Assembly: GCF_013868415.1 (NCBI RefSeq)
Contig: NZ_JACEMT010000046.1
Coordinates: 62,001 to 126,000, forward strand
Length of the DNA stretch: 64,000 nucleotides
Direction of reading: 5' to 3'
Source: Marinobacterium marinum
GTDB taxonomy: Bacteria > Pseudomonadota > Gammaproteobacteria > Pseudomonadales > Balneatricaceae
The position numbers and the translations under genes are program-made. Every line of letters begins with the position of its first letter. Position 1 is the first letter of the stretch. Shown here one piece after another: positions 1 to 64,000 of this stretch. The notes beneath the pieces were generated by a model, which was given only the letters and a program-made list of their open reading frames with translations, was not told the origin of the DNA and searched no databases.

Positions 1-1
1 C

Positions 2-58
2 CTGACCGGGGTCCTGTTCTTTTTCTGGTTTTTCCTTGAAGTTTTGCTGGCAAATTAA
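2..58 (+). CDS. 3' end of an unknown membrane-type protein (partial)
   Basis: Only the last 18 codons lie in the window. They read LTGVLFFFWFFLEVLLAN and end in TAA at 56-58. The stretch is strongly hydrophobic, as in a C-terminal membrane segment, but it is too short to assign to a family. The frame is chosen only because it is open and hydrophobic; it could be chance. Confidence 0.3.
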   Translation: MTGVLFFFWFFLEVLLAN

Positions 59-128
59 GACAAAACTGCTCAAGCTGTAAGCAGGAACGCCGATAGATTC
101 TCTGCCATCTGCGTTTGAGGTTAGGATC

Positions 129-1417
<1,289 letters not shown>

Positions 1418-1508
1418 ACACCGGGTACACTGTACAAACCCGGCCTTCCCCTGAAGGCCGGAACGCTCCAGGGACCTGAGAATCAGGTTACAAGGAAGCC
1501 AAGGACGC

Positions 1509-3545
1509 ATGAACAACCCGATTGATTCGGCCTATATGGCTCTCAAGGAAGAGCTGGTTATCGGCCCCAACCATCACCGCTTCCAGCTGGTGCGTCACCA
1601 ACGTGACCACTTCCTGGGCTCTTTCTGGCTGGCTGAAGATATCTCCACGGCCTCACGTACCGAAGTCAGCCTGCTGATTTTGCGCCCTGAACTGGTACGC
1701 CAGCCCGAGTTTGCCGACCGACTGCGCAAACGCCTGGTGCGCCTGCGCCCTTTGCTGACACACCCCCATATTGCCAGCTGCTACGGGTATTTCAGCTGGC
1801 GGGACCTGGTTTTTCTTTCCTACGAACAACTGGGCGAGAAAACCCTGTCCGACCTGCTGGCCCGCAAACAGGCCGGCAAGCTAAAGCCACTGCAAAAACA
1901 AGGTCTGCTGACACAATTGGCCAAGGCTCTGGACCATAATCAACAACCTGTCCAGGCGGCTCACGGCCTGCTCGCTCCAGACCTGGTTTTTCTCAACCCC
2001 GGCAGGGGTGTCAAGCTGCTGGGCCAGGGACTGCGGGATCTCATTGATCCCATTCACACCCTGCTGCCCCTGGCACCTGAATACCCGCGCTACCAGCCCC
2101 CGGAAAGTTTTCACACACCGCCAACCGATGCGCGACAGGATGTGTATGCTCTGGCGGTCATTGCCTGGGAAATCTATAGCGGCAAACCGGCCTTTCAACC
2201 TGACGAGCCGGAAGCCTCACGCTACCAGCGCGAGCTCAAGCCTCCTTCCGGACTCAGCAAGCAACAATGGCAAGTGCTGTCACAAGCCCTCAGCCCCGAC
2301 CCTGAACAGCGCCCTGCCCATTGTTCCCAGCTGATTCACGACCTGTATGCGCCGGAAACCGCCGCCGAGGATCGTCCTCCCGATCTTCCGGAAACTGAAG
2401 TGACCGATGCCCCCTCTACAGCACCGGAACAGGCACCGCCCGCCTCCCCACGCCGGTGGCTGCGTTGGCCCACGACAAACCCGATCGGCAATATGAGCCG
2501 TACAGCCAGGCGCTGGCTGCTTGCGGTACTGATTTTCGGTATCGGGTTCGCCGCCGGCGTCTGGACCGCATTCCTGTTCATGCAGGGGCAATTCGACTCC
2601 ATCAGTGCCCAGGCACTGGAACAAATGCGAAACAACCGCGAGTTGCGTACGGCATTCGAGTCTCTGGAACAATCACACGCCGACCTGCAGGCCCGGCATG
2701 AGAACGCCCTGAAATCGGCAGCAGCACTGCAAGCTGCCCCACAGCCTCCCGTCGAAACAGGTGATAATCTGCGCCAGGCCACACAACCGACAGCCAATCT
2801 AACTCTGTTCCAGGATGAACTAAATGGCGGAGGCCGTGGTCCACAGATGGTCATCATTCCCGCCGGACGGTTTCGCATGGGTGATCTGCACGGCCAGGGA
2901 GACGACAATGAATATCCCGTACACGAGGTTGTCATGACCCACGGCTTTGCGTTGGCACGTCACGAAGTGACCTTTGAAGAATACGACCGCTTTGCCACCG
3001 CAACCGGCCGCGCTCTGCCTGCCGACGAAGGATGGGGCCGAGGCCAACGTCCTGTTGTCAACGTCAGCTGGCTGGATGCCCGGGCCTATACTCGCTGGCT
3101 AAGCCAGCAGACAGGACAGCCCTACCGCCTGCCCACCGAGGCCGAATGGGAATACAGCGCACGCGCCGGCACCGAATCGATATACTGGTGGGGCGATGAA
3201 ATGCTGGACGGGTTTGCCGTCTGTGATGGCTGCGGGTCTCAATGGGACGGCCAGAGTTCAGCACCTGTCGGCAGCACTCGTGCCAACCCCTGGGGCGTCC
3301 AGGACCTCAGCGGCAACGTGGACGAATGGGTTCAGGACTGCTACCAGCCCGACTACCGTAATGCCCCCGGAGACGGCAGCGCCGAACAGACGACGGGCTG
3401 TCATCAGCGCGTGATGCGCGGCGGGTCCTGGTTTGACATACCACGCTTGATCCGACCGGCCAGTCGCTACCGACATCCGGAGGACAGCTCCCGAAACAGC
3501 TGGGGATTCAGGGTTGCCCTTGATCTACCAGATAGCATGCACTAA
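1509..3545 (+). CDS. pseudokinase-TM-FGE-sulfatase domain fusion protein
   Basis: A 678-residue three-part protein. Residues about 15-280 look like an Hanks-type Ser/Thr kinase lobe (PPESF and DVYALAVIAWEIYSGKPAF match the APE-to-helix-F region). The usual catalytic residues are gone: the HRD loop reads HGLLAPD, no DFG is present and no VAxK lysine is seen, so it should be a pseudokinase. A transmembrane helix (about 336-358) and a coiled coil (about 365-400) follow. Residues about 435-672 form an FGE-sulfatase/SUMF1-type domain (MVIIPAGRFRMGD, RLPTEAEWEYSARAG, DLSGNVDEWVQDCY, VMRGGSWFD, NSWGFRVAL). The paired catalytic cysteines of true formylglycine oxidases are missing near its C-terminus. 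It lies 12 nt upstream of a DUF4139 gene. The role is probably envelope sensing or scaffolding (inference). Confidence 0.85.
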   Translation: MNNPIDSAYMALKEELVIGPNHHRFQLVRHQRDHFLGSFWLAEDISTASRTEVSLLILRPELVRQPEFADRLRKRLVRLRPLLTHPHIASCYGYFSWRDLVFLSYEQLGEKTLSDLLARKQAGKLKPLQKQGLLTQLAKALDHNQQPVQAAHGLLAPDLVFLNPGRGVKLLGQGLRDLIDPIHTLLPLAPEYPRYQPPESFHTPPTDARQDVYALAVIAWEIYSGKPAFQPDEPEASRYQRELKPPSGLSKQQWQVLSQALSPDPEQRPAHCSQLIHDLYAPETAAEDRPPDLPETEVTDAPSTAPEQAPPASPRRWLRWPTTNPIGNMSRTARRWLLAVLIFGIGFAAGVWTAFLFMQGQFDSISAQALEQMRNNRELRTAFESLEQSHADLQARHENALKSAAALQAAPQPPVETGDNLRQATQPTANLTLFQDELNGGGRGPQMVIIPAGRFRMGDLHGQGDDNEYPVHEVVMTHGFALARHEVTFEEYDRFATATGRALPADEGWGRGQRPVVNVSWLDARAYTRWLSQQTGQPYRLPTEAEWEYSARAGTESIYWWGDEMLDGFAVCDGCGSQWDGQSSAPVGSTRANPWGVQDLSGNVDEWVQDCYQPDYRNAPGDGSAEQTTGCHQRVMRGGSWFDIPRLIRPASRYRHPEDSSRNSWGFRVALDLPDSMH

Positions 3546-3557
3546 GGAGAGCCTTAT

Positions 3558-4973
3558 ATGCTGAACAACAGACTCACTCCCACGTTGGGCCTGACGCTGA
3601 TTGCCCTGTCCGGCAGCGCTCAAGGCAACGAGCTTTACCTGAATGAAACAACCCGCAGCCAGCTGAGCCTGACCCTCTACCAGCAGGACCTGGCACTGGT
3701 AGAAGAACACCGCCAAATTCCCGAGCTGGCGGCAAACAGCCGCGTCATTCTGCAGGGTGTCAGTCCACAGATGCAGGCCGAGACCCTGCAGATCGCCGGT
3801 GCCGGTGTCATTACCGAGCAAAACCTGGAACAGAACCTGCTGGGCCTGAGCGAACTGCTGCAGCGTCACAGCGGCAAGACCGTTACCCTGGCGCGCTTCA
3901 ACAGCGTCACCGGCGCCGAAACACGGCAACAGGTGCGCCTGCTGAAGACGGAAGGCCGAGAGATTCTGGTTGAAAACGATGCCAACCAGATCGAAACCCT
4001 GCCTCTGAATCACAGCGGCTGGCGCGTGATTTTCCCGACCCCTGAAGGGGGGTATCAGTTAAAGCCCCAGCTGTCATTTGTCAGTGAAGGCATCGACCGG
4101 CCCGGGTCGGCCAAGTTGCTCTATCTGACCCACGGTCTGAGCTGGAGTATGGACTATGTTGTCAACCTGAACGAAGATGGCACCGCCCTCAGCCTGCAAG
4201 GCTTGGCCACGCTCAACAACCAGAGCGGCCAGGCCTGGCCCGATGCCACCATCAAGCTACTGGCCGGCAGCGTCAGCCAGCCATCGCCCTACCCTCAAAT
4301 GGAGGCACGGGTTGCCATGCATGCCATGGCCATGGACAAGTCCGGTGGACAAGCGGCTCCCGGCAGCATCCAGGACTACCACCTTTACACTCTGCCTCAC
4401 CCTCTGACGCTGAACGACCAACAGCAAAAGCAGATTCCGCTTATCAGTCGCGCACAGATTCCGGCCGAAATCCGTTACCATCAGCAGATTCAGGTCAGCA
4501 CCCACCAGCAACTGCCGCCACAGAAGCATCAGGCCAACATCCACCTGACATTCGATGCTCCCGAGCTGGAAGGCGACAAAACGCCACTGCCTGCCGGACA
4601 GGCGCGCGTTTTCCGCCCGGACGCTTCCGGCCAGATGCAGTTTGTCGGTGGCAGCCAGCTGAAGGCTACAGCTCCTGGTGACAATGCCCGACTGCAGCTG
4701 GGCAAAGCCTTTGATGTCAGCGTGGAATACACCCAGACCGCCTTCAAAAAGGTCTTTGACGGCTATGAAGTCAGTTACGAAGTCCTGCTGAGCAACCGCT
4801 CTGATACCGATAAGCCGTTCAATCTGAACGCCCTGATGCCGATGCCGTTCACCCTGCAGGCATCCAGCATCGAGCCTGCGGATGAAAGCGGCGCTCAAAT
4901 CGAGTGGGCGTTCGACCTGAAGGCCGGGGAAGAAAAAAACCTGACGTTCACCGCCAAGTTGATCAAGTCCTGA
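3558..4973 (+). CDS. exported DUF4139 domain protein
   Basis: A 471-residue protein with a short signal-like N-terminus (hydrophobic TLGLTLIALSG, likely cut near SAQG), so probably periplasmic or envelope-located. The body matches DUF4139-type proteins: a central segment (LTHGLSWSMDYVVNLN, LQGLATLNNQSGQAWPDATIKLLAG) and a C-terminal beta-rich region (VFDGYEVSYEVLLSNRS, IEWAFDLKAGEEKNLTFTAKL). The molecular function of the family is unknown. It starts behind AAGGAGAG, 12 nt after the pseudokinase-FGE gene, so the two are almost certainly cotranscribed and may act together. Its 3' end overlaps the convergent Sel1 gene by 11 nt. Confidence 0.85.
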   Translation: MLNNRLTPTLGLTLIALSGSAQGNELYLNETTRSQLSLTLYQQDLALVEEHRQIPELAANSRVILQGVSPQMQAETLQIAGAGVITEQNLEQNLLGLSELLQRHSGKTVTLARFNSVTGAETRQQVRLLKTEGREILVENDANQIETLPLNHSGWRVIFPTPEGGYQLKPQLSFVSEGIDRPGSAKLLYLTHGLSWSMDYVVNLNEDGTALSLQGLATLNNQSGQAWPDATIKLLAGSVSQPSPYPQMEARVAMHAMAMDKSGGQAAPGSIQDYHLYTLPHPLTLNDQQQKQIPLISRAQIPAEIRYHQQIQVSTHQQLPPQKHQANIHLTFDAPELEGDKTPLPAGQARVFRPDASGQMQFVGGSQLKATAPGDNARLQLGKAFDVSVEYTQTAFKKVFDGYEVSYEVLLSNRSDTDKPFNLNALMPMPFTLQASSIEPADESGAQIEWAFDLKAGEEKNLTFTAKLIKS

Positions 4974-5454
4974 CGACATCTCCGGGCAGAACCGCCTGGC
5001 GCTTGCGCCAGCATTCTGCCCGCGCAGGGTCAATAGCGGTCCCCAAGGCTCCCTCGTCATACACTGCAATCATGCGCTTCACGGCCAGCGGGTGACTCTG
5101 CTCACCCGCCAATCGATAGAAAGCCAGCGCCTTGACCGGATCCGAGCGGAAATAGTGTTCGAATCCCTGTTCGTAAATCCGACCCATTTGATACTGCGCC
5201 TTGGCATCACCCAAGTCGGCCGCACGCTCAAGGTAGATCCCGCCCTGAATACGGCTGGCAACGCCCTCACCTCTAAAATGCAGCAAGTGCCCATAGGTCG
5301 AGAGTGCCGAGCGACTACCATGTTCAGCGGCCCAGCGATATAAGCGCATGGCCATCCGGTGACGCCGGCGGGAGCCTCGCAGGAAAGGAAGATGAAACAA
5401 CTGTCCGGCCAACCCGTTAATCAAAGGTGCTGTTTGCCGCATCAGCCAGCTCAT
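4963..5454 (-). CDS. Sel1-repeat (tetratricopeptide-like) protein
   Basis: A 163-residue protein with two or three Sel1-like repeats (AMRLYRWAAEHGSRSAL, GGIYLERAADLGDAKAQYQMGRIYEQG, ALAFYRLAGEQSHPLAVKRMIAVYDEG). Such alpha-solenoids bind protein partners; nothing indicates a specific one. The N-terminal 25 residues are mildly hydrophobic (APLINGLAGQLFHLPFL) without a clear signal cleavage site. I use the ATG at 5454, which has AGAGGG seven nt upstream; the longer frame up to 5586 has no comparable site. Convergent with the DUF4139 gene. Confidence 0.75.
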   Translation of the reverse strand: MSWLMRQTAPLINGLAGQLFHLPFLRGSRRRHRMAMRLYRWAAEHGSRSALSTYGHLLHFRGEGVASRIQGGIYLERAADLGDAKAQYQMGRIYEQGFEHYFRSDPVKALAFYRLAGEQSHPLAVKRMIAVYDEGALGTAIDPARAECWRKRQAVLPGDVVRT

Positions 5455-5632
5455 ATATACCCTCTGGAAATAAATTCTGATATTTTTATAACAATATGAT
5501 GAAATAATATCGGACATCGGCACACGCTGACCGATACACTGAACTATACCTGTTGTCAGCCGTGATACTAAAGTCCGTCCTGACACCTGAGTGTTTCAAC
5601 AATCAACGAGCAGTTTTGGAGTTCACCCGCTG

Positions 5633-6601
5633 ATGAATATCTTCGAAGACAACGCACTCACCATCGGCAACACCCCGCTGGTGCGCCTGAAACACCTGTG
5701 GCCCGCAGGCAACCTGTTTGCCAAGGTTGAATCTCGCAACCCGGCAGGCTCGGTCAAATGCCGTATCGGCGCCAATATGATCTGGGCCGCTGAACAGGAA
5801 GGTCGCCTCAAACCCGGCATGACGCTGATTGAACCCACCAGTGGCAATACAGGTATTGCCTTGGCATTTGTAGCAGCGGCAAAGGGCTATTCCCTGGTCC
5901 TCACCATGCCCTCATCCATGTCTCTGGAGCGCCGCAAGCTGATGAAGGCCCTGGGGGCCGATATCGTCCTCACCGAACCTGCCAAAGGTATGAAAGGTGC
6001 CATTGACAAGGCTCAACAGCTGGTGGACGAGAACCCGGATACCTATTTGATGCTGCAACAGTTCGAGAACCCGGCCAACCCGGCGATCCATGAACGTACA
6101 ACCGGGCCCGAAATCTGGCGCGATACTGATGGCGGAATTGATATTTTTGTCGCAGGTGTCGGTACCGGCGGCACACTGACCGGCGTTTCGCGTTATATCA
6201 AGAATACTCAGGGCAAGGCGATCACCAGCATTGCAGTCGAGCCCACCGATTCACCGGTCATCTCACAAACACTGGCCGGCGAAACCGTGCAACCGGCACC
6301 CCACAAAATACAAGGTATCGGTGCCGGTTTTGTGCCACGCAACCTGGATCTGGCACTGGTCGACAAGGTCGAACAGGTCGGCAACGAGGATGCCATTGCT
6401 GCCGCACGCGACCTGATGGTGAAGGAAGGTATTCTGGCCGGTATTTCCTGCGGAGCCGCCCTGGCCGCAGCCCTGCGCCAGGCCGAGTTGCCGGAAAATG
6501 CCGACAAGCAGATTGTAGTGCTGCTGCCAGATTCCGGCGAGCGCTACCTGTCATCAATTCTATTTGAAGGCATGTTCAGCGAAAACGAGACAGTGCAATA
6601 A
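5633..6601 (+). CDS. cysK: cysteine synthase A (O-acetylserine sulfhydrylase)
   Basis: PLP enzyme that makes L-cysteine from O-acetylserine and sulfide. At 322 residues it is nearly collinear with E. coli CysK. The PLP lysine is Lys42 in [11 protein letters not shown]; other motifs are [10 protein letters not shown] (substrate loop), [16 protein letters not shown] (phosphate cradle), [12 protein letters not shown] and [10 protein letters not shown]. CysM-type features are absent. The ATG at 5633 is used because homology begins at [17 protein letters not shown]; a TTGGAG lies about 12 nt upstream. A strong hairpin follows the stop, so it is monocistronic. Capture of sulfide here complements the sulfide-oxidation operon at 49.5 kb. 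Confidence 0.96.
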
Positions 6602-6616
6602 TCTGCGTTCCTCACT

Positions 6617-6651
6617 TGTAAAAACAGCCGCTGTATGCGGCTGTTTTTACA
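6617..6651. terminator. bidirectional rho-independent terminator
   Basis: A perfect 15-nt inverted repeat (arms 6617-6631 and 6637-6651, loop TGTAT) with a T5 tract in one arm and A5 in the other. It lies 15 nt after cysK and 25 nt beyond the convergent small gene at 6677, so it can end transcripts from both sides. Confidence 0.85.
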
Positions 6652-6676
6652 TTGGAATCCGGCAAAAGCGGGGCTG

Positions 6677-6874
6677 TCAGCTCATCAATTCACGCACCTG
6701 CTGATGACTGGGGAAGCTGCTCAAATTCCGGACTTCCGCCTTGTCACCACCACGGGTCAGGATATAAGAACTCGGCTTGCGCGCACTGCCCTGATACACG
6801 CCGCTGACTTCAAAGTTCTCACCATCCACAGCTAAAATCGCAATTGTACGTTCGTGCTTCACCTGTACATCCAT
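6677..6874 (-). CDS. small conserved-looking protein, unknown function
   Basis: A 65-residue soluble protein with no membrane segment or recognised domain. The sequence alternates beta-like stretches (RTIAILAVDGENFEVSGVYQ) with a basic, Ser-rich turn (GSARKPSSY) and ends in a helix. The gene is well supported: GGAGG seven nt before the ATG, a promoter-like TTGTTA-16-TATGCT upstream, and a terminator downstream. It is flanked by inverted repeats on both sides, so it is probably an independent unit. I do not recognise the family. Confidence 0.7.
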   Translation of the reverse strand: MDVQVKHERTIAILAVDGENFEVSGVYQGSARKPSSYILTRGGDKAEVRNLSSFPSHQQVRELMS

Positions 6875-6916
6875 ACTTTTTAACCTCCGCCGATGATTTG
6901 TAGTTTTATTACATCA

Positions 6917-6944
6917 AGCATAGCCCAAAAGTAGAATATAACAA
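6917..6944 (-). promoter_or_regulatory. putative sigma70 promoter of the 65-aa gene
   Basis: Reading the minus strand, TTGTTA (6944-6939) and TATGCT (6922-6917) are separated by 16 nt and lie about 43 nt upstream of the start codon at 6874. The region is AT-rich relative to its surroundings. Confidence 0.45.
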
Positions 6945-6950
6945 GCCTGT

Positions 6951-6985
6951 TATAGTATTTTGTCGTTTGATGACAAAATACTATA
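6951..6985. terminator. AT-rich 14-bp inverted repeat after the patatin gene
   Basis: Arms 6951-6964 and 6972-6985 are perfectly complementary (TATAGTATTTTGTC and its complement) around a 7-nt loop. It starts 4 nt past the patatin stop and just upstream of the promoter of the 65-aa gene. It probably terminates the patatin transcript, though there is no T run outside the stem. An operator role is an alternative. Confidence 0.5.
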
Positions 6986-6988
6986 AGC

Positions 6989-8017
6989 TTATCGCTTCAC
7001 ACCCAGGCACTCTTCAGCCTTTCGATACCCCAAATCAATCATTTCGGCTGCCCGGTTGAACTCCAGTAACTGACAGGCATTGCGCGACACCTCGATGATC
7101 CTGTCCGGCGGGTACACTGCCAGCTTCTGCCGGGCAATGCTGCTTTGCATGGTATCAAAGGCCTGTATGGCCACTTCATACGCCCCCCAATCGCCATGTG
7201 CATCCGCCGCCATGTTTTGTTGCCAGCGCTGAATGAAACGGTTTATACGGTCACGAACAGGAGAGGCTGGCGTGACTTCCACCTCGCTCACCTGACGAAC
7301 CTCCTCCTCATTCTCCACGACGGGCGCATTCAGGTTAACAGCTAGCGTCATGTCCGTGTCGTCATGAAAGGCAGGGGCAATCGGTACCGGATTCAACACC
7401 CCACCATCCACCAGCACGTGCCCCCGGTACTTGAACGGGGTAAACAGCAGCGGAATGGCGATGGAGGCACGAATACCGTCAAACAGCCTGCCGGTATTGA
7501 TCCAGACCTCTTTCTGGCTATGCAGGTCAGTTGCCACCGCCGTAAAGTGAATGCCAAGATCTTCGATATGCACATCCCCAACCAGATCGATCAAGGTGTC
7601 TATCAGCTTATCACCCCGAACCAGTCCGCCCTTATCCCAGGTCAGGTCCAGTAACGCCATGATGTCCCGCCGCGTGACGGAACGCACCCACTCTTCGTAC
7701 TGATCCAGCTTGCCTGCGGCGTAGATGCCGCCAACCAAGGCTCCCATTGAACAGCCGGTGATCGACTGAATACGATAGCCATGCTCTCTCAGCCAGTGAA
7801 TGACACCAATGTGCGCTAATCCTCGTGCGCCACCGCTGCCAAGTACCAGCGACACGGTTTTGTGCTTGTGTGCGGACGTCATGTCTACCCCTTGTACTCC
7901 ATCCTGCTGAATGCTGCCCAGACCCGCATCCACCTGAAAACGGGCCGGTCCCCGGTAGGACAGCGACTGGTACCCAACATACAACAAGAGGACGCCACGC
8001 CCAAAGCCACCCAACAT
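6989..8017 (-). CDS. patatin-like phospholipase (RssA/NTE family)
   Basis: Serine acyl hydrolase of the bacterial patatin family, probably acting on phospholipid or lysophospholipid at the inner membrane. The oxyanion loop GSGGARG, nucleophile elbow GCSMG and catalytic Asp in VDGG (VDGGVLNPVPI) are all present, so it should be active. Two starts are plausible. The ATG at 8017 has an excellent AAAGGAGG nine nt upstream and gives 342 residues with a weakly hydrophobic N-terminal stretch (GVLLLYVGYQSL). The ATG at 7882, behind AAGGGG, gives the family-typical 297 residues. I report the longer one because of its ribosome binding site. Confidence 0.88.
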   Translation of the reverse strand: MLGGFGRGVLLLYVGYQSLSYRGPARFQVDAGLGSIQQDGVQGVDMTSAHKHKTVSLVLGSGGARGLAHIGVIHWLREHGYRIQSITGCSMGALVGGIYAAGKLDQYEEWVRSVTRRDIMALLDLTWDKGGLVRGDKLIDTLIDLVGDVHIEDLGIHFTAVATDLHSQKEVWINTGRLFDGIRASIAIPLLFTPFKYRGHVLVDGGVLNPVPIAPAFHDDTDMTLAVNLNAPVVENEEEVRQVSEVEVTPASPVRDRINRFIQRWQQNMAADAHGDWGAYEVAIQAFDTMQSSIARQKLAVYPPDRIIEVSRNACQLLEFNRAAEMIDLGYRKAEECLGVKR

Positions 8018-8344
8018 TGACTATTGCCTCCTTTGCGACGACATATGCCACAATCACCCTCGGATGCGCATACTGCGCTGCTCTGCCCCCGCCTGAACGC
8101 CAAGCGGGTTGCGCCCGACTGTGTTCGAAGGCAGGCTGGCAGATCGAGTGTCAACTTCAGATATAGGCCAGTGACATCATGTCTGCACTTTCGGACACGC
8201 ACTGTAAACTGTCAGAGAGGTTTTACACTTGAAGCAAAAAGCACTTCAAAATCAAAAGACTGGAACCCGCCTGATACAGACGGGCCGGAAGATGAAATTT
8301 TGTATTTTTACAGAAATCAAACCTGAATGTTATTCACTTTTATG
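8018..8344. other. intergenic region, 327 bp
   Basis: It lies between the VF530 gene stop and the patatin gene start, both on the minus strand. It contains the patatin Shine-Dalgarno (about 8027-8034) and two imperfect inverted repeats, TGTAAAC/GTTTTACA (8203-8227) and TTGAAG/CTTCAA (8229-8249). No convincing gene was found. It probably holds the patatin promoter, but I cannot point to clear boxes. Confidence 0.4.
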
Positions 8345-8563
8345 TCAACAGAACGTCGATATATAGAGTCGCTCTACCTTGTCTCTCGCCCAGGGAGTCC
8401 GACGCAGAAATTTCAGTGAGGACTTGATCGACGGGTCATTTTTGAAGCAGTTGATATTAATCATCAATGCCAGCTCATCCCAGCCATACTCCTCTACCAG
8501 CCGTGTCAGCAGCGTTTCCAGTTTGAGGCCATGCAGCGGATTATTGGGTTGCTCCGTACTCAT
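8345..8563 (-). CDS. VF530/DUF2132 family DNA-binding protein
   Basis: A 72-residue protein with the VF530 signature: [28 protein letters not shown], then [22 protein letters not shown] and VERLYI. A structure is known for the Vibrio fischeri founder, which was proposed to bind DNA; the physiological role is unclear. The start at 8563 matches the family N-terminus; the longer frame to 8602 adds residues without homology. Upstream GAGATAG is a weak ribosome binding site. It is separate from the neighbouring genes. Confidence 0.85.
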
Positions 8564-8630
8564 AACAGCTATCTCGTAGGCGCTACAGCCGGGTGCTCGC
8601 ACCGGACCTGGGGCTGCAGCTGCGTTTATG

Positions 8631-9050
8631 TCACATCTGTGCCGCGTATGCCAGCGTAAACGCCTGTTCCTGAAACCCCTTCAACCCGGTTTCGGAAAAG
8701 TGTATCGGCAAGGGGTGGTCAGCCAGAATGGCTTTGATCCGAGCCGGCGACATCAACTCAACATCCAGCCCCTCAATCAGCTGGATGGCCGCCTCCAGTT
8801 TGAAACTGATGGCCCCACCGGCAAACTTGCCTTTATGCATGCGCTCACGAATCACCACCTTGTCAACGCTGTAATCACTCATCAACTTGGCAAAGGCGAA
8901 CTGAAACTGCTGCAGATCTTCACGCGTATGATCCTTTTTCAACGTGATTTTACGCACTCGGCATTCCGGTATCAGAAATTGCCCCTGCTCCAAATGCAAC
9001 AGGCACACAACGGCATCACTGCCGGTCAGCTCAACACCACAGATAATCAT
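8631..9050 (-). CDS. DUF3010 family protein
   Basis: A 139-residue protein matching the DUF3010 family along its length ([82 protein letters not shown]). The GxELxGxxA opening and the RERMxKGKFAGG block look like an RNase H/actin-like nucleotide fold, but no activity has been established that I know of. The ATG at 9050 gives the family start; the frame extends to 9200 without homology. Transcribed in the same direction as the Dyp peroxidase upstream, with a 100-nt gap. Confidence 0.85.
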
Positions 9051-9150
9051 GACGACTCGGTCTCTAAACGGATTGACGCCCGGCCGAAGCCAGGCGGTAA
9101 TTTCATAACGACAAGAACACCCATGGCCAGGCCACAGGTGCCCCCAAGGT

Positions 9151-10077
9151 TTACGCCAGCTGCGCCAGCCAGGTACTGGAGGGCAGGAAAAACGCAGCAC
9201 CGGTTACCGCGCGAGTAAACTCCAGCAACTGATCCGCCCGTCCCTCCTCATCTCCTTCAACCATACTGGCCAGCATGCGCTCGAAGTGCTCAGGGGTCCG
9301 GCAGGTACTGACAAACACCAGCCCTTTGGACTGACTGTCCCCGTACGGCATGCTGTGGCGCAGAATTTCCATGGAGGTTCCGTCAGCATGCTTCAGGGAA
9401 GTGCGCTTGGTATGGGCATGAGGCGATTTTTCGGTACCTGCGTACTCGACATTATCAACCTTGGTCCGTCCGTACGTATCTTCCTGCTGCTTGACCGACA
9501 ACCGCTGCCAGGCCGATAGGTCATGCTCATAACGCTGCAGATGCAGGTAGCTGCCACCGGCAAACTCCGCGTCCTCATCACCCACCAGCGCAACGGCCAG
9601 GCGGTCATCCCCCTGCGGGTTTTCCGTCCCGTCCACAAAACCGGTCAGGTCGCGCATATCCTGATAGCGGAAGCCATGAACTTCCTCTACCAGGGTTGCC
9701 GCATCACGCAACATTTCCATCACGGTCTGCCCCAGCTCGAACACCGCATCGTATTGATCGGCACGGATGATAAACAGCAGATCAACCGGTGTCGAAGGCG
9801 CAACGCGCTCACCGTTTTCCAGCGCGGGAAAGCCCCGCAGCAGGGCCGGACGCTCGGCCGGGTTCAAACGATCCCAGTAGGCAGAGCCGACACCGACCAC
9901 CAAATGCAGATCCGCCTCAGGATAGCGCTCACGAAAGCGGCTCTGCAGTGCCGGCATGGAGGACAGTGCCGTGCGCACGACCTCCAGTGCACCCGGTTCA
10001 TGGGTCTGGTTGAAAGTCAAAAACAGCGCATCCTTACTGGCTTCAGCAATTACGCCTGTCTGGCAAGTATCACGCAT
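9151..10077 (-). CDS. Dyp-type heme peroxidase (YfeX-like)
   Basis: A 308-residue dye-decolorising peroxidase. The diagnostic GxxDG motif is in DLTGFVDGTENPQG, with the catalytic Asp. The heme-ligand region around HAHTKRTSL and the C-terminal half (SMPYGDSQSKGLVFVSTCRTP, FERMLASM) match the cytoplasmic YfeX/class P type. There is no Tat signal. Family members oxidise porphyrinogens and other organics with hydrogen peroxide; the true substrate is unknown. AGGAG precedes the ATG at 10077. It lies 24 nt after trpS on the same strand and may be read from it. Confidence 0.92.
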   Translation of the reverse strand: MRDTCQTGVIAEASKDALFLTFNQTHEPGALEVVRTALSSMPALQSRFRERYPEADLHLVVGVGSAYWDRLNPAERPALLRGFPALENGERVAPSTPVDLLFIIRADQYDAVFELGQTVMEMLRDAATLVEEVHGFRYQDMRDLTGFVDGTENPQGDDRLAVALVGDEDAEFAGGSYLHLQRYEHDLSAWQRLSVKQQEDTYGRTKVDNVEYAGTEKSPHAHTKRTSLKHADGTSMEILRHSMPYGDSQSKGLVFVSTCRTPEHFERMLASMVEGDEEGRADQLLEFTRAVTGAAFFLPSSTWLAQLA

Positions 10078-10101
10078 GGCTCTCTCCTGTGCCGGTCGTC
10101 T

Positions 10102-11379
10102 TTACAGTAAAGCGGACAGCTCTTCGATCAGCAGATCCAGCTCGTTCTGGGCCTTTTGACGCGCTTTCTTTTTCAACGCCTCTACCTCGGCCGTTTTTTC
10201 CGCCACCAGCGCTTGAGCCGCCGCCGCCTTGTCAGCAGCCTGATCGACCTGGTCCAGCAGTGGCCGAATCTGCATCAGAATAGCACGACGGCGGCCTTCT
10301 TCCGCCCGAGCGATCTCTTCTTCGCTCTTTTCCTTTTCTTTTACCACATCCTGCTGTCGAGCCGTCGTGGTATCGGTCAGGGAACGAATACCCACGGCAT
10401 GACGCACCTTGTCCAGGAAAGGCACCGAGTGTTCCCGTGCCCGCTCCGCTCCTTTGTTCAGAATGGCCTCGACTTCACCCAGATCACTCATCAACTCGTT
10501 ATAGCGAACTCGCGGCCCCGTCAGGTGCGCATCAATGTACTCGAACAGTTCCGTCTTGGCATCACCCCAACCGATCCCTTCAAGGAAACGCTGACGCATC
10601 CGCTCGCTCTCGGCTTCGCTGGCAAAGCATCGGTAGAGGTGCATCAGGGTATTGTTCGGGTCTTTAGGCTCGCCCGGTGCCCGCGTGTCAGTTACGATCT
10701 GATTGATCAGCTTGCGCAGCTCATCAGAAGTACTGAACAACGGAATGGTGTTGTTGTAGCTCTTGGACATCTTGCGGCCATCCAGCCCCGGAATCAGCTG
10801 GGTTTCCTCATCCACCTTCGCCTCGGGCAGGGTGAACAGCGGCTCGAAGTTGTGATTAAAACGGCCGGCAATGTCACGCGCCATTTCAATATGCTGGACC
10901 TGATCCTTGCCCACCGGAATGATATCGGCCTGGAACATCAGGATATCCGCCGCCATCAGGACCGGGTAGCTGAACAGCCCCATGGTAACGCCATCATCCA
11001 AATCGTCTTTGCCAGCTTCACGATTGGCGTCAACTGCTGCCTTGTAGGCATGTGCACGGTTCATCAGTCCCTTGGACGTCTGACAGCTGAGTATCCAGCT
11101 TAGCTCGGTGATTTCGGGTATATCAGTCTGACGATAGAAGGTCGCCTTGTCGGTATCCAGCCCCAAAGCCAGCCAAGTTGCCGCAATTTCTCGAGTCGAG
11201 CGTGCAACACGCTCCGGCTCCTGACACTTGATCAGGGCATGAAAATCAGCCAAAAAGAAATAGCTATCAAGAGCCGGATTCTCGCTGGCGTCGATGGCGG
11301 GTTTGACCGCGCCGAGGTAATTGCCAATGTGCGGCGTACCGGTGGTTGTGATACCGGTAAGAACGGTTTTCTTACTCAT
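10102..11379 (-). CDS. trpS: tryptophanyl-tRNA synthetase with C-terminal coiled-coil extension
   Basis: Class I aminoacyl-tRNA synthetase charging tRNA-Trp. The HIGN signature is in TPHIGNYLG and the KMSKS loop in DGRKMSKSYNN; PVGKDQVQHIEMARDIA is also typical. The catalytic core is about 335 residues, as in E. coli, but the protein runs to 425 residues. The extra C-terminal 90 are Glu/Lys/Ala-rich, predicted coiled coil, and end LDLLIEELSALL. A longer TrpS also occurs in Pseudomonas, so this is a lineage trait rather than a fusion error. It starts at ATG 11379 with a weak GACGAG site. Confidence 0.95.
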   Translation of the reverse strand: MSKKTVLTGITTTGTPHIGNYLGAVKPAIDASENPALDSYFFLADFHALIKCQEPERVARSTREIAATWLALGLDTDKATFYRQTDIPEITELSWILSCQTSKGLMNRAHAYKAAVDANREAGKDDLDDGVTMGLFSYPVLMAADILMFQADIIPVGKDQVQHIEMARDIAGRFNHNFEPLFTLPEAKVDEETQLIPGLDGRKMSKSYNNTIPLFSTSDELRKLINQIVTDTRAPGEPKDPNNTLMHLYRCFASEAESERMRQRFLEGIGWGDAKTELFEYIDAHLTGPRVRYNELMSDLGEVEAILNKGAERAREHSVPFLDKVRHAVGIRSLTDTTTARQQDVVKEKEKSEEEIARAEEGRRRAILMQIRPLLDQVDQAADKAAAAQALVAEKTAEVEALKKKARQKAQNELDLLIEELSALL

Positions 11380-11535
11380 TATTCACTCGTCAGTCGTTTC
11401 ATCCCGACAGGGCCTTGGCTACCGGAGCCCCCCGTCAAGTTCAAAAGGCTATGATACAGTTTTGCACTGCTTCAGTCTCAGTGTACTGCCCAACTGATAC
11501 ACTGGGAAGCACCCAAGACAAAAAGGAGCCTCCGC

Positions 11536-11814
11536 ATGGAAGAATTCTGGCCCTCGACAATTACCTTGGCAGGCTTTTTCCTGCCCGCCATGATACTGAT
11601 CATACGCGCCCCCGACAGGCACCCATCCACGCTGGGTTACCTGCTGATCATTGCCGGGCTGTGTCTGCTGGGAGGCCTGATGTTCAGCGCAGCCCTGATG
11701 TACTGGTACCCGCCTTTCAGCCAGCCTCTGCTCAGTTCACTGCTGGTCGTACTGGGCGCTCTGCTCTCGCTGGGGTTGAGACGGCTGTGGTCGAGCTGGT
11801 CCAAACCTGACTGA
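11536..11814 (+). CDS. small membrane protein, unknown
   Basis: A 92-residue protein with about three hydrophobic segments (LAGFFLPAMILII, LGYLLIIAGLCLLGGLMFSAAL, LLSSLLVVLGALLSLGL) and a basic C-terminus. AAGGAG lies nine nt before the ATG, so it is very likely translated. I recognise no family. It lies between divergent trpS and the DUF2789 gene, and there is no operon to hint at function. Confidence 0.7.
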   Translation: MEEFWPSTITLAGFFLPAMILIIRAPDRHPSTLGYLLIIAGLCLLGGLMFSAALMYWYPPFSQPLLSSLLVVLGALLSLGLRRLWSSWSKPD

Positions 11815-11898
11815 AACCATTGGTTTTTGACAAGTTCGAGTCCTCGGCCATAATAGAATCTGACTCAGTGCATGACGGTAAATCACACGGAGGACCCC

Positions 11899-12132
11899 AT
11901 GGATACATCCACGCACACCTTCTCGGCGCTGTTTGAGCAGTTGGGCCTGGCCAGCGACACGGACTCCATTCAACAGTTCATCCGCACTCACCAACTGTTC
12001 AGCAGTGAAATCCAGCTTCACGAAGCTTCGTTCTGGAACGAGGCCCAAGCAGCATTCCTGCAGGATGCTCTCGGCAATGACTCAGACTGGGCCGAAGTGG
12101 TGGATGAACTGAATAACAGTCTGCACACCTGA
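11899..12132 (+). CDS. DUF2789 family protein
   Basis: A 77-residue acidic protein matching DUF2789: [54 protein letters not shown]. The family is common in Pseudomonas and Oceanospirillales; its function is unknown. The ATG at 11899 is preceded by CGGAGG and fits the family start; a longer in-frame start at 11872 has no such support. A strong terminator follows 16 nt after the stop. Confidence 0.85.
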
Positions 12133-12148
12133 CCCATACCCGTTCACC

Positions 12149-12176
12149 GGCGGGCTATTGCCCGCCTGTTTTATTT
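12149..12176 (+). terminator. rho-independent terminator after the DUF2789 gene
   Basis: Stem GGCGGGC/GCCCGCC (12149-12155 and 12160-12166) with a TATT loop, followed by TGTTTTATTT. It lies 27 nt before the yaaA start and separates the two genes. Confidence 0.85.
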
Positions 12177-12202
12177 GTCGCCAGACCAAGGGACTCACCC
12201 AG

Positions 12203-12985
12203 ATGCTGACACTGGTTTCACCGGCCAAAACACTTGATTACGATTCACCTCTCGCAACCCAAGTGTACTCTCAACCCCGCTTTATCGACCACTCTCGCGA
12301 GTTGATCGACACCCTGCGCCAGTTATCCGTACAGGATATTGCAGAATTAATGAAACTCAGTGACAAGTTGGCTGCGCTCAATGTCGCCCGCTATGAAAGC
12401 TGGGAGCCAGCACATGCTACAGATAATGCCCGCCAGGCCCTGCTGGCATTCAAGGGCGACGTTTATGCGGGCCTGGATGCAGAAAGCTTTACTGCCGCCG
12501 ATTTCGAGTTTGCCCAACGGCACCTGCGCATCCTGTCCGGCCTGTACGGCGTCTTGCGTCCACTGGACTTGCTGGAACCCTATCGCCTTGAAATGGGCAC
12601 ACGATTGAAAAACCCTCGTGGCGACAACCTGTACCAGTTCTGGGGCAACCTGATTACGGAAGCCCTGAACGAAGAACTGGCCGAGCATTCAGCAGAAGTC
12701 GTGATCAACTTGGCGTCCAACGAATACTTCAAGGCCGTCAAGCCCAGACAACTGAATGCGCGCCTGATTACTCCGGTATTCAAGGACCTGAAAAACGGCC
12801 AATACAAGATCATCAGCTTTTACGCCAAAAAGGCCCGCGGCTTGATGAGTCGCTACATGATCCGCAACCGAATCGAAACACCGGAAGCTCTGCAGCAGTT
12901 TGATCTGGAAGGGTACTACTTCAGCCCCGAACAGAGTCAGGGAGATACTTGGGTTTTCCTGCGTGATGCACCCCCGACAAAATAA
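12203..12985 (+). CDS. yaaA: peroxide stress protein YaaA (DUF328)
   Basis: A 260-residue cytoplasmic protein, the full family length. Family motifs are [75 protein letters not shown] and [12 protein letters not shown]. In E. coli, YaaA is OxyR-induced and lowers free iron during hydrogen peroxide stress. I start at ATG 12203, the family N-terminus; no OxyR site could be picked out by eye. Confidence 0.93.
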
Positions 12986-13008
12986 CGAAGGTTGCACCAG
13001 GCCGAATT

Positions 13009-13040
13009 GAAAAAACGGTGGCAGAAACCGCCTGCCACCG
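13009..13040 (-). terminator. rho-independent terminator of the Tim44-like gene
   Basis: A perfect 10-bp stem (13014-13023 and 13031-13040, ACGGTGGCAG and complement) around a 7-nt loop. On the minus strand it is followed by six T residues. It lies 11 nt beyond the Tim44-like stop and also faces the end of yaaA. Confidence 0.85.
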
Positions 13041-13051
13041 TCCTCAACAAC

Positions 13052-13921
13052 TCATTTCGGCTGTTCAATACCCACAATAATCCAGTTGGCACCGGAAATC
13101 TTCATATCACGCGCCAGGTGCCAGGTTTCACTGAATTCGCTGCTCGGCTGGCCAGACTCGGCGATCCAGCCATAGAAGTGAATACTTGCAACCACCTGAT
13201 CACCCTCATCAATAAAGTTGACCAGCTCGGCCATCACCGAGTCCACCTCTGTATGTTGTTCGGCCGGCAGCTTGGCACGCTCCTGCTGCAGGGATGCCAG
13301 CATTTCCTCCGACATGTAATCACGAATTTCACTCCAGTCCTGTGTATCCCAGGCTTTTTGCAAATGGAGGAAATGCTGCTGGGCACCGTCGACAAATGCC
13401 CGCTCGTTGAACCATTCGGGCAGATTCAGGCGAGCATTCGACAAGCTCGCATCGCCTCCCCCGCCAAACACCGGAGTCTGCGGCTGTACCGGGCTTGGCT
13501 GAGGCTCGGCCTGCTGACGCATCATGCCGCCCCCCGGAGTGGCATAGGCCGGTTGTGCCGGTTGTACTCTGCGCCGAGCGAACAGCTTGAAGATTACAAA
13601 CCCGATCACGGCAATCAGCAGGATATCCATGATCTGAATACCATCAAACGCCCCGCCCATGAACAGGGACGCCAGCAAGCCGCCCGCCAGCAAACCGCCA
13701 AGCATACCGCCGAAGCCCTTGGAACGACTGCCAGCAGTGCCGTTTTTACTCGTCGGTGTTGCTGAGGCCTGTTCCCGACTGGGCGCCGGTGCAACTCGCT
13801 TTGGAGTTGTATAGCTCTTGCCGAAACTGGAGCCTCCGCCCAGGCGCTTGGCTTCGGCCATATCTGGCATCATGACCAGGCCCAGCAGCAGAGCAAAACA
13901 AGTCGTCATCAATATACGCAT
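13052..13921 (-). CDS. Tim44-like domain, exported/membrane protein
   Basis: A 289-residue protein. It begins with a signal-like hydrophobic segment (MTTCFALLLGLVMMPDMAEA), then a low-complexity GGGSSFGKS / APAPSRE linker and a Gly-rich hydrophobic stretch (GMLGGLLAGGLLASLFMGG). A second membrane segment follows (IMDILLIAVIGFVIFKLFARRR). The C-terminal 130 residues form a Tim44-like/NTF2-fold domain (WFNERAFVDGAQQHFLHLQKAWDTQDWSEIRDYMSEEM). Bacterial versions of this fold are envelope proteins of unknown role. GAGGAG precedes the ATG. Monocistronic, with its own terminator. Confidence 0.88.
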   Translation of the reverse strand: MRILMTTCFALLLGLVMMPDMAEAKRLGGGSSFGKSYTTPKRVAPAPSREQASATPTSKNGTAGSRSKGFGGMLGGLLAGGLLASLFMGGAFDGIQIMDILLIAVIGFVIFKLFARRRVQPAQPAYATPGGGMMRQQAEPQPSPVQPQTPVFGGGGDASLSNARLNLPEWFNERAFVDGAQQHFLHLQKAWDTQDWSEIRDYMSEEMLASLQQERAKLPAEQHTEVDSVMAELVNFIDEGDQVVASIHFYGWIAESGQPSSEFSETWHLARDMKISGANWIIVGIEQPK

Positions 13922-14033
13922 TTTTTCTCCTCAAGTAGCTCTGCCCAATCGGTGCAGAGAGTGCGATACAGGGTTCGGCAAGGGGTTATCCCCGCCGGGT
14001 AATACAAATCGAACCGCTTTCATTACGACAACG

Positions 14034-15734
14034 TCAGGCAGCTTCCCGCTTGTGGCGGCGCAGCAGTCTGGCCAGTACCGTGTGCGGCGGGTCCTCACCC
14101 GTCAACAGGTAGTGCAAGACATTATAATTGTTGACGCTCCACTCCATCTGTCGTTTGGCCACTGTCAGACCACAAAACAGCAGCTCGTCTCCCGGACTCA
14201 AGGCGTGCAGCTCGCCCGGCAACAGATGAACATCGGTCTCTGTTTTCAGCAACAGCGGGAAACAGGGCAACATGCGATCATGCTGGCGCGGGTCCTTGTT
14301 CAGGTAACGCAGGGTCACCGGTTGTTCCGACAGCATCGCCATAATCGCCGGTGCCGTTTCCGGGCTGACCCGAACGGCCCAGCTATCCAGCTCTCGATCC
14401 CCTACCACATGACTCATACGGTTCACCAGCGTATGTGCCCAGACATCATCCTGTTGCTGCAGGCACTCCAGAAACAGCGGCAACAACGGCGTTTTCAGCT
14501 GCGCCAGGATGCGGTTGGCAATAATCCGCCCGGGCTCCATTACGAAGTCACAACGACTGTTCCTGAATATAAGAGCATTCTGATGCAGATTCTGACGCAC
14601 CACCGTGGTCAGTTTGGGATTCAACTCCCGTGCTGTCATGATGATCGACAGGTTATCGGCATCATTGGCCGTCCCGGCAATAACACCGACGGCCGATGTA
14701 ATACCGGCTTCATCCAGGGTATGCGCTTCGGTACCGACCCCCACCACCCCATTGGCGACGGGCGCCAACGTACCGGGACTGGGATCGATAATGGTCACTT
14801 CCATCTCCTCTGCGGAAAAGGCCGTCGTCAAGGCACGGCCAAAACGGCCATAGCCGCAGATAATCCAGCGCCCCGGTGCATGCTTGTAGGCTGTAGACAA
14901 CGCTCGATGGCGCGGGTTCATCAACCAGTCGTATACCAGCAATTTATGGGGAGAGCGAGCAGCCAGAGCCATATAGTCCGCGTAAGCTCGAAAGGGGTCG
15001 ACAATCATGTCAGTGCCAAAGGACGCCATGTTGGCAGTCGTCACTTCGGAATTGGTGCGGGTAATGACCTGACGCTTGGGCGCCAGCAGCTTGCTGGCAA
15101 TGGCGATCGACAAGTTGACATTATCATTATTGGTCAGCGCCAACACGCCGACACACTGCGAGTGCTGCAGCCCGGCATAATCCAGAATATCCGGCAGGGA
15201 CGCATCTCCGCAAAGCGCCGGGACCGGAAGGGTCAGGTTATCCAGCTCCAGTGCATCGATGCGCTCCTGATCGATATCGACCACGACCACTCTAATGCCG
15301 CGCTCCACCAAACGCCTGACCACAATACTGCCGGTCACGCCATAGCCACAAACCAAATAGAACGGCTCGCGCAGATGCCGAACATGCGAGGTAAACCCCC
15401 TCAGCCGCATCAGACGGCCGAACATCGGTTCCTGCAGTACCGCCAGCGTCTGCCCAATACTGTACAGCCAGCTCACCACAGTGGCATAGATCGACAGGGT
15501 CACCCACATGCGCTGAGCGTCAGTGAACTCGTACGGGACTTCGCCAAAGCCGATCGTGGTTCCCATGTAGGAAACGAAGTAAAAGGCATGGAAGAAATCC
15601 ATGTACCAGACATTGCCGTCGGCATCCTGGCCCGGAATCAGGGTCATGCCGAACACGGATACCGCATAGACCGTGATCAGCGTGATCAAGGGCGCCCGCA
15701 GGCGCCGCATGAACAAAAAGACCAGATTATTCAT
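14034..15734 (-). CDS. ion channel with two TrkA-N (RCK) domains
   Basis: A 566-residue protein. The N-terminus has two membrane helices around a pore loop, as in Kch/MthK-type channels; the filter reads TIGFGE where the canonical form is TVGYGD. Two TrkA-N Rossmann domains follow (YLVCGYGVTGSIVVRRL near residue 130 and WIICGYGRFGRALTTAF near 290), each able to bind NAD(H) or another nucleotide. The altered filter may change selectivity. Its start is 3 nt past the stop of the DUF6394 membrane gene, so the two form an operon. Potassium handling would suit a salt-exposed cell (inference). Confidence 0.88.
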   Translation of the reverse strand: MNNLVFLFMRRLRAPLITLITVYAVSVFGMTLIPGQDADGNVWYMDFFHAFYFVSYMGTTIGFGEVPYEFTDAQRMWVTLSIYATVVSWLYSIGQTLAVLQEPMFGRLMRLRGFTSHVRHLREPFYLVCGYGVTGSIVVRRLVERGIRVVVVDIDQERIDALELDNLTLPVPALCGDASLPDILDYAGLQHSQCVGVLALTNNDNVNLSIAIASKLLAPKRQVITRTNSEVTTANMASFGTDMIVDPFRAYADYMALAARSPHKLLVYDWLMNPRHRALSTAYKHAPGRWIICGYGRFGRALTTAFSAEEMEVTIIDPSPGTLAPVANGVVGVGTEAHTLDEAGITSAVGVIAGTANDADNLSIIMTARELNPKLTTVVRQNLHQNALIFRNSRCDFVMEPGRIIANRILAQLKTPLLPLFLECLQQQDDVWAHTLVNRMSHVVGDRELDSWAVRVSPETAPAIMAMLSEQPVTLRYLNKDPRQHDRMLPCFPLLLKTETDVHLLPGELHALSPGDELLFCGLTVAKRQMEWSVNNYNVLHYLLTGEDPPHTVLARLLRRHKREAA

Positions 15735-15737
15735 CGT

Positions 15738-16121
15738 TTAACGCCGTATCAGCGCAGTTTCAACGACCAGCAGAACAACCGAAATGAGATTGGCGACCGC
15801 CGCACCGGCAGCAAAGGACACCACACCGGCCATGACCCTTGGCGTCATGCCCATGGCCGCGATCTGTTCGCCATAGCCCCAAAAGGCCGCCGCGATGATC
15901 AACTGCACATCCGCGACCAGACTGGTAGCCAGCATCAAAGCCCCCAGGTGGGTTCGGTCGCCAAACTTGAGCACAGTACATACCAGACTAACGACCAGCG
16001 CCGCAAAAAGCTCATAGACATCGTGATGATCGGGGTTATCCAAGTCCCCCAGCACAAAACCGAAGTTTAGTGTCAGCGCCAATACTATGAAAAATGCAAA
16101 GATTACCTTTTCACGGTTCAT
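15738..16121 (-). CDS. DUF6394-type membrane protein, channel partner
   Basis: A 127-residue integral membrane protein with four hydrophobic segments (VIFAFFIVLALTLNFGFVLG, ELFAALVVSLVCTVLKF, LGALMLATSLVADVQLIIAAAFW, VVSFAAGAAVANLISVVLLVVETAL). I recall it as DUF6394, a small family often placed beside TrkA-N channel genes. It lies immediately upstream of the channel, 3 nt apart, which suggests an accessory subunit. The start is ATG 16121, with AGGAA about 11 nt upstream. Confidence 0.75.
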   Translation of the reverse strand: MNREKVIFAFFIVLALTLNFGFVLGDLDNPDHHDVYELFAALVVSLVCTVLKFGDRTHLGALMLATSLVADVQLIIAAAFWGYGEQIAAMGMTPRVMAGVVSFAAGAAVANLISVVLLVVETALIRR

Positions 16122-16286
16122 CCGTCAGTTTCCTATCCTGTAAACTCTGGCTGATTGTATCGACTGTCTGCGCCCTCTGCACCCATGACAAACAGAATCG
16201 CCCCTCTCGACAGGTACGATGGAACTGAGTGCAGCCTTAACAGTCCCATCTAGTTCTGGATAGCGCACAACAACAAGTGAGGAAAT

Positions 16287-19124
16287 ATGCTCCGTCTACA
16301 CCGCTCGTCGGCTTTCATGCTTTTTCTGCTGTTCTGGATGGCCACGCCATTACGGGCCGAGATTATCAAAGGCCCTTTGGATACCCGTGAGTATCGTTAT
16401 CTGCAGCTGGACAACGGGCTGCGAGCGGTCGTCGTATCCGACCCTCACGCCGACAAGGCCGCGGTGTCTATGAATGTGCAGGTGGGCTCCAACGCCAATC
16501 CGGTTAACCGCCCCGGCCTGGCCCACTTTCTGGAGCACATGCTGTTCCTCGGCACCCAAAAGTATCCGCAGGCCGACAGCTACCAGCAATTCATCAGTTC
16601 ACACGGCGGGACGCACAATGCGTTTACCGCTTACGAGAACACCAACTATTTCTTCGACGTAAAGGCCAGCGCCCTGCCTGAAGCCATAGACCGTTTCGGA
16701 CAGTTTTTCATTGCCCCGCTGCTGACCCCCGAGTACGTTGACCGTGAGCGCCATGCCGTACACTCCGAATATCAGGCCAAGCTGAGAGACGATGGCCGCC
16801 GCAGTTTCGAGGCCCTGAAGCAGGCTTTTAACCCCGAGCATCATTACAGCCACTTCGCCGTCGGCAGCCTGGACACCCTGTCCAATGCCGACGACACCTC
16901 CATCCGCGAAGAGCTGATTCGCTTTTACGAACGCTACTATTCCGCCAACTTGATGACACTGGCGGTTATTGGCCCCCAGTCGACGGATCAACTGGAAACC
17001 CTGGTCCGTCAAACCTTTGCACCGGTACAAAATCGCAATGCCAGCGAATACGTGGATCAAGCCCCCCTGTTCGTTGAAGGCCGCCTGCCGGCACAGCTGC
17101 ATATCGAAACGCTGCGTGAAACCCGGGTACTGAGTCTGAGTTTTCCGCTACCGCCCATCCGTGAGCACTGGCAGCAAAAGCCCCTGTACTACCTGAGCAG
17201 CCTGATCGGCTATGAAGGCAAGGGCAGCCTGCTGTCACTGCTCAAGCAGAAGGGCTGGGTACGCAGCCTGTCATCCTCTCCCGCCATGAGCCTGCCCAAA
17301 CAGTCCATGTTCCAAATTCAAATGGAGCTGACCGAAGCCGGCTGGCAGGCTATCGACCAGGTGACCAACGATACCTTTGCATTTATTGAAACCCTGCGCC
17401 GCTCCGGCATCAAGGCAGAGCTCTTTGACGAAGAACGTCAGCTGGCCAACGTTCAATTTCAATTCCGCATGCCTGGCGATCCCGTGCATGAAGTGATGAG
17501 ACTGGCTCAAGCCCTGCCGCATTACCCGGTCGCCAACCTGTTGAACGCCGACTATCACTTCGGTGCTTTTGATGCCGACCTGGTACAGCGCTACCTGGAT
17601 GCCATGCGGCCAGACAACCTGTTGCTGACTCTGGAAGGACAGGAGCTGTACACCAACGAGGTGGAGCCTCGCTACCAGACCGCCTATGCGATCCAGCCAA
17701 TTAATGAGCAGCGCCTGGAGCGCTGGCAGAACCCCAGCATCGATGAACGCCTGCACGTACGTCAGCACAACCCGTTCATCGCTGAACAGTTAACCTTGGT
17801 GGAAACCGAACCTCATCCGCATCCCAAGGCCATCTGGTCGCAGCCGGGATCAGTGCTCTGGTACCTGCCCGACAGTGAGTTCAAACGTCCCAAAGCCGAT
17901 TTCTATTTCAGCCTGCTGTCACCGGTTGCCAGCCAGTCGGCCCAGAGCACGCTGCTGGCCCAACTGTACACCCGCATGGTTCTGGACCAACTCAACGAAC
18001 CGCTGTACGACGCGGCATTGGCCGGGCTGAGTGTCAGCCTGTACCCCCACTTGCAAGGTCTGAGCTTCAAGCTCGGCGGCTTCAGCGACAAGCAGCCGCT
18101 GCTGTTGAAAACGGTCATCGATACCATGCGTCACCCGACGCTGGAAGCCGAACGCTTTATCCGTATTCGGGACCAGCTGCGAGAAGAGCTGGAAAACGCG
18201 GCCCAGGAAAAGCCTTATACACAAGCATTTGGTCACCTGTATACCCACCTGCTGGGCAGCTGGACGCGCGAACAAAAACTGGCCGCGCTGCAGGAAGTCA
18301 CCCTTGAAGACCTGCGGGCTTTTTACCCCAAACTGCTGGAACCGGCAGGCCTGCGTCTGATTGCACATGGCAACCTGGCCCCGGATACGGCAACCCGAAT
18401 GGCACAGACGGTCAGCAGCACGCTGCAACCGGCTCAGCTTGGCTGGTTGGCCGAACCCCCACATGTACTCTCATTGCCGGAAAACGAACCGCTGATTGAC
18501 ACCTTTCTGACCGAACATACGGATGCTTCCGCCCTGCTTTACCTGCAGAGCCCGGATGAAACACTGCAGACACGTGCAGCTGTCGCATTGATCAGCGAGA
18601 TCATCGCGACCCCCTTCTATTCTCGCCTGCGTACGGAAAAGCAGTATGGTTATATCGTTTTCGCCAACTTCATGCCGGTCCGCGAACGCGCCGGAATTGC
18701 GTTAATAGTGCAGTCTCCCGGCACCGACCCGTTTGTGCTGGCCAGCGAATACACCCGTTTCCTGGAAGACATGTCGGCGCAACTGAACACCCTGGGTGAT
18801 GATGAGCTGGACCGCTATAAGCAAAGCCTGCTATCACGCATCAACCAGCGTGACACCAGCCTTAACGAGCGCACCAGCCGCTATTGGCGTGAGCTGGATC
18901 GCGGCAACCTGAACTTTGATACCCGCGACCAGCTGAGCGAACACACACGCAACCTGAGCCGCGAGGACCTGAGTGCCATGCTGGAGAAACTACTGACTCG
19001 TCAGTTGCTGATCCGCAACTTCGGGGCAACGGTAGAAAAGGATGTCAAACAGCAGGCGCAACAGGATGATGCTGCCCGACTGGACACCCTGAAACAGGAT
19101 CAACTGGGTGTCCCCCTGAGCTGA
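16287..19124 (+). CDS. M16 family zinc metalloprotease (pitrilysin/insulinase-like)
   Basis: A 945-residue protease with an N-terminal signal peptide (FMLFLLFWMATPLRA), so periplasmic. The inverted zinc motif HFLEH is at residues 80-84 (His80, Glu83, His84), followed by GTQKYP and the downstream ENTNYFF and HAVHSEYQAKLRDDGRR region with the third zinc ligand Glu. The four-domain length matches pitrilysin (about 960). The C-terminal half contains YSRLRTEKQYGYIVF, the Arg/Tyr substrate site of the family. It probably degrades peptides under about 10 kDa. Monocistronic, with GAGGAAAT before the ATG. Confidence 0.93.
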   Translation: MLRLHRSSAFMLFLLFWMATPLRAEIIKGPLDTREYRYLQLDNGLRAVVVSDPHADKAAVSMNVQVGSNANPVNRPGLAHFLEHMLFLGTQKYPQADSYQQFISSHGGTHNAFTAYENTNYFFDVKASALPEAIDRFGQFFIAPLLTPEYVDRERHAVHSEYQAKLRDDGRRSFEALKQAFNPEHHYSHFAVGSLDTLSNADDTSIREELIRFYERYYSANLMTLAVIGPQSTDQLETLVRQTFAPVQNRNASEYVDQAPLFVEGRLPAQLHIETLRETRVLSLSFPLPPIREHWQQKPLYYLSSLIGYEGKGSLLSLLKQKGWVRSLSSSPAMSLPKQSMFQIQMELTEAGWQAIDQVTNDTFAFIETLRRSGIKAELFDEERQLANVQFQFRMPGDPVHEVMRLAQALPHYPVANLLNADYHFGAFDADLVQRYLDAMRPDNLLLTLEGQELYTNEVEPRYQTAYAIQPINEQRLERWQNPSIDERLHVRQHNPFIAEQLTLVETEPHPHPKAIWSQPGSVLWYLPDSEFKRPKADFYFSLLSPVASQSAQSTLLAQLYTRMVLDQLNEPLYDAALAGLSVSLYPHLQGLSFKLGGFSDKQPLLLKTVIDTMRHPTLEAERFIRIRDQLREELENAAQEKPYTQAFGHLYTHLLGSWTREQKLAALQEVTLEDLRAFYPKLLEPAGLRLIAHGNLAPDTATRMAQTVSSTLQPAQLGWLAEPPHVLSLPENEPLIDTFLTEHTDASALLYLQSPDETLQTRAAVALISEIIATPFYSRLRTEKQYGYIVFANFMPVRERAGIALIVQSPGTDPFVLASEYTRFLEDMSAQLNTLGDDELDRYKQSLLSRINQRDTSLNERTSRYWRELDRGNLNFDTRDQLSEHTRNLSREDLSAMLEKLLTRQLLIRNFGATVEKDVKQQAQQDDAARLDTLKQDQLGVPLS

Positions 19125-19130
19125 CGCGGA

Positions 19131-19697
19131 TCAGGGCGTCTCGACCGGCTCTTCCACAAAGACCCGGCCCGGCGCCCTGGCCGCCGGCTCCGGCGCGGTC
19201 GCCATGGGCGGTTCATCCGCCCGTCCCTGCCAGCCACTGTCGCCGGGCTGTCGATCGCCCAGATACATGCCGGGCAGCGCCTTGACCTCTTCAGTACAGA
19301 TATTCTGGAAAACACAGCGCTGAATATCCAGATCCAGCCGGATCCGGTCAAAAACCTTGTCTTCTCCAAACAGTGCAACGACCGGTTCGGGACGCACCAC
19401 GACCCGCTGCACCTCAGGCTCCGGAGACGGGTAAACCACCTGCACGGAAGGCGGTACCCGCTGATAATCGGCAAACGCGACCTCCCTCAGGGGCTCCCAG
19501 TCCCGATCACCACGGTGCCAGTCCTGATACAGCTCGCGGCCATGTGCTCGCCCCGACGAGAAGCGATCCACGCCGGTAACGGCATAGGGAATCAACTCCA
19601 CCGCCATCAGGGCGGTACTCAGGGACAGTCCCAGAAGACCGACCAGGGCCTGGCAACACGCGCTAGAAATATTCTCCTGGGTAGATCGACTCGGCAT
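19131..19697 (-). CDS. hypothetical protein with N-terminal membrane/signal segment
   Basis: A 188-residue protein. A hydrophobic stretch at about residues 13-32 (CCQALVGLLGLSLSTALMAV) looks like a signal or anchor. The rest is Pro/Val/Glu-rich (YPSPEPEVQRVVVRPEPVV) with a short conserved-looking block (LDLDIQRCVFQNICTEEVKALPGMYLGD). I recognise no domain. The start at 19697 overlaps the 3' end of sbcB by 35 nt on the same strand, with GGAGGAA 10-12 nt upstream, so translational coupling to sbcB is likely. Lower confidence because of the odd composition. Confidence 0.6.
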   Translation of the reverse strand: MPSRSTQENISSACCQALVGLLGLSLSTALMAVELIPYAVTGVDRFSSGRAHGRELYQDWHRGDRDWEPLREVAFADYQRVPPSVQVVYPSPEPEVQRVVVRPEPVVALFGEDKVFDRIRLDLDIQRCVFQNICTEEVKALPGMYLGDRQPGDSGWQGRADEPPMATAPEPAARAPGRVFVEEPVETP

Positions 19698-21117
19698 AGA
19701 GTGCCAGTTCCTCCAATATGTGTCGGTCGCGATCCGGCAGCTCCGGGTTCCCGGCCAGAGCGTTCAAATCCTGGAACAGCTGAGGCAAACTGTAACAGCC
19801 CCCCTCTCCCTGCAACAACTTGCGGCTGCGGTACTCCTCCCAGCGCTGAGCTTCGTCTTCGTCCAGCGTGTACTCGAAGTTACGGGCCTTATAACGCAGC
19901 AGCATCTCTTCCAGGCGTACGTCCTGGAACGGCAGGTCAAGCTCCACCAGTGCAGCGGGCTCCGCCTGACGCACCTGCTCCATCAGAGCCCTGTCATGAT
20001 CCGAGAAAAAGCCGCCGCTATACAGCATATGGTCCGGGTCACCATCCGACTTGAAACCGCCGTCATTGAATATATCGGCCACTTTGGCTGCAACTCCAGT
20101 TTCATTACGCAACATCTGCAAATGTCGACGACAGGTGTCGCCATCGATTGCCAGGCGATCCGCCTCAACCTTGGTCAACATACCCGCCGGAGCGATGATC
20201 GGACACTTGTTTGCCAAAACCTGCTTGAGTGCGATGCGAGGCGCATCAGCAGCCCGCTCGTCATGTCGGGTATACATCAGCTCCCGCAACTGGGGCACGT
20301 CAAGTTCAAACAGGGGGGTCGGATCTTCTCGCAGATCCCAAACCAATGTGCTGTTGCGGTTACTTGGATGCTGTGCCAGCGGCGCTACGATGGCAGCATT
20401 CCCCCACTCCGCCGGATATCGTGACGACACGTGCAGCACCGGCTTCATGCGTGCCACATCCAACTGAGCCTGCACCGCCCGCTTGCCCCGATTGCGCAAC
20501 ACAAACTCGAACAGTTTGGGTTGACGCTCCTTGATCAATCGCGCCACAGCAATGGTGGCGTACACATCAGACAGTGCATCGTGTGCCTGACCATGATCAA
20601 GACCGTTGGCCCGTGTCAGATCTTCCAGACGCAGACTGGGACTGCCGTCTTCATACTCGGGCCAGACAATGCCCTCGGGACGCAGGGCACGGGTCAGCCG
20701 CAGCATGTCGATGATATCCCAACGCGAACAGCCGTTTTGCCACTCGCGTGCATAGGGGTCATGGAAATTGCGGTACAGGGTATAGCGAGTTATCTCGTCA
20801 TCAAAGCGCAGACTGTTGTACCCCACCCCGCAGGTCCCCGGAGTCGCCAGCTCTGCATGAATGCGGGCAATGAAGTCCGCTTCACAAACGCCGTCCTGCA
20901 ACGCTGCCTGTGGCGTAATACCGGTAACAAGACAGGCTTGCGGGTGGGGCAGAACATCTTCCGATGGACGGCAATAGAGCATCAGAGGCTCGCCGATAAT
21001 ATTGAAATCGGCATCGGTACGAATACCGGCAAACTGCAGCGGTCGATCCCGGGCCGGATCGATTCCCGTCGTTTCGTAATCATGCCAGTAAAAGGTTTCG
21101 TTCTGCTTGCCCACCAT
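19663..21117 (-). CDS. sbcB: exodeoxyribonuclease I
   Basis: A 484-residue 3'-5' single-strand DNA exonuclease used in recombination and mismatch repair. The DEDDh motifs are clear: Exo I in HDYETTGIDP (Asp, Glu), Exo II around GYNSLRFDDE, and Exo III in HDALSDVYATIAVA. The SH3-like and helical C-terminal regions that bind SSB are also present (RYKARNFEYTLDEDEAQRWEEYR). It is full length compared with E. coli SbcB (475). I use the ATG at 21117; the TTG one codon upstream is also in frame. Confidence 0.95.
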   Translation of the reverse strand: MVGKQNETFYWHDYETTGIDPARDRPLQFAGIRTDADFNIIGEPLMLYCRPSEDVLPHPQACLVTGITPQAALQDGVCEADFIARIHAELATPGTCGVGYNSLRFDDEITRYTLYRNFHDPYAREWQNGCSRWDIIDMLRLTRALRPEGIVWPEYEDGSPSLRLEDLTRANGLDHGQAHDALSDVYATIAVARLIKERQPKLFEFVLRNRGKRAVQAQLDVARMKPVLHVSSRYPAEWGNAAIVAPLAQHPSNRNSTLVWDLREDPTPLFELDVPQLRELMYTRHDERAADAPRIALKQVLANKCPIIAPAGMLTKVEADRLAIDGDTCRRHLQMLRNETGVAAKVADIFNDGGFKSDGDPDHMLYSGGFFSDHDRALMEQVRQAEPAALVELDLPFQDVRLEEMLLRYKARNFEYTLDEDEAQRWEEYRSRKLLQGEGGCYSLPQLFQDLNALAGNPELPDRDRHILEELALYAESIYPGEYF

Positions 21118-21206
21118 CAACTCTCTGTCTCGACTTTTTGTAAGGGGAATGGTTAGATCGCTTCAAACCCGTCAGGTTAACACTTCACCTCCCATGGATC
21201 ATCCAC

Positions 21207-21635
21207 ATGCTGAACGACAACCAGGATTTGAACACGCACTGCCCCTGCGGTACGGGCAAGCCCTTTCAGGCCTGCTGCGAGCCGGCTCTTTCAGGGTGTG
21301 CTCCGGCCACCACCGCAGAAGCATTAATGCGCTCACGCTACACCGCCTTTGCTCTGGGTGCCATTGACTACCTGATCACGACAACAGCAGCGCGCAAGCG
21401 CAGCCCCGATGACGCTATCCTGCTGACCGAGCAGACTCAAGTAACCACCTGGACCGGACTGGAAATCCTTGCCACCGAGGCCGGCACAACCGACGATGCC
21501 ACCGGAGTGGTCGAATTCAAGGCCCGGTTCGACAGCCCTGAGGGGAGTGCCATTCTGCATGAGCGTTCCCGTTTTGAACGAGAACAGGGTCGATGGGTCT
21601 ATACCGATGGCGATGTAGAGCTGATCCCCACCTGA
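21207..21635 (+). CDS. YchJ family SEC-C motif protein
   Basis: A 142-residue protein of the UPF0225/YchJ family. It starts with a zinc-binding SEC-C motif (CPCGTGKPFQACC) and continues with the NTF2-like body (AEALMRSRYTAFALGAIDYLITTT, GVVEFKARF, LHERSRFEREQGRWVYTDGD). The C-terminal SEC-C copy of longer homologues is missing. Function is unknown; SEC-C zinc knuckles generally mediate binding to ribosomes or SecB-type partners. Start ATG 21207; the upstream ribosome site is weak. Divergent from sbcB. Confidence 0.88.
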   Translation: MLNDNQDLNTHCPCGTGKPFQACCEPALSGCAPATTAEALMRSRYTAFALGAIDYLITTTAARKRSPDDAILLTEQTQVTTWTGLEILATEAGTTDDATGVVEFKARFDSPEGSAILHERSRFEREQGRWVYTDGDVELIPT

Positions 21636-21931
21636 ATGGGCGCATTGCCAAGCGCTCGGGGACACTTCGGCCGGCGGGGAAACACCTGACTGCCTGACAT
21701 TGGGCCCGCCCGGACTCCCGGCACGACCGCCCTGACGGCAACGGCCAAAAAGGCTCCAAAACACCGCCTGATTACTGAATTTACGCACGTTTTCGTGGCT
21801 GTCCCCTTGGCTTTGACGCTATTCAGCGTCTGTCAAGGCTTTCCCTTGCACGGCCCTGACCGGTAGAATAACGGCCCGCCCGGTATTCTTGCATGGCGGG
21901 CAGCGGGACTCTCTTCTGGTAGTGGTGACTG

Positions 21932-24541
21932 ATGTTTGCAAACCTGTTCAAGCCCAAGTGGCGTCATTCCAATCCGGAAGTACGAGCTTCCGCAGTCAAC
22001 AAGCTGCGTCCGGATCACCCTGAGCAGGCCGGCATTTTGTGCCAATTGGCCTTGAATGACAGTAGCCGTCAGGTACGTACGCAGGCCGTTTGTCGCTTGA
22101 GCGATACCGCCTCCCTGCTTCTTGTCCTGCAACAGTCAGACGATGCTGAAGTACGCAATCAAGCCGGCATCCGAGTCAGCGAATGCCTCAACGGCAACGA
22201 GGACCCGAACCAGCTGTGCCAATTGCTGGAGCTGATCAGCGACGAATCTGCACGCACGCAGATCATCATCAACGCCAACAATGCGCGCCTGGAAACCCGT
22301 TCTCTGGACAGTATCCACGATGAGAGCATACTGCTGCAGATTGCCCAGCACGCCCGGCTGGCCAGTATCCGCAAGGAAGCCGTACAGCGAATCCAAGACG
22401 CCGAGCTGCTGGAGCAGCTTCAGCGCGCGACCCGAGGACGAGACAAGACCGTCCACCGCATCAGTCGTGACAAGCTCAACAGCTTGCGTGAAGCTCATCG
22501 CCTGGAGACCGAAACGCAACAACGACGCCAGCAATTGCTGACCCAGTTGCAGCAACTGTCCACGACCGAAGATACCCAGTTTCTACAGGCCCGGGCGCAG
22601 GCGCTTTATCAGGAATGGCAGCAACTGCCCGCCTCCGAAATTACCGACGAGCAGCACTTTACACGCCTCAAGCATGACATCGATCAGCGCCTGGCCCTAC
22701 AGGCCAGTGCTGAAGCAGAACAGGCACGCCAGCAGGAAGAACAGCAGGCACGCGAGCAACAGGCCCGCACCCTGTTGGCAGAACTGGAAGCCTGCCTCGA
22801 GCAGCCACTGGACTCTCTGGCTGACCGTCACGTTGAGCTTAAAAACCAGTGGCAGCCTCTGGCTGCGCAGCTGCCAATAGAACAACGGCAGCACTGGCAA
22901 CGGCTGACCCAGCGTGCCGAAACACTGTCCACAGCCCTGACCCGCCTGCACGACAACGACGAGCGGATTCAGGCTCTGCTACAGCCTGAAGCATCACCGA
23001 CCTCACATCTGCGCAAGGTGCGCCAACTGCTCGACACTCTCGCCTGGCCTGCTCGAGAGCCACAACCGGAGCGTCTGCAACAACTACACGCGCAGCTGAC
23101 AATACTGAAACAGCAGCAGAGTGCACTCAGTCAGGAAGCTCGTCAGCAGGAAGAGGATGTTCGCCATGCTCTGAACCAGCTGGAACAGGTGCTGGATGCC
23201 GGTAATCTTTCCACTGCCAACCAACTGCACCAGTCTCTTGGCAAGCGCCTGGACAAACTCAACCGGATGTTACCCGAGCCTCTGGACAATCACTTCCGAC
23301 AGCTCAGCGCTCGTCTGGCCGAATTACACGACTGGCAGGGCTTTGCCGCCAGCGGTAAAAAAGAATCCCTGTGCGAACGAATGGAAGCCCTGATCGGTGT
23401 TGAGCGCCCGCCGCAGGAATTGGCCGACCAGGTCAGAGCCCTGCAGCAGGAGTGGAAGCAGGTTGACGCAACCGACTCGGTCCATTCTCAGCGCCTCTGG
23501 AAACGCTTCCAGGAAGCCGGCGAGCAGGCATACGCCCCATGTCAGGCCTGGTTCCAGGCTCAGCGCCAGCAACGCGAGTTCAACCTGACCCAGCGGCGAC
23601 AGATCTGTGACCAATTAAGTCACTACCTCCAGCAGATGGACTGGAGTCAGGCCGACTGGTCTGCCGTCGACGCCATCAGCCGCGCCGCACGTGAAGAGTG
23701 GCGCCGCTACACGCCCGTAGACCGTGCTCCCGGCAAGCCGCTGCAACAGACTTTCAACACCCTGCTGCGCCAGCTGGACCAGCAGATCAAGGATTATCGT
23801 CAGACCTGTGCCACCGCCAAGGAAGCACTGATTGCCCGGGCCGGAGAATTGGCCGAAGCCGAAGACATCATTCTGGCGGCCGATGAAGCCAAACAATTAC
23901 AGAAACGCTGGAAGGCCATCGGTGCCACGTTCAGAAGTCGCGAGCGGGCACTCTGGCAAGCCTTCAGGGAAGAGTGCGACCGCATCTTTGACCGCCTCAA
24001 AGAAGAGCGCAAGTCCCTGGCACGACAGGAGCGTCAACAAGCCGAAGAACAGGCACGCCAGCCCCTCCCCTCAACCGCTGTCAAGGCCCTGCAGCGCTTG
24101 TCCCTGCTGGCCGAGCAAGCCGAAGAAGAATTGGCAACCGGCGACAACAGTGACACCCTGTCAACCCTGCTGACCGAGGCAATCACCGGACCATCCCCCG
24201 GCGAAGACTGGCGCGAGCGTATCGGCCAACGTCTGGAAGCCATCCGGCTGATCAGTTCCGGCGCACGCAGCATCGAGCAACAACTGCTGTTGTCCGAACG
24301 TCAGGCTCGCGAACTCTGCATTCGCCTGGAAATCCTGCTGGGAGTCCCGTCCCCGGAGAGTGACGAAGCCCTGCGTATGGAATATCAGATGGAACGCCTC
24401 AATCAGGCACTGGCGCAACAGGACAGCGAACCCACACCGGCGGCCCTTCAGGCATTGGAGCTTGAATGGCTGACCCTGCCGTTCGCCTGGCAGTTCGGTG
24501 AATTACAGGAACGCTTTATTCATCAGCTACAGCAACACTGA
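21932..24541 (+). CDS. DUF349 repeat protein with N-terminal HEAT-like region
   Basis: An 869-residue, Gln/Glu/Arg-rich cytoplasmic protein. The first 150 residues are HEAT-like (HSNPEVRASAVNKL, DSSRQVRTQAVCRLSD, SDDAEVRNQAGIRVSE). Long helical stretches, predicted coiled coil, follow with several DUF349 repeats (about 77-residue units with a W in RWKAIGATFRSRERALWQAFREECDRIFDRL). The family is widespread in Gammaproteobacteria with no settled function. Start ATG 21932; a GTGGTGA stretch is the only ribosome-site candidate. A hairpin follows the stop. Confidence 0.87.
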   Translation: MFANLFKPKWRHSNPEVRASAVNKLRPDHPEQAGILCQLALNDSSRQVRTQAVCRLSDTASLLLVLQQSDDAEVRNQAGIRVSECLNGNEDPNQLCQLLELISDESARTQIIINANNARLETRSLDSIHDESILLQIAQHARLASIRKEAVQRIQDAELLEQLQRATRGRDKTVHRISRDKLNSLREAHRLETETQQRRQQLLTQLQQLSTTEDTQFLQARAQALYQEWQQLPASEITDEQHFTRLKHDIDQRLALQASAEAEQARQQEEQQAREQQARTLLAELEACLEQPLDSLADRHVELKNQWQPLAAQLPIEQRQHWQRLTQRAETLSTALTRLHDNDERIQALLQPEASPTSHLRKVRQLLDTLAWPAREPQPERLQQLHAQLTILKQQQSALSQEARQQEEDVRHALNQLEQVLDAGNLSTANQLHQSLGKRLDKLNRMLPEPLDNHFRQLSARLAELHDWQGFAASGKKESLCERMEALIGVERPPQELADQVRALQQEWKQVDATDSVHSQRLWKRFQEAGEQAYAPCQAWFQAQRQQREFNLTQRRQICDQLSHYLQQMDWSQADWSAVDAISRAAREEWRRYTPVDRAPGKPLQQTFNTLLRQLDQQIKDYRQTCATAKEALIARAGELAEAEDIILAADEAKQLQKRWKAIGATFRSRERALWQAFREECDRIFDRLKEERKSLARQERQQAEEQARQPLPSTAVKALQRLSLLAEQAEEELATGDNSDTLSTLLTEAITGPSPGEDWRERIGQRLEAIRLISSGARSIEQQLLLSERQARELCIRLEILLGVPSPESDEALRMEYQMERLNQALAQQDSEPTPAALQALELEWLTLPFAWQFGELQERFIHQLQQH

Positions 24542-24553
24542 ATACAACTTCAA

Positions 24554-24580
24554 CCTGCGGATGCCCCGATCATCCGCAGG
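24554..24580 (+). terminator. hairpin after the DUF349 gene
   Basis: A perfect 10-bp stem (24554-24563 and 24571-24580, CCTGCGGATG and complement), loop 7 nt, 12 nt past the stop codon. No T run follows, so it may be a weak terminator or an RNA 3'-end stabiliser. Confidence 0.5.
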
Positions 24581-24710
24581 TCGAGAGCCCGCCCACCACG
24601 TCCCATGCTTTACCCTGCTGATATCAGGCCCGCCCGCGTATACCTCCCCCTTAAATCGATACAAAACTGATCAGAGTTGCCAAAAGGAAACATTTTCATA
24701 TCTGAAACAG

Positions 24711-24739
24711 GTGATAAAGTGTTCAGTTTTCACTATACA
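24711..24739 (+). promoter_or_regulatory. putative promoter of the diguanylate cyclase
   Basis: GTGATA (24711-24716) and TATACA (24734-24739) are separated by 17 nt and lie 37 nt before the start codon. The 60 nt around them are AT-rich compared with both neighbours. This promoter might also serve the hydrogenase genes downstream. Confidence 0.4.
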
Positions 24740-24775
24740 TAAGGAGGCCCCCCGCACTTTACATGAGCGGTTAAC

Positions 24776-26776
24776 ATGACAAACCAGTATGCCCCTCGGG
24801 TTTCCCGCCTGCCTCGACGCCTGGAACCCGGACTGCTGCTCGGCGGGCGCAACCCGAGACTACGCAACCGAATCCTGCTGCTGTGGATCGCAAGCGCTCT
24901 GATATCCGTGTTACTGGGCCTTGCCACCATTGAATACGAGTGGAGCGCCCTGACGTTTTCTCTGGGCTCCCATACGCTTAATATCACCCTTTACCCACCC
25001 CTGATCCTGTCCATGTTCTGGCTGATCTGGTTCGGCTTCTGGTGGGCTGCCATTCCGGCCTGGCTTTCCACCTTCATCCTCGCCACCCACTACGGCATGC
25101 CATACGAATGGGCCCTGTTTTTTGCCTGCTCGGACCCCCTTGGACTGGCCCTGATCGCCATGATTTACAGAGCACAGCCTCACGCGACCCAGTTTCGCAA
25201 ACCGACCAATCTGGCTCTGTTTATTCTGATCAGTTTTGCCGCCGCCGTTTTGAGTTCCGTTGGTGCCTTCATCTGGAGTCATGCCACCCACGCCGATATT
25301 TCAAGCCTCTACAACGTCTGGGAAGGCTGGTGGCTCGGTTTTTGGCTCCAGAACGTCGCCGTGGTTTTGCCGATCCTGTTACTGGCCTCTCCCTATATCA
25401 GCCACTGGCAACAGGACAGTCGATTATGGTCGGGTCACCCTCCAGGCAGAGAAGGTCTGAACATGACGCTGGGCATCGCCGCCACGCTGGTGGCAACCGC
25501 CATGCTGTTTACCTGGTGCAGTGCCAGCCTGACCAAGGATGCCATAAAAACGGCGGCCTTCAGTCGCGACGCTCACATCTGGCAGCCCATTGCCCTGATG
25601 GTGCAGGAGTCCGTCGACGCTCTGATGACTGTGCTGTTGACCCTGCTGGTCGCCATGTCCCTGTTCGGCATTTACCTGTTCCGTTACTGGTCCCGGCGTC
25701 TCACTCTCTCCAACCAGTTGCTGACTCGCAGTAATCGCCAACTCAACGCCGAAATCCAGGAGCGCAAAAATATCCAGATCGAACTGCAGGCACGCTACCA
25801 AATGCTCAACCTGATGGCCGAACTGGATGCACGCCTGCACGCGGCCCGCTCAGCACAGGACATCATTGCTGCCCTGACGGAATACCTGCCACGCCAACTG
25901 CCACGCCTGGAAGGTGTCCTGTGTCGTGTGACCCAGGATCGGCGACTCAACATTCTGACCCACTGGGGACGCTTTGCCCTGATGGGCGACGAACATGCGA
26001 CCAGTATCGAACTGCCGACCAGCCCCGATCGCTGGGGACTGCCGGCCCTGTATGACCCGGATGGCATCCGCAATATCCACCAGGTACTGCCCCTGAGATC
26101 AGGCAACAACCTGCTGGGAGTCATACTGCTGGGCCCGTCCCCCCGTCACGATAGCCTGGTCAGCTCTGTACTGCAGATATTGTCGGAACACCTGTCCCTG
26201 GCTCTGACCAATCTGCACCTCAGAGAGCAGCTGATCGAGGAGGCCAGCCATGATCCCTTGACCGGACTGTATAACCGCCGCTACCTGCACAACTGGCTGG
26301 GTCATGAACTGGCACGCAGTGATCGCCATGGGCGCTCACTGGGACTGATGCTGATCGATATCGACCATTTCAAGCAGATCAATGATCACTTTGGCCATGA
26401 AGCCGGTGACTTGGCATTGCAAGGCATTGCAGCCTTTATCCTCCAGCAGATCCGAGAAAGTGACATCGCCTGTCGTTTCGGCGGTGAGGAAATCATTCTC
26501 GCACTGCCGGAAGCCAGCCTGTTTCACGCCCAGGAGCGCGCCACTGACCTGCTACAGGGCATCCGCTCGCTCAGCCTGCGTACCCACAGCGGCACCCCCC
26601 TGCCCGAATTGACCGTATCCATCGGACTGGCAGCCTACCCGCAGCACGCTCACAATGCCGACAGCCTAATTCGTGTCGCCGATCAGGCCATGTATCGGGC
26701 CAAGGCCGCAGGTCGTAACCGTATCATGATCGCCCACGAAGCAGCCGAGCTTGCGCGTTTCCCTCCCCTTGCCTAA
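24776..26776 (+). CDS. MASE1-type membrane diguanylate cyclase (GGDEF)
   Basis: A 666-residue protein that should make c-di-GMP from two GTP. The first 300 residues have about eight membrane helices of MASE1 type. A short coiled coil (about 315-345) and a GAF-like region (about 345-480) lead to a GGDEF domain (about 485-660). The active site reads GGEEI at residues 569-573, an accepted GGEEF variant, and RESD five residues upstream is a complete inhibitory I-site, so catalysis with product feedback is expected. Only 18 nt separate it from hydB, so the cyclase may be cotranscribed with the hydrogenase genes. Confidence 0.9.
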   Translation: MTNQYAPRVSRLPRRLEPGLLLGGRNPRLRNRILLLWIASALISVLLGLATIEYEWSALTFSLGSHTLNITLYPPLILSMFWLIWFGFWWAAIPAWLSTFILATHYGMPYEWALFFACSDPLGLALIAMIYRAQPHATQFRKPTNLALFILISFAAAVLSSVGAFIWSHATHADISSLYNVWEGWWLGFWLQNVAVVLPILLLASPYISHWQQDSRLWSGHPPGREGLNMTLGIAATLVATAMLFTWCSASLTKDAIKTAAFSRDAHIWQPIALMVQESVDALMTVLLTLLVAMSLFGIYLFRYWSRRLTLSNQLLTRSNRQLNAEIQERKNIQIELQARYQMLNLMAELDARLHAARSAQDIIAALTEYLPRQLPRLEGVLCRVTQDRRLNILTHWGRFALMGDEHATSIELPTSPDRWGLPALYDPDGIRNIHQVLPLRSGNNLLGVILLGPSPRHDSLVSSVLQILSEHLSLALTNLHLREQLIEEASHDPLTGLYNRRYLHNWLGHELARSDRHGRSLGLMLIDIDHFKQINDHFGHEAGDLALQGIAAFILQQIRESDIACRFGGEEIILALPEASLFHAQERATDLLQGIRSLSLRTHSGTPLPELTVSIGLAAYPQHAHNADSLIRVADQAMYRAKAAGRNRIMIAHEAAELARFPPLA

Positions 26777-26794
26777 CGTAAAGGAAAACACTCG

Positions 26795-27901
26795 GTGGAG
26801 ATGCTCATGCCCGCTGCGGACTTCCTGCCTCGGTCACGCCTGCCCGACCTGCTCGCCGTGCTCAAGGCTCAAGGCTATGACGTGATCGCTCCCCAAGTAA
26901 TCGAAGGGGCGCTGCTGTATCGCCCTCTTCAGCACTGCCGACAACTGCCCACCGGTATCCGGCAGCAACAGCAACCCGGCCGCTACCGCCTGATTGCAAC
27001 CGACAGCCCACGTCAATTCAGCTGGGCCAACGGCCCTCAGGCCTTGAAGCCTCTGACCTTTGCGCCACGAGAAACCCTGTGGCGCTCACATGAAAATGAT
27101 GATGGTACACTCAGCTTTGAGGAAGTCCCTGTTTCTCCGCCTGCCCTCGCCATTCTGGGCGTTCGCGGCTGTGATCTCGCGGCACTTGCCCTGCAAGACC
27201 AACATTTTCGGGATGACCCCTATTATCAACCGCGCCGACAATCCCTGCTGCTGATCGCCGTCGACTGCTCACACCCCGCCGAGACCTGTTTTTGTGCCAG
27301 CACCGGAGATGGTCCCAAAGCCACAATCGGCTATGAACTGGCCCTGACCGAGCTGGACGATGGCTTTCTGGTACGCGCGCAGGGAGCGCGAGGCCAGGCC
27401 ATTCTGAAAGCTCTGCCCCTCGATATCACTGCCCCCGCGCAACGGCGACAGGCCCGACATCAACACCGGGCAGCTTGTCGACAGCTGCGCCGACTACCCT
27501 CATTCGAGCCCGCTCAACTGATCCAGCAAGGCCGGCATCCGGCCTGGGATGAAGTAGCCGATGCCTGTCTTGGCTGCGGCAACTGCACCTCGGTGTGCCC
27601 CAGCTGTTTTTGCTTCAGTACCAGTGAAGCACCCGACTTAAACGGGCAGACCTCCAGTCATCAGCGGCAATGGGACTCCTGCTTCAGCGAGGGGCACAGC
27701 TATATTCATGGCCGCCATATCCGCCCGGATATCCGCACACGCTACCGCCAGTGGCTCACACATAAATTCGGTAGCTGGGTGGAACAATATGGCCGCAGCG
27801 GCTGTACCGGTTGCGGACGCTGCATCAGCTGGTGTCCGGTCGGTATTGACCCCCTGCAGGTTTTGTCCCGGCTGAGTGACGCCGATCCCGATGAGCCGTA
27901 G
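26795..27901 (+). CDS. hydB: NAD(P)-type [NiFe] hydrogenase beta subunit (4Fe-4S)
   Basis: A 368-residue iron-sulfur electron-transfer subunit of group 3b (sulf)hydrogenases. Two ferredoxin-like clusters are seen near the C-terminus, CLGCGNCTSVCPSC and CTGCGRCISWCPVG, and the mid-protein block LGVRGCDLAALALQD plus CSHPAETCFCAST is characteristic of HydB. It passes electrons between the alpha/delta core and the gamma flavin subunit. Start is uncertain: GTG 26795 (AAAGGA eight nt upstream), ATG 26801 or ATG 26807 (behind GGTGGAG). An Fe-alcohol dehydrogenase gene separates it from the other hydrogenase genes. Confidence 0.9.
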   Translation: MEMLMPAADFLPRSRLPDLLAVLKAQGYDVIAPQVIEGALLYRPLQHCRQLPTGIRQQQQPGRYRLIATDSPRQFSWANGPQALKPLTFAPRETLWRSHENDDGTLSFEEVPVSPPALAILGVRGCDLAALALQDQHFRDDPYYQPRRQSLLLIAVDCSHPAETCFCASTGDGPKATIGYELALTELDDGFLVRAQGARGQAILKALPLDITAPAQRRQARHQHRAACRQLRRLPSFEPAQLIQQGRHPAWDEVADACLGCGNCTSVCPSCFCFSTSEAPDLNGQTSSHQRQWDSCFSEGHSYIHGRHIRPDIRTRYRQWLTHKFGSWVEQYGRSGCTGCGRCISWCPVGIDPLQVLSRLSDADPDEP

Positions 27902-28074
27902 CCCGCTGAACAGCAATCGACACAACAAATACTGATCCCTGTCATACAACACTCTTATGCTTGGCATTTCAGGGTACCGCCCCCTGTACCCGTGCAACTA
28001 TCGGCGTACTCTGAAGTCGTAATCTGAACTGGATTGATGCACCTGTGCATCGACCGCAACCAAGGAAAGTGACC

Positions 28075-29226
28075 ATGGCTATTGAAGCGTTTTTCGTCCC
28101 CAATGTGTCCCTGATGGGTGCTGGCTGTCTCTCCTCGCTGGCTGAACGTGTACAGATGCTAAACGGCAAAAAGCCGCTGCTGGTAGCTGACGGCGGCATG
28201 ACTCAGCTCGGTTACACCGCCCGCATCGTCAAGCTGCTGGAAGAGGCCGACATTCCCTGTGCGGTGTATGACGGGACGGTTCCCAACCCGACCGATCATA
28301 ATGTGGAAGAAGGCATAGCCATCTACCGCAGCGAAGGTTGCGACATGTTGATTTCTCTGGGCGGTGGCAGTGCTCACGACTGCTGCAAGGGGATCGGCAT
28401 ACTGGCCACCAATGGCGGTAATATCCAGGATTATGAAGGACTGGATCAGCTGACCCAGGCCCTGCCCCCCTATATCGCCATTAACACTACCGCTGGCACC
28501 GCCAGCGAAATGACCCGCTTCACCATCATCACCAACAGCTCCAACCACGTAAAAATGGCCATTGTCGACTGGCGCGTCACCCCTGATGTGGCCATCAACG
28601 ACCCGGAACTGATGGTTGACATGCCGCCGTCTCTGACCGCTGCAACCGGTATGGATGCGTTGACCCACGCCGTTGAAGCCTATGTTTCAACCGCCGCAAC
28701 CCCGATCACGGATGCCTGCGCCCTGCAGGCCATCAGCCTGATTGGCCAATACCTGCGCAAAGCGGTTGCCCGCGGTGACGATATGGAAGCGCGCGACAAG
28801 ATGGCCTATGCAGAATACCTGGCCGGCATGGCGTTCAATAACGCCAGTTTGGGCCATGTTCATGCCATGTCTCACCAGCTGGGCGGCTTTTACAACTTGC
28901 CTCACGGCGTCTGCAACGCACTGCTGCTGCCCCATGTCTGCCGTGTCAACCTGATGGCTCGTACCGAACGCTTCGCCGATATCGCCGTCGCTCTGGGTGA
29001 AGTCACCGAAGGCCTGTCCGAACGCGATGCTGCCTACATGGCCATCGATGCCATCGAGGAACTGTCTCACGACGTGGGCATTCCGCAGAGCCTGAGCGAA
29101 CTGGGCGTGAAGGAAGAAGACATTCCGACCATGGTCGGCAACGCTCAGAAGGATGTTTGTGCACTGACCAACCCGCGCAAGCTGACCGACGACGAGGTTG
29201 CGGCCATCTACCTCGCGGCCCTCTGA
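28075..29226 (+). CDS. iron-containing alcohol dehydrogenase (AdhB-like)
   Basis: A 383-residue type III alcohol dehydrogenase, NAD(P)-dependent, very close in motif content to Zymomonas AdhB. Motifs include ISLGGGSAHDCCKGIG (nucleotide binding), NTTAGTASEMTRFTIIT, HVKMAIVD, and the metal site NDPELM...ATGMDALTHAVEAY with HAMSHQLGGFYNLPHGVCNA. Those carry the Asp and three His ligands. It lies inside the hydrogenase block, between hydB and hydG, with 173 nt and 138 nt gaps, its own AAGGAAAG ribosome site and two hairpins downstream. It may therefore be a separate unit. The substrate is unknown: ethanol, another alcohol or an aldehyde in reverse. Confidence 0.93.
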   Translation: MAIEAFFVPNVSLMGAGCLSSLAERVQMLNGKKPLLVADGGMTQLGYTARIVKLLEEADIPCAVYDGTVPNPTDHNVEEGIAIYRSEGCDMLISLGGGSAHDCCKGIGILATNGGNIQDYEGLDQLTQALPPYIAINTTAGTASEMTRFTIITNSSNHVKMAIVDWRVTPDVAINDPELMVDMPPSLTAATGMDALTHAVEAYVSTAATPITDACALQAISLIGQYLRKAVARGDDMEARDKMAYAEYLAGMAFNNASLGHVHAMSHQLGGFYNLPHGVCNALLLPHVCRVNLMARTERFADIAVALGEVTEGLSERDAAYMAIDAIEELSHDVGIPQSLSELGVKEEDIPTMVGNAQKDVCALTNPRKLTDDEVAAIYLAAL

Positions 29227-29228
29227 CA

Positions 29229-29284
29229 CCCGCTCAGAGCGGGCTCCCCTTCTCGCTCTTGAAGTCGGCCCCGTGATAACGGGG
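29229..29284 (+). terminator. two short hairpins after the Fe-ADH gene
   Basis: CCCGCT/AGCGGG (29229-29243) and CCCCGT/ACGGGG (29269-29284), each with a 3-4 nt loop. Neither has a strong T run. Together they could reduce read-through into hydG or mark the end of the adh transcript. Confidence 0.4.
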
Positions 29285-29364
29285 TCGACCGCTTTCACCT
29301 CCTCCACTTGCCCCCGGCTCAGACACGTCCTAACGTATAAAGTGTCCGTTACCGGGAGCCGCTT

Positions 29365-30243
29365 ATGACTGCACCTGTCCGCTACCCACAACCGTCATTG
29401 ACATGTAACCCGGCCCTGCCTACCGAAGCCCTGATTCTGGACCGGGTGCAGGAAACCGAAGACATCTTCACCCTGCAGCTGCGCCTGACCGACCCCCATC
29501 AGGAGTGGCGCCTCGGCATCCAGCCCGGCCAGTTCAATATGCTATACCGCTTTGGCGTGGGCGAGATCCCGATCTCGTTCAAGGCGATCGGCAAGGATAA
29601 GCATGGACAGCCGGTCCTGGAACATGCCATCCGTCGCGTAGGGCGCATCAGCGGCGCTCTGGCCGCATTGAAACCCGGTGATCGGATCGGTTTGCGTGGT
29701 CCTTTCGGCACCGGCTGGCCACTGCAGAAAGCCAAAGGACAGGACCTGTGTGTAGTCACCGGTGGGCTGGGTTGCGCGCCGGCGGTCTCTATCATTGAGC
29801 ATGCCTTTGCCAACCGGTCCCACTACGGCCATATCCATATCATTCAGGGCGTCAAGCACTCTGCCGATCTGCTCTGGCGCAATCGCTACGAATTCTGGGC
29901 GCAGCAGCCCGACACCACGGTGCTAATGGCCGCCGATGTGGCCGCTCCCGGCTGGCCCTGGTATAGCGGTCGGGTCACCGAACTGATCAAACTCCTGCCG
30001 CTCCAGCCAGGGCAGACTCTGGTCTGCTGTTGCGGTCCCGAACCGATGATGCAAGCCAGCGCCGAACAACTGATCCTCCGTCAGGTACCCGCCGAAGCGA
30101 TCTGGCTCAGTATGGAACGCAACATGCAGTGCGCCAGTGGCCACTGCGGCCACTGCCAGTTCGGTGCCGATTTCATCTGCCGTGACGGCCCGGTGATGCC
30201 ATACCCGCGGCTGCGTGACCGCCTGGGCCTGGAGGGTGTCTGA
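29365..30243 (+). CDS. hydG: hydrogenase gamma subunit (FAD/NAD(P)-binding, 2Fe-2S)
   Basis: A 292-residue flavoprotein of the ferredoxin-NADP reductase superfamily and the diaphorase part of group 3b hydrogenases. FAD region: GQFNMLYRFGVGEIPISFKAIG; nucleotide region: VVTGGLGCAPAVSIIEHAF. The C-terminal CASGHCGHCQFG...C binds a 2Fe-2S cluster, as in HydG and PyrK. It links NADP(H) or NAD(H) to the Fe-S chain. The GGGAG before the ATG at 29365 supports the start. It overlaps hydD by one nucleotide (TGATG), so the two are translationally coupled. Confidence 0.92.
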   Translation: MTAPVRYPQPSLTCNPALPTEALILDRVQETEDIFTLQLRLTDPHQEWRLGIQPGQFNMLYRFGVGEIPISFKAIGKDKHGQPVLEHAIRRVGRISGALAALKPGDRIGLRGPFGTGWPLQKAKGQDLCVVTGGLGCAPAVSIIEHAFANRSHYGHIHIIQGVKHSADLLWRNRYEFWAQQPDTTVLMAADVAAPGWPWYSGRVTELIKLLPLQPGQTLVCCCGPEPMMQASAEQLILRQVPAEAIWLSMERNMQCASGHCGHCQFGADFICRDGPVMPYPRLRDRLGLEGV

Positions 30244-31040
30244 TGACCAGGCCCAGAGTTGCAGTACACAAGTTCAGCTCCTGCGACGGCTGCCAGCTCG
30301 CTTTTCTCAACCTGGGCGAAACGCTGCTGCAACTGAACGAACAGGTCGACATCCTGCATTTCCTTGAAGCGGGCATGAACGACGCCAGCGCCGACGTGGA
30401 CATTGCTTTCGTCGAGGGTAGTCTGTCGACACCCGACGAGCTGACGCGCATCCGTCAGGTACGCGCCAATAGCCGCTACCTGGTGTCCATCGGAGCCTGC
30501 GCCACCAGCGGTGGACTACAGGCGCTGCGCAACCTGGATGGCAACCATGATGAGTGGCGCGACGCCATCTATGCTCGCCCCGAGTTTATCCGGACGCTGA
30601 AGGAAGTACGCCCGATTGCCGCCGAGGTCCGGGTAGACCTGGAACTCTGGGGCTGCCCGGTCAGCAGCACCCAGATACTGGCGGCGATACGGGCACTGCT
30701 GTTCGGCGTAGCACCGGTAGATGATCGCGACCGGGTTTGTCTGGAGTGCAAACGCCAGCAGGCAGTTTGCGTCATGGTCACCCAAGGTATCCCCTGCATG
30801 GGGCCAGTAACACGCACCGGCTGTGGTGCTCTCTGCCCGCGCTTCGGCCGCGACTGTTACGGCTGCTATAGTCCCAGCGAAACGGCGCAGACAGCCACCC
30901 TGGCCCGGCGCTTTTCCGGTCTGGGCCTGCTGCCCGATGCCATCGCCCGCCGCTTTTGGCTGATCAATTCCCAGGCTCCCCCGTTCCTGCAAACCGGGCG
31001 CGTCTTTCACCGCTCGGCAGCGAGTGATCCGGATGACTAG
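30243..31040 (+). CDS. hydD: hydrogenase delta (small) subunit
   Basis: A 265-residue [NiFe] hydrogenase small subunit of the group 3/4 type, related to the 20-kDa subunit of complex I. The proximal 4Fe-4S ligands are in SSCDGCQLAFLN, IGACATSGG and WGCPVSS. A Cys-rich tail (CLECKRQQAVCVM, GIPCMGPVTRTGCGALCPRFGRDCYGCYSP) binds extra clusters. No Tat signal, so it is cytoplasmic. Its end overlaps the start of hydA by 8 nt. Confidence 0.92.
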   Translation: MTRPRVAVHKFSSCDGCQLAFLNLGETLLQLNEQVDILHFLEAGMNDASADVDIAFVEGSLSTPDELTRIRQVRANSRYLVSIGACATSGGLQALRNLDGNHDEWRDAIYARPEFIRTLKEVRPIAAEVRVDLELWGCPVSSTQILAAIRALLFGVAPVDDRDRVCLECKRQQAVCVMVTQGIPCMGPVTRTGCGALCPRFGRDCYGCYSPSETAQTATLARRFSGLGLLPDAIARRFWLINSQAPPFLQTGRVFHRSAASDPDD

Positions 31041-32328
31041 CCGCCGCATTCGCATTGATGTTCCGGCTCTGACCCGCGTGGAAGGTGAAGGCTCGCTCAG
31101 ACTGGAAGTCAGACAGGACCAGCTGATCGAACTGGGCCTGTCGATTTTCGAGCCTCCTCGTTATTTCGAGAAGTTCCTGGAGGGACGCGAAGCCGAGGAG
31201 GTAGTCGATATTGTCGCCCGCATCTGCGGCATCTGCCCGGTGGCCTACCAGATCAGTGCACTCAACGCACTGGAATCCATGTCACGGCAGATGGCCTCAC
31301 CCTGGGTGCGCTCGATGCGACGCGCCTTCTATTGTGGCGAGTGGCTGCAAAGCCATGCCCTGCACATCCATCTGCTTGCACTGCCGGATTTTCTCGGCTT
31401 CGAAAATGCCATCGCCATGGCAGAACGGCACCCGAACATGGTCAAGCGCGGCCTGAAGCTGCAGGGGCTGGGCAACGCTCTGGTCCGCCTGTTCGGCGGT
31501 CGTTCGGTCCACCCGGTCGGCGCCCGCCTCGGTGGCTTTCACCATGCACCGGCTCCCGATGAGGTCACCGCGCTGGCCGACAGGCTGAAAGCCGCCCAAC
31601 AGGATGCTGGCGACCTGACTCGATTTTGCGCCAGCCTGCCATTGCCGGACGATCCCCAGACATTCATCTGCGTCGCTCTGCATCACCCAGACCGTTATGC
31701 CATAGAAAGCGGCGAGATCCGTACCAGCACAGGATTGAACCTCAGCGCCAACCAGTTCGAACAGCATTTTCATGAAACCCACAAGCCGGACTCCACCGCA
31801 CTCTGGTCCGATCTTGATGGTCAGCCCTATCTGACCGGGCCCTTGGCACGCCTGAATATCAATCACCCCCAGCTGCCCGATTTCTTACTGACCCGACTGG
31901 GCGAAATCGGCCTGGAGCTGCCTTCCTGCAACATGTTCCACAGTTTGATCGCCCGTGCGCTGGAGATCGAACTGGTACTGCACGAAGCGATTCAACTGCT
32001 GAATGATTACACGTACCCGAAGTCTCCCTACACAGCCCTGCCACTTGAGCCCGGCATCGGCTACGGCATGAGCGAAGCCCCACGTGGACTGCTATGGCAC
32101 CGTTACGAGCTGGACGAGAAAGGGCTGATCCGTGCGGCACGCATCGTACCGCCCACCAGCCAGAACCAGGCCCGTATCGAAGCCGACCTGCATCACTCAC
32201 TGACCACGATGGGGTTGGATAATGGCGAGGATGTCCTGAAACTCAGGGCTGAGCAAGTGATTCGCAACTACGATCCCTGTATCTCCTGCTCCACCCACTT
32301 TCTGACGCTGAAAAAGGTGGAAACATGA
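31033..32328 (+). CDS. hydA: [NiFe] hydrogenase alpha (large, catalytic) subunit, group 3b
   Basis: A 431-residue catalytic subunit carrying the NiFe(CN)2CO site. N-terminal L1 motif: ARICGICPVAYQ; C-terminal L2 motif: YDPCISCSTHFLTL. The L2 motif includes a short tail beyond His that the maturation protease removes. All four nickel-ligand cysteines are present, so it should be active. The length and soluble character match bidirectional NADP-linked group 3b enzymes, which make or use hydrogen and can reduce polysulfide. I start at ATG 31033, overlapping hydD, rather than the GTG at 31024. No hyp maturation genes are in the window. Confidence 0.93.
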   Translation: MTSRRIRIDVPALTRVEGEGSLRLEVRQDQLIELGLSIFEPPRYFEKFLEGREAEEVVDIVARICGICPVAYQISALNALESMSRQMASPWVRSMRRAFYCGEWLQSHALHIHLLALPDFLGFENAIAMAERHPNMVKRGLKLQGLGNALVRLFGGRSVHPVGARLGGFHHAPAPDEVTALADRLKAAQQDAGDLTRFCASLPLPDDPQTFICVALHHPDRYAIESGEIRTSTGLNLSANQFEQHFHETHKPDSTALWSDLDGQPYLTGPLARLNINHPQLPDFLLTRLGEIGLELPSCNMFHSLIARALEIELVLHEAIQLLNDYTYPKSPYTALPLEPGIGYGMSEAPRGLLWHRYELDEKGLIRAARIVPPTSQNQARIEADLHHSLTTMGLDNGEDVLKLRAEQVIRNYDPCISCSTHFLTLKKVET

Positions 32329-32849
32329 GTGTTTGTCCGACACCTGAACAGCAGCACATGATTATCGGGATCGGCTCGCCCTTCGGCGATGACCGGGCCG
32401 GCTGGGAAGTGATTGAACGGCTACAGCGGATGAAACTGCCGCCCTGCGTACGGCTACTGAGCCTGGACCGGCCGGGTGTGGAACTGATCGAGCGGATGCA
32501 AGGCCACGCCCAAGTCACCCTGATCGATGCCATGCACGATAGAAACCATCCGCCCGGCACTCTGTTGGCACTGCAACCAAGCCAGCTGGCGCACCTGAAT
32601 CTCTGCTCCAGTCATGCCTTCGGGCTGGCCCAGACACTGGCACTGGCCCTCCGCCTGAACAGGCTGCCGGCCCGCCTGCACCTGATCGGCATCGGTGTTA
32701 CGCCGCCCTCTACCTTCTGCCCGGACGAACACATTTCACCGGAGGTTGAGGCAGCCATAGAAACGCTGGCAAGGCAGTTGATGGATGAGTGTCAAACCGC
32801 AATCGGCAGCAGTTCCTGCACATCAATCACCGATGTCGGCTCCAGATAA
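32325..32849 (+). CDS. hydrogenase maturation endopeptidase (HyaD/HycI family)
   Basis: A 174-residue protease that trims the large-subunit C-terminus after nickel insertion. It has the family N-terminus IIGIGSPFGDDRAGW with metal-binding Asp residues, DRPGVELIERM, VTLIDAMHD and SSHAFGLAQTLAL with the conserved His. It overlaps hydA by 4 nt (ATGA), so it is dedicated to that subunit. The last 20 residues after LMDECQ show no obvious conservation. Confidence 0.88.
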   Translation: MSVCPTPEQQHMIIGIGSPFGDDRAGWEVIERLQRMKLPPCVRLLSLDRPGVELIERMQGHAQVTLIDAMHDRNHPPGTLLALQPSQLAHLNLCSSHAFGLAQTLALALRLNRLPARLHLIGIGVTPPSTFCPDEHISPEVEAAIETLARQLMDECQTAIGSSSCTSITDVGSR

Positions 32850-32990
32850 CGCCCCCGGTCAGTGCGGGCTTCGATCAGCTCAAAGCATTTTTCACTCTGC
32901 GATGCACAACTTTTCCGCAGACCGGCTGCAATTGCACCCAATAAAATGTAGTCTTGATTACATTTATCGACAGACCCTCCAGGAGTGCCC

Positions 32991-33923
32991 ATGAGCGCCC
33001 AACGACGTCACCTTGATTTCCTGGCCGTCAGCCTGCTTTTAATGCTCTGTTTCGGATGGGGATTTCAACAAATCGCCATCAAACTGGCAGCCAATGACAT
33101 CGCTCCGACATTGCAGATCGGCCTGCGTTCGGCGTTTGCCACTCTTGTGCTGCTGCTCCTGACTTTACGCAGCGAAGGCTTGAAACTGTTCAGTGACGGA
33201 ACCCTGAAGTCGGGCCTGCTGGTCGGCTTGATGTTCGCCGTCGAGTTCCTGTTCGTAGGGGAAGGACTGGCTCGCACCAGCGCCTCACACATGGTGGTTT
33301 TCCTCTACACTTCCCCTATCTTCACGGCACTGGGCATGCATTTCGTTCATCCCGATGAACGCCTGAGCCACCTGCAATGGCTCGGCATCGGCCTGGCCTT
33401 TGTCGGAGTCTGCATCGCCTTTCTGGGGCCTGAGGGTACTGCCGGAACCAGCCTGTCGGGCGACCTGTTCGCACTGGCGGCCGGCGCAACCTGGGGGCTT
33501 ACCACCGTGGTGATTCGTGGTTCCAGGCTGTCTGAAGCATCTGCCGTCAAGACCCTGCTTTACCAAATGGCCGCGGCGTCGATTCTGCTCATTGGAACCG
33601 CATTCATGACGGGACACGGTGCCATGCACTGGACACCGGAAACAACGATCAACATGCTCTTTCAGGCGACATTGATCGCGTTGGCAAGCTATCTGACCTG
33701 GTTCTGGCTGCTCAAGCGCTATCTGGCCTCTCGCATGGCAACCTTCGTGTTCATTACACCGCTGATCGGCGTTCTGTTCGGCGTAGTGATTCTCGATGAG
33801 GTCCTGACAGCCAACTTTATCGGCGGTGGAGTCTTGGTACTGGCCGGCATCTTTCTGGTCAGCGCCAAGGATCTGCTCAATCGCCGCAAAGCCAACCGAG
33901 TCAGGGAAGCCACCGGCCGCTGA
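32991..33923 (+). CDS. EamA/DMT family transporter
   Basis: A 310-residue inner-membrane protein with ten predicted helices in two EamA repeats (FGWGFQQIAIKLAANDIAPT in the first; GATWGLTTVVIRGSRLSE in the second). DMT exporters move amino acids, metabolites or drugs; no substrate can be read from the sequence. The basic C-terminal tail (NRRKANRVREATGR) is typical of the in-side end. Start ATG 32991, with AGGAG seven nt upstream. It stands alone after the hydrogenase operon and is convergent with the yfi module. Confidence 0.9.
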   Translation: MSAQRRHLDFLAVSLLLMLCFGWGFQQIAIKLAANDIAPTLQIGLRSAFATLVLLLLTLRSEGLKLFSDGTLKSGLLVGLMFAVEFLFVGEGLARTSASHMVVFLYTSPIFTALGMHFVHPDERLSHLQWLGIGLAFVGVCIAFLGPEGTAGTSLSGDLFALAAGATWGLTTVVIRGSRLSEASAVKTLLYQMAAASILLIGTAFMTGHGAMHWTPETTINMLFQATLIALASYLTWFWLLKRYLASRMATFVFITPLIGVLFGVVILDEVLTANFIGGGVLVLAGIFLVSAKDLLNRRKANRVREATGR

Positions 33924-33933
33924 CTTCGAGCCC

Positions 33934-33967
33934 ACACCACACGCGCTTGAAAACCGCATGTGGTGTC
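33934..33967. terminator. hairpin between convergent eamA-type and yfiB-like genes
   Basis: A near-perfect 12-bp stem with one mismatch (ACACCACACGCG against CGCATGTGGTGT) and a 10-nt loop. It lies between two convergent genes, 11 nt after one stop and 17 nt before the other. No strong T tract is seen. Confidence 0.55.
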
Positions 33968-33983
33968 ACTGTCGCAGATTGAA

Positions 33984-34454
33984 CTAGTTGGCGACAATAA
34001 TGGTGACTCGTCGGTTCTGCATACGCCCATCCAGCGTACTGTTTGAAGCCACCGGCTTGCGATCCCCCAGCCCCAGCACAATCACGTTTTCTCTGGGCAT
34101 GCCATTACCGATCATGACATCCGCCACGGCAGCGGCACGCCGCTCCGACAGCTGCAGGTTGTAGTCCGGGTCGCCCGATTTATCGGTGTGGCCTTCCAGC
34201 GTCAAACCGCTGATGCCAACCTCCAGAAAATCACGGGTAATATCTTCAATCTTGTCACGACTGCCCGGCGTGATAATGTCCGAATCAAACTCAAACAATA
34301 CCTTGGCCGCCAATCCAAACTCCCAGCCGGCCTCCGAAATACTGAAGCCGTGTTTTTTCAAAACCGCGACCTGCTCGGAATTCAAGCGCCCCGAAGGAAA
34401 CATCTGACAGGCTGCCAACATCAGCGTTAACAGCAGTACGAGTATTTTTTTCAC
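33984..34454 (-). CDS. yfiB: OmpA-domain lipoprotein, YfiB-like
   Basis: A 156-residue lipoprotein. Signal peptide with lipobox LMLAAC, then a short linker and an OmpA/Pal peptidoglycan-binding domain (VLFEFDSDIIT, LEGHTDKSGDPDYNLQLSERRAAAVADVMIGNG, GDRKPVASNSTLDGRMQNRRVTIIV). In Pseudomonas aeruginosa, outer-membrane YfiB sequesters periplasmic YfiR and thereby activates the cyclase YfiN. Order and neighbours match that system. It lies 12 nt after the cyclase gene on the same strand. Not confirmed by alignment. Confidence 0.82.
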   Translation of the reverse strand: MKKILVLLLTLMLAACQMFPSGRLNSEQVAVLKKHGFSISEAGWEFGLAAKVLFEFDSDIITPGSRDKIEDITRDFLEVGISGLTLEGHTDKSGDPDYNLQLSERRAAAVADVMIGNGMPRENVIVLGLGDRKPVASNSTLDGRMQNRRVTIIVAN

Positions 34455-34466
34455 AGCCTTACTCCC

Positions 34467-35714
34467 TCAGCCCGAAAAGCCATTAATATGGAATGTCTTT
34501 TCACTTCTTTTTGCCTTATACATTGCCTCATCGGCCGAATGTAACAAATCTTTCTTGTTTTCCCCGTGATAGGGAAAGATGGATGCGCCTATAGTCAACG
34601 AGAAGCTTATTGTTTCCCCGCTGTCCAGCGTAATCGGCTCTTCCATACAACCCACTATTTTTTCCACTACCACTTCAATATCCCGGTCGTTTCTGAGCGG
34701 GCGAATCAGGATAGCAAACTCATCCCCCCCCAGACGTGCCAAGTGGTCCTGATCTCGAATCAAAGCTCCCAGCCGCTTGGCAATTGTGACCAGCACCTCA
34801 TCTCCTGCCGCATGACCGAAAACATCATTGATGGATTTGAATCGATAGCCATCAATATAAAGCAAGGCAAAACGGATGCCTTTTTCTCGCGAAAATTCAA
34901 TCTGGTTGGATAAAATCTTATCAAAGCTTTCCTTGTTCAGAATACCTGTTAGAGCATCATGACGGGCCTTGAAACTCAGCGTGTCGTTTTCCTGCTTCAA
35001 GTGACCTTCCCAGGTTTCGATCTCATCCAGCAGGATATTAAGATCCTCTGCAAGCTCTCTGATTTCATGAATAGAAGAAAGCGGAGCTCTCAGCTCGAAA
35101 GATCGCTCACGCGCGATCTTTCGAGCAATATTGGCAAGATCCTTAACCGATTTGTATATAAATCCGTGGATACGACCACCTTCTATATTGGCCCCTATTG
35201 TACTGATAACAAGACTCATCAGAACAGCCAAGAAACCACACAACATAAATACGAGGAAGATGCTTCCATCCGTATATATTTTCAGCTCACCAACCGGCTT
35301 TCCATTATGATGCATGGACACAATATTAGGCTGATCAAGCATCAATCCCAGAATTTTTTTCTCGAGCCTTGCCCACCGGGACTGGTCGGCACTTTCCCAT
35401 TCATACAGCACCTTTCCATGTTCATCCAGAACAACAACGCCCGACAGTTTCTCCGTCTTCGCAATAAGATCGATGCCTTCTCCGATTGCCTCGCGATCCT
35501 TGAACACCACCGCTGCTTCAAGCGTGTAGGACAAAACGCGGCTCACCAGCTTCTGGTTGTGGTCCGCCAGGTTCACCAATGTAAAAAGCCCCAGAACCGT
35601 CAGTATGATCCCGGACGTAATAAGGCCCACGATATTGCTGCGCACCTGCGCCTTGCGCATCAGGCCGCGAAGCGTAACAACCTTGCGAGGGCTTCGAGCC
35701 ATAACGTCTTTCAT
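34467..35714 (-). CDS. yfiN: diguanylate cyclase of YfiN/TpbB type
   Basis: A 415-residue inner-membrane c-di-GMP synthase. It has a TM helix (about 28-48), a periplasmic CHASE8-like sensor region (about 50-150), a second TM (about 151-172), a HAMP-like segment (about 175-240) and a GGDEF domain. The active site is a perfect GGDEF at residues 329-333, with an RDQD I-site five residues before it. YfiN is kept off by periplasmic YfiR. AT-richer codon use than its neighbours suggests a different history. It overlaps the yfiR-like gene by 4 nt. Confidence 0.86.
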   Translation of the reverse strand: MKDVMARSPRKVVTLRGLMRKAQVRSNIVGLITSGIILTVLGLFTLVNLADHNQKLVSRVLSYTLEAAVVFKDREAIGEGIDLIAKTEKLSGVVVLDEHGKVLYEWESADQSRWARLEKKILGLMLDQPNIVSMHHNGKPVGELKIYTDGSIFLVFMLCGFLAVLMSLVISTIGANIEGGRIHGFIYKSVKDLANIARKIARERSFELRAPLSSIHEIRELAEDLNILLDEIETWEGHLKQENDTLSFKARHDALTGILNKESFDKILSNQIEFSREKGIRFALLYIDGYRFKSINDVFGHAAGDEVLVTIAKRLGALIRDQDHLARLGGDEFAILIRPLRNDRDIEVVVEKIVGCMEEPITLDSGETISFSLTIGASIFPYHGENKKDLLHSADEAMYKAKRSEKTFHINGFSG

Positions 35715-36253
35715 CTCGCCGCCTCTAACTCTCTACCAAGCTTGAGTACCTGCGGATGTATACGAATACCACTGCGCGCTACCGCATCCAGATTGACGCG
35801 AAATCTGATCCTGCTTTCGTCCATGTTGAGGCAAATCAAACTTCCTGCGTCACATTCAGGATCATTTTCGCTGATTGTTAAAACCGGCAAGCCAATGAAT
35901 TTCGATAGCAGAAGTGTATATGACTCTCTATCAATCACCCCAATATATAAAATGTCACAGCGATCAGGGCTCAGGCTACCGACATCGTCGTAGTAACCCC
36001 ACTCATGAGAAATGGCTTCATTATTGAACAGGAGTCCCTTATACGTTCCGCTTCCGACAACGCACGCTTTTGAGGGGGTGATTCCATCGGGCCAGCGGGA
36101 GTAACTTAAAATACCTTCAATCATATATGAAAAGTTGTTGGCCACCTCGGCGCTGGACGTCGCGTCATTCACCGAAAGGCTGTCACTACCCCTGGCCACA
36201 TTCGGACCAATAAAAACGGCTGCTATGAGAACACACAATATAATGGAACGCAT
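35711..36253 (-). CDS. yfiR: YfiR-like periplasmic repressor of the cyclase (DUF4154)
   Basis: A 180-residue exported protein. Signal peptide ILCVLIAAVFIGPNVARG; the DUF4154 body includes NNFSYMIEGILSYSRWPDG, CVVGSGTYKG, CDILYIGVIDRESYTLLLSKFIGLPVLTISEND, and the end RFRVNLDAVARSGIRIHPQVLKLGRE. In Pseudomonas, YfiR binds the periplasmic face of YfiN and stops c-di-GMP synthesis. First gene of a three-gene operon in the order R-N-B, identical to Pseudomonas. Cys residues in CDAGSLIC could form the disulfide known in YfiR. Confidence 0.83.
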   Translation of the reverse strand: MRSIILCVLIAAVFIGPNVARGSDSLSVNDATSSAEVANNFSYMIEGILSYSRWPDGITPSKACVVGSGTYKGLLFNNEAISHEWGYYDDVGSLSPDRCDILYIGVIDRESYTLLLSKFIGLPVLTISENDPECDAGSLICLNMDESRIRFRVNLDAVARSGIRIHPQVLKLGRELEAAR

Positions 36254-36447
36254 CGAGGAATATCACTCCCAACGTCAATCGGCTCCAACGAGCCCAAGCC
36301 GCCCAAACGACCGACGGCCACCACTCTCCTGAAAAGGGTTCCACGTCTCATACTAAGTTCTAGTGTCACCGCAAAGCAACCCTGCCGCTCCAACCCCGGC
36401 CGATAGCACGGTTTTCTAACCGGCGAGACTAATAGGGCCTACCGCTC

Positions 36448-37062
36448 CTATTGTCGACCAAACAGCAGACTGCCCCCCGAAAAGGCCAGAAAAGCCGCAC
36501 ACCCACGATTGAAACGCCGGGCCATGCGGGGCCTGGAGAACCAGTGCCTCAGGTAGAGCCCAAAGGACGCATAGATACTGATGGCCAGCATTTCAAGCAG
36601 CAGAAACACGCTGCCAAGTACCAGAAACTGGGCCTGTATATTGGCATTAACATCAACAAACTGGGGTAAAAAGGCAGTAAAGATCAGAATTGCCTTCGGA
36701 TTACCCGCCGCCAGGGCAAACTCCTGTTTTGCCAGCCCGGACTGACTGCTGTTCCGCTCGACATCCGAGACCGGGGTAGTGTCCGACCGCCACAGATTGA
36801 ATGCAATCCAGAAAAGATAGACAGCTCCGAATATTTTAATGGCAAGAAACAGGATTTCAGAGGTATGCAGTACAACCGCCAATCCGGAGGCGGCGAGCAC
36901 AATCATCCCCGAGAAGGCGGCAAGGCGCCCCAATCCCGCTACCAGCGCCGGCCTGAAGCCGTAACAGCGCGCATTATTCATGGCCAGCAGATTGTTCGGG
37001 CCCGGCGTCATGTTCAGCGCGAAGCACGCCGGCAAGAACACCATCAGTTTTATTAATTCCAT
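36448..37062 (-). CDS. LysE/RhtB family amino-acid exporter
   Basis: A 204-residue inner-membrane protein with six predicted helices. The family opening FLPACFALNMTPGPNNLLAMNN and the mid segment GNPKAILIFTAFLPQFV are typical. Members export amino acids or their analogues; the substrate here is unknown. I choose the ATG at 37062 (TTGGAG eight nt upstream) because the family N-terminus is MELIKLMVFLPA. The longer frame to 37188 runs into the upstream gene and is not supported. It lies 35 nt after the YgjP-like gene on the same strand. Confidence 0.88.
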   Translation of the reverse strand: MELIKLMVFLPACFALNMTPGPNNLLAMNNARCYGFRPALVAGLGRLAAFSGMIVLAASGLAVVLHTSEILFLAIKIFGAVYLFWIAFNLWRSDTTPVSDVERNSSQSGLAKQEFALAAGNPKAILIFTAFLPQFVDVNANIQAQFLVLGSVFLLLEMLAISIYASFGLYLRHWFSRPRMARRFNRGCAAFLAFSGGSLLFGRQ

Positions 37063-37097
37063 GCACTTGCTCCAACACCCAGGATCTGTAACAGGCT

Positions 37098-37610
37098 TTA
37101 CCAAAGATCGCCAAAACGGTCTCGATGACACAGGTACAGACGCAGCTCGAATTCCAGTTGGTGATAATTCTGCTCCATATGGCAGCACAGTTGATAAAAC
37201 GCCTTGCCGTGTTCCTTCTCCCGCAAGTGAGCCAATTCATGTACCAGAATCATTCTCAGAAACGGCTCCGGTACCCTTCTGAACAGGGACGATATGCGAA
37301 TTTCGTTCTTGGACTTCAACCTGCCGCCCTGAGCCCGTGTCACATAAGTGTGCAAGCCCAAAGCATTCTTGATGACATGCAGCCTGTCATCATAAACAAC
37401 CTTGCTCACGGGAGCCGAACTGCGCATGTAGCGATCCTTGATATCCCGAGCATAGCCGTACAGAGCCTTTTCCGACGCCCACTGGTGGGCCTTCGGGTAT
37501 TTCTGCAATAGCCAGGGGCCTGATCGTTCCCGATCCAGAAGTTCCAGCGCCTGTTCCCGGAGTTGCAGGCTATACCCGTTCAGATACTTCAATGTTTCGC
37601 GGGGCATCAT
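37098..37610 (-). CDS. YgjP-like zinc metalloprotease-fold protein
   Basis: A 170-residue protein with the family zinc motif HELAHLREKEHGKAFYQL (HExxH plus the third His). E. coli YgjP was reported as a UTP pyrophosphatase, but most members are uncharacterised. The N-terminal 90 residues (YLNGYSLQLREQALELL and YPKAHQWASEKALYGYARDIKDRYMRSSAP) lack a familiar domain. The preferred start is ATG 37610; the TTG at 37619 is less likely. No strong ribosome site. Confidence 0.8.
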   Translation of the reverse strand: MMPRETLKYLNGYSLQLREQALELLDRERSGPWLLQKYPKAHQWASEKALYGYARDIKDRYMRSSAPVSKVVYDDRLHVIKNALGLHTYVTRAQGGRLKSKNEIRISSLFRRVPEPFLRMILVHELAHLREKEHGKAFYQLCCHMEQNYHQLEFELRLYLCHRDRFGDLW

Positions 37611-37651
37611 AGGTGCCAAGAGGTCTCGTTAAAAACGGTTAGCTTTACCAA

Positions 37652-38341
37652 CTATCCCGCCATTGCGGGAAGCTTCTGGCTTTCTCTGATCTCACGCTGT
37701 TCCAGATCGAACAGTAACGAGTACAGCACACCAGCCTTGCGATAGATCAGAAACAGGTCTTGCGTACCCATCAAAGCATGATCTGTCATAAATTCGACAC
37801 CTTCTACAACTTCCTGATAGTCACTGCCATCCGGGGCTGTAATGGCGATAACCGACAGATCGCTAGCAGACAGGCGACCATCCTGATCCGAGTCCTCTTT
37901 AACCACCTGGTACACGATCGCGACGGCAGATTCATCCGCCGCATCATCACTCAACCTGACCTTGCGAGCACTCGCTATCAGGTAATTCGCATGCTTGAAG
38001 AGCCACTTTTTCTCACCGCTTTCCGTATTAACAAACAAGTAATTACGAGTAGAAGTAGCTGATTTGCTGAAGTAGTCCTGGTCATAGGATTGATCAACCT
38101 GCACAGGGATCATCAGCACCTTGTCACTGTTCGGTTGTTCGAAATATCCCAGCCGCAAAATGTCTTCAGCATCGGCACCTTCATCAACATTTACAATGTT
38201 ATGGACGGCACGCTCTTTTGTAAGCTCGTTAAACACCTGGTAAGCCACAAACAGTAACGTCATGACGGCCAGCAACCCGGCTATCATTATAACCAAGCCG
38301 TTAAAGCGCCATACCAGCTTGAAAAACCTGTTTTCTTCCAT
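37652..38341 (-). CDS. membrane-anchored hypothetical protein with EF-hand-like loop
   Basis: A 229-residue protein with one TM helix near the N-terminus (LVIMIAGLLAVMTLLFVAY), so mostly periplasmic. The body is acidic and beta-rich. A loop at about residues 155-170 (DSDQDGRLSASDL) fits an EF-hand/dockerin-type calcium loop (DxDxDGxxxxxDL). No family recognised. Codon use is more AT-rich than the surrounding genes. Its neighbours (DUF3817, YgjP) give no functional hint. Confidence 0.7.
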   Translation of the reverse strand: MEENRFFKLVWRFNGLVIMIAGLLAVMTLLFVAYQVFNELTKERAVHNIVNVDEGADAEDILRLGYFEQPNSDKVLMIPVQVDQSYDQDYFSKSATSTRNYLFVNTESGEKKWLFKHANYLIASARKVRLSDDAADESAVAIVYQVVKEDSDQDGRLSASDLSVIAITAPDGSDYQEVVEGVEFMTDHALMGTQDLFLIYRKAGVLYSLLFDLEQREIRESQKLPAMAG

Positions 38342-38445
38342 CTCGAATCATCCCTGTCAAGGCAGCTCCTGCCTGCACCCGCCGCATGCAATGCCCCATC
38401 CAGCCAGGATGGGGCGCCTATAACGCCGCTGTCAGACAAAAGCAT

Positions 38446-38748
38446 TCACTGCGCCGCACCTGCCGGCGCTTCAGCTTCGATGCTGTCTGACTCTTTGCGC
38501 AGAAAAGACTCGACGGCAATAAATGCAAACGGCACCAGGGAAGCCAAAAAGACCAGTGACCATACGGTGACGGACCAACCTCTTTTATGTGATGCCTGCA
38601 GCGACAGCACCAGATACACAATGAACAAAATACCGTGTGCCATTCCAAGCATGGACACAAACTCACGACTGATAATGCCCAGTGTCACACTCAGAATCAG
38701 TAGATACGAAAGCCCTTCCAATGCGCTGATCGCTCGAAAAAATTTCAA
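38446..38748 (-). CDS. DUF3817 family membrane protein
   Basis: A 100-residue protein with three membrane segments and the DUF3817 pattern: FFRAISALEGLSYLLIL, GMAHGILFIVYLVLSL, VTVWSLVFLASLVPFAFIAVE. The start codon is TTG at 38748, supported by AAAGGAG seven nt upstream. Function of the family is unknown. It is not overlapped by or coupled to its neighbours. Confidence 0.82.
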   Translation of the reverse strand: MKFFRAISALEGLSYLLILSVTLGIISREFVSMLGMAHGILFIVYLVLSLQASHKRGWSVTVWSLVFLASLVPFAFIAVESFLRKESDSIEAEAPAGAAQ

Positions 38749-38841
38749 TTCCCGTCTCCTTTGGCCGCTGAAAAATCAAAGCGCCATACTACCTGAGTTC
38801 GACCACGGCAAACACGTCACCCGTCATAACCGGCACTCATT

Positions 38842-40293
38842 TCATATACCCGTATCCAGTTCCAGTTTCGCCTTGTCCACCAGCTCGGCAGGCAGCTCCT
38901 TCTGTACAGATACACCCAACTCCTTGAACTCGGCGGCCTGCTTGATCAGATTGCCACGACCGGTATACAGCTGACCAAAGGCGCGGTCATAGCTCGCCCG
39001 GGCGCCGTCCAGTTTTTTGCCCACATCCTGCATACTGGTCAGGAAGCTGTTGAGTTTGGAGTAGAATTTCTCCGCCCGATCAGCCAGCTCGGCGGTGTGC
39101 CGGCTCTGATCCTCAAAGCGCCATAACTGACGCACGATGTTCAAGCTGGTCAACAACGTGGTCGGTGTCGCCACCAAGACATTCTGTTCCAGTGCACGCT
39201 GGTACAAAGTTTCGTCTGCCTTCAACGCTTCGACATAAGCGGATTCGATCGGGACAAACATGATCACGATTTCCGGTGAATTCAGCCCCGGCAACCTGTC
39301 ATAGCGGCGCTCGGCCAGCTCTTTGATGCGATCGGACACGGCTCGTGCATGTTCCCGCAACGCCCGCTGCCGTTCACTGTCCTGCTCGGCATTCACATAA
39401 CGGGTATAAGCCGCCAACGAGGTTTTGGCATCAATGATCAGGTGCTTGTTGCCGGGCAGATAGACAATCGCATCAGGCCGCTGGCGTCCCTCTTCGGTAT
39501 TGATGCTGACTTCACGCCGGTAGTCCTGCCCCAACCGCAGACCGGCATTATCCAGCACATTTTCAAGCATCAACTCGCCCCAGTTGCCCTGCACTTTTTT
39601 CTGCCCCTGCAGCGCCGTTGTCAGTTTTTCCGCCTGATGAGTGATGGCCTGGTTCAGTTGCTGCAACTGTTGCAACTCGGTACGCAGCTGCACGCGCTGC
39701 TCGGTCTCACGCAGATGGATATGCTCCACCTTTTCACGAAACCCTTTCATTTCATGCTGAATCGGGTTGAGCAGCTGGTTCAGGCTTTGCTCGCTCATTG
39801 CGGTGAAAGCCTTGCCCTTGCGCTCCAAAATCTCGCCGGCCAATTGCTCGAATTCCTGCTTCAGCAATTCTCGGCTCTGCTCCAACTGCCTCAGCTGTTC
39901 ACGAAAGTGCAGCTCCTGCTGCTCCCGGCGAGAGGTCAGCGCACTGTGCTCGGCCTGCAGCTGCTGATATTCCGTCTGCAACTGCTGATGGCGCCGCTGC
40001 TCCTGCTGCCACCAGTCCCGATACTGCTGCAGCGCCTGATCGCGCTCTTCCGCTCGAGTCTGCAACCGGCCCTGCTCCACCTGTAACCGACTCTGTTCCT
40101 GTTGCAACGACAGAGTCTGGTCACGCAGCATATCGGCCTCATCCTGCAACTGTTCGGCCTGCCGCTGCAGCTGCTCGTTCGCGATCAACAGCCGTTGCCG
40201 TTCACCGGACGCCTGCCAGCGCGTCAGCACCCAGACGACAAGAGCCACCAGACCAGAGGTCAACAGCACGGGAAGCAGAGTTTGCAGCGTCAT
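38842..40293 (-). CDS. rmuC: DNA recombination protein RmuC
   Basis: A 483-residue protein. An N-terminal membrane anchor (LLPVLLTSGLVALVVWVL) is followed by about 170 residues of Gln/Glu-rich coiled coil. The RmuC nuclease-like domain follows (KKVQGNWGELMLENVLDNAGL, EGRQRPDAIVYLPGNKHLIIDAKTSL, VIMFVPIESAYVEAL, NVLVATPTTLLTSLNIV). The DAIV and IDAK pieces are the PD-(D/E)xK-type active site. E. coli RmuC limits DNA inversions at short inverted repeats. Start taken at ATG 40293; a longer frame begins at ATG 40320, and neither has a clear ribosome site. Confidence 0.92.
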   Translation of the reverse strand: MTLQTLLPVLLTSGLVALVVWVLTRWQASGERQRLLIANEQLQRQAEQLQDEADMLRDQTLSLQQEQSRLQVEQGRLQTRAEERDQALQQYRDWWQQEQRRHQQLQTEYQQLQAEHSALTSRREQQELHFREQLRQLEQSRELLKQEFEQLAGEILERKGKAFTAMSEQSLNQLLNPIQHEMKGFREKVEHIHLRETEQRVQLRTELQQLQQLNQAITHQAEKLTTALQGQKKVQGNWGELMLENVLDNAGLRLGQDYRREVSINTEEGRQRPDAIVYLPGNKHLIIDAKTSLAAYTRYVNAEQDSERQRALREHARAVSDRIKELAERRYDRLPGLNSPEIVIMFVPIESAYVEALKADETLYQRALEQNVLVATPTTLLTSLNIVRQLWRFEDQSRHTAELADRAEKFYSKLNSFLTSMQDVGKKLDGARASYDRAFGQLYTGRGNLIKQAAEFKELGVSVQKELPAELVDKAKLELDTGI

Positions 40294-40423
40294 CGTTTTC
40301 GGTCCACAACAGATATACATGAAGGATTAGGCGCATGTTATCAGACCCCGATCCCCTCTCTCACCCGTAGCCGACTGATTCTGGAGTACAATTGGCATTC
40401 CCAGCATTGATACGAGCAACAAG

Positions 40424-41815
40424 ATGCAAGCCGTGATTCTGGCCGGTGGTACCGGCAGCCGCCTTTGGCCCCTATCCCGTCAGCACTACCCCAAGCAGTT
40501 TTTGGCCCTGAACGGACAGGATTCGCTGTTGCAACAATGCCTGCACAGAGCGGCTGATCTGTGCAGGCAACCAGCCTTACTGGTGGGGCAGGAGGAACAC
40601 CGTTTCCTGCTTGCTCAACAGCTGCAGGAAAGCGGGCTGGAAGGCCGAATCATTCTAGAGCCAGAAGGCCGCAACACAGCAGCATCTTTGACACTGGCGG
40701 CACTGGCCTGCGTTGAACGGGGGAATGATGACGAACTGTTGCTGGTGCTGCCGGCCGATCAGCGCATCACCCCCATCGATGCCTTGCTTCAGGCCATCAA
40801 GCAGGCGGAAACAGCCGCCCATACCGGGCATTTCTGCGTATTCGGCCTTCCTCCCAGTCACCCCCACAGCGGCTACGGCTATATCCTTGCGCACCCCGGA
40901 GGGCTAGTGGAGCGCTTTGTGGAAAAGCCGGATACTGCCACCGCCGCGCAACTAATCGCCTCTGGCGCCTTGTGGAACAGTGGTCTGCTGCTGTGTCGGG
41001 CCGATACCTGGCTGGCTGCGCTGTCACAACGACAACCGGAACTGTTCAACGCCTGCAGCCTGGCCTGGCAGCAGAAACAGCGTGATCTGGATTTTATCCG
41101 CATTCAGCCCGATGCCTTCCGTCGGTCGCCGTCAGTTTCTATCGATTATGCCGTCCTGGAGCACGAACCCATGCGTCATTGCACCCGTCTGGAAGTCGAC
41201 TGGCAGGACCTCGGCAGCTGGGAAGCGCTGATCACTCTGAACAACGACAGGACAGATGAGCAGGGATGTCTTGCCCTTGGCGACACCCTGCTGGAAGACT
41301 GCCGGGACACCGCCGTATTTGGCGAACACCGCCTGATTACGGGTATCGGACTGGAACGATTGCTGGTTGTCGACACACCGGATGCCTTGCTGCTGGCCCA
41401 TCGCGACCAGATGGATGCCTTCACCCCCCTGCTGCAGCGTCTTGCCAAACAACAGCGCAGCGAGCTGAAGCTGCACCCTCGTGTCTACCGCCCCTGGGGG
41501 TGGCACGAGACACTGACTCAGGGGCCCGGCTTCAAGGTCAAGACACTGAGCATCAAGCCCGGCGAGTCCCTGTCCCTGCAGCGCCACCGGCACCGGGCCG
41601 AGCACTGGATCGTACTCGCGGGCACGGCACACATTACTCGGGGCGATCAGTGTTTCGACTTGAGCGCCAACGCCTCCACCTTCATTGCGCAAGGCGAACA
41701 GCATCGGCTACAAAACAGGACCAGCGCACCTCTGTTAATTCTGGAGGTGCAGTCAGGCGAACCATTGGACGAAGACGATATCGAGCGCCTGGAAGACCGG
41801 TACGGCCGTACGTAG
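40424..41815 (+). CDS. manC: mannose-1-phosphate guanylyltransferase/mannose-6-phosphate isomerase
   Basis: A 463-residue bifunctional enzyme of the AlgA/ManC/CpsB type making GDP-mannose for polysaccharide. Nucleotidyltransferase signature VILAGGTGSRLWPLSRQHYPKQFL; later FVEKPDTATAAQLI and SIDYAVLEH. The C-terminal cupin half (HPRVYRPWGWHETLTQGPGFKVK, LQRHRHRAEHWIVLAGTAHIT) is the isomerase with metal-binding His. No other polysaccharide genes flank it. Start ATG 40424. Confidence 0.92.
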   Translation: MQAVILAGGTGSRLWPLSRQHYPKQFLALNGQDSLLQQCLHRAADLCRQPALLVGQEEHRFLLAQQLQESGLEGRIILEPEGRNTAASLTLAALACVERGNDDELLLVLPADQRITPIDALLQAIKQAETAAHTGHFCVFGLPPSHPHSGYGYILAHPGGLVERFVEKPDTATAAQLIASGALWNSGLLLCRADTWLAALSQRQPELFNACSLAWQQKQRDLDFIRIQPDAFRRSPSVSIDYAVLEHEPMRHCTRLEVDWQDLGSWEALITLNNDRTDEQGCLALGDTLLEDCRDTAVFGEHRLITGIGLERLLVVDTPDALLLAHRDQMDAFTPLLQRLAKQQRSELKLHPRVYRPWGWHETLTQGPGFKVKTLSIKPGESLSLQRHRHRAEHWIVLAGTAHITRGDQCFDLSANASTFIAQGEQHRLQNRTSAPLLILEVQSGEPLDEDDIERLEDRYGRT

Positions 41816-41892
41816 AGAGAACAGCGCGTCTTGCCGCCTCCCGAAAACCGTTCATATTCCTGAGCCGGCGACCAACAAGTACTCTCGCGGTG

Positions 41893-42228
41893 TCACACCT
41901 CCGGCAAACAGTCTATTCTCGCCGCCAGCACAAAGTCGTTTTCGTGCAGCCCGCCTATCTTATGGGTCCAGATCTCGACGTCAGCATACCCCCAGCCGAA
42001 ACAGATTTCGGGGTGATGCCCCATCTCTTCTGCCAGGCGGCCCACGTGGTTGACGAAGGCCAAGGCCGTCTTGAAGTCGGGGAACGTGAACTGACACCGT
42101 ATCCGGCTGGCGTTATCCGACAATTTCCAGCCATCATCAAGCTGCTCCAGGTAGGGTGCAATTTCTCCCCGCGTCAAGGTCGGCACGCCTCCTCGACAAG
42201 GTACACAACGTTTTTCTGCCAGCGACAT
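41893..42228 (-). CDS. phhB: pterin-4a-carbinolamine dehydratase
   Basis: A 111-residue enzyme that dehydrates 4a-hydroxytetrahydrobiopterin. The active-site triad is in the motif EEMGHHPEICFGWGYADVEIWTHKIGGL (two His plus the later His), and FPDFKTALAFVNHVGRLAEE is typical. AGGAGG before the ATG supports the start. It normally supports phenylalanine hydroxylase, which is not in the window. Confidence 0.93.
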   Translation of the reverse strand: MSLAEKRCVPCRGGVPTLTRGEIAPYLEQLDDGWKLSDNASRIRCQFTFPDFKTALAFVNHVGRLAEEMGHHPEICFGWGYADVEIWTHKIGGLHENDFVLAARIDCLPEV

Positions 42229-42389
42229 TATTCTGCCTCCTGCGGCATGATGTATTACTGACAGTCTAGTCGCTTTGTTCTACCTTCTCACTGAACGCTT
42301 AACAAACAGCAACGGCAGCAGGTCAAGCCTGGGCAGTAGCGTTGGAATTTTGCCAGACTGAAGCAGATTACATTCTGCCCGGAGGCACC

Positions 42390-43565
42390 ATGGACCATCA
42401 ATGGCGACAGATCATTCAACAGGCGGTACGCTTCCGACACCAGTTGCACCGACAACCGGAGCTGACCTGGCAGGAAGAGAACACCAGCCGCCTGATCCGC
42501 GAACAGCTGGACACGTTGAATATTCCCTGGCGCAGCTGCGCCCGTTACGGCACCCTGGCCACGCTTGCACCTTCAGCCAAGGGCACGCACATCGCTCTGC
42601 GCGGCGACATCGATGCCCTGCCAATCGAAGAACAAACCGACCTGCCCTACCGCTCGGAGCGTCCGGGTTGCATGCATGCCTGTGGCCACGACGGCCACAC
42701 CGCCGTACTCTGGGCAACCGCCGCCTGGTTGAAAGTCAATGAAACACAACTGCCGGGACCGGTAACCCTGCTGTTTCAGCCCGCCGAGGAAGGGGGGCAT
42801 GGCGCTCGCAGCATGATTGAGGAAGGTGCGCTGGATGGCGTCGAACGCATCTACGGCTGGCACAACTGGCCCTCCATTCCCCATGGCCAGGCCGTCTGCC
42901 CCGATGGAGCGATCATGTCCGGCAACGGCACCTTTGCAATAGAACTGTGCGGCAAGGGTGGACATGCCAGCCAACCGGAGCTGTGCCATGACCCTGTTTT
43001 GGCCGCTGCAGCCGTGACCTTGAACCTGCAGCAGATTGTCAGCCGTCGGCTGCCGCCGCAGTCGGCCTGCGTCATCAGCGTCACTCAGATCAAGGCCATC
43101 AGTGCCGTCAACGTGACTCCGGAAAGAGTCACCCTGAGCGGCAGCATACGCCTGAGCCAGCCAGCACTGCGCGACACCCTCAACCGCCTGATCAAAGACA
43201 TAACGGAAGATACCGCACGCAGTTATGGCGTTCATGCCCGTGTAGAAACCGCCAAGCGCTACGAAGCAACTCTGAACCATCCCGAAGCAGCCGCTCGCTA
43301 TCGTGAAGTACTGGCTGCCAGCCTGGGGCCAAACTGGGCTTGCGACAGCCTCCACCTGCCAATTATGGCTTCCGAGGACTTCAGCTACTACCTGAATGAA
43401 ATCCCCGGTGCCTTCGCCCTGATCGGCATGGCCCGCGAAGACAATTTTCGACACGCCTGCCACAGCCCGCACTACCAGTTCAACGACGAACTGATTCCCA
43501 AAGTTGTCGAGTGTTTTGCCCGCCTGACGGGGGCTCCTCTACCAGGGCAAACGACTCAGCCTTAG
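42390..43565 (+). CDS. doeB2: M20 amidohydrolase, DoeB2-like N-acetyldiaminobutyrate deacetylase
   Basis: A 391-residue di-metal amidohydrolase. Metal ligands are visible in GDIDALPIEEQTDLPY, CMHACGHDGHTA, FQPAEEGGHGARSMIEEGAL and PIMASEDFSYYL. The closest families are hippurate/N-acyl amino-acid hydrolases. The ectoine genes that follow suggest DoeB2, which removes the acetyl group from N-alpha-acetyl-diaminobutyrate released by ectoine hydrolase. That is inferred from context; indole-acetyl or hippurate hydrolase activity is the alternative. Start ATG 42390 with GGAGG six nt upstream. A terminator follows 77 nt later. Confidence 0.75.
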   Translation: MDHQWRQIIQQAVRFRHQLHRQPELTWQEENTSRLIREQLDTLNIPWRSCARYGTLATLAPSAKGTHIALRGDIDALPIEEQTDLPYRSERPGCMHACGHDGHTAVLWATAAWLKVNETQLPGPVTLLFQPAEEGGHGARSMIEEGALDGVERIYGWHNWPSIPHGQAVCPDGAIMSGNGTFAIELCGKGGHASQPELCHDPVLAAAAVTLNLQQIVSRRLPPQSACVISVTQIKAISAVNVTPERVTLSGSIRLSQPALRDTLNRLIKDITEDTARSYGVHARVETAKRYEATLNHPEAAARYREVLAASLGPNWACDSLHLPIMASEDFSYYLNEIPGAFALIGMAREDNFRHACHSPHYQFNDELIPKVVECFARLTGAPLPGQTTQP

Positions 43566-43642
43566 TCGACCAAAAGATTTTTGCCATTTGCCTTGCCGCC
43601 CCGGCGTTTGTCTCCTACGTTGAAGAGAATACAACGCCAGAC

Positions 43643-43670
43643 CGGCCCCTCCGGGGCCGCTTGTTTTACT
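43643..43670 (+). terminator. rho-independent terminator between doeB2-like and doeD
   Basis: Stem CGGCCCC/GGGGCCG (43643-43649 and 43653-43659, 3-nt loop) followed by CTTGTTTTACT. It splits the M20 gene from doeD, so doeD-doeA-doeC may have their own promoter in the 110 nt that follow; none is obvious. Confidence 0.7.
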
Positions 43671-43777
43671 TTCAGCAGTACATCTTCCGGTGACACACCG
43701 GCCAACATCTCCAAACCACGTTCTGCAGGCCAGCCCCGCAGACGGCGTGTCATAACCTGTTGCACAAGGAGAACGGT

Positions 43778-45040
43778 ATGGAACTGTTTGAACGCTGGGA
43801 ATCCGAAATTCGCGGTTATTCGCGCGCCTACCCGACGGTATTCACCCGGGCTTCCAACGCCCGCCAGTTCGATGAGCAGGGGCGCAGCTATATCGACTTC
43901 TTCGCCGGAGCCGGGGTGCTCAATTTCGGCCACAACAACCCGCGCATGAAAGAAGCGCTGATCCGTTTCATCGAGGCGGACGGTGTAGCTCACAGTTTGG
44001 ACATGGCCACTGACGTCAAGCGCGACTTCATTCAGGCGTTCGTCGATACCATCCTCACACCGCGCCACTGGAACTACAAGCTGCAATTCATGGGGCCCAC
44101 CGGCACCAATGCCGTGGAAGCGGCACTGAAGCTGGCCCGACGGGTGACCGGACGCAGCCATGTTATCGCCTTCAGCCAGGGATTCCACGGTATGACACTG
44201 GGTGCACTGGCCTGCACCGCCAACCAGCATTTCCGCAACGCCGCCGGAGTACCGCTGAACCATGTCAGTCACGTCCCCTTTGAAACGCCCAATGGCTGCG
44301 GCATGGGCTGCCTGAATACGCTGCGAGAAACACTGGAGAACAGCTCCAGCGGGGTTGATGCCCCTGCAGCGTTCATCGTCGAGCCAGTCCAGGCGGAAGG
44401 TGGTGTCAACATCGCCAGTCGCGAGTGGCTGCTGGCACTGCAACAGTTGGCCAACGACACCGGTGCCCTGCTGATCGTCGACGACATTCAGGCCGGATGT
44501 GGTCGCACCGGCCAGTATTTCAGTTTTGATAGCACCGAGCTGGAACCTGACATTATTTGCCTGGCCAAGGGCATCGGCGGCTACGGCACCCCGCTGGCGA
44601 TGAATCTGGTCAAGCCGGAACACGATGCCCACTGGCAGCCCGGCGAGCATACCGGCACCTTTCGCGGGCAAGGCTTTTCCTTTGTCGCCGGTCGCGAAGC
44701 CCTGCGCTATTTTGAAAACGACGAACTGATGAGCCAGACCCGCCAACGCGGTGAACAGATACACACCCGTCTGCAGACGCTGGCCGATGACTACCGTGAA
44801 GCGGGGCTCGAGGTCCGCGGCAAAGGCATGATGCAGGCACTGGATGTAGGCAACGGCAGCCGCGCCAAGGCGGTTGCCCGCCAGTGCTTCGAAAGCGGAC
44901 TGCTGGTTGGCCCCTGTGGCGTGGGTGGACGGGTCATCAAGCTGATTCCGCCTCTGACCATCGACAACGACGACCTGGAACAGGGCCTGCGCCTGCTGGA
45001 GGCAGCTGTCAGGCACGTGATGGGAGCCGAGAATGCATGA
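43778..45040 (+). CDS. doeD: diaminobutyrate transaminase of ectoine catabolism
   Basis: A 420-residue class III PLP aminotransferase. It has FAGAGVLNFGHNNP, MGPTGTNAVEAALKLARRVTGR, SQGFHGMTLGALA, EPVQAEGGVN, IVDDIQAGCGRTG and the PLP lysine in CLAKGIGGYGTPLAM. It is close to EctB, but the catabolic neighbours (M24 hydrolase, aldehyde dehydrogenase, M20 deacetylase) point to DoeD, which converts L-2,4-diaminobutyrate to aspartate semialdehyde. No ectA or ectC is present. AAGGAG precedes ATG 43778. Its stop overlaps doeA by 8 nt. Confidence 0.85.
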   Translation: MELFERWESEIRGYSRAYPTVFTRASNARQFDEQGRSYIDFFAGAGVLNFGHNNPRMKEALIRFIEADGVAHSLDMATDVKRDFIQAFVDTILTPRHWNYKLQFMGPTGTNAVEAALKLARRVTGRSHVIAFSQGFHGMTLGALACTANQHFRNAAGVPLNHVSHVPFETPNGCGMGCLNTLRETLENSSSGVDAPAAFIVEPVQAEGGVNIASREWLLALQQLANDTGALLIVDDIQAGCGRTGQYFSFDSTELEPDIICLAKGIGGYGTPLAMNLVKPEHDAHWQPGEHTGTFRGQGFSFVAGREALRYFENDELMSQTRQRGEQIHTRLQTLADDYREAGLEVRGKGMMQALDVGNGSRAKAVARQCFESGLLVGPCGVGGRVIKLIPPLTIDNDDLEQGLRLLEAAVRHVMGAENA

Positions 45041-46286
45041 ACGTAACGATATGACCTTTCCGGTCGAAGAATATCGGCGTCGGCTGGACGAACTGCGTCA
45101 GCGCATGTCAAAACGGCTGCTGGATGCGGTCATCATTACCGACCCGGAAAACCTGATGTATTTGACCGACTATCAGACCACCGGCTACTCCTACTTCCAA
45201 GCGCTGGTGGTGCCGATTGATGCCGAGCCGTTTATGGTGACGCGGATGATGGAGGAATCCAATATTCACGCCCGTACCTGGGTCGAGAAAACACGCCCCT
45301 ACTCCGATACCGGCGACGCCATCCAGATGCTGATTGAAGCGCTACGCGAATTCGGCCTGTCGGACAAAGTGCTGGGCTACGAGCGCAACAGCTATTTTTT
45401 TCCCGCTTACCATCAGGACTACTTCAAAACCGCCTTCCAGGGCGGCCGGCTGATGGACTGCTTCGGCATTGTCGAGGAAGGCCGCAAATACAAGTCGGCA
45501 GTGGAAATTGATGTCATGCGCATTGCCGCTCGGGCTGCCCGGGCCGGTGTCGAGGCCGGCATTGAGACCTGCCGGGTCGGTATCACCGAAAACGAAATCG
45601 GCGGCGCCATCAGTGCCGCCATGTTTCGTGCCGGCGGCGATGTCCCTGCCGTCATGCCCTATGTCACTTCGGGGCCACGCACCATGATCGGCCATGCTAC
45701 TTGGGAGGGGCGCAAGGTACAGCCCGGCGAACATGTGTTTCTGGAAGTCGGCGGCTGCTATCGTCGCTACCACGCAGCTCTGATGCGCACAGTGGTGTGC
45801 GGAGAGCTGAGCGACTCCATGTACAGAGCCCAGGAAACGATGAAAAGCGCTCTGCGCCAAATCCGGCTGGAATTGCGGCCGGGACTGACTGTCTCCGATG
45901 CCGACCATATCGTACGTTCGATTATTACCGAGAACGATGTCGGCGCACGTCTGATCACCCGCTCGGGCTACTCCATCGGCATCGCCTTTCCGCCCAGCTG
46001 GGACGAGGGGTATATCCTCAGTCTGAAAGGCGGCGACAGCTCGGTTCTGGAACCGGGCATGACCTTCCACATCATTCCCTGGATGTGGGGCGTCGACGGC
46101 AACAAGACCTGCGGCATTTCCGATACCTTTTATATTACCGAACGCGGCTGCGGCTCCTTTTTCGAGGACGTGCCCCAGGATTTTGCGCTCAAGCCTGCTG
46201 CCACACCGCTGCTGATTGGCTCGGCCACCACATCCCGTGAAAGCAGTCAGCCAACCATCCGACAGAAAGGTGCCGAATCATGCTGA
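45033..46286 (+). CDS. doeA: ectoine hydrolase (M24 peptidase family)
   Basis: A 417-residue M24/creatinase-fold hydrolase that opens the ectoine ring to N-acetyl-diaminobutyrate. Motifs are ITDPENLMYLTDYQTTGYSYFQ, MVTRMMEESN, GRKYKSAVEIDVMRIAARAARAGVEAG, VTSGPRTMIGHATWEGR and the C-terminal GMTFHIIPWMWG. In DoeA/EutD these replace the usual dimetal ligands of aminopeptidase P. Context with doeD and doeC makes DoeA more likely than Xaa-Pro peptidase. Start ATG 45033 (GGGAG upstream); ATG 45051 is an alternative. Confidence 0.85.
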   Translation: MHERNDMTFPVEEYRRRLDELRQRMSKRLLDAVIITDPENLMYLTDYQTTGYSYFQALVVPIDAEPFMVTRMMEESNIHARTWVEKTRPYSDTGDAIQMLIEALREFGLSDKVLGYERNSYFFPAYHQDYFKTAFQGGRLMDCFGIVEEGRKYKSAVEIDVMRIAARAARAGVEAGIETCRVGITENEIGGAISAAMFRAGGDVPAVMPYVTSGPRTMIGHATWEGRKVQPGEHVFLEVGGCYRRYHAALMRTVVCGELSDSMYRAQETMKSALRQIRLELRPGLTVSDADHIVRSIITENDVGARLITRSGYSIGIAFPPSWDEGYILSLKGGDSSVLEPGMTFHIIPWMWGVDGNKTCGISDTFYITERGCGSFFEDVPQDFALKPAATPLLIGSATTSRESSQPTIRQKGAESC

Positions 46287-47650
46287 AAGTGATTAACCCG
46301 ACCAGCGGACAAACACTGCACTCCTACCCTGCTCTCGATGCTACGGCCATGGGGGCAATCATTCGATCCTCTCACACCGCATTCGGCAGCTGGTGCCAGA
46401 CGTCCTTCAAGGAGCGGGCCGACGTATTGAATCGCGTAGCCATCCTGATGCGTGAACAGGAAACCCGGCTGGCACAACTCATGACCCTGGAAATGGGAAA
46501 GCCGGTCAGGGAGGCCCGAGGTGAAGTCCGAAAAGCCGCCTGGTGCGCCGAACATTATGCCGCCCATGCTGCCGATTATCTGACACCATTGACCCTGCAA
46601 TCCGATGCCCGTCGCAGTTACGTCCAATACCTGCCACTGGGGCCCGTTCTGGGCATCCTGCCCTGGAACGCGCCCTTCTGGCTGGCGTTTCGTTTTTGCG
46701 CTCCCGCCCTAATGGCAGGCAACACCTGCCTGATGAAACACGACCCGCATGTCCCGGCCTGTGCCGAGGCCATCGCCGACCTGTTCGAACAAGCTGGTGC
46801 GCCCGCGGGTATTCTTCATAACCTGCCTCTGGCCACTGCGTCGATCGAGAGTGCCATTCGTCACCCCTTGGTACGTGCAATTTCCTTTACCGGCTCCAGT
46901 GCTGCCGGCAGCCGTGTTGCCGCTCTGGCAGCTGCCGCGATCAAACCAGCCGTACTGGAGCTGGGCGGTTCGGACCCGGCTATCGTACTCAAGGATGCCG
47001 ATCTTGAGCTGGCTGCCGATACCATTGCACTGTCTCGCGTCATCAATGCCGGTCAATCCTGTATTGCGGCCAAGCGCATTATCGTCGAAGCACCGATACA
47101 CGACCATTTTGTCGAGCTGCTGAAAACCCGGCTGGCAGCCTTTAAGTCGGGCGACCCTGCCGACCCGACAACGGATATCGGCCCCCTGGCACGCGAAGAT
47201 CTGCGCACAGTGCTAGCTCGACAAGTGGATGAAACGATTGCAGCAGGAGCCCGCTGTCTGCTGGGTGGCTACATCCCCGAAGGGACCGGGTTCTTTTACC
47301 CGGTCACACTGCTGACTAACGTCCGTAACGACATGACGGCCTGTCGTGAAGAAACCTTCGGCCCCGTTGCCGTGGTCTTACAAGCGGATAATGCCGAACA
47401 GGCCGTGCAAATTGCCAACGATACCGAATACGGACTGGCCGCCTCCATCTGGACAGAACACAGTCGCGGCGAAAGCCTGGCACGCGACATCGAGGCAGGG
47501 CAGGTAGTCATCAACGGACTGGTCAAAACCGATCCACGCCTGCCCAGCGGAGGAATCAAGCGTTCGGGGTATGGCCGCGAGCTGGGGCCTCAAGGCATTA
47601 TGGAGTTCGTGAACCTGCAACAGGTCTGGGTCGGACCGGGGCGCGACTGA
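46280..47650 (+). CDS. doeC: aldehyde dehydrogenase, probable aspartate-semialdehyde oxidase DoeC
   Basis: A 456-residue NAD(P)-dependent aldehyde dehydrogenase. The catalytic Glu is in AVLELGGSDPAIVL and the catalytic Cys in VINAGQSCIAAKRI; GILPWNAPFWLAFRFCAPALMAGN and FTGSSAAGSRVA are the usual ALDH blocks. It is closest in style to succinate-semialdehyde dehydrogenases. In this operon it should be DoeC, oxidising aspartate semialdehyde to aspartate and finishing the ectoine pathway. It overlaps doeA by 7 nt. Confidence 0.82.
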   Translation: MLKVINPTSGQTLHSYPALDATAMGAIIRSSHTAFGSWCQTSFKERADVLNRVAILMREQETRLAQLMTLEMGKPVREARGEVRKAAWCAEHYAAHAADYLTPLTLQSDARRSYVQYLPLGPVLGILPWNAPFWLAFRFCAPALMAGNTCLMKHDPHVPACAEAIADLFEQAGAPAGILHNLPLATASIESAIRHPLVRAISFTGSSAAGSRVAALAAAAIKPAVLELGGSDPAIVLKDADLELAADTIALSRVINAGQSCIAAKRIIVEAPIHDHFVELLKTRLAAFKSGDPADPTTDIGPLAREDLRTVLARQVDETIAAGARCLLGGYIPEGTGFFYPVTLLTNVRNDMTACREETFGPVAVVLQADNAEQAVQIANDTEYGLAASIWTEHSRGESLARDIEAGQVVINGLVKTDPRLPSGGIKRSGYGRELGPQGIMEFVNLQQVWVGPGRD

Positions 47651-47655
47651 GCCCC

Positions 47656-47976
47656 TTAGCCCCCAAAATTCATTAACAGGATCGCCAGAATCAGCACACT
47701 GATACCCAGCCAGCTGATCCAGTTCAAACGCTGACCAAAAATGGCCCAGGTCGCCAGAGCCGTCCCGGTAATCGACAGAACACCCCATATTGCATAGGCA
47801 ACAAACAGATCGAGGGTCTGTACGGCCAGGGCCAGCAGGGCAAACGCCATCATAATCGCGACAACCGCCAACACCCCCCAGCGACGACGCTTGAAGCCAT
47901 CGGAGTGCTCCAGCGACAGGTTGGCAATGACATCCAGTACGACCGAGCCTAGCAGATACACCATGGCACTACTCAT
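47656..47976 (-). CDS. SMR-family protein, MdtI-like, with Asp in the key position
   Basis: A 106-residue four-helix small multidrug resistance protein. It is similar to MdtI of the spermidine exporter (VIANLSLEHSDGFKRRRWG, VAYAIWGVLSITGTALATWAIFGQRL). The essential helix-1 Glu of the family (position about 14) is Asp here (SVVLDVIANL). The stop is 5 nt past the convergent doeC stop. Its start overlaps the MdtJ-like gene by 4 nt, so they are probably a heteromeric exporter. Confidence 0.85.
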   Translation of the reverse strand: MSSAMVYLLGSVVLDVIANLSLEHSDGFKRRRWGVLAVVAIMMAFALLALAVQTLDLFVAYAIWGVLSITGTALATWAIFGQRLNWISWLGISVLILAILLMNFGG

Positions 47977-48320
47977 GCGGCTTCCTCTTTGGCCTGTTCA
48001 TGGTAATGGCCATAATTGGTCAGTGCGACACCAACCAGCGCAAGCGCCAGCCCCGCTGCCTGATACTCACTGATCTGCTCCCCCAGCCACAACAGGGAAA
48101 CCAGAGCGATGAGCACCATACCGACCCCTTCCCAAAAGGCATTGGCCAGGGTGATCGGGATGCGCAAAGTAGCGCGGCTTAACAACACGTAAGACACTCC
48201 GACCATAACGACTGCAATCAGTGTCCCATAGAACAGATATCCTTCACCCACGATCCACTTCATCAGGGTTGTGCCCAGCACCTCACCCACAACGGCCAGA
48301 ATCAGAAAAATCCAATGCAT
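47973..48320 (-). CDS. SMR-family protein, MdtJ-like
   Basis: A 115-residue four-helix SMR protein. It keeps the conserved Glu in AVVGEVLGTTLMKW and resembles MdtJ (GVSYVLLSRATLRIPITLANAFWEGVGMVLIALVSLLWLGE). First gene of the pair; ATG 48320 with GAGGAG a few nt upstream (short spacing). MdtJI in E. coli exports spermidine; here export of a diamine or cationic compound is an inference from similarity. The gene points away from the LysR gene across a 128-nt gap, so that regulator may control it. Confidence 0.85.
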   Translation of the reverse strand: MHWIFLILAVVGEVLGTTLMKWIVGEGYLFYGTLIAVVMVGVSYVLLSRATLRIPITLANAFWEGVGMVLIALVSLLWLGEQISEYQAAGLALALVGVALTNYGHYHEQAKEEAA

Positions 48321-48448
48321 ATGCTCCTCAACCTGTGCCAAACGGCGGCACTTTAACTGTGAAACGCCACTCTACCGATACAAGATGACAACCACTAATC
48401 ACTCAGCGTCAATTATAATGACGCTAAACTCATCCAGGAACGCACCTC

Positions 48449-49366
48449 ATGCGAACAGAACATCTGCTTTACTTCACCACCGTAGCTGAAAAGGGCTCCA
48501 TTGCAGCCGCAGCCGCCGAACTGGGACGCAACCGAAGTACGCTCAGCATGGCCATCAGCGCCCTGGAAGACGAACTGGGGACAGAGCTTTTTGTGCGTCG
48601 CGGCAACAGCCTGCTACTGTCCTCCGTCGGCGAACTGATTCTGGATGACTGCCAACGGCTATTGACGCTGCAGGAAAAGATCCTGTATCGCTGTACGGCC
48701 CCATCCGGAAGCGAGCATTGTGAACTGAGTATCGGTCGCGACGATGTCATGACCGAATCCTTCTGGCGTCGCGTCATCACTCACATTCGCACTTCTCTGC
48801 CCGATGTGCGGCTCAGCATGCGCTTTGCCGGATCGGATGAGTTGCCGGAACTGGTTCGTCAGGGCCAGCTGGATCTGGCCTATGCCATGGCATTTCATCC
48901 GACCTACTCCGGCGACAGCCTGTATCAGCAGATCGTCACCAAGATCCGCATGCAGATGATGTCCGCCCAACAGCACCGCCTGGCTCGACTGTCCCACTTG
49001 AACAATGCCGACCTGGCCGGCTCTACCCAAATCACCTACCTGGACAGTGACCAGGAGGAGCGTTTTCGGCTAGCCAACATGGACACCAATACACTGGCAC
49101 TCAGTAGCTTCGAACTGATCCGGGACGGCATCAAGGATGGTCTTGGCTGGGGCTATGTACCCGAGCCCCTGCTGATCATGGAAGAGGAAGACTCAGCCGG
49201 ACTGAGCCTGCTGAACCATGGCCTCAATACCGCCTGGTATCCCTACCTGGCCTACAGCCGCGATCCTCTGTCATCACCGGACAAGCCAAGTAACCATACC
49301 GACAGAGCCTTGCAACAGGTGCATCGTATTGTGATTGAAGAGATGAAACAGGCTCGCATTCTCTAG
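48449..49366 (+). CDS. LysR family transcriptional regulator
   Basis: A 305-residue regulator. N-terminal winged HTH (LYFTTVAEKGSIAAAAAELGRNRSTLSMAISALEDELGTELFVRR) and a LysR-substrate domain (CELSIGRDDVMTE, LDLAYAMAF, IRDGIKDGLGWGYVPEPLL). Divergent from the SMR pair, the usual LysR arrangement, so that pair is its most likely target. It also precedes the sulfide operon in the same direction, across 123 nt. ATG 48449 with AGGAACG upstream. Confidence 0.92.
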   Translation: MRTEHLLYFTTVAEKGSIAAAAAELGRNRSTLSMAISALEDELGTELFVRRGNSLLLSSVGELILDDCQRLLTLQEKILYRCTAPSGSEHCELSIGRDDVMTESFWRRVITHIRTSLPDVRLSMRFAGSDELPELVRQGQLDLAYAMAFHPTYSGDSLYQQIVTKIRMQMMSAQQHRLARLSHLNNADLAGSTQITYLDSDQEERFRLANMDTNTLALSSFELIRDGIKDGLGWGYVPEPLLIMEEEDSAGLSLLNHGLNTAWYPYLAYSRDPLSSPDKPSNHTDRALQQVHRIVIEEMKQARIL

Positions 49367-49447
49367 TCCGCAGTATGAAAACCGGACTGTTTATAACCTT
49401 TCCCTATTTGGCAGAAGCAGGAATCCATATTAGGATATCAAAATAAG

Positions 49448-49462
49448 TTATAAGCATATAAT
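49448..49462 (+). promoter_or_regulatory. -10 box and small palindrome before the sulfide operon
   Basis: A perfect TATAAT at 49457-49462, 28 nt before the MBL start, overlaps the inverted repeat TTATA-AGCA-TATAA (49448-49461). The flanks are AT-rich (about 49420-49475). No good -35 exists, which suits an activator- or repressor-controlled promoter. AT-rich palindromes over promoters are typical of BigR/SqrR-type sulfide sensors (established for those operons), but no such regulator gene is in the window. Confidence 0.45.
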
Positions 49463-49489
49463 AAAAAGCAATTTAACCCAGGAGATGTT

Positions 49490-50353
49490 ATGCAACCGAT
49501 CGTGACGGCTTTTTTCGACGAGCCGACTTTTACCTACAGCTATGTGATCCAGGACCCTGAATCGAACCACTGCGCCATTATCGATTCGGTGCTTGATTTC
49601 GATTATGCCGCCGGCAAAACCGCAACAACATCAGCCGCTGAGATTCTGGCCTTTGTCGACCGAAACGGCCTGACCGTAGACTGGGTTCTGGAAACCCACG
49701 TCCACGCCGATCACCTGTCCGCTGCTCCCTGGCTACAGGAAAAAACCGGTGCCAAAACCGGTATTGGCGCCCATATCACGACTGTACAGGAAACATTCGG
49801 CAAAGCTTTCAACGCCGGCACCGAATTCGCACGCGATGGCAGCCAGTTCGACCAGCTGTTCAACAACGGCGACCCCATTCAAATCGGTCACATGAAAGGT
49901 CAAGCCATCCATACGCCGGGCCACACCCCTGCCTGCATGACCTATGTGTTTGGCGATGCGGCCTTCGTCGGCGATACCCTGTTCATGCCCGATTATGGCA
50001 CGGCACGCTGCGACTTCCCCGGTGGCGACGCCCGCATCCTGTATAACTCCATCCAGAAAGTGTTCGCCCTGCCCGACACGACGCGCCTGTTCATGTGCCA
50101 TGACTACAAGGCACCCGGACGTGACGAATATGCTTACGAAACCACTGTTGCGGATGAACGTGAACACAATATTCATGTTAAAAGCGGCATCAGCGAGGAA
50201 GACTTTGTCCGCATGCGTACCGAGCGCGATGCCACCCTGAACATGCCGCGTCTGATTCTGCCGTCGGTACAAGTCAACATGCGTGCCGGCCAAATGCCTC
50301 CGGCTGACGACAATGGCCAAGTGTATCTGAAAGTGCCGATCAATCTTTTCTGA
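49490..50353 (+). CDS. MBL-fold persulfide dioxygenase-like protein (ETHE1/Blh type)
   Basis: A 287-residue metallo-beta-lactamase-fold protein. Metal ligands: HVHADH, GHTPACMTYVFGDAAFVGDTLF and the distal His in MCHDYKAPGRDEY. It matches the Blh/ETHE1-like sulfur dioxygenases, which oxidise glutathione persulfide to sulfite. The following gene is an SQR, which makes that role likely. Start ATG 49490 with AGGAGAT seven nt upstream. First gene of a three-gene operon. Confidence 0.87.
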   Translation: MQPIVTAFFDEPTFTYSYVIQDPESNHCAIIDSVLDFDYAAGKTATTSAAEILAFVDRNGLTVDWVLETHVHADHLSAAPWLQEKTGAKTGIGAHITTVQETFGKAFNAGTEFARDGSQFDQLFNNGDPIQIGHMKGQAIHTPGHTPACMTYVFGDAAFVGDTLFMPDYGTARCDFPGGDARILYNSIQKVFALPDTTRLFMCHDYKAPGRDEYAYETTVADEREHNIHVKSGISEEDFVRMRTERDATLNMPRLILPSVQVNMRAGQMPPADDNGQVYLKVPINLF

Positions 50354-50392
50354 CTCAATACGGATTAACGAGAACAATACGGAGCCACTCGA

Positions 50393-52123
50393 ATGGATAT
50401 TCATCAGTTAACCCCGTTTCTCAGCGTCAGCCCACAGATCACCGCCGCCGATGTGGGCGTCGCGGCTTCCAAGGGCTTCAAAGCCATCATCTGCAATCGC
50501 CCCGAAAAGGAAAGTCAGGATCAGCCCGATCTGGACGAGATTCGCGAAGCCGCCGAACGTCATGGCTTGAGCTGGCATTACCAGCCTGTCGTTTCCGGCC
50601 AGATCACCGATGCCGACGTTGTCCGATTCCGTGAATTGATGAATGAGCTCAAGGGCCCCGTATTAGCCTTCTGCCGCACAGGTACGCGCTGCAGCACGCT
50701 ATGGGCGCTGGCGGAAGCCCCCCATCTGGATGCCGATGCTATTTTGAACACCACCGCCGCTGCCGGTTACGACCTCAGCGCACAACGCGAGCGCATCGAG
50801 CAGCTGTCCGCAACCACACCAACTTCGCCCCGCGCCATCAGCAAACGCCATGACGTGCTGATCATCGGCGGTGGAGCCGCCGGACAAGCTGTGACCGGCA
50901 GCCTTCTCAAGCGCCGTCCCGACCTGGATGTCGCCATTATCGAGCCTGCACAAGAGCACTACTACCAGCCTGGCTGGACTCTGGTCGGCGGTGGCGTATT
51001 TGATCGCAAGCAGACCCTGCGCGCCATGTCTGACGTGATGCCCCACCAGGTCAAATGGTACCAGGCCGCCGCTGCATCATTTCAACCGGAACAACAGCTG
51101 GTGGTACTGGAAGACGGCGAACAGTTGGGCTATCGCATCCTGATCGTGGCACCCGGCCTCACTCTGGACTGGGATGCGATTCCCGGCCTGCGTGAAACAC
51201 TGGGCCGCAATGGCGTCACCTCCAATTACCGTTTTGACCTGGCTCCCTACACCTGGGAACTGGTGCAGACCACCCGTCAGGGCAAGGCCCTGTTTACTCA
51301 GCCACCGATGCCAATCAAATGTGCCGGCGCACCGCAAAAGGCGATGTATCTGGCCTGTGACCACTGGCAGCGCAGCGGGACACTCAAGGATCTTGACGTC
51401 GAATTCTGCACGGCCGGTGCCGCCCTGTTCGGGGTCGCTGACTATGTTCCGGCCCTGATGGAATATATCGATCAATATGACATCAACCTGTCCTATCAGA
51501 ACACACTGATCGCTGTCGATGGCGAACAGCGCCTGGCTCGCTTCAAGGTCACCCATGCCGACGGCACCACCGAAGAGGTGGAAAAATCATTCGACATGCT
51601 ACACGTCTGCCCACCCCAGCGCGCACCTCGTTTCATCAGCAACAGTCCGTTGGCCGATGCGGCCGGGTGGGTCGAGTTGAACCCTGAAACCCTGCAACAC
51701 AGCCGCTATGGCGATATTTTCGGGCTCGGAGATGCTGGAAATACACCCAACGCGAAAACCGCTGCCGCTATCCGTAAGCAGGCTCCGGTTGTTGCCGAAA
51801 ATGTCCTGATGGTACTGGATGGCAAACCACCCCGTGCTATCTATGACGGCTACGGCTCCTGCCCGCTGACAGTCGAACGCGGCAAGATCGTACTGGCCGA
51901 ATTCGGCTACGGCGGCAAGCTGCTACCCAGCTTCCCGACCTGGCTGGTAGAAGGTACGCGCCCCAGCCGCCTATCCTGGTTGCTCAAGGAGAAAATGCTG
52001 CCCTGGATTTACTGGAACGCCATGCTGAAAGGCCGTGAATGGCTGGCCAGGCCGGAAATTCTCCACCACCGCCCGGCTGAACACGAGGCAGCAGCGGCCT
52101 GCGACTTTGCCGACAGGAAATAA
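50393..52123 (+). CDS. DUF442 phosphatase-like domain fused to sulfide:quinone oxidoreductase
   Basis: A 576-residue fusion. Residues 1-140 are a DUF442/Blh-type domain with a PTP-like loop CRTGTRCSTLWA; the usual Ser after CRTGTR is Cys here. Residues 155-576 are a flavoprotein of the SQR family: VLIIGGGAAGQAVTGSLL for FAD, then PGWTLVGGGVFDR, and a Cys-bearing MPIKCAGAPQKAMYLACDHW segment typical of SQR redox cysteines. It also has GDIFGLGDAGNTPNAKTAAAIR. It probably oxidises sulfide to persulfide and passes electrons to quinone. ATG 50393 with CGGAG upstream. Confidence 0.87.
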   Translation: MDIHQLTPFLSVSPQITAADVGVAASKGFKAIICNRPEKESQDQPDLDEIREAAERHGLSWHYQPVVSGQITDADVVRFRELMNELKGPVLAFCRTGTRCSTLWALAEAPHLDADAILNTTAAAGYDLSAQRERIEQLSATTPTSPRAISKRHDVLIIGGGAAGQAVTGSLLKRRPDLDVAIIEPAQEHYYQPGWTLVGGGVFDRKQTLRAMSDVMPHQVKWYQAAAASFQPEQQLVVLEDGEQLGYRILIVAPGLTLDWDAIPGLRETLGRNGVTSNYRFDLAPYTWELVQTTRQGKALFTQPPMPIKCAGAPQKAMYLACDHWQRSGTLKDLDVEFCTAGAALFGVADYVPALMEYIDQYDINLSYQNTLIAVDGEQRLARFKVTHADGTTEEVEKSFDMLHVCPPQRAPRFISNSPLADAAGWVELNPETLQHSRYGDIFGLGDAGNTPNAKTAAAIRKQAPVVAENVLMVLDGKPPRAIYDGYGSCPLTVERGKIVLAEFGYGGKLLPSFPTWLVEGTRPSRLSWLLKEKMLPWIYWNAMLKGREWLARPEILHHRPAEHEAAAACDFADRK

Positions 52124-52156
52124 ACCCTTGCAATACCCCGAACAGGATGCGAATCA

Positions 52157-53899
52157 ATGCTAGAACGCTACCTCCCCATTTTGCAGTGGCTGAAGGTCTA
52201 TAACCGCAGCACGCTGACCAGCGACCTCATTGCGGCCATGATCGTCACGATCATGCTGATTCCGCAGTCTCTGGCCTACGCCCTGCTCGCCGGACTGCCG
52301 GCAGAGGTAGGGCTCTACGCCAGTATTCTGCCACTAGTGGCCTATGCCGTTTTCGGTACCAGCCGTACCCTGGCAGTTGGTCCCGTGGCCGTCGTGTCAC
52401 TGATGACGGCAGCTGCAGTCGGCAACCTCGCCCTGCAGGGGACGGCCGAGTACCTGACTGCCGCCATCGCGCTGGCCTTCCTGTCCGGGGTTATACTGAT
52501 TGTCATGGGTCTGCTGCGCCTTGGCATTCTGGCCAATTTCCTCAGCCACCCGGTGATTTCCGGGTTTATTACCGCTTCAGGACTGATCATTGCAGCCAGT
52601 CAGCTCAAGCACATTCTGGGCGTAGATGCGTCAGGCCATAACCTGCTGGATATTCTGCTTTCCATTGGTGCCAGGCTCGACCAGGTTAACCTGCCCACTC
52701 TGGCCATCGGTGTCAGCGCCACGGCTTTTCTGTTCTGGGTACGCAAACAGCTGAAGCCTCTGTTGATACGCCTCGGGCTCAAGGCCCGACTGGCCGATAT
52801 TGTCGCCAAGGCCGGGCCTGTACTGGCGGTCGTCGCCACCACTCTGGTGACCTGGGGGCTCAACCTCGGCGAACAGGGCGTGCGTGTAGTCGGCAACGTG
52901 CCGGGCGGATTGCCAGGCCTGCACCTGCCCAGTTTCGATATTGACCTCTGGCAACAACTGCTGGTTTCGGCATTACTGATCAGCATTGTCGGTTTTGTGG
53001 AATCTGTTTCGGTTGCCCAGACACTGGCAGCCAAACGTCGCCAGCGCATCTCGCCGGATCAGGAGCTGATCGGCTTGGGCAGCTCCAATATCGCCTCTGC
53101 CGTTTCCGGCGGCTTTCCCGTCACAGGTGGCTTTTCCCGCTCGGTGGTCAACTTCGATGCCGGTGCCGCCACCCCCGCAGCAGGTGCCTTTACCGCTGTC
53201 GGCATCGCGATTGCTACACTGGTCCTGACACCGCTTATCTTCTTTCTGCCCCAGGCCACTCTGGCAGCCACCATTATCGTCGCGGTCCTGTCACTGGTCG
53301 ACCTCGGTGCCCTGAAACGCACTTGGGCCTACTCACGCAGTGACTTCACAGCCATGCTGGCCACCATTCTTCTGACCTTGGCCGAAGGGGTCGAGATGGG
53401 CATCATCGCCGGTGTCGGTCTGTCGGTATTGCTGTACCTGTACCGCACCAGCAAACCGCACAGCGCCATTGTCGGCCGAGTCCCCGGAACCGAGCATTTC
53501 CGCAATGTTGATCGGTTCGAAGTGGAAACCAGCCCGCGCCTTCTGACCTTACGCATTGATGAAAGCCTTTATTTCGCCAACGCCCGCTATCTGGAAGATC
53601 GTGTCTATGACCTGATTGCCGAACGTCCGCAAATTGAACATCTGGTGCTCATGTGCCCGGCAGTCAACCTGATCGACGCTTCCGCCCTGGAAAGTCTGGA
53701 AGCCATCAACCACCGACTCAAGGACAGCGGGGTACATTTCCACCTGTCGGAAGTAAAGGGCCCGGTCATGGACCGCCTCAAGCGCACCCATTTCCTTGAA
53801 GAGTTGAACGGCAAGGTCTTTCTGAGCCAGTACGATGCCTGGGAAGCCTTGGGAGGTGGCCGGCAACCGGAACATTCAACTCTTGCGCCCCCCCTCTGA
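52157..53899 (+). CDS. SulP family inorganic anion transporter with STAS domain
   Basis: A 580-residue inner-membrane transporter. The SulP signature is near the start (LIAAMIVTIMLIPQSLAYALLAGLPAEVGLYASILP), 10-12 membrane helices follow, and the cytoplasmic STAS domain occupies about residues 450-560 (LTLRIDESLYFANARYLEDRVYDLI, HLVLMCPAVNLIDASALESLEAI). SulP proteins carry sulfate, bicarbonate or dicarboxylates. Behind an SQR it may move sulfite or sulfate out, where related operons carry a TauE/SafE-type exporter (inference). 33 nt after the SQR gene. Confidence 0.9.
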   Translation: MLERYLPILQWLKVYNRSTLTSDLIAAMIVTIMLIPQSLAYALLAGLPAEVGLYASILPLVAYAVFGTSRTLAVGPVAVVSLMTAAAVGNLALQGTAEYLTAAIALAFLSGVILIVMGLLRLGILANFLSHPVISGFITASGLIIAASQLKHILGVDASGHNLLDILLSIGARLDQVNLPTLAIGVSATAFLFWVRKQLKPLLIRLGLKARLADIVAKAGPVLAVVATTLVTWGLNLGEQGVRVVGNVPGGLPGLHLPSFDIDLWQQLLVSALLISIVGFVESVSVAQTLAAKRRQRISPDQELIGLGSSNIASAVSGGFPVTGGFSRSVVNFDAGAATPAAGAFTAVGIAIATLVLTPLIFFLPQATLAATIIVAVLSLVDLGALKRTWAYSRSDFTAMLATILLTLAEGVEMGIIAGVGLSVLLYLYRTSKPHSAIVGRVPGTEHFRNVDRFEVETSPRLLTLRIDESLYFANARYLEDRVYDLIAERPQIEHLVLMCPAVNLIDASALESLEAINHRLKDSGVHFHLSEVKGPVMDRLKRTHFLEELNGKVFLSQYDAWEALGGGRQPEHSTLAPPL

Positions 53900-54048
53900 A
53901 GTCTCGATTTCGCAATAGCCATTCCTCAAATCAGGTCCGCTCTCAGGGCGGGCCTTCGGCTCCCTCCCCCAAAGCCCCTCCTGAAAAATACGATCACCAC
54001 TTTTAAAACCCAAATAAAATCCAAAAAAAATCCAAAAAAATCACCAAC

Positions 54049-54076
54049 TTGCCTTTTATTTTATAACAGGTATGAT
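54049..54076 (+). promoter_or_regulatory. putative sigma70 promoter of the Rnk-like gene
   Basis: TTGCCT (54049-54054) and TATGAT (54071-54076) with a 16-nt spacer, in an AT-rich tract. It would give a leader of about 135 nt before the ATG at 54218. Confidence 0.55.
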
Positions 54077-54154
54077 CCTTAGGTTCATATTTATATTTTA
54101 GTCAGGATTGTTTTTATCTTATATTCCAGTGGAGCCTTGAAATTCCCGACTTAG

Positions 54155-54215
54155 GCCGGAGGGCTTAAACCCTCCGGCGGCTATCCAAACATAATATTGG
54201 ATTGATGGAGGGTTT
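54155..54215 (+). promoter_or_regulatory. leader hairpin with anti-Shine-Dalgarno for the Rnk-like gene
   Basis: A perfect 9-bp hairpin (54155-54163 with 54170-54178, GCCGGAGGG and complement, loop CTTAAA). Its loop and 3' arm contain AAACCCTCC (54167-54175). That is an exact 9-nt complement of GGAGGGTTT at 54207-54215, the ribosome binding site of the gene at 54218. The two pairings are mutually exclusive, so this may be a translational switch. What would flip it is unknown. Confidence 0.45.
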
Positions 54216-54217
54216 TT

Positions 54218-54601
54218 ATGTACAGCCAGATCGCATTTTCTTTCAGGCGGTTTGCTGATCGCTTGAGCCACTATTTCATGACCGGAGAAAGTTACAACTA
54301 TTCCAGCCCGCTGCACCTGCTATCGGTATTCAGTCGCCTGGAACAGTTAAAAAGCGCTCCCGATACGAAAGGCCGCGCCCGCCCCGGCTCCCTTTTACTG
54401 CTGCAAATTCTGCAAACCGAAGAAACCTGTGTGCTCCAGTTGGTAGCACCAGCAGAAGCAGCCCCCGAACAGCAGAAAATTTCGGTATTATCTCCGCTCG
54501 GTTCCGCCTTGTTGGGTACCTCTCCGGGCGAAACCTGCCGGGTCAAAATTATGGGGTCTGTCCTGCATTTTAAACTAATAAAAATTTTAAAAAAGGGTTA
54601 A
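54218..54601 (+). CDS. GreA/GreB C-terminal-domain protein, Rnk-like
   Basis: A 127-residue protein. The last 40 residues (ISVLSPLGSALLGTSPGETCRVKI and HFKLIKIL) match the FKBP-like GreA/B C-terminal domain, as in the regulator of nucleoside diphosphate kinase, Rnk. That fold docks on the RNA polymerase secondary channel. The N-terminal coiled coil of GreA is missing, and the N-terminal 75 residues are unlike Rnk. GGAGGG five nt before the ATG supports the start. AT-richer than neighbours at its 3' end. Confidence 0.65.
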   Translation: MYSQIAFSFRRFADRLSHYFMTGESYNYSSPLHLLSVFSRLEQLKSAPDTKGRARPGSLLLLQILQTEETCVLQLVAPAEAAPEQQKISVLSPLGSALLGTSPGETCRVKIMGSVLHFKLIKILKKG

Positions 54602-54716
54602 CAGGAGGGTAGCGCCTTGAAGAATTTCTGATGCTCCCAGCATCTCTCCCACGATGAATGATTGGATTAAATATTTTTAGAAATATATATAAATTTAAGA
54701 TTCTGGAGAAAAAGAA

Positions 54717-54806
54717 ATGGCCAAAGGTAAAGAGAAAAAGCAGCCAACCAAAACCTTGAAAGAAAAGCGCCGTGAAAAGCGCGAGAAAAAGCAGGACGAG
54801 TCCTGA
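54717..54806 (+). CDS. 29-residue lysine-rich peptide
   Basis: A very short gene between the Rnk-like gene and a terminator. It reads ATG to TGA at 54717-54806 and encodes 29 residues, 14 of them Lys or Arg and 5 Glu, with a KEKRREKREKKQDE end. GGAG lies eight nt before the ATG. The composition suggests a nucleic-acid- or ribosome-binding peptide, but no family is claimed. The strong ribosome site, complete terminator and AT-rich upstream gap (54602-54716) support a real gene. Confidence 0.6.
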   Translation: MAKGKEKKQPTKTLKEKRREKREKKQDES

Positions 54807-54812
54807 CGCTGA

Positions 54813-54839
54813 GGCGCTCTTCATGAGCGCCTTTTCTTT
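54813..54839 (+). terminator. rho-independent terminator
   Basis: Stem GGCGCTC/GAGCGCC (54813-54819 and 54825-54831), loop 5 nt, then TTTTCTTT. It lies 6 nt after the stop of the 29-residue gene and isolates this unit from the Pho-type operon downstream. Confidence 0.88.
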
Positions 54840-54848
54840 GCCATCAGA

Positions 54849-54904
54849 CTTTCACTGTCCTGTCATCTGACTGTTGCCGTCCTGTAACCCTTCCGCCCAA
54901 TAAT
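54849..54904 (+). promoter_or_regulatory. Pho box (PhoB site) and -10 box of the deoR-ugp-like operon
   Basis: Four 7-nt repeats at exact 11-nt spacing: CTTTCAC (54849), CTGTCAT (54860), CTGTTGC (54871), CTGTAAC (54882). Pairs of such repeats 4 nt apart are the Pho box recognised by PhoB (established for E. coli pstS, phoA and ugp). AATAAT follows at 54899-54904, 10 nt after the last repeat, where the -10 element sits in Pho promoters. Together they indicate a phosphate-starvation promoter with no conventional -35. Confidence 0.8.
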
Positions 54905-54958
54905 TTCGTTCGAAACCCCATGACAACCTTGCGAAACAAGGCATACACGCGAACGAAA
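54904..54958 (+). promoter_or_regulatory. paired half-sites, probable DeoR-family operator
   Basis: TTTCGTTCG at 54904-54912 and its exact reverse complement CGAACGAAA at 54950-54958 flank the likely transcript start and the deoR ribosome site. The first site overlaps the -10/start region. GlpR-like DeoR regulators bind TTCG/CGAA-containing sequence, so these are candidate autoregulation sites (inference). Confidence 0.5.
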
Positions 54959-54962
54959 GCCC

Positions 54963-55751
54963 ATGACACTATCCGAGCGACAAAACCGCATTCTGGCTCT
55001 GCTCAACCAGGCCGGTGGCAGCCTGACCAGTAGCGAACTGACGCAGGCCTTTGAAGTGTCCGTGCAGACCATCCGCAAGGATCTGAATATCCTGAGTCAC
55101 CAAGGACTGGTCCAGCGCGTGCACGGCGGTATCACCCTGCCACACCAGAACCGCAACCTGTCGTTCAGCAATCGCCTGGTTATCAATCTCGCAGCCAAGC
55201 AAGCCATTGCTCAGGCCGTTGCCGCACGCCTGCCGGAAGGCGCTTCCGTATTTCTCGGTATCGGCACCACTCCGCAGCAGGTAGCACGGGCGCTACTGCA
55301 CCACCCCGGTCTACAGGTGATCACCAACAATCTCAACGCTGCCGTTACCCTGTGCCAGAACCCCAATATCGAAACCCTGGTAGCCGGCGGGCGCATCCGC
55401 CCCTCCGATCAGGACCTGATGGGTGAAGATACCACCCGCTTTTTGCGCCGGTTTCAGGTCAATTTCGGCATTTTGGGCGCCGGCGGAATCAACGCCAAAG
55501 GCGAGCTGATGGATTTCTCGCTGGAGGAATCACACTTGTCTCGCGCCATTATCGACTGCAGCGACCAATGCATTCTGGTCACCGATAGCAGCAAGTACCT
55601 GCGCAGCGCACCGGTACGTACCGGCTGCATCAGCGAAGTGGATATGTTCGTGACCGAACAGCTGCCTGCGCCGATCAATGCCCTGCTGCGCGACACGCAT
55701 ACCGAGGTGATCTGCACTTCGACACAGGAGACACCCCATGAGCCAACTTGA
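54963..55751 (+). CDS. DeoR/GlpR-family transcriptional regulator
   Basis: A 262-residue repressor-type regulator. N-terminal HTH (LTSSELTQAFEVSVQTIRKDLNILSHQGLVQRVHGG) and a DeoR C-terminal sensor domain (FLGIGTTPQQVARAL, VITNNLNAAVTLC, VAGGRIRPSDQDLMGEDT, LVTDSSKY) that binds phosphosugars or polyol phosphates in the family. It is first gene of the transport operon and overlaps the ATPase gene by 14 nt. A phosphorylated product of the imported compound is the likely effector. The ribosome site is weak. Confidence 0.9.
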   Translation: MTLSERQNRILALLNQAGGSLTSSELTQAFEVSVQTIRKDLNILSHQGLVQRVHGGITLPHQNRNLSFSNRLVINLAAKQAIAQAVAARLPEGASVFLGIGTTPQQVARALLHHPGLQVITNNLNAAVTLCQNPNIETLVAGGRIRPSDQDLMGEDTTRFLRRFQVNFGILGAGGINAKGELMDFSLEESHLSRAIIDCSDQCILVTDSSKYLRSAPVRTGCISEVDMFVTEQLPAPINALLRDTHTEVICTSTQETPHEPT

Positions 55752-56781
55752 AGTTCAGACACTATGCAAAGCCTGGGGAGACACCCGGGCCGTCAGCGAT
55801 ATCAGCTTTTCCATCGAGCCAGGCGAGTTCGTAGCACTGCTGGGGCCCTCCGGCTGTGGCAAGTCCACCACCCTGAAAATGATCGCAGGGCTGGAGACGC
55901 CAACCTCGGGGTCGATCCGCCTCAACGGTCGCGACATTACCCGCCTGCCGCCGGGCCAGCGAGGACTGGCAATGGTGTTCCAGTCCTATGCCCTGTTCCC
56001 GCATCTGAGCGTGGCCGAAAATATTCTGTTCGGCCTCAAGGCCCGGCGCGTTGCCGTGGAAGAGCGCAACCGCCGTCTGCGTCAGGTCACCGAACTGGTC
56101 GATCTGGGCCCTCAACTGCATAAGAAGCCGGGGCAGCTTTCTGGCGGCCAGTGTCAGCGCGTAGCACTGGCCCGTGCCATCGTGGCCGAAGCACCGCTGT
56201 GCCTGATGGACGAACCTCTGTCCAACCTGGACGCCAAACTGCGCAACGAGATGCGCGCAGAACTGCGCTCGCTGCAGCAGCGATTGGGCATGACCGTACT
56301 CTACGTCACCCACGATCAGGTGGAGGCGATGAGCATGGCCGACCGTATCCTGTTGCTCAACCAAGGCCGGGTGGCCCAGATGGGTACGCCTCAGGCACTC
56401 TACAGCACACCGGAAAACACCTTCGTGGCCCGCTTTATCGGCAATCCGCCAATGAACCTGATTGATACTGGCCAGCACCGTATCGGCATCCGCCCCGAAC
56501 ACGTGCACTGCCATCATCAGGGAGAACCCGCCCGCGTCCTTGGCTGCGACTACCATGGTGCCGATACCATCATTGATGCCGTTCTGACCCGTCTGGGGGA
56601 TCAGCTCATCAAGCTGCGCCTGCCCGGTCACCAATTGCTGTCCTGCGGTGCCGAATTGAAACTCAATTGGCTCCCCGAACATGAACATGGCTTCTGTGCG
56701 CATAGCGGGCAGCGGCTAAACACACCCTTTGCGCCACTTTCTACTTATTTTCCCCATACGGAGTCTTACCATGTTGCATAA
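55738..56781 (+). CDS. ABC transporter ATP-binding protein, UgpC/MsmK type
   Basis: A 347-residue importer ATPase. Walker A GPSGCGKSTT, signature LSGGQCQRVALARAI, Walker B CLMDEPLSNLDAKLR, H-loop YVTHDQ. The C-terminal 110 residues are the regulatory OB-fold of MalK/UgpC type (GIRPEHV), a place where UgpC is inhibited by phosphate and enzyme IIA-Glc. It overlaps deoR, and its last 11 nt overlap the binding-protein gene. Confidence 0.9.
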   Translation: MSQLEVQTLCKAWGDTRAVSDISFSIEPGEFVALLGPSGCGKSTTLKMIAGLETPTSGSIRLNGRDITRLPPGQRGLAMVFQSYALFPHLSVAENILFGLKARRVAVEERNRRLRQVTELVDLGPQLHKKPGQLSGGQCQRVALARAIVAEAPLCLMDEPLSNLDAKLRNEMRAELRSLQQRLGMTVLYVTHDQVEAMSMADRILLLNQGRVAQMGTPQALYSTPENTFVARFIGNPPMNLIDTGQHRIGIRPEHVHCHHQGEPARVLGCDYHGADTIIDAVLTRLGDQLIKLRLPGHQLLSCGAELKLNWLPEHEHGFCAHSGQRLNTPFAPLSTYFPHTESYHVA

Positions 56782-58048
56782 AGGCAAGCACCTGCTGGCA
56801 GTCGGCCTGACCTCTCTGGCCGCTACTGCGGCTCAGGCCAAGACAGAACTGACCATGTACTACCCGGTATCGGTCGGCGGCCCGCTGACCCAGGTTGTGG
56901 ACGGCATGATCGACCAGTTCGAGCAACAAAACCCGGATATCGACGTCAACGCCATTTATGCAGGCAACTACAATGATGCTCGCATGAAGGCTCTGGCCGC
57001 ACTGAAAAGCGGCCAACCGGCACAGCTGTCGGTGATGTTTTCCATCGATGTGCATGAACTCAAGGACCTGGATGCCATCGTGCCCTTTGATGAAGTGGTG
57101 CAGACTGCCGAGGAACGCCAGTGGCTGGACAGCTTCTACCCGGCCCTGATGGAAAACGGCAAGGTGGAGGGTACCACCTGGGGCATTCCCTTCCAGCGTT
57201 CGACCATTGTGATGTACTACAACAAGGACGCCTTCCGCGATGCTGGCCTGAATCCTGAGCAGCCACCCCAAAACTGGGACGAACTGGCCGAGATGGGACA
57301 AAAGCTGGTCAAAACCGATGCCGATGGGCAGGTCCAGCGCTGGGGCGCGATGATTCCGTCCACCGGCTACCCCTACTGGATGTTCGGTGCCCTGGCCAAA
57401 CAGAACGGCGAAGTACTGATGAACAGCGCCGGTAACGAAACCTACTTCAACAAGCCCGCCGTGGTGGAAGCCCTGCAGTACTGGAGCGACCTGGGCAGCC
57501 AGTACAGGGTGATGCCTCAGGGCACCATCGAATGGGGCACCTTGCGCCAGAACTTCCTGGAACAGAAGACCGCCATCATGTGGCACTCCACCGGCAACCT
57601 GACGGCGGTGAAGAAGAACGCCGATTTCGATTTCGGCGTGGCCATGCTACCCGCCCGCAAGCAGTTCGGCTCACCCACCGGCGGCGGCAACTTCTACCTG
57701 TTCAAGAAATCCACCGATGAGGAACGCCGTGCCGCACTGAAGCTGGTCCGCTTCATGACCTCACCGGAACAGGCCGCCAGCTGGAGCATCGCCACCGGCT
57801 ACATGGGCGTCAGCCCGGCATCCTACGACACCGAAGCCTTGCAGGAATACGTCCAGACCTTCCCGCCGGCCGCCGTTGCCCGCGACCAGCTGGAATACGC
57901 CACCGCAGAACTGGCGACACACCAGGCCGGTCGTGTACGCAAGCTGCTGGATGATGCCATCCAGTCGGTCCTGAACGGCCAGGCCGAACCCCAGGCCGCG
58001 CTCGACGCGGCCCAGCAGCAGGCCAAACGTATCCTGTCCCGCTACTGA
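56771..58048 (+). CDS. ABC transporter substrate-binding protein, UgpB-like
   Basis: A 425-residue periplasmic binding protein with a signal peptide (LLAVGLTSLAATAAQA cut before KTE). Blocks shared with UgpB: GNYNDARMKALAALKSG, GIPFQRSTIVMYYNKDAFRDAGLNPEQPPQNWDELA, and GGGNFYLFK. UgpB binds sn-glycerol-3-phosphate and glycerophosphodiesters; the ligand here may differ. Start ATG 56771 (CGGAG eight nt upstream), not the 56729 frame start. Operon member 3. Confidence 0.88.
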   Translation: MLHKGKHLLAVGLTSLAATAAQAKTELTMYYPVSVGGPLTQVVDGMIDQFEQQNPDIDVNAIYAGNYNDARMKALAALKSGQPAQLSVMFSIDVHELKDLDAIVPFDEVVQTAEERQWLDSFYPALMENGKVEGTTWGIPFQRSTIVMYYNKDAFRDAGLNPEQPPQNWDELAEMGQKLVKTDADGQVQRWGAMIPSTGYPYWMFGALAKQNGEVLMNSAGNETYFNKPAVVEALQYWSDLGSQYRVMPQGTIEWGTLRQNFLEQKTAIMWHSTGNLTAVKKNADFDFGVAMLPARKQFGSPTGGGNFYLFKKSTDEERRAALKLVRFMTSPEQAASWSIATGYMGVSPASYDTEALQEYVQTFPPAAVARDQLEYATAELATHQAGRVRKLLDDAIQSVLNGQAEPQAALDAAQQQAKRILSRY

Positions 58049-58115
58049 TCCAAACGGCCTGTGGCATTCGCGCCGCAGGCCGCTTTCGACCCGGATATTT
58101 CTGCAAGGCGACACG

Positions 58116-58988
58116 ATGAACCGATTGTCCTGGCTGCATGCCTGGCTGATGCTGCTCCCGGCACTGGCCATGCTGCTGGCATTCACCCATATCCCGACCC
58201 TGACCACTCTCTGGCACTCGCTTTTTTTTCCGGCACGGGGCAGTGAAGCCGCCGAGTTTGCCGGACTCGACAACTACCGCATGATGCTGGAGGACGATGT
58301 TTTCTGGCAGGCACTGAGCAACAATCTCTGGTACGCGCTGGGCACCGTCCCCACCTCCATTGCGCTGGCCTTGGTGATGGCGCTCTGGGTCAACAGCAGG
58401 ATCAGCGGCCGCACCGCACTGCGTCTGGCCTACTTTACCCCGACCATGCTGCCAATGATCGCCGTGGCCAATATCTGGCTGTTTTTCTATACCCCCGAGA
58501 TCGGCCTGTTCAACAAGCTGCTGGCTCTGTTCGGCCACCCCGGCATCAACTGGCTGGGCGACCCCGATTGGGCCCTGCCGAGTCTGATGCTGATGACCGT
58601 CTGGAAAGAGGCCGGCTTCTTCATGATTTTCTACCTGGCCGCTCTACAGACACTGAGCCGTGACATCTACGATGCCGCCGCTCTGGAGGGTGCCGGGCGC
58701 TGGTACACCTTCAGACGACTGACCCTGCCACTGCTGATGCCGACCACCCTGTTTGTGCTGGTGAACGCCATCCTCAACGCCTTCAAGCTGGTGGATCACC
58801 TGTTCATCCTCACCAAGGGAGGCCCCAACAACGCCAGTAACCTGCTGCTCTACTACATCTACGAAAATGCCTTCAGCTTCTTCGACAGCAATTATGCCGC
58901 CACTCTGACCGCCGTGATGCTGCTGATGCTGATCCTGCTGGCACTGCTGCAGTTCGGCGTGCTCGAACGCCGCATCCACTACCGCTGA
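58116..58988 (+). CDS. ABC transporter permease, UgpA-like
   Basis: A 290-residue inner-membrane permease with six predicted helices. It carries the EAA motif of importers as DAAALEGAGRWYTFRRLTLPLL, which docks on the ATPase. NLWYALGTVPTSIALALVMAL and FKLVDHLFILTKGGPNNAS are usual for UgpA/MalF-type permeases. 67 nt after the binding-protein gene; start ATG 58116. Confidence 0.9.
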   Translation: MNRLSWLHAWLMLLPALAMLLAFTHIPTLTTLWHSLFFPARGSEAAEFAGLDNYRMMLEDDVFWQALSNNLWYALGTVPTSIALALVMALWVNSRISGRTALRLAYFTPTMLPMIAVANIWLFFYTPEIGLFNKLLALFGHPGINWLGDPDWALPSLMLMTVWKEAGFFMIFYLAALQTLSRDIYDAAALEGAGRWYTFRRLTLPLLMPTTLFVLVNAILNAFKLVDHLFILTKGGPNNASNLLLYYIYENAFSFFDSNYAATLTAVMLLMLILLALLQFGVLERRIHYR

Positions 58989-58997
58989 GGCCAAGAC

Positions 58998-59810
58998 ATG
59001 ATGACCCGATTGAACACCTTCCTGTCCACCTCAGCCGCCTGGCTGCTGGGCCTGTTGTGGATACTACCTTTGCTGTATGCCCTCTGGGCCGCGACCCATC
59101 CGGCGGAATATGCCACTCGTTTCGACCTGCTTGCGCCGCTGACCGGCGAGCACTTCGTCACCGCATGGCAGCAGGCGCCCTTCATGCGTTACATGCTCAA
59201 TACAGTGATCATCACCGGGCTGATCCTCGCCGCCCAACTGGTGCTCTGTACGCTTGCCGGCTATGCCCTGGCACGAATGCGGTTTCGCGGTCGAGGCCTG
59301 GCCTTCGCACTGGTGTTGCTGCAGTTGATGGTGATGCCGGAAATCCTGATCGTGGAAAACTACCGCACCCTGTCCGGACTTGAACTGATCGACACTCATC
59401 TCGGTGTTGGCCTGCCCTACATGGCCAGCGCCTTCGGCATTTTTCTGCTGCGCCAGACCTTCAAGGGCGTCCCCCAGGAGCTGGAAGATGCCGCCCGTCT
59501 GGAAGGCTGCTCCCGTCTCGGCGTGCTGTGGAAAGTCTATGTGCCACTGGCCAAGCCTACTTACCTGGCTTACGGGCTGGTGTCCGTCAGCCACCACTGG
59601 AACAACTTCCTCTGGCCGCTGGTGGTCACCAACACCGAGAACAGCCGCCCGCTCACCGTGGGCATGGCGATCTTCGGCGCGCCCGAATCGGGCGTCGACT
59701 GGCCGGTCATCTGCGCCGGCACCCTGATCGCCATCGGCCCGCTGCTGGCCGTTTTCCTGCTGTTCCAGCGCCGCTTCGTCCAGTCCTTCATGCATGCGGG
59801 GTTGAAATGA
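58998..59810 (+). CDS. ABC transporter permease, UgpE-like
   Basis: A 270-residue permease with six helices. EAA loop: ELEDAARLEGCSRLGVLWKVYVPLAKP. NTVIITGLILAAQLVLCTLAGYALARMRF and NNFLWPLVVTNTENSRPLTVGM are typical of UgpE/MalG-type subunits. 9 nt after the first permease, overlapping the next gene by 4 nt (ATGA), so translation is coupled. Confidence 0.9.
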   Translation: MMTRLNTFLSTSAAWLLGLLWILPLLYALWAATHPAEYATRFDLLAPLTGEHFVTAWQQAPFMRYMLNTVIITGLILAAQLVLCTLAGYALARMRFRGRGLAFALVLLQLMVMPEILIVENYRTLSGLELIDTHLGVGLPYMASAFGIFLLRQTFKGVPQELEDAARLEGCSRLGVLWKVYVPLAKPTYLAYGLVSVSHHWNNFLWPLVVTNTENSRPLTVGMAIFGAPESGVDWPVICAGTLIAIGPLLAVFLLFQRRFVQSFMHAGLK

Positions 59811-60640
59811 TGCCAAGCACCCTGCGTATCCTCAGCTGGAATATCCAAAACGGCAAAGGCTGTGACAGTCGCATCGACATTGTCCGTATCATCGACTATA
59901 TGCAGGCGCAGGGGCCGCTGGACCTGATCTGCCTGCAGGAAGTAGCACGCCATTTCCCCGAATACACCAGCGCCAAACAGCCCGACCAGCTGCAGGCCCT
60001 GGTCGACGCCTTCCCCGACTTCGTCCCGGTCTGGGGCGCGGCACTCAGTTGGCCAGGCACAGCACCACAACGGCGCCGCGAGTTCGGCAACCTGACCCTG
60101 ACCCGCCGGCCTCTGCTGGATCGTCGCATACACGTACTGCCCGCGACATCGGCGCAATCCTCAGGACAGGAGCTGCAGACGCCCCGCTGCGCAGTGGAAA
60201 CCCTGATCGAAGGAAACGCCGGCCCGTTACGGATACTCAACGCCCATCTGGCCTTTCATGATGCCCATGAGCGCAGGCAGCAACTGGCCTATCTGAGCAG
60301 CCTGCAGCAGCAGGAGCCGCCGCAGACACAGGGTCCCGGCATTTATGCCCAGCCCTTTCACTGCGTACGCACTCTGCTGTGTGGCGACCTCAACCTGGAC
60401 AGCCGCCACGAGCACTATCGCTGGCTGGCCGCCCAAGGCTGGCAGGATGCCTGGCAACTGTGCCACGGCAGCCGCTCTCATCAACCGACCTGCGGCATCC
60501 ACGACCTTGAACAATGGCCTCAGGGCCCGCACTGCCGCGATTACTTCTGGCTGCAACAGCTCCGACCACTGGAACTTAAAGTCGACACACTCACCAACCT
60601 CTCGGACCATCAGCCCCTGATTTTGACTCTGGAACACTGA
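59807..60640 (+). CDS. EEP-superfamily phosphodiesterase of the transport operon
   Basis: A 277-residue endonuclease/exonuclease/phosphatase-fold protein without a signal peptide. Metal and catalytic motifs: ILSWNIQNGKG, ICLQEVARHFP (Glu), ILNAHLAFHD (His), LLCGDLNLD (Asp/Asn) and LSDHQPLIL (Asp-His). The fold cleaves phosphodiesters or phosphomonoesters. In ugp operons the equivalent place is UgpQ, an unrelated GDPD enzyme. Start ATG 59807 overlaps the permease stop. Substrate unknown. Confidence 0.88.
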   Translation: MMPSTLRILSWNIQNGKGCDSRIDIVRIIDYMQAQGPLDLICLQEVARHFPEYTSAKQPDQLQALVDAFPDFVPVWGAALSWPGTAPQRRREFGNLTLTRRPLLDRRIHVLPATSAQSSGQELQTPRCAVETLIEGNAGPLRILNAHLAFHDAHERRQQLAYLSSLQQQEPPQTQGPGIYAQPFHCVRTLLCGDLNLDSRHEHYRWLAAQGWQDAWQLCHGSRSHQPTCGIHDLEQWPQGPHCRDYFWLQQLRPLELKVDTLTNLSDHQPLILTLEH

Positions 60641-60641
60641 C

Positions 60642-61451
60642 ATGAACATACAGCCCCCAAAACCCCTTCCCACGCGACTGGATCCGTCGATTCGCTACCT
60701 GTTCACCGATGTGGACGATACCCTGACCTGGGAAGGCCGCCTTCCCGTCGAAACATATGCCGCCCTCGACAGCCTGCAGCGCGCTGGAATCAGCGTTATC
60801 CCGGTTACCGGCGCCTGCGCGGGCTGGTGCGACTGCATCGTCAGGACCTGGCCGGTCACCGCCGTGATCGGCGAGAACGGCGCCTTCTGGATGCAACAAG
60901 ACGAAACCGGCATCATCCGGCGCCACTACCGTCAGTCCGAAACCAAACGTCATGTGCAGGCGCTTCAGCTGGGTCACCTGCAACAACAGCTGATCGACCG
61001 CTACCCCTTTGCCCGCGCGACCGCCGACCAACCCTATCGCGAAACCGACATCGCCTTTGACATCGGACAGCAATGGCACACCACCCCCGAGGAGCAACAG
61101 AAGATTCTGCTGTCATTGCAGAGCGCCGGTGTACACGCTCGCCTGAGTTCCATTCATATCAATGCCTGGCTGGGCAACTACGACAAGGCCAGTACCGCCC
61201 GTGCCTGGCTCGAGCAGGAAGCACAACGGCAGAGCACCCCCATTGGCGAGCATGAGGTTGCCTTTATCGGCGACTCAGGCAACGATGCAGCCATGTTCGA
61301 GCAGTTCAGCAACACCTTTGGCGTGGCCAATATCGCTCGCTTTCTTGACAAGCTGCCTCGCCCGCCACGCTTCATCACGTCAGCCAATGGCGGCTTCGGT
61401 TTTGTTGAACTGGCCGACCGCCTGCTGGCCTCCTCGCTGCGCACCGACTGA
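60642..61451 (+). CDS. HAD-superfamily phosphatase (Cof/type IIB)
   Basis: A 269-residue hydrolase. Motif I FTDVDDTLTWEG with the nucleophile Asp, motif II PVTGA, GENGAFW, and motif IV FIGDSGNDAAMFEQF. The IIB cap fits sugar- or polyol-phosphate phosphatases. Last gene of the operon, 1 nt after the EEP gene. It probably removes phosphate from the product of the EEP enzyme (inference). Confidence 0.88.
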   Translation: MNIQPPKPLPTRLDPSIRYLFTDVDDTLTWEGRLPVETYAALDSLQRAGISVIPVTGACAGWCDCIVRTWPVTAVIGENGAFWMQQDETGIIRRHYRQSETKRHVQALQLGHLQQQLIDRYPFARATADQPYRETDIAFDIGQQWHTTPEEQQKILLSLQSAGVHARLSSIHINAWLGNYDKASTARAWLEQEAQRQSTPIGEHEVAFIGDSGNDAAMFEQFSNTFGVANIARFLDKLPRPPRFITSANGGFGFVELADRLLASSLRTD

Positions 61452-61483
61452 CAGACAAGGGCGTTTTCGGGACGCGGATTGTT

Positions 61484-61489
61484 TATAAT
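61484..61489 (+). promoter_or_regulatory. -10 box of yejK
   Basis: A perfect TATAAT 34 nt before the yejK start, in the 72-nt gap after the HAD gene. No good -35 is seen at the right distance. Confidence 0.4.
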
Positions 61490-61523
61490 CCGTATCCCGT
61501 TCAACTCAACCCGGAGCCTGACC

Positions 61524-62504
61524 ATGCCCGCCACCGCCGCCATTGCCCACCGCCTGACGCGCCGCACCGGTGATCAATCCTACAACCTGCGTGAAGCGCT
61601 TTTCGACCGGGAAGGGCTGAACAACCGACTACTGGCGGAGATTAAACCTCTCTTCACTCGCCGCGCCAGCAAACGCTACGGCTGCTTCGCAGACGAAGCC
61701 ACGGTATTCAAGGGATTACTGTTGAACTGGCGTGATCAGACCTTGAGCTTTACCCAATTCAGCGCCAAGGTAATCGAGCACCTGGCCATGCTGATGGAGC
61801 AGGAAGATCTGGAAACCGACGGCCATTGGCTGTTTATCGAGGAAGAACTGGAAGCCGCTCATCGCCTTTGGGTCGCCCATCTCAAACAGAAAGATGGCCT
61901 GCTGTTGAATACCGACAATGACTTGCAGGAAACCGGCTATATCGACTTTGCCAAAACCGGCCTCTGTGCCTGTATCGACCTCCACGAGATCGACAATCCT
62001 GACGGCAAGCGTTACCTGACGCTGAGTTTCGGTTTCGGCGACCGTCCCCTGCAGCAGCCGCTGATGGGCTTCTTCGGCTTTACCGACACCGTGGACACTC
62101 AGGCCGATACCGAGCGCTTCATGGAGGTCGTGAGCGACTACGCCGAGGCGATGCCGGAAGATAATGCCAAGCGTTACCAGAAGGAAGTCGCCGAGTTCTG
62201 CATGGAGCAGTCCAAGGAAGGCGCCGCCGTCAACTATCGCGAGCTGGCCGGCAACGTGGACTCCGTGGCCGAGGTCTCACTCGACGACTTCATCGCCGAG
62301 CGTGCGCCCGAGCTGAAGGAGGAGTTCATCCCTGATCGCAGCAGCCTGAAAAAGTACATTCGCTACACCGGGCGCACCAAAGAGGTTTCCATCAGTTTCA
62401 GCAACGAGTCGCTGGGCAAGTCGATCACCTTTGACCCGGCCACCGAAACGCTGACACTGAAAGACCTGCCCTCAGCATTGATCAAGCAGCTCAAAGGGGA
62501 ATAA
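61524..62504 (+). CDS. yejK: nucleoid-associated protein YejK/NdpA
   Basis: A 326-residue 37-kDa nucleoid-associated protein. Family blocks are FAKTGLCACIDLHEIDNPDGKRYLTLSFGFGDRPLQQ, FFGFTDTVDTQADTERFMEVVSDYAE and the C-terminal LKKYIRYTGRTKEVSISFSNESLGKSITFDP. The NdpA fold is known for DNA association; exact role is unclear. ATG 61524 with CGGAG upstream fits the family start. Confidence 0.92.
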   Translation: MPATAAIAHRLTRRTGDQSYNLREALFDREGLNNRLLAEIKPLFTRRASKRYGCFADEATVFKGLLLNWRDQTLSFTQFSAKVIEHLAMLMEQEDLETDGHWLFIEEELEAAHRLWVAHLKQKDGLLLNTDNDLQETGYIDFAKTGLCACIDLHEIDNPDGKRYLTLSFGFGDRPLQQPLMGFFGFTDTVDTQADTERFMEVVSDYAEAMPEDNAKRYQKEVAEFCMEQSKEGAAVNYRELAGNVDSVAEVSLDDFIAERAPELKEEFIPDRSSLKKYIRYTGRTKEVSISFSNESLGKSITFDPATETLTLKDLPSALIKQLKGE

Positions 62505-62551
62505 GCCCCGCTGCCGCCTGCCCTTCACGAGATATTCAAAACGAGACCTGC

Positions 62552-63247
62552 GTGCGCCTGGATCGCTTTATCTGTAAACATACCGAGCACGGCCACAAAC
62601 GCTCGCGCCACCTGATCGCGGGTGGCCGGGTTGAAGTGGATAATCGTGTTGTCACCGACCCTCTTTGCCCGGTCACCCCTTTCAGTACCGTGCGGCTGGA
62701 CGATCAACTCCTGCAGCAGCAGCGCGCATACTATCTGATGCTGAATAAACCGTCAGGCTATCTCAGCGCCACCCGCGACCCGCAACATGCGACCGTGCTG
62801 GAACTGCTACCGAAGCATCTGCGCACGGAACTGCATCTGGCCGGGCGCCTGGATCGCGCCACCACGGGACTGCTGCTGCTGACCAACGATGGTCATTGGT
62901 CACGCCGAATAACCGCGCCAGAACACCGGATTCCCAAAACCTATCGGGTCACCACAGCCGAACGAATACACTCGGATGCAGAAGAACGCTTCACCCAGGG
63001 AATTTGGCTGGCCCGCGAACAGGTCATGACCTCGGCCGCACAACTGGAACGCCTGACCGACAACCAGTGCCGTCTGACTATTTACGAAGGCCGTCACCAT
63101 CAGGTCAAGCGGATGTTTGCAGCCATCAGCAACGAGGTCATCGCGCTGCACCGTGAAAGCATGGGTGACATCCAACTTGACCCGCAACTGCCGCCCGGTG
63201 AATACCGTTCTCTAACGGCGGTCGAACAGCAGTCGATAGCGGTGTAG
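62552..63247 (+). CDS. rsuA: 16S rRNA pseudouridine(516) synthase, RsuA family
   Basis: A 231-residue pseudouridine synthase. N-terminal S4 RNA-binding domain (MRLDRFICKHTEHGHKRSRHLIAGGRVEVDN), then the catalytic motif HLAGRLDRATTGLLLLTNDG with the catalytic Asp, and EGRHHQVKRMFAA near the end. Start is GTG 62552. The length is that of RsuA, which modifies U516 of 16S rRNA; RluE/RluF subfamily membership cannot be excluded. Confidence 0.88.
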   Translation: MRLDRFICKHTEHGHKRSRHLIAGGRVEVDNRVVTDPLCPVTPFSTVRLDDQLLQQQRAYYLMLNKPSGYLSATRDPQHATVLELLPKHLRTELHLAGRLDRATTGLLLLTNDGHWSRRITAPEHRIPKTYRVTTAERIHSDAEERFTQGIWLAREQVMTSAAQLERLTDNQCRLTIYEGRHHQVKRMFAAISNEVIALHRESMGDIQLDPQLPPGEYRSLTAVEQQSIAV

Positions 63248-63358
63248 CCCCCTGATCAAACCCTGTGACGGATCAATACACGGCCAAATGGACTGGACTC
63301 AGCCCCGGTGCTCACTTAGTCTGAACAGAACCGGATATAACGGACGCCTATCACGACC

Positions 63359-64000
63359 ATGCCACACTCCGCTTCTGCACACCCTGCTCCAGCCCATGCC
63401 GCACAACCATCTGTCGAGCCTGTCATTCAGCACCCGCCGCGCAAGAGTCTGAACCTGCTCAGTTTCAATATTCAGGTTGGCATCAGAACACAGGCATATC
63501 GACATTACCTGACCCGCAGTTGGCAACACCTGTTACCCCATCGGCACCGTAACCGGACACTGGACCAAATTGGTCGCCTGTTACGTCAGTATGACCTGGT
63601 GGCACTGCAGGAGGTCGATGGCGGCAGCCTGCGCAGCGGCTTTGTGAACCAGGTCGAATATCTGGCCGGAGCGGGCCACTTCCCCTACTGGTACCAACAG
63701 CTCAACCGCAACCTGGGCAAGCTGGCTCAACACAGTAACGGAGTACTGAGCCGCCTGGAGCCCAGCCTGGTTGAAGACCATCCACTCCCCGGCCTGATCC
63801 CCGGCCGGGGCGCCATTCTGATTCGTCTGGGACAGGGGAAGGACGCGCTGTTGATCATCGTGCTCCATCTGGCGCTGGGGGCACGCACTCAGGACCGACA
63901 GCTGCGTTTTATCCGCGAACTGATCGAAGACCACCCTCATGTGGTATTGATGGGCGATATGAACAACCCGCTGGAACACCTGCTCCAGCGACCGGCACTA
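63359..64000 (+). CDS. EEP-superfamily hydrolase, 3' truncated by window end
   Basis: An open frame with no stop to the window end; 214 codons are visible. A Pro/Ala/His-rich N-terminal tail (about 28 residues) precedes the EEP fold: LNLLSFNIQVGI, LVALQEVDGGSLRSG, IIVLHLALGARTQDRQL and VVLMGDMNNP. No signal peptide. A cytoplasmic phosphodiesterase or nuclease of unknown substrate; it shares only the fold motifs with the EEP gene at 59807. The ATG at 63359 has no strong ribosome site. Confidence 0.8.
   Translation, partial: MPHSASAHPAPAHAAQPSVEPVIQHPPRKSLNLLSFNIQVGIRTQAYRHYLTRSWQHLLPHRHRNRTLDQIGRLLRQYDLVALQEVDGGSLRSGFVNQVEYLAGAGHFPYWYQQLNRNLGKLAQHSNGVLSRLEPSLVEDHPLPGLIPGRGAILIRLGQGKDALLIIVLHLALGARTQDRQLRFIRELIEDHPHVVLMGDMNNPLEHLLQRPAL

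Follow-up and report, generated by a model that had tools for sequence, protein, structure and literature searches.

Upstream of an operon that combines a DeoR-family regulator, a Ugp-like ABC transporter, an enzyme of the endonuclease/exonuclease/phosphatase (EEP) family and a HAD phosphatase, the window, i.e. the whole 64,000-nucleotide stretch of Marinobacterium marinum DNA analysed here, carries a ladder of tandem repeats of the kind found in PhoB-dependent promoters. A first-pass annotation had taken the ladder to make the whole operon a likely phosphate-starvation system. The locus thus raises the question of whether PhoB controls this operon, whether starvation for phosphate would suffice to switch it on, and what kind of compound its transporter and hydrolases would handle. 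Our results favour, with somewhat better than even confidence, an operon that is activated by PhoB and repressed by its own DeoR regulator, and that imports an organophosphate for subsequent cleavage by the EEP enzyme and dephosphorylation by the HAD phosphatase.

The Pho box and the phosphate genes of the genome

The Pho box occupies positions 54849-54888 (+) and consists of four 7-mers in 11-nt steps, CTTTCAC (54849), CTGTCAT (54860), CTGTTGC (54871) and CTGTAAC (54882), which match CTGTCAT at 5, 7, 4 and 5 of 7 positions, respectively. All four CTGTCAT-like repeats lie where the first-pass annotation had placed them, and the -10 hexamer AATAAT that it had reported 10 nt downstream of the last repeat is present at 54899-54904 (+). 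Its description of the box as exact is too strong, as one of the four repeats equals CTGTCAT and the other three carry two to three mismatches. A possible fifth, distal repeat, TTGCCAT, is found one step upstream of the box (54838-54844, +), and the ladder that starts from it, at 54838, ranks second by matrix score (26.6). A pattern scan detected no sigma-70 hexamer pair that uses the AATAAT at 54899-54904 and no good -35 element, as expected of a PhoB-activated promoter.

The box stands out from its surroundings by two kinds of search. A ladder of four CTGT units with at most three mismatches has three matches in the window, all of them overlapping the Pho box, where 0.48 were expected, and at least three matches were reached in one of 100 shuffles. 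For the second search, we used a PhoB matrix of seven positions, built from 21 repeat units of the E. coli K-12 promoters phoA, phoB, pstS, ugpB, phnC, phoE and phoH, all of which are PhoB-controlled; the units were picked by eye, some of them are weak, and E. coli PhoB promoters are their sole source. Scoring with such a matrix had been proposed alongside the original claim, and the outcome is in its favour: the four-repeat score at 54849 is 31.8, the highest among the 127,922 positions that the two strands of the window offer, and exceeds the maximum of 21.8 reached in 60 Markov windows (64 kb, both strands). Overlapping shifts of the same ladder score 26.6, 14.0 and 11.7, and the best score in the window that does not overlap the box, on either strand, is 9.9. 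A whole-genome search for strict pairs of the forms CTGTCAT-N4-CTGTCAT and CTGTNAY-N4-CTGTNAY found none, which is in line with degenerate repeats. The Pho box is real and ordinary in kind.

Between the promoter and the sequence upstream of it, the pattern scan also found a terminator-like hairpin of nine pairs followed by TTCTTTGCCA (54811-54833, +); such hairpins match three times in the 500-nt region, shuffles giving 0.8, and are weak evidence by themselves. A very basic 29-codon reading frame, MAKGKEKKQPTKTLKEKRREKREKKQDES, at 54718-54804 (+), ends shortly upstream of this hairpin. Compared with the related loci, it gave nothing below E 0.20 except the window's own copies.

A PhoB gene is present in the genome (359 bits, cut-off 296), and the genes for PhoR, PhoU, PstB, PstA, PstC and PstS lie with it on one 19-kb stretch, all above the cut-offs of their models. 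The PstS of this genome is named by TIGR02136; TIGR00975, tried as a PstS model, was a poor one for this protein. The best two-repeat site of the 19-kb stretch is situated directly upstream of pstS (CTGTCAC and CCGTCAC, followed after 10 nt by TATAGT) and scores 16.4, and the spacing of 10 nt from the box to the -10 is the same as at the Pho box of the window. On the scale that gives 16.4 before pstS, the best two repeats of the window score 19.5, the matrix background and floor of these later scorings not being identical to those of the window ranking; the window box is at least equal in quality to the pstS box. The site directly upstream of phoB reaches a two-repeat score of 12.3, which two other sites on the minus strand of the same 19 kb slightly exceed (13.0 and 12.9), and is therefore a weak positive control.

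PhoB control is thus supported by the anatomy of the box, its matrix score, the presence of genes for PhoB, PhoR, PstSCAB and PhoU, the similar box before pstS and the in-register conservation described below, and the proposed assignment of the operon to phosphate starvation thus finds partial support. The switch probably comprises more than this box: a conserved DeoR-type operator covers the expected start, and starvation for phosphate is therefore predicted to be insufficient alone.

The operon, its enzymes and its transporter

Profile matches confirm the DeoR, ABC transporter, EEP and HAD content claimed for the 6.5-kb operon, which spans 54963-61451. The first gene encodes a DeoR-family regulator of 262 aa (54963-55751, +) with a helix-turn-helix (HTH_DeoR, 62.2 bits) and a DeoRC sensor domain (150.8 bits), both above the Pfam cut-offs. 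Its best model is NF008154 'DeoR/GlpR family', which we take to be the model of E. coli GlpR, and its 211.9 bits stay under the cut-off of 331, so that the regulator does not qualify as GlpR proper. It is followed by a UgpC/MalK-type ABC ATPase of 347 aa (55738-56781, +; UgpC model 363.5 bits, cut-off 432), a UgpB-like substrate-binding protein (56771-58048, +; UgpB model 184 bits, cut-off 411), a UgpA-like permease (58116-58988, +; 122.3 bits, cut-off 335), a UgpE-like permease (58998-59810, +; 124.8 bits, cut-off 297), the EEP-family enzyme (59807-60640, +; Exo_endo_phos 43.3 bits) and a HAD-IIB phosphatase (60642-61451, +; HAD-IIB 57.2 bits, cut-off 41.8). For the binding protein the ATG at 56771 was selected as the start, the listed open reading frame beginning at a TTG at 56729. 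With the chosen start codons, deoR overlaps the ATPase gene, the ATPase gene that of the binding protein, and the permease gene that of the EEP enzyme. These overlaps and the conserved gene order suggest that the genes form a single transcript. Downstream of the operon lies a gene for a nucleoid-associated NA37/NdpA protein (61479-62504, +), which occupies the same place in M. stanieri (L053).

We compared the best 80 of 156 related loci found, which belong mostly to Gamma- and Alphaproteobacteria as judged by record titles, and which are not independent of each other. The order regulator, ATPase, binding protein, two permeases and EEP is kept in 51 of these 80 loci; the HAD gene comes next after the EEP gene in 28 of the 51 full loci and was not found directly downstream in the other 23. 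A partial transporter was seen in 14 of the 80, in many cases because or where the contig is short or cut; a further 15 gave no permease or binding-protein match, in the case of L063 at least because the contig starts at the EEP gene. Within the family, an EEP match is present in 17 of 116 genomes, that of the window included, and a close binding protein in two of the eight genomes of the genus. The distribution of the operon is patchy in both. Two loci depart from the common arrangement. In Pokkaliibacter plantistimulans (L058) the cluster is rearranged to HAD, DeoR and EEP, the HAD stretch as aligned contains one stop codon, and neither a transporter match nor an operator was found at this locus. 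In L065, two tandem HAD matches, 47% and 39% identical to the HAD protein of the window, stand behind the EEP gene.

Members of the EEP superfamily share catalytic motifs with Asn, Glu, His, Asp-x-Asn and Asp-His. The corresponding residues N12, E45, H147, D194, N196, D267 and H268 are invariant in 36 sequences, and together with the predicted fold they place the enzyme in the superfamily. The HAD motifs DxDxT, Thr, Lys and GDSxND are likewise represented by residues invariant in 22 sequences (D23, D25, T56, K182, G210-D211-S212, N214 and D215), and the model of this protein matches HAD-IIB sugar phosphatases, in agreement with its assignment to HAD-IIB. Both structure models have a pLDDT of 94. 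The EEP model matches phosphodiesterases and phosphatases of the EEP superfamily, and its neighbours include TDP2, a sphingomyelinase, nocturnin and a mannosyl-6-phosphatase. Similarity to these folds is remote, with a TM of about 0.6-0.7 and 14-20% identity, and since phosphomonoesterases and DNA-end enzymes are among them, diester cleavage is a prediction only. Inspection by eye found no signal peptide in either enzyme, and no membrane anchor in the EEP protein.

The nearest PDB neighbour of the binding protein is UgpB. The four phosphate contacts of Phaeobacter UgpB (Tyr64, Ser143, Ser266 and Tyr342) are all kept, as are Gly303, Arg393 and Trp188, whereas two of its glycerol contacts are changed, Glu88 to Ser and Trp191 to Met. 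Of the Trp-Trp clamp and the acidic residue that serve the glycerol moiety, the first Trp is thus retained. The kept contact residues are invariant in an alignment of 18 sequences that includes E. coli UgpB. In its description of the UgpB contact residues, PMC12718374 assigns E88 and W191 to the glycerol moiety, gives the Trp pair as a mark of glycerol-phosphate binders, and reports the phosphate residues to be common to glycerophosphocholine and dinucleotide binders too. The residue evidence appears to tie the transporter to phosphate esters, and what fits best is a phosphorylated ligand with an organic part different from, or larger than, that of glycerol 3-phosphate. The identity levels of the binding protein (69-87% to that of the window in 16 chosen relatives) and of the EEP enzyme (36-65% in 35 relatives, at loci chosen separately from those 16) suggest that one substrate is kept across relatives.

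The same residues bear on the possibility that the transporter, like Ugp, takes up a phosphomonoester (a sugar phosphate, glycerol 3-phosphate or glycerol 1-phosphate), with the HAD enzyme freeing the phosphate and the EEP enzyme acting elsewhere or as a monoesterase. The retained phosphate contacts, with G303 and R393, would suit such a ligand, as would the 'DeoR/GlpR family' model as the best match of the regulator and the mannosyl-6-phosphatase annotation of one structural neighbour of the EEP enzyme. We nevertheless consider phosphomonoester uptake unlikely, because the residues that PMC12718374 assigns to the glycerol moiety, E88 and W191, are S and M here, and because the 184 bits of the binding protein fall far below the UgpB equivalog cut-off of 411. 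Moreover, genome G025 has an 87% identical homologue of the binding protein beside a second UgpB-like protein that is 26% identical, which indicates that both can coexist.

A conserved palindrome and the Pho ladder among related promoters

Comparison of the promoters of related operons brought out a palindrome, TTTCGTTCGAAA, at 54904-54915 (+), which begins on the final base of the -10 hexamer AATAAT and covers the expected transcription start. Its place and its co-conservation make it the probable main operator of the DeoR protein that the operon itself encodes. The comparison comprised 28 promoters with a DeoR at least 50% identical, namely those of 25 loci, the window (L035), L022 and L033; the further relatives left out of these counts are mostly duplicate records. 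Two sites with at most three mismatches in 10 positions were found in the last 130 nt of 27 of the 28 promoters, against a mean of 2.2 loci and a maximum of 9 in mononucleotide shuffles. The sequence TTCGWWCGAAA has three strand matches at two places in the whole genome, the operator at 54904 included, and its reversed-pattern control also has three; it is neither rarer nor commoner than this control, and the operator call therefore rests on conservation.

The two best sites lie 21-22 bp apart in 10 loci, 43-44 bp in seven, 52-53 bp in three and 31-32 bp in two, and in the remaining five, the window among them, the distances are 13, 17, 28, 69 and 72 bp. A statistic for periodicity of the operator spacing (0.67 at 10.6 bp) was no better than in shuffles, 139 of 300 of which reached it; as shuffled promoters seldom yield two sites, this comparison says little, and we report the spacing clusters as observed. 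In the window, the second site picked automatically, 13 bp off, with three mismatches and within the spacer and -10, is probably not a real site. This pick passed over the half-site CGCGAACGAAA at 54948-54958 (+), recognised by eye 43 bp downstream of the first operator, which is a possible second operator; at the same place and distance, M. mangrovicola (L048) and M. lutimaris (L049) have a complete second operator. In Neptunomonas antarctica (L069) and in L033 there is overlap between the upstream operator (CTTCATACGAAA and TTTCATACGAAA) and the proximal Pho repeat, so that activator and repressor would share bases. Four Kiloniella operons whose DeoR is less closely related (L094, L099, L101 and L108) carry another palindrome, ATGTAAGAAAGTTTACAT or near it, upstream of deoR, which is perhaps the operator of the regulator of those operons.

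We then looked for the Pho ladder in the register that it has to the operator in the window, anchoring each promoter on as many as three candidate operators and requiring a four-repeat ladder score of at least 8, a threshold that we set ourselves; anchoring on a single operator per locus gave outcomes that varied with the operator chosen, and the three-candidate count is reported instead. At shift 0, the ladder is present in 14 of the 28 promoters. The counts at other shifts are 0-3, except at +10 (7), +11 (9) and -11 (9), where they are raised by the 11-nt period of the ladder and by second operators about 21 bp away. The conservation of the 11-nt repeats upstream of orthologous operons, on which the phosphate-starvation claim had been made to depend, is thus partial: the ladder is in register in 13 of the 27 relatives and out of register or absent in 14. 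Four of these 14 have a Pho-like match elsewhere. In M. stanieri (L053), with a DeoR 80% identical to that of the window, the ladder is 1 bp out of register, and L059, L061 and L078, with Pho-like sites further from the register, pass an unanchored four-repeat shuffle test, which L052, L054, L055, L060, L062, L067, L074, L083 and L104 do not pass; the last of the 14 is L058, the rearranged cluster in which no operator was found. Several gammaproteobacterial MAGs keep the operators and lack the Pho ladder.

At a level of 0.05, 28 of 53 promoters pass the unanchored test, 16 of 26 where the DeoR is at least 50% identical (window included) and 12 of 27 below 50%, and the forward strand scores above the reverse in 38 of the 53. 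For part of the 12 passing promoters with a distant DeoR, the match is explained by another palindrome (ATGTAAG...TTTACAT). Since these promoters pass as well, the shuffle test alone cannot single out PhoB sites, and the Pho-like matches before the 27 more distant regulators were set aside. Across the promoters compared, the putative repressor site occurs more constantly than the Pho box, which only part of the set possesses.

This unevenness, i.e. about half of the relatives without an in-register ladder and operator-like pairs in nearly all, is what a sugar or polyol operon under DeoR alone might display, the Pho-like ladder being idle or serving another OmpR-family regulator, and the genome does encode seven proteins with an OmpR-family DNA-binding domain. 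Such a reading is very unlikely, given that a matrix derived from E. coli PhoB promoters only puts this site first, that the box and the -10 are as far apart as before pstS in this genome, and that the phosphate contacts are retained in the binding protein.

Proposed mechanism and comparison with known systems

From the box, the conserved palindromes, the gene order, the catalytic residues and the phosphate-contact residues, all of which are directly observed, we infer a promoter with two locks and an ordered pathway behind it. At low phosphate, phosphorylated PhoB would bind the four-repeat Pho box and recruit sigma-70 RNA polymerase to AATAAT. DeoR would occupy TTTCGTTCGAAA over the start site and a second site downstream, and would be released only once a phosphorylated intermediate appears in the cell. 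The transporter would import an organophosphate, whose phosphate group the binding protein would grip in its Tyr/Ser cage; this compound is most likely a phosphodiester with an organic part larger than, or different from, that of glycerol 3-phosphate. The EEP enzyme would then cleave the diester in the cytoplasm, and the HAD enzyme would free the phosphate from its product, which would probably also be the inducer of DeoR. Our confidence in this two-lock reading is reduced by the weak control that the box upstream of phoB provides and by the distant promoters that pass the shuffle test. That the EEP enzyme acts instead on the cell's own lipids or nucleotides under phosphorus stress, with the transporter salvaging the products, is highly improbable, for although its fold neighbours include sphingomyelinase and the DNA-end phosphodiesterase TDP2, its gene stands directly behind the permease gene, in an order with the transporter that is kept in 51 of the best 80 of 156 loci, and the protein has neither signal peptide nor membrane anchor by eye.

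The PhoB-activated, DeoR-repressed import system may have a wider meaning, which we put forward tentatively and at somewhat less than even confidence: an unnamed import-then-cut pathway for one phosphodiester, widespread in Gamma- and Alphaproteobacteria, with an EEP enzyme in place of UgpQ. At some of its promoters PhoB and DeoR would form an AND gate, with the operator pairs in helical spacing, and in L069 and L033 the two regulators would be rivals for one set of bases. Each of the parts belongs to a known kind; their combination, a Pho box joined to a repressor-type site, looks uncharacterised. Beyond the Pho box, the analysis points to a second lock as probable, shows how unevenly the two go together in relatives, and adds the residues that speak for phosphate esters. 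Dissolved organic phosphorus includes phosphodiesters with poorly known users. A conserved transporter with the phosphate cage kept and the glycerol clamp altered, together with two hydrolases, leads to a short list of substrates, and the operon could supply a set of genes that mark the use of diesters. The promoter would be a compact natural example of gating by starvation and substrate, and the relatives with a repressor-type site and no in-register Pho box could reveal gain or loss of such wiring.

The E. coli ugp system, which takes up glycerol 3-phosphate and glycerophosphodiesters, is under PhoB control. The window operon resembles ugpBAECQ in its transporter of the UgpB, UgpA, UgpE and UgpC type and in the degenerate tandem Pho-like repeats, which are also found upstream of E. 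coli ugpB; ugpQ, at the end of the E. coli operon, is a gene for an intracellular phosphodiesterase. Unlike in ugp, the first gene here is the operon's own deoR, with an operator over the promoter, the gene order is C-B-A-E, an EEP enzyme replaces UgpQ, a HAD phosphatase is added, and the binding protein is 28% identical to E. coli UgpB. It shares the phosphate-cage residues with marine UgpB, and it differs from the UgpB and GpxB of marine bacteria, which bind glycerol 1-/3-phosphate and share no sequence similarity with each other (PMC12718374), in the replacement of one clamp Trp and of the Glu that contacts a hydroxyl.

A search of titles and abstract beginnings in the open-access literature found no paper describing the window operon, and the main text of PMC5082522, as far as available, contains neither ugp nor DeoR. 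In Phaeobacter sp. MED193, the products of MED193_11288, _11293 and _11308, listed as a 'predicted phosphodiesterase' and 'sugar ABC transporter' proteins, are raised in phosphorus stress; in the phoB mutant the phosphodiesterase and the ATPase were undetected, and the binding protein was still raised, and scarce (PMC10132767). In pairing a phosphodiesterase with a sugar-type ABC transporter at nearby locus numbers, this cluster recalls the window operon; unlike the latter, it shows no regulator or HAD protein in the table passage of that paper. The MED193 cluster may be a relative of the window operon.

The acc (agrocinopine) operon of the Agrobacterium Ti plasmid is comparable in plan. AccR is DeoR-like, and the binding-protein and enzyme families of acc differ from those of the window operon. 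According to the description in PMC4526662, acc comprises the repressor AccR, an ABC transporter, the putative phosphodiesterase AccF and the phosphatase AccG, and the sugar 2-phosphate freed by AccF is bound by AccR; the system is additionally activated by phosphate limitation, as stated in PMC4086400. Regulator, ABC transporter, phosphodiesterase, phosphatase and control by both substrate and phosphate would thus have their counterparts in the window operon. Unlike acc, which is plasmid-borne and opine-specific, the operon type of the window occurs in relatives on contigs of up to 4.1 Mb (G079). The window operon may work like the Agrobacterium acc operon, in a likeness of plan for which we claim no homology.
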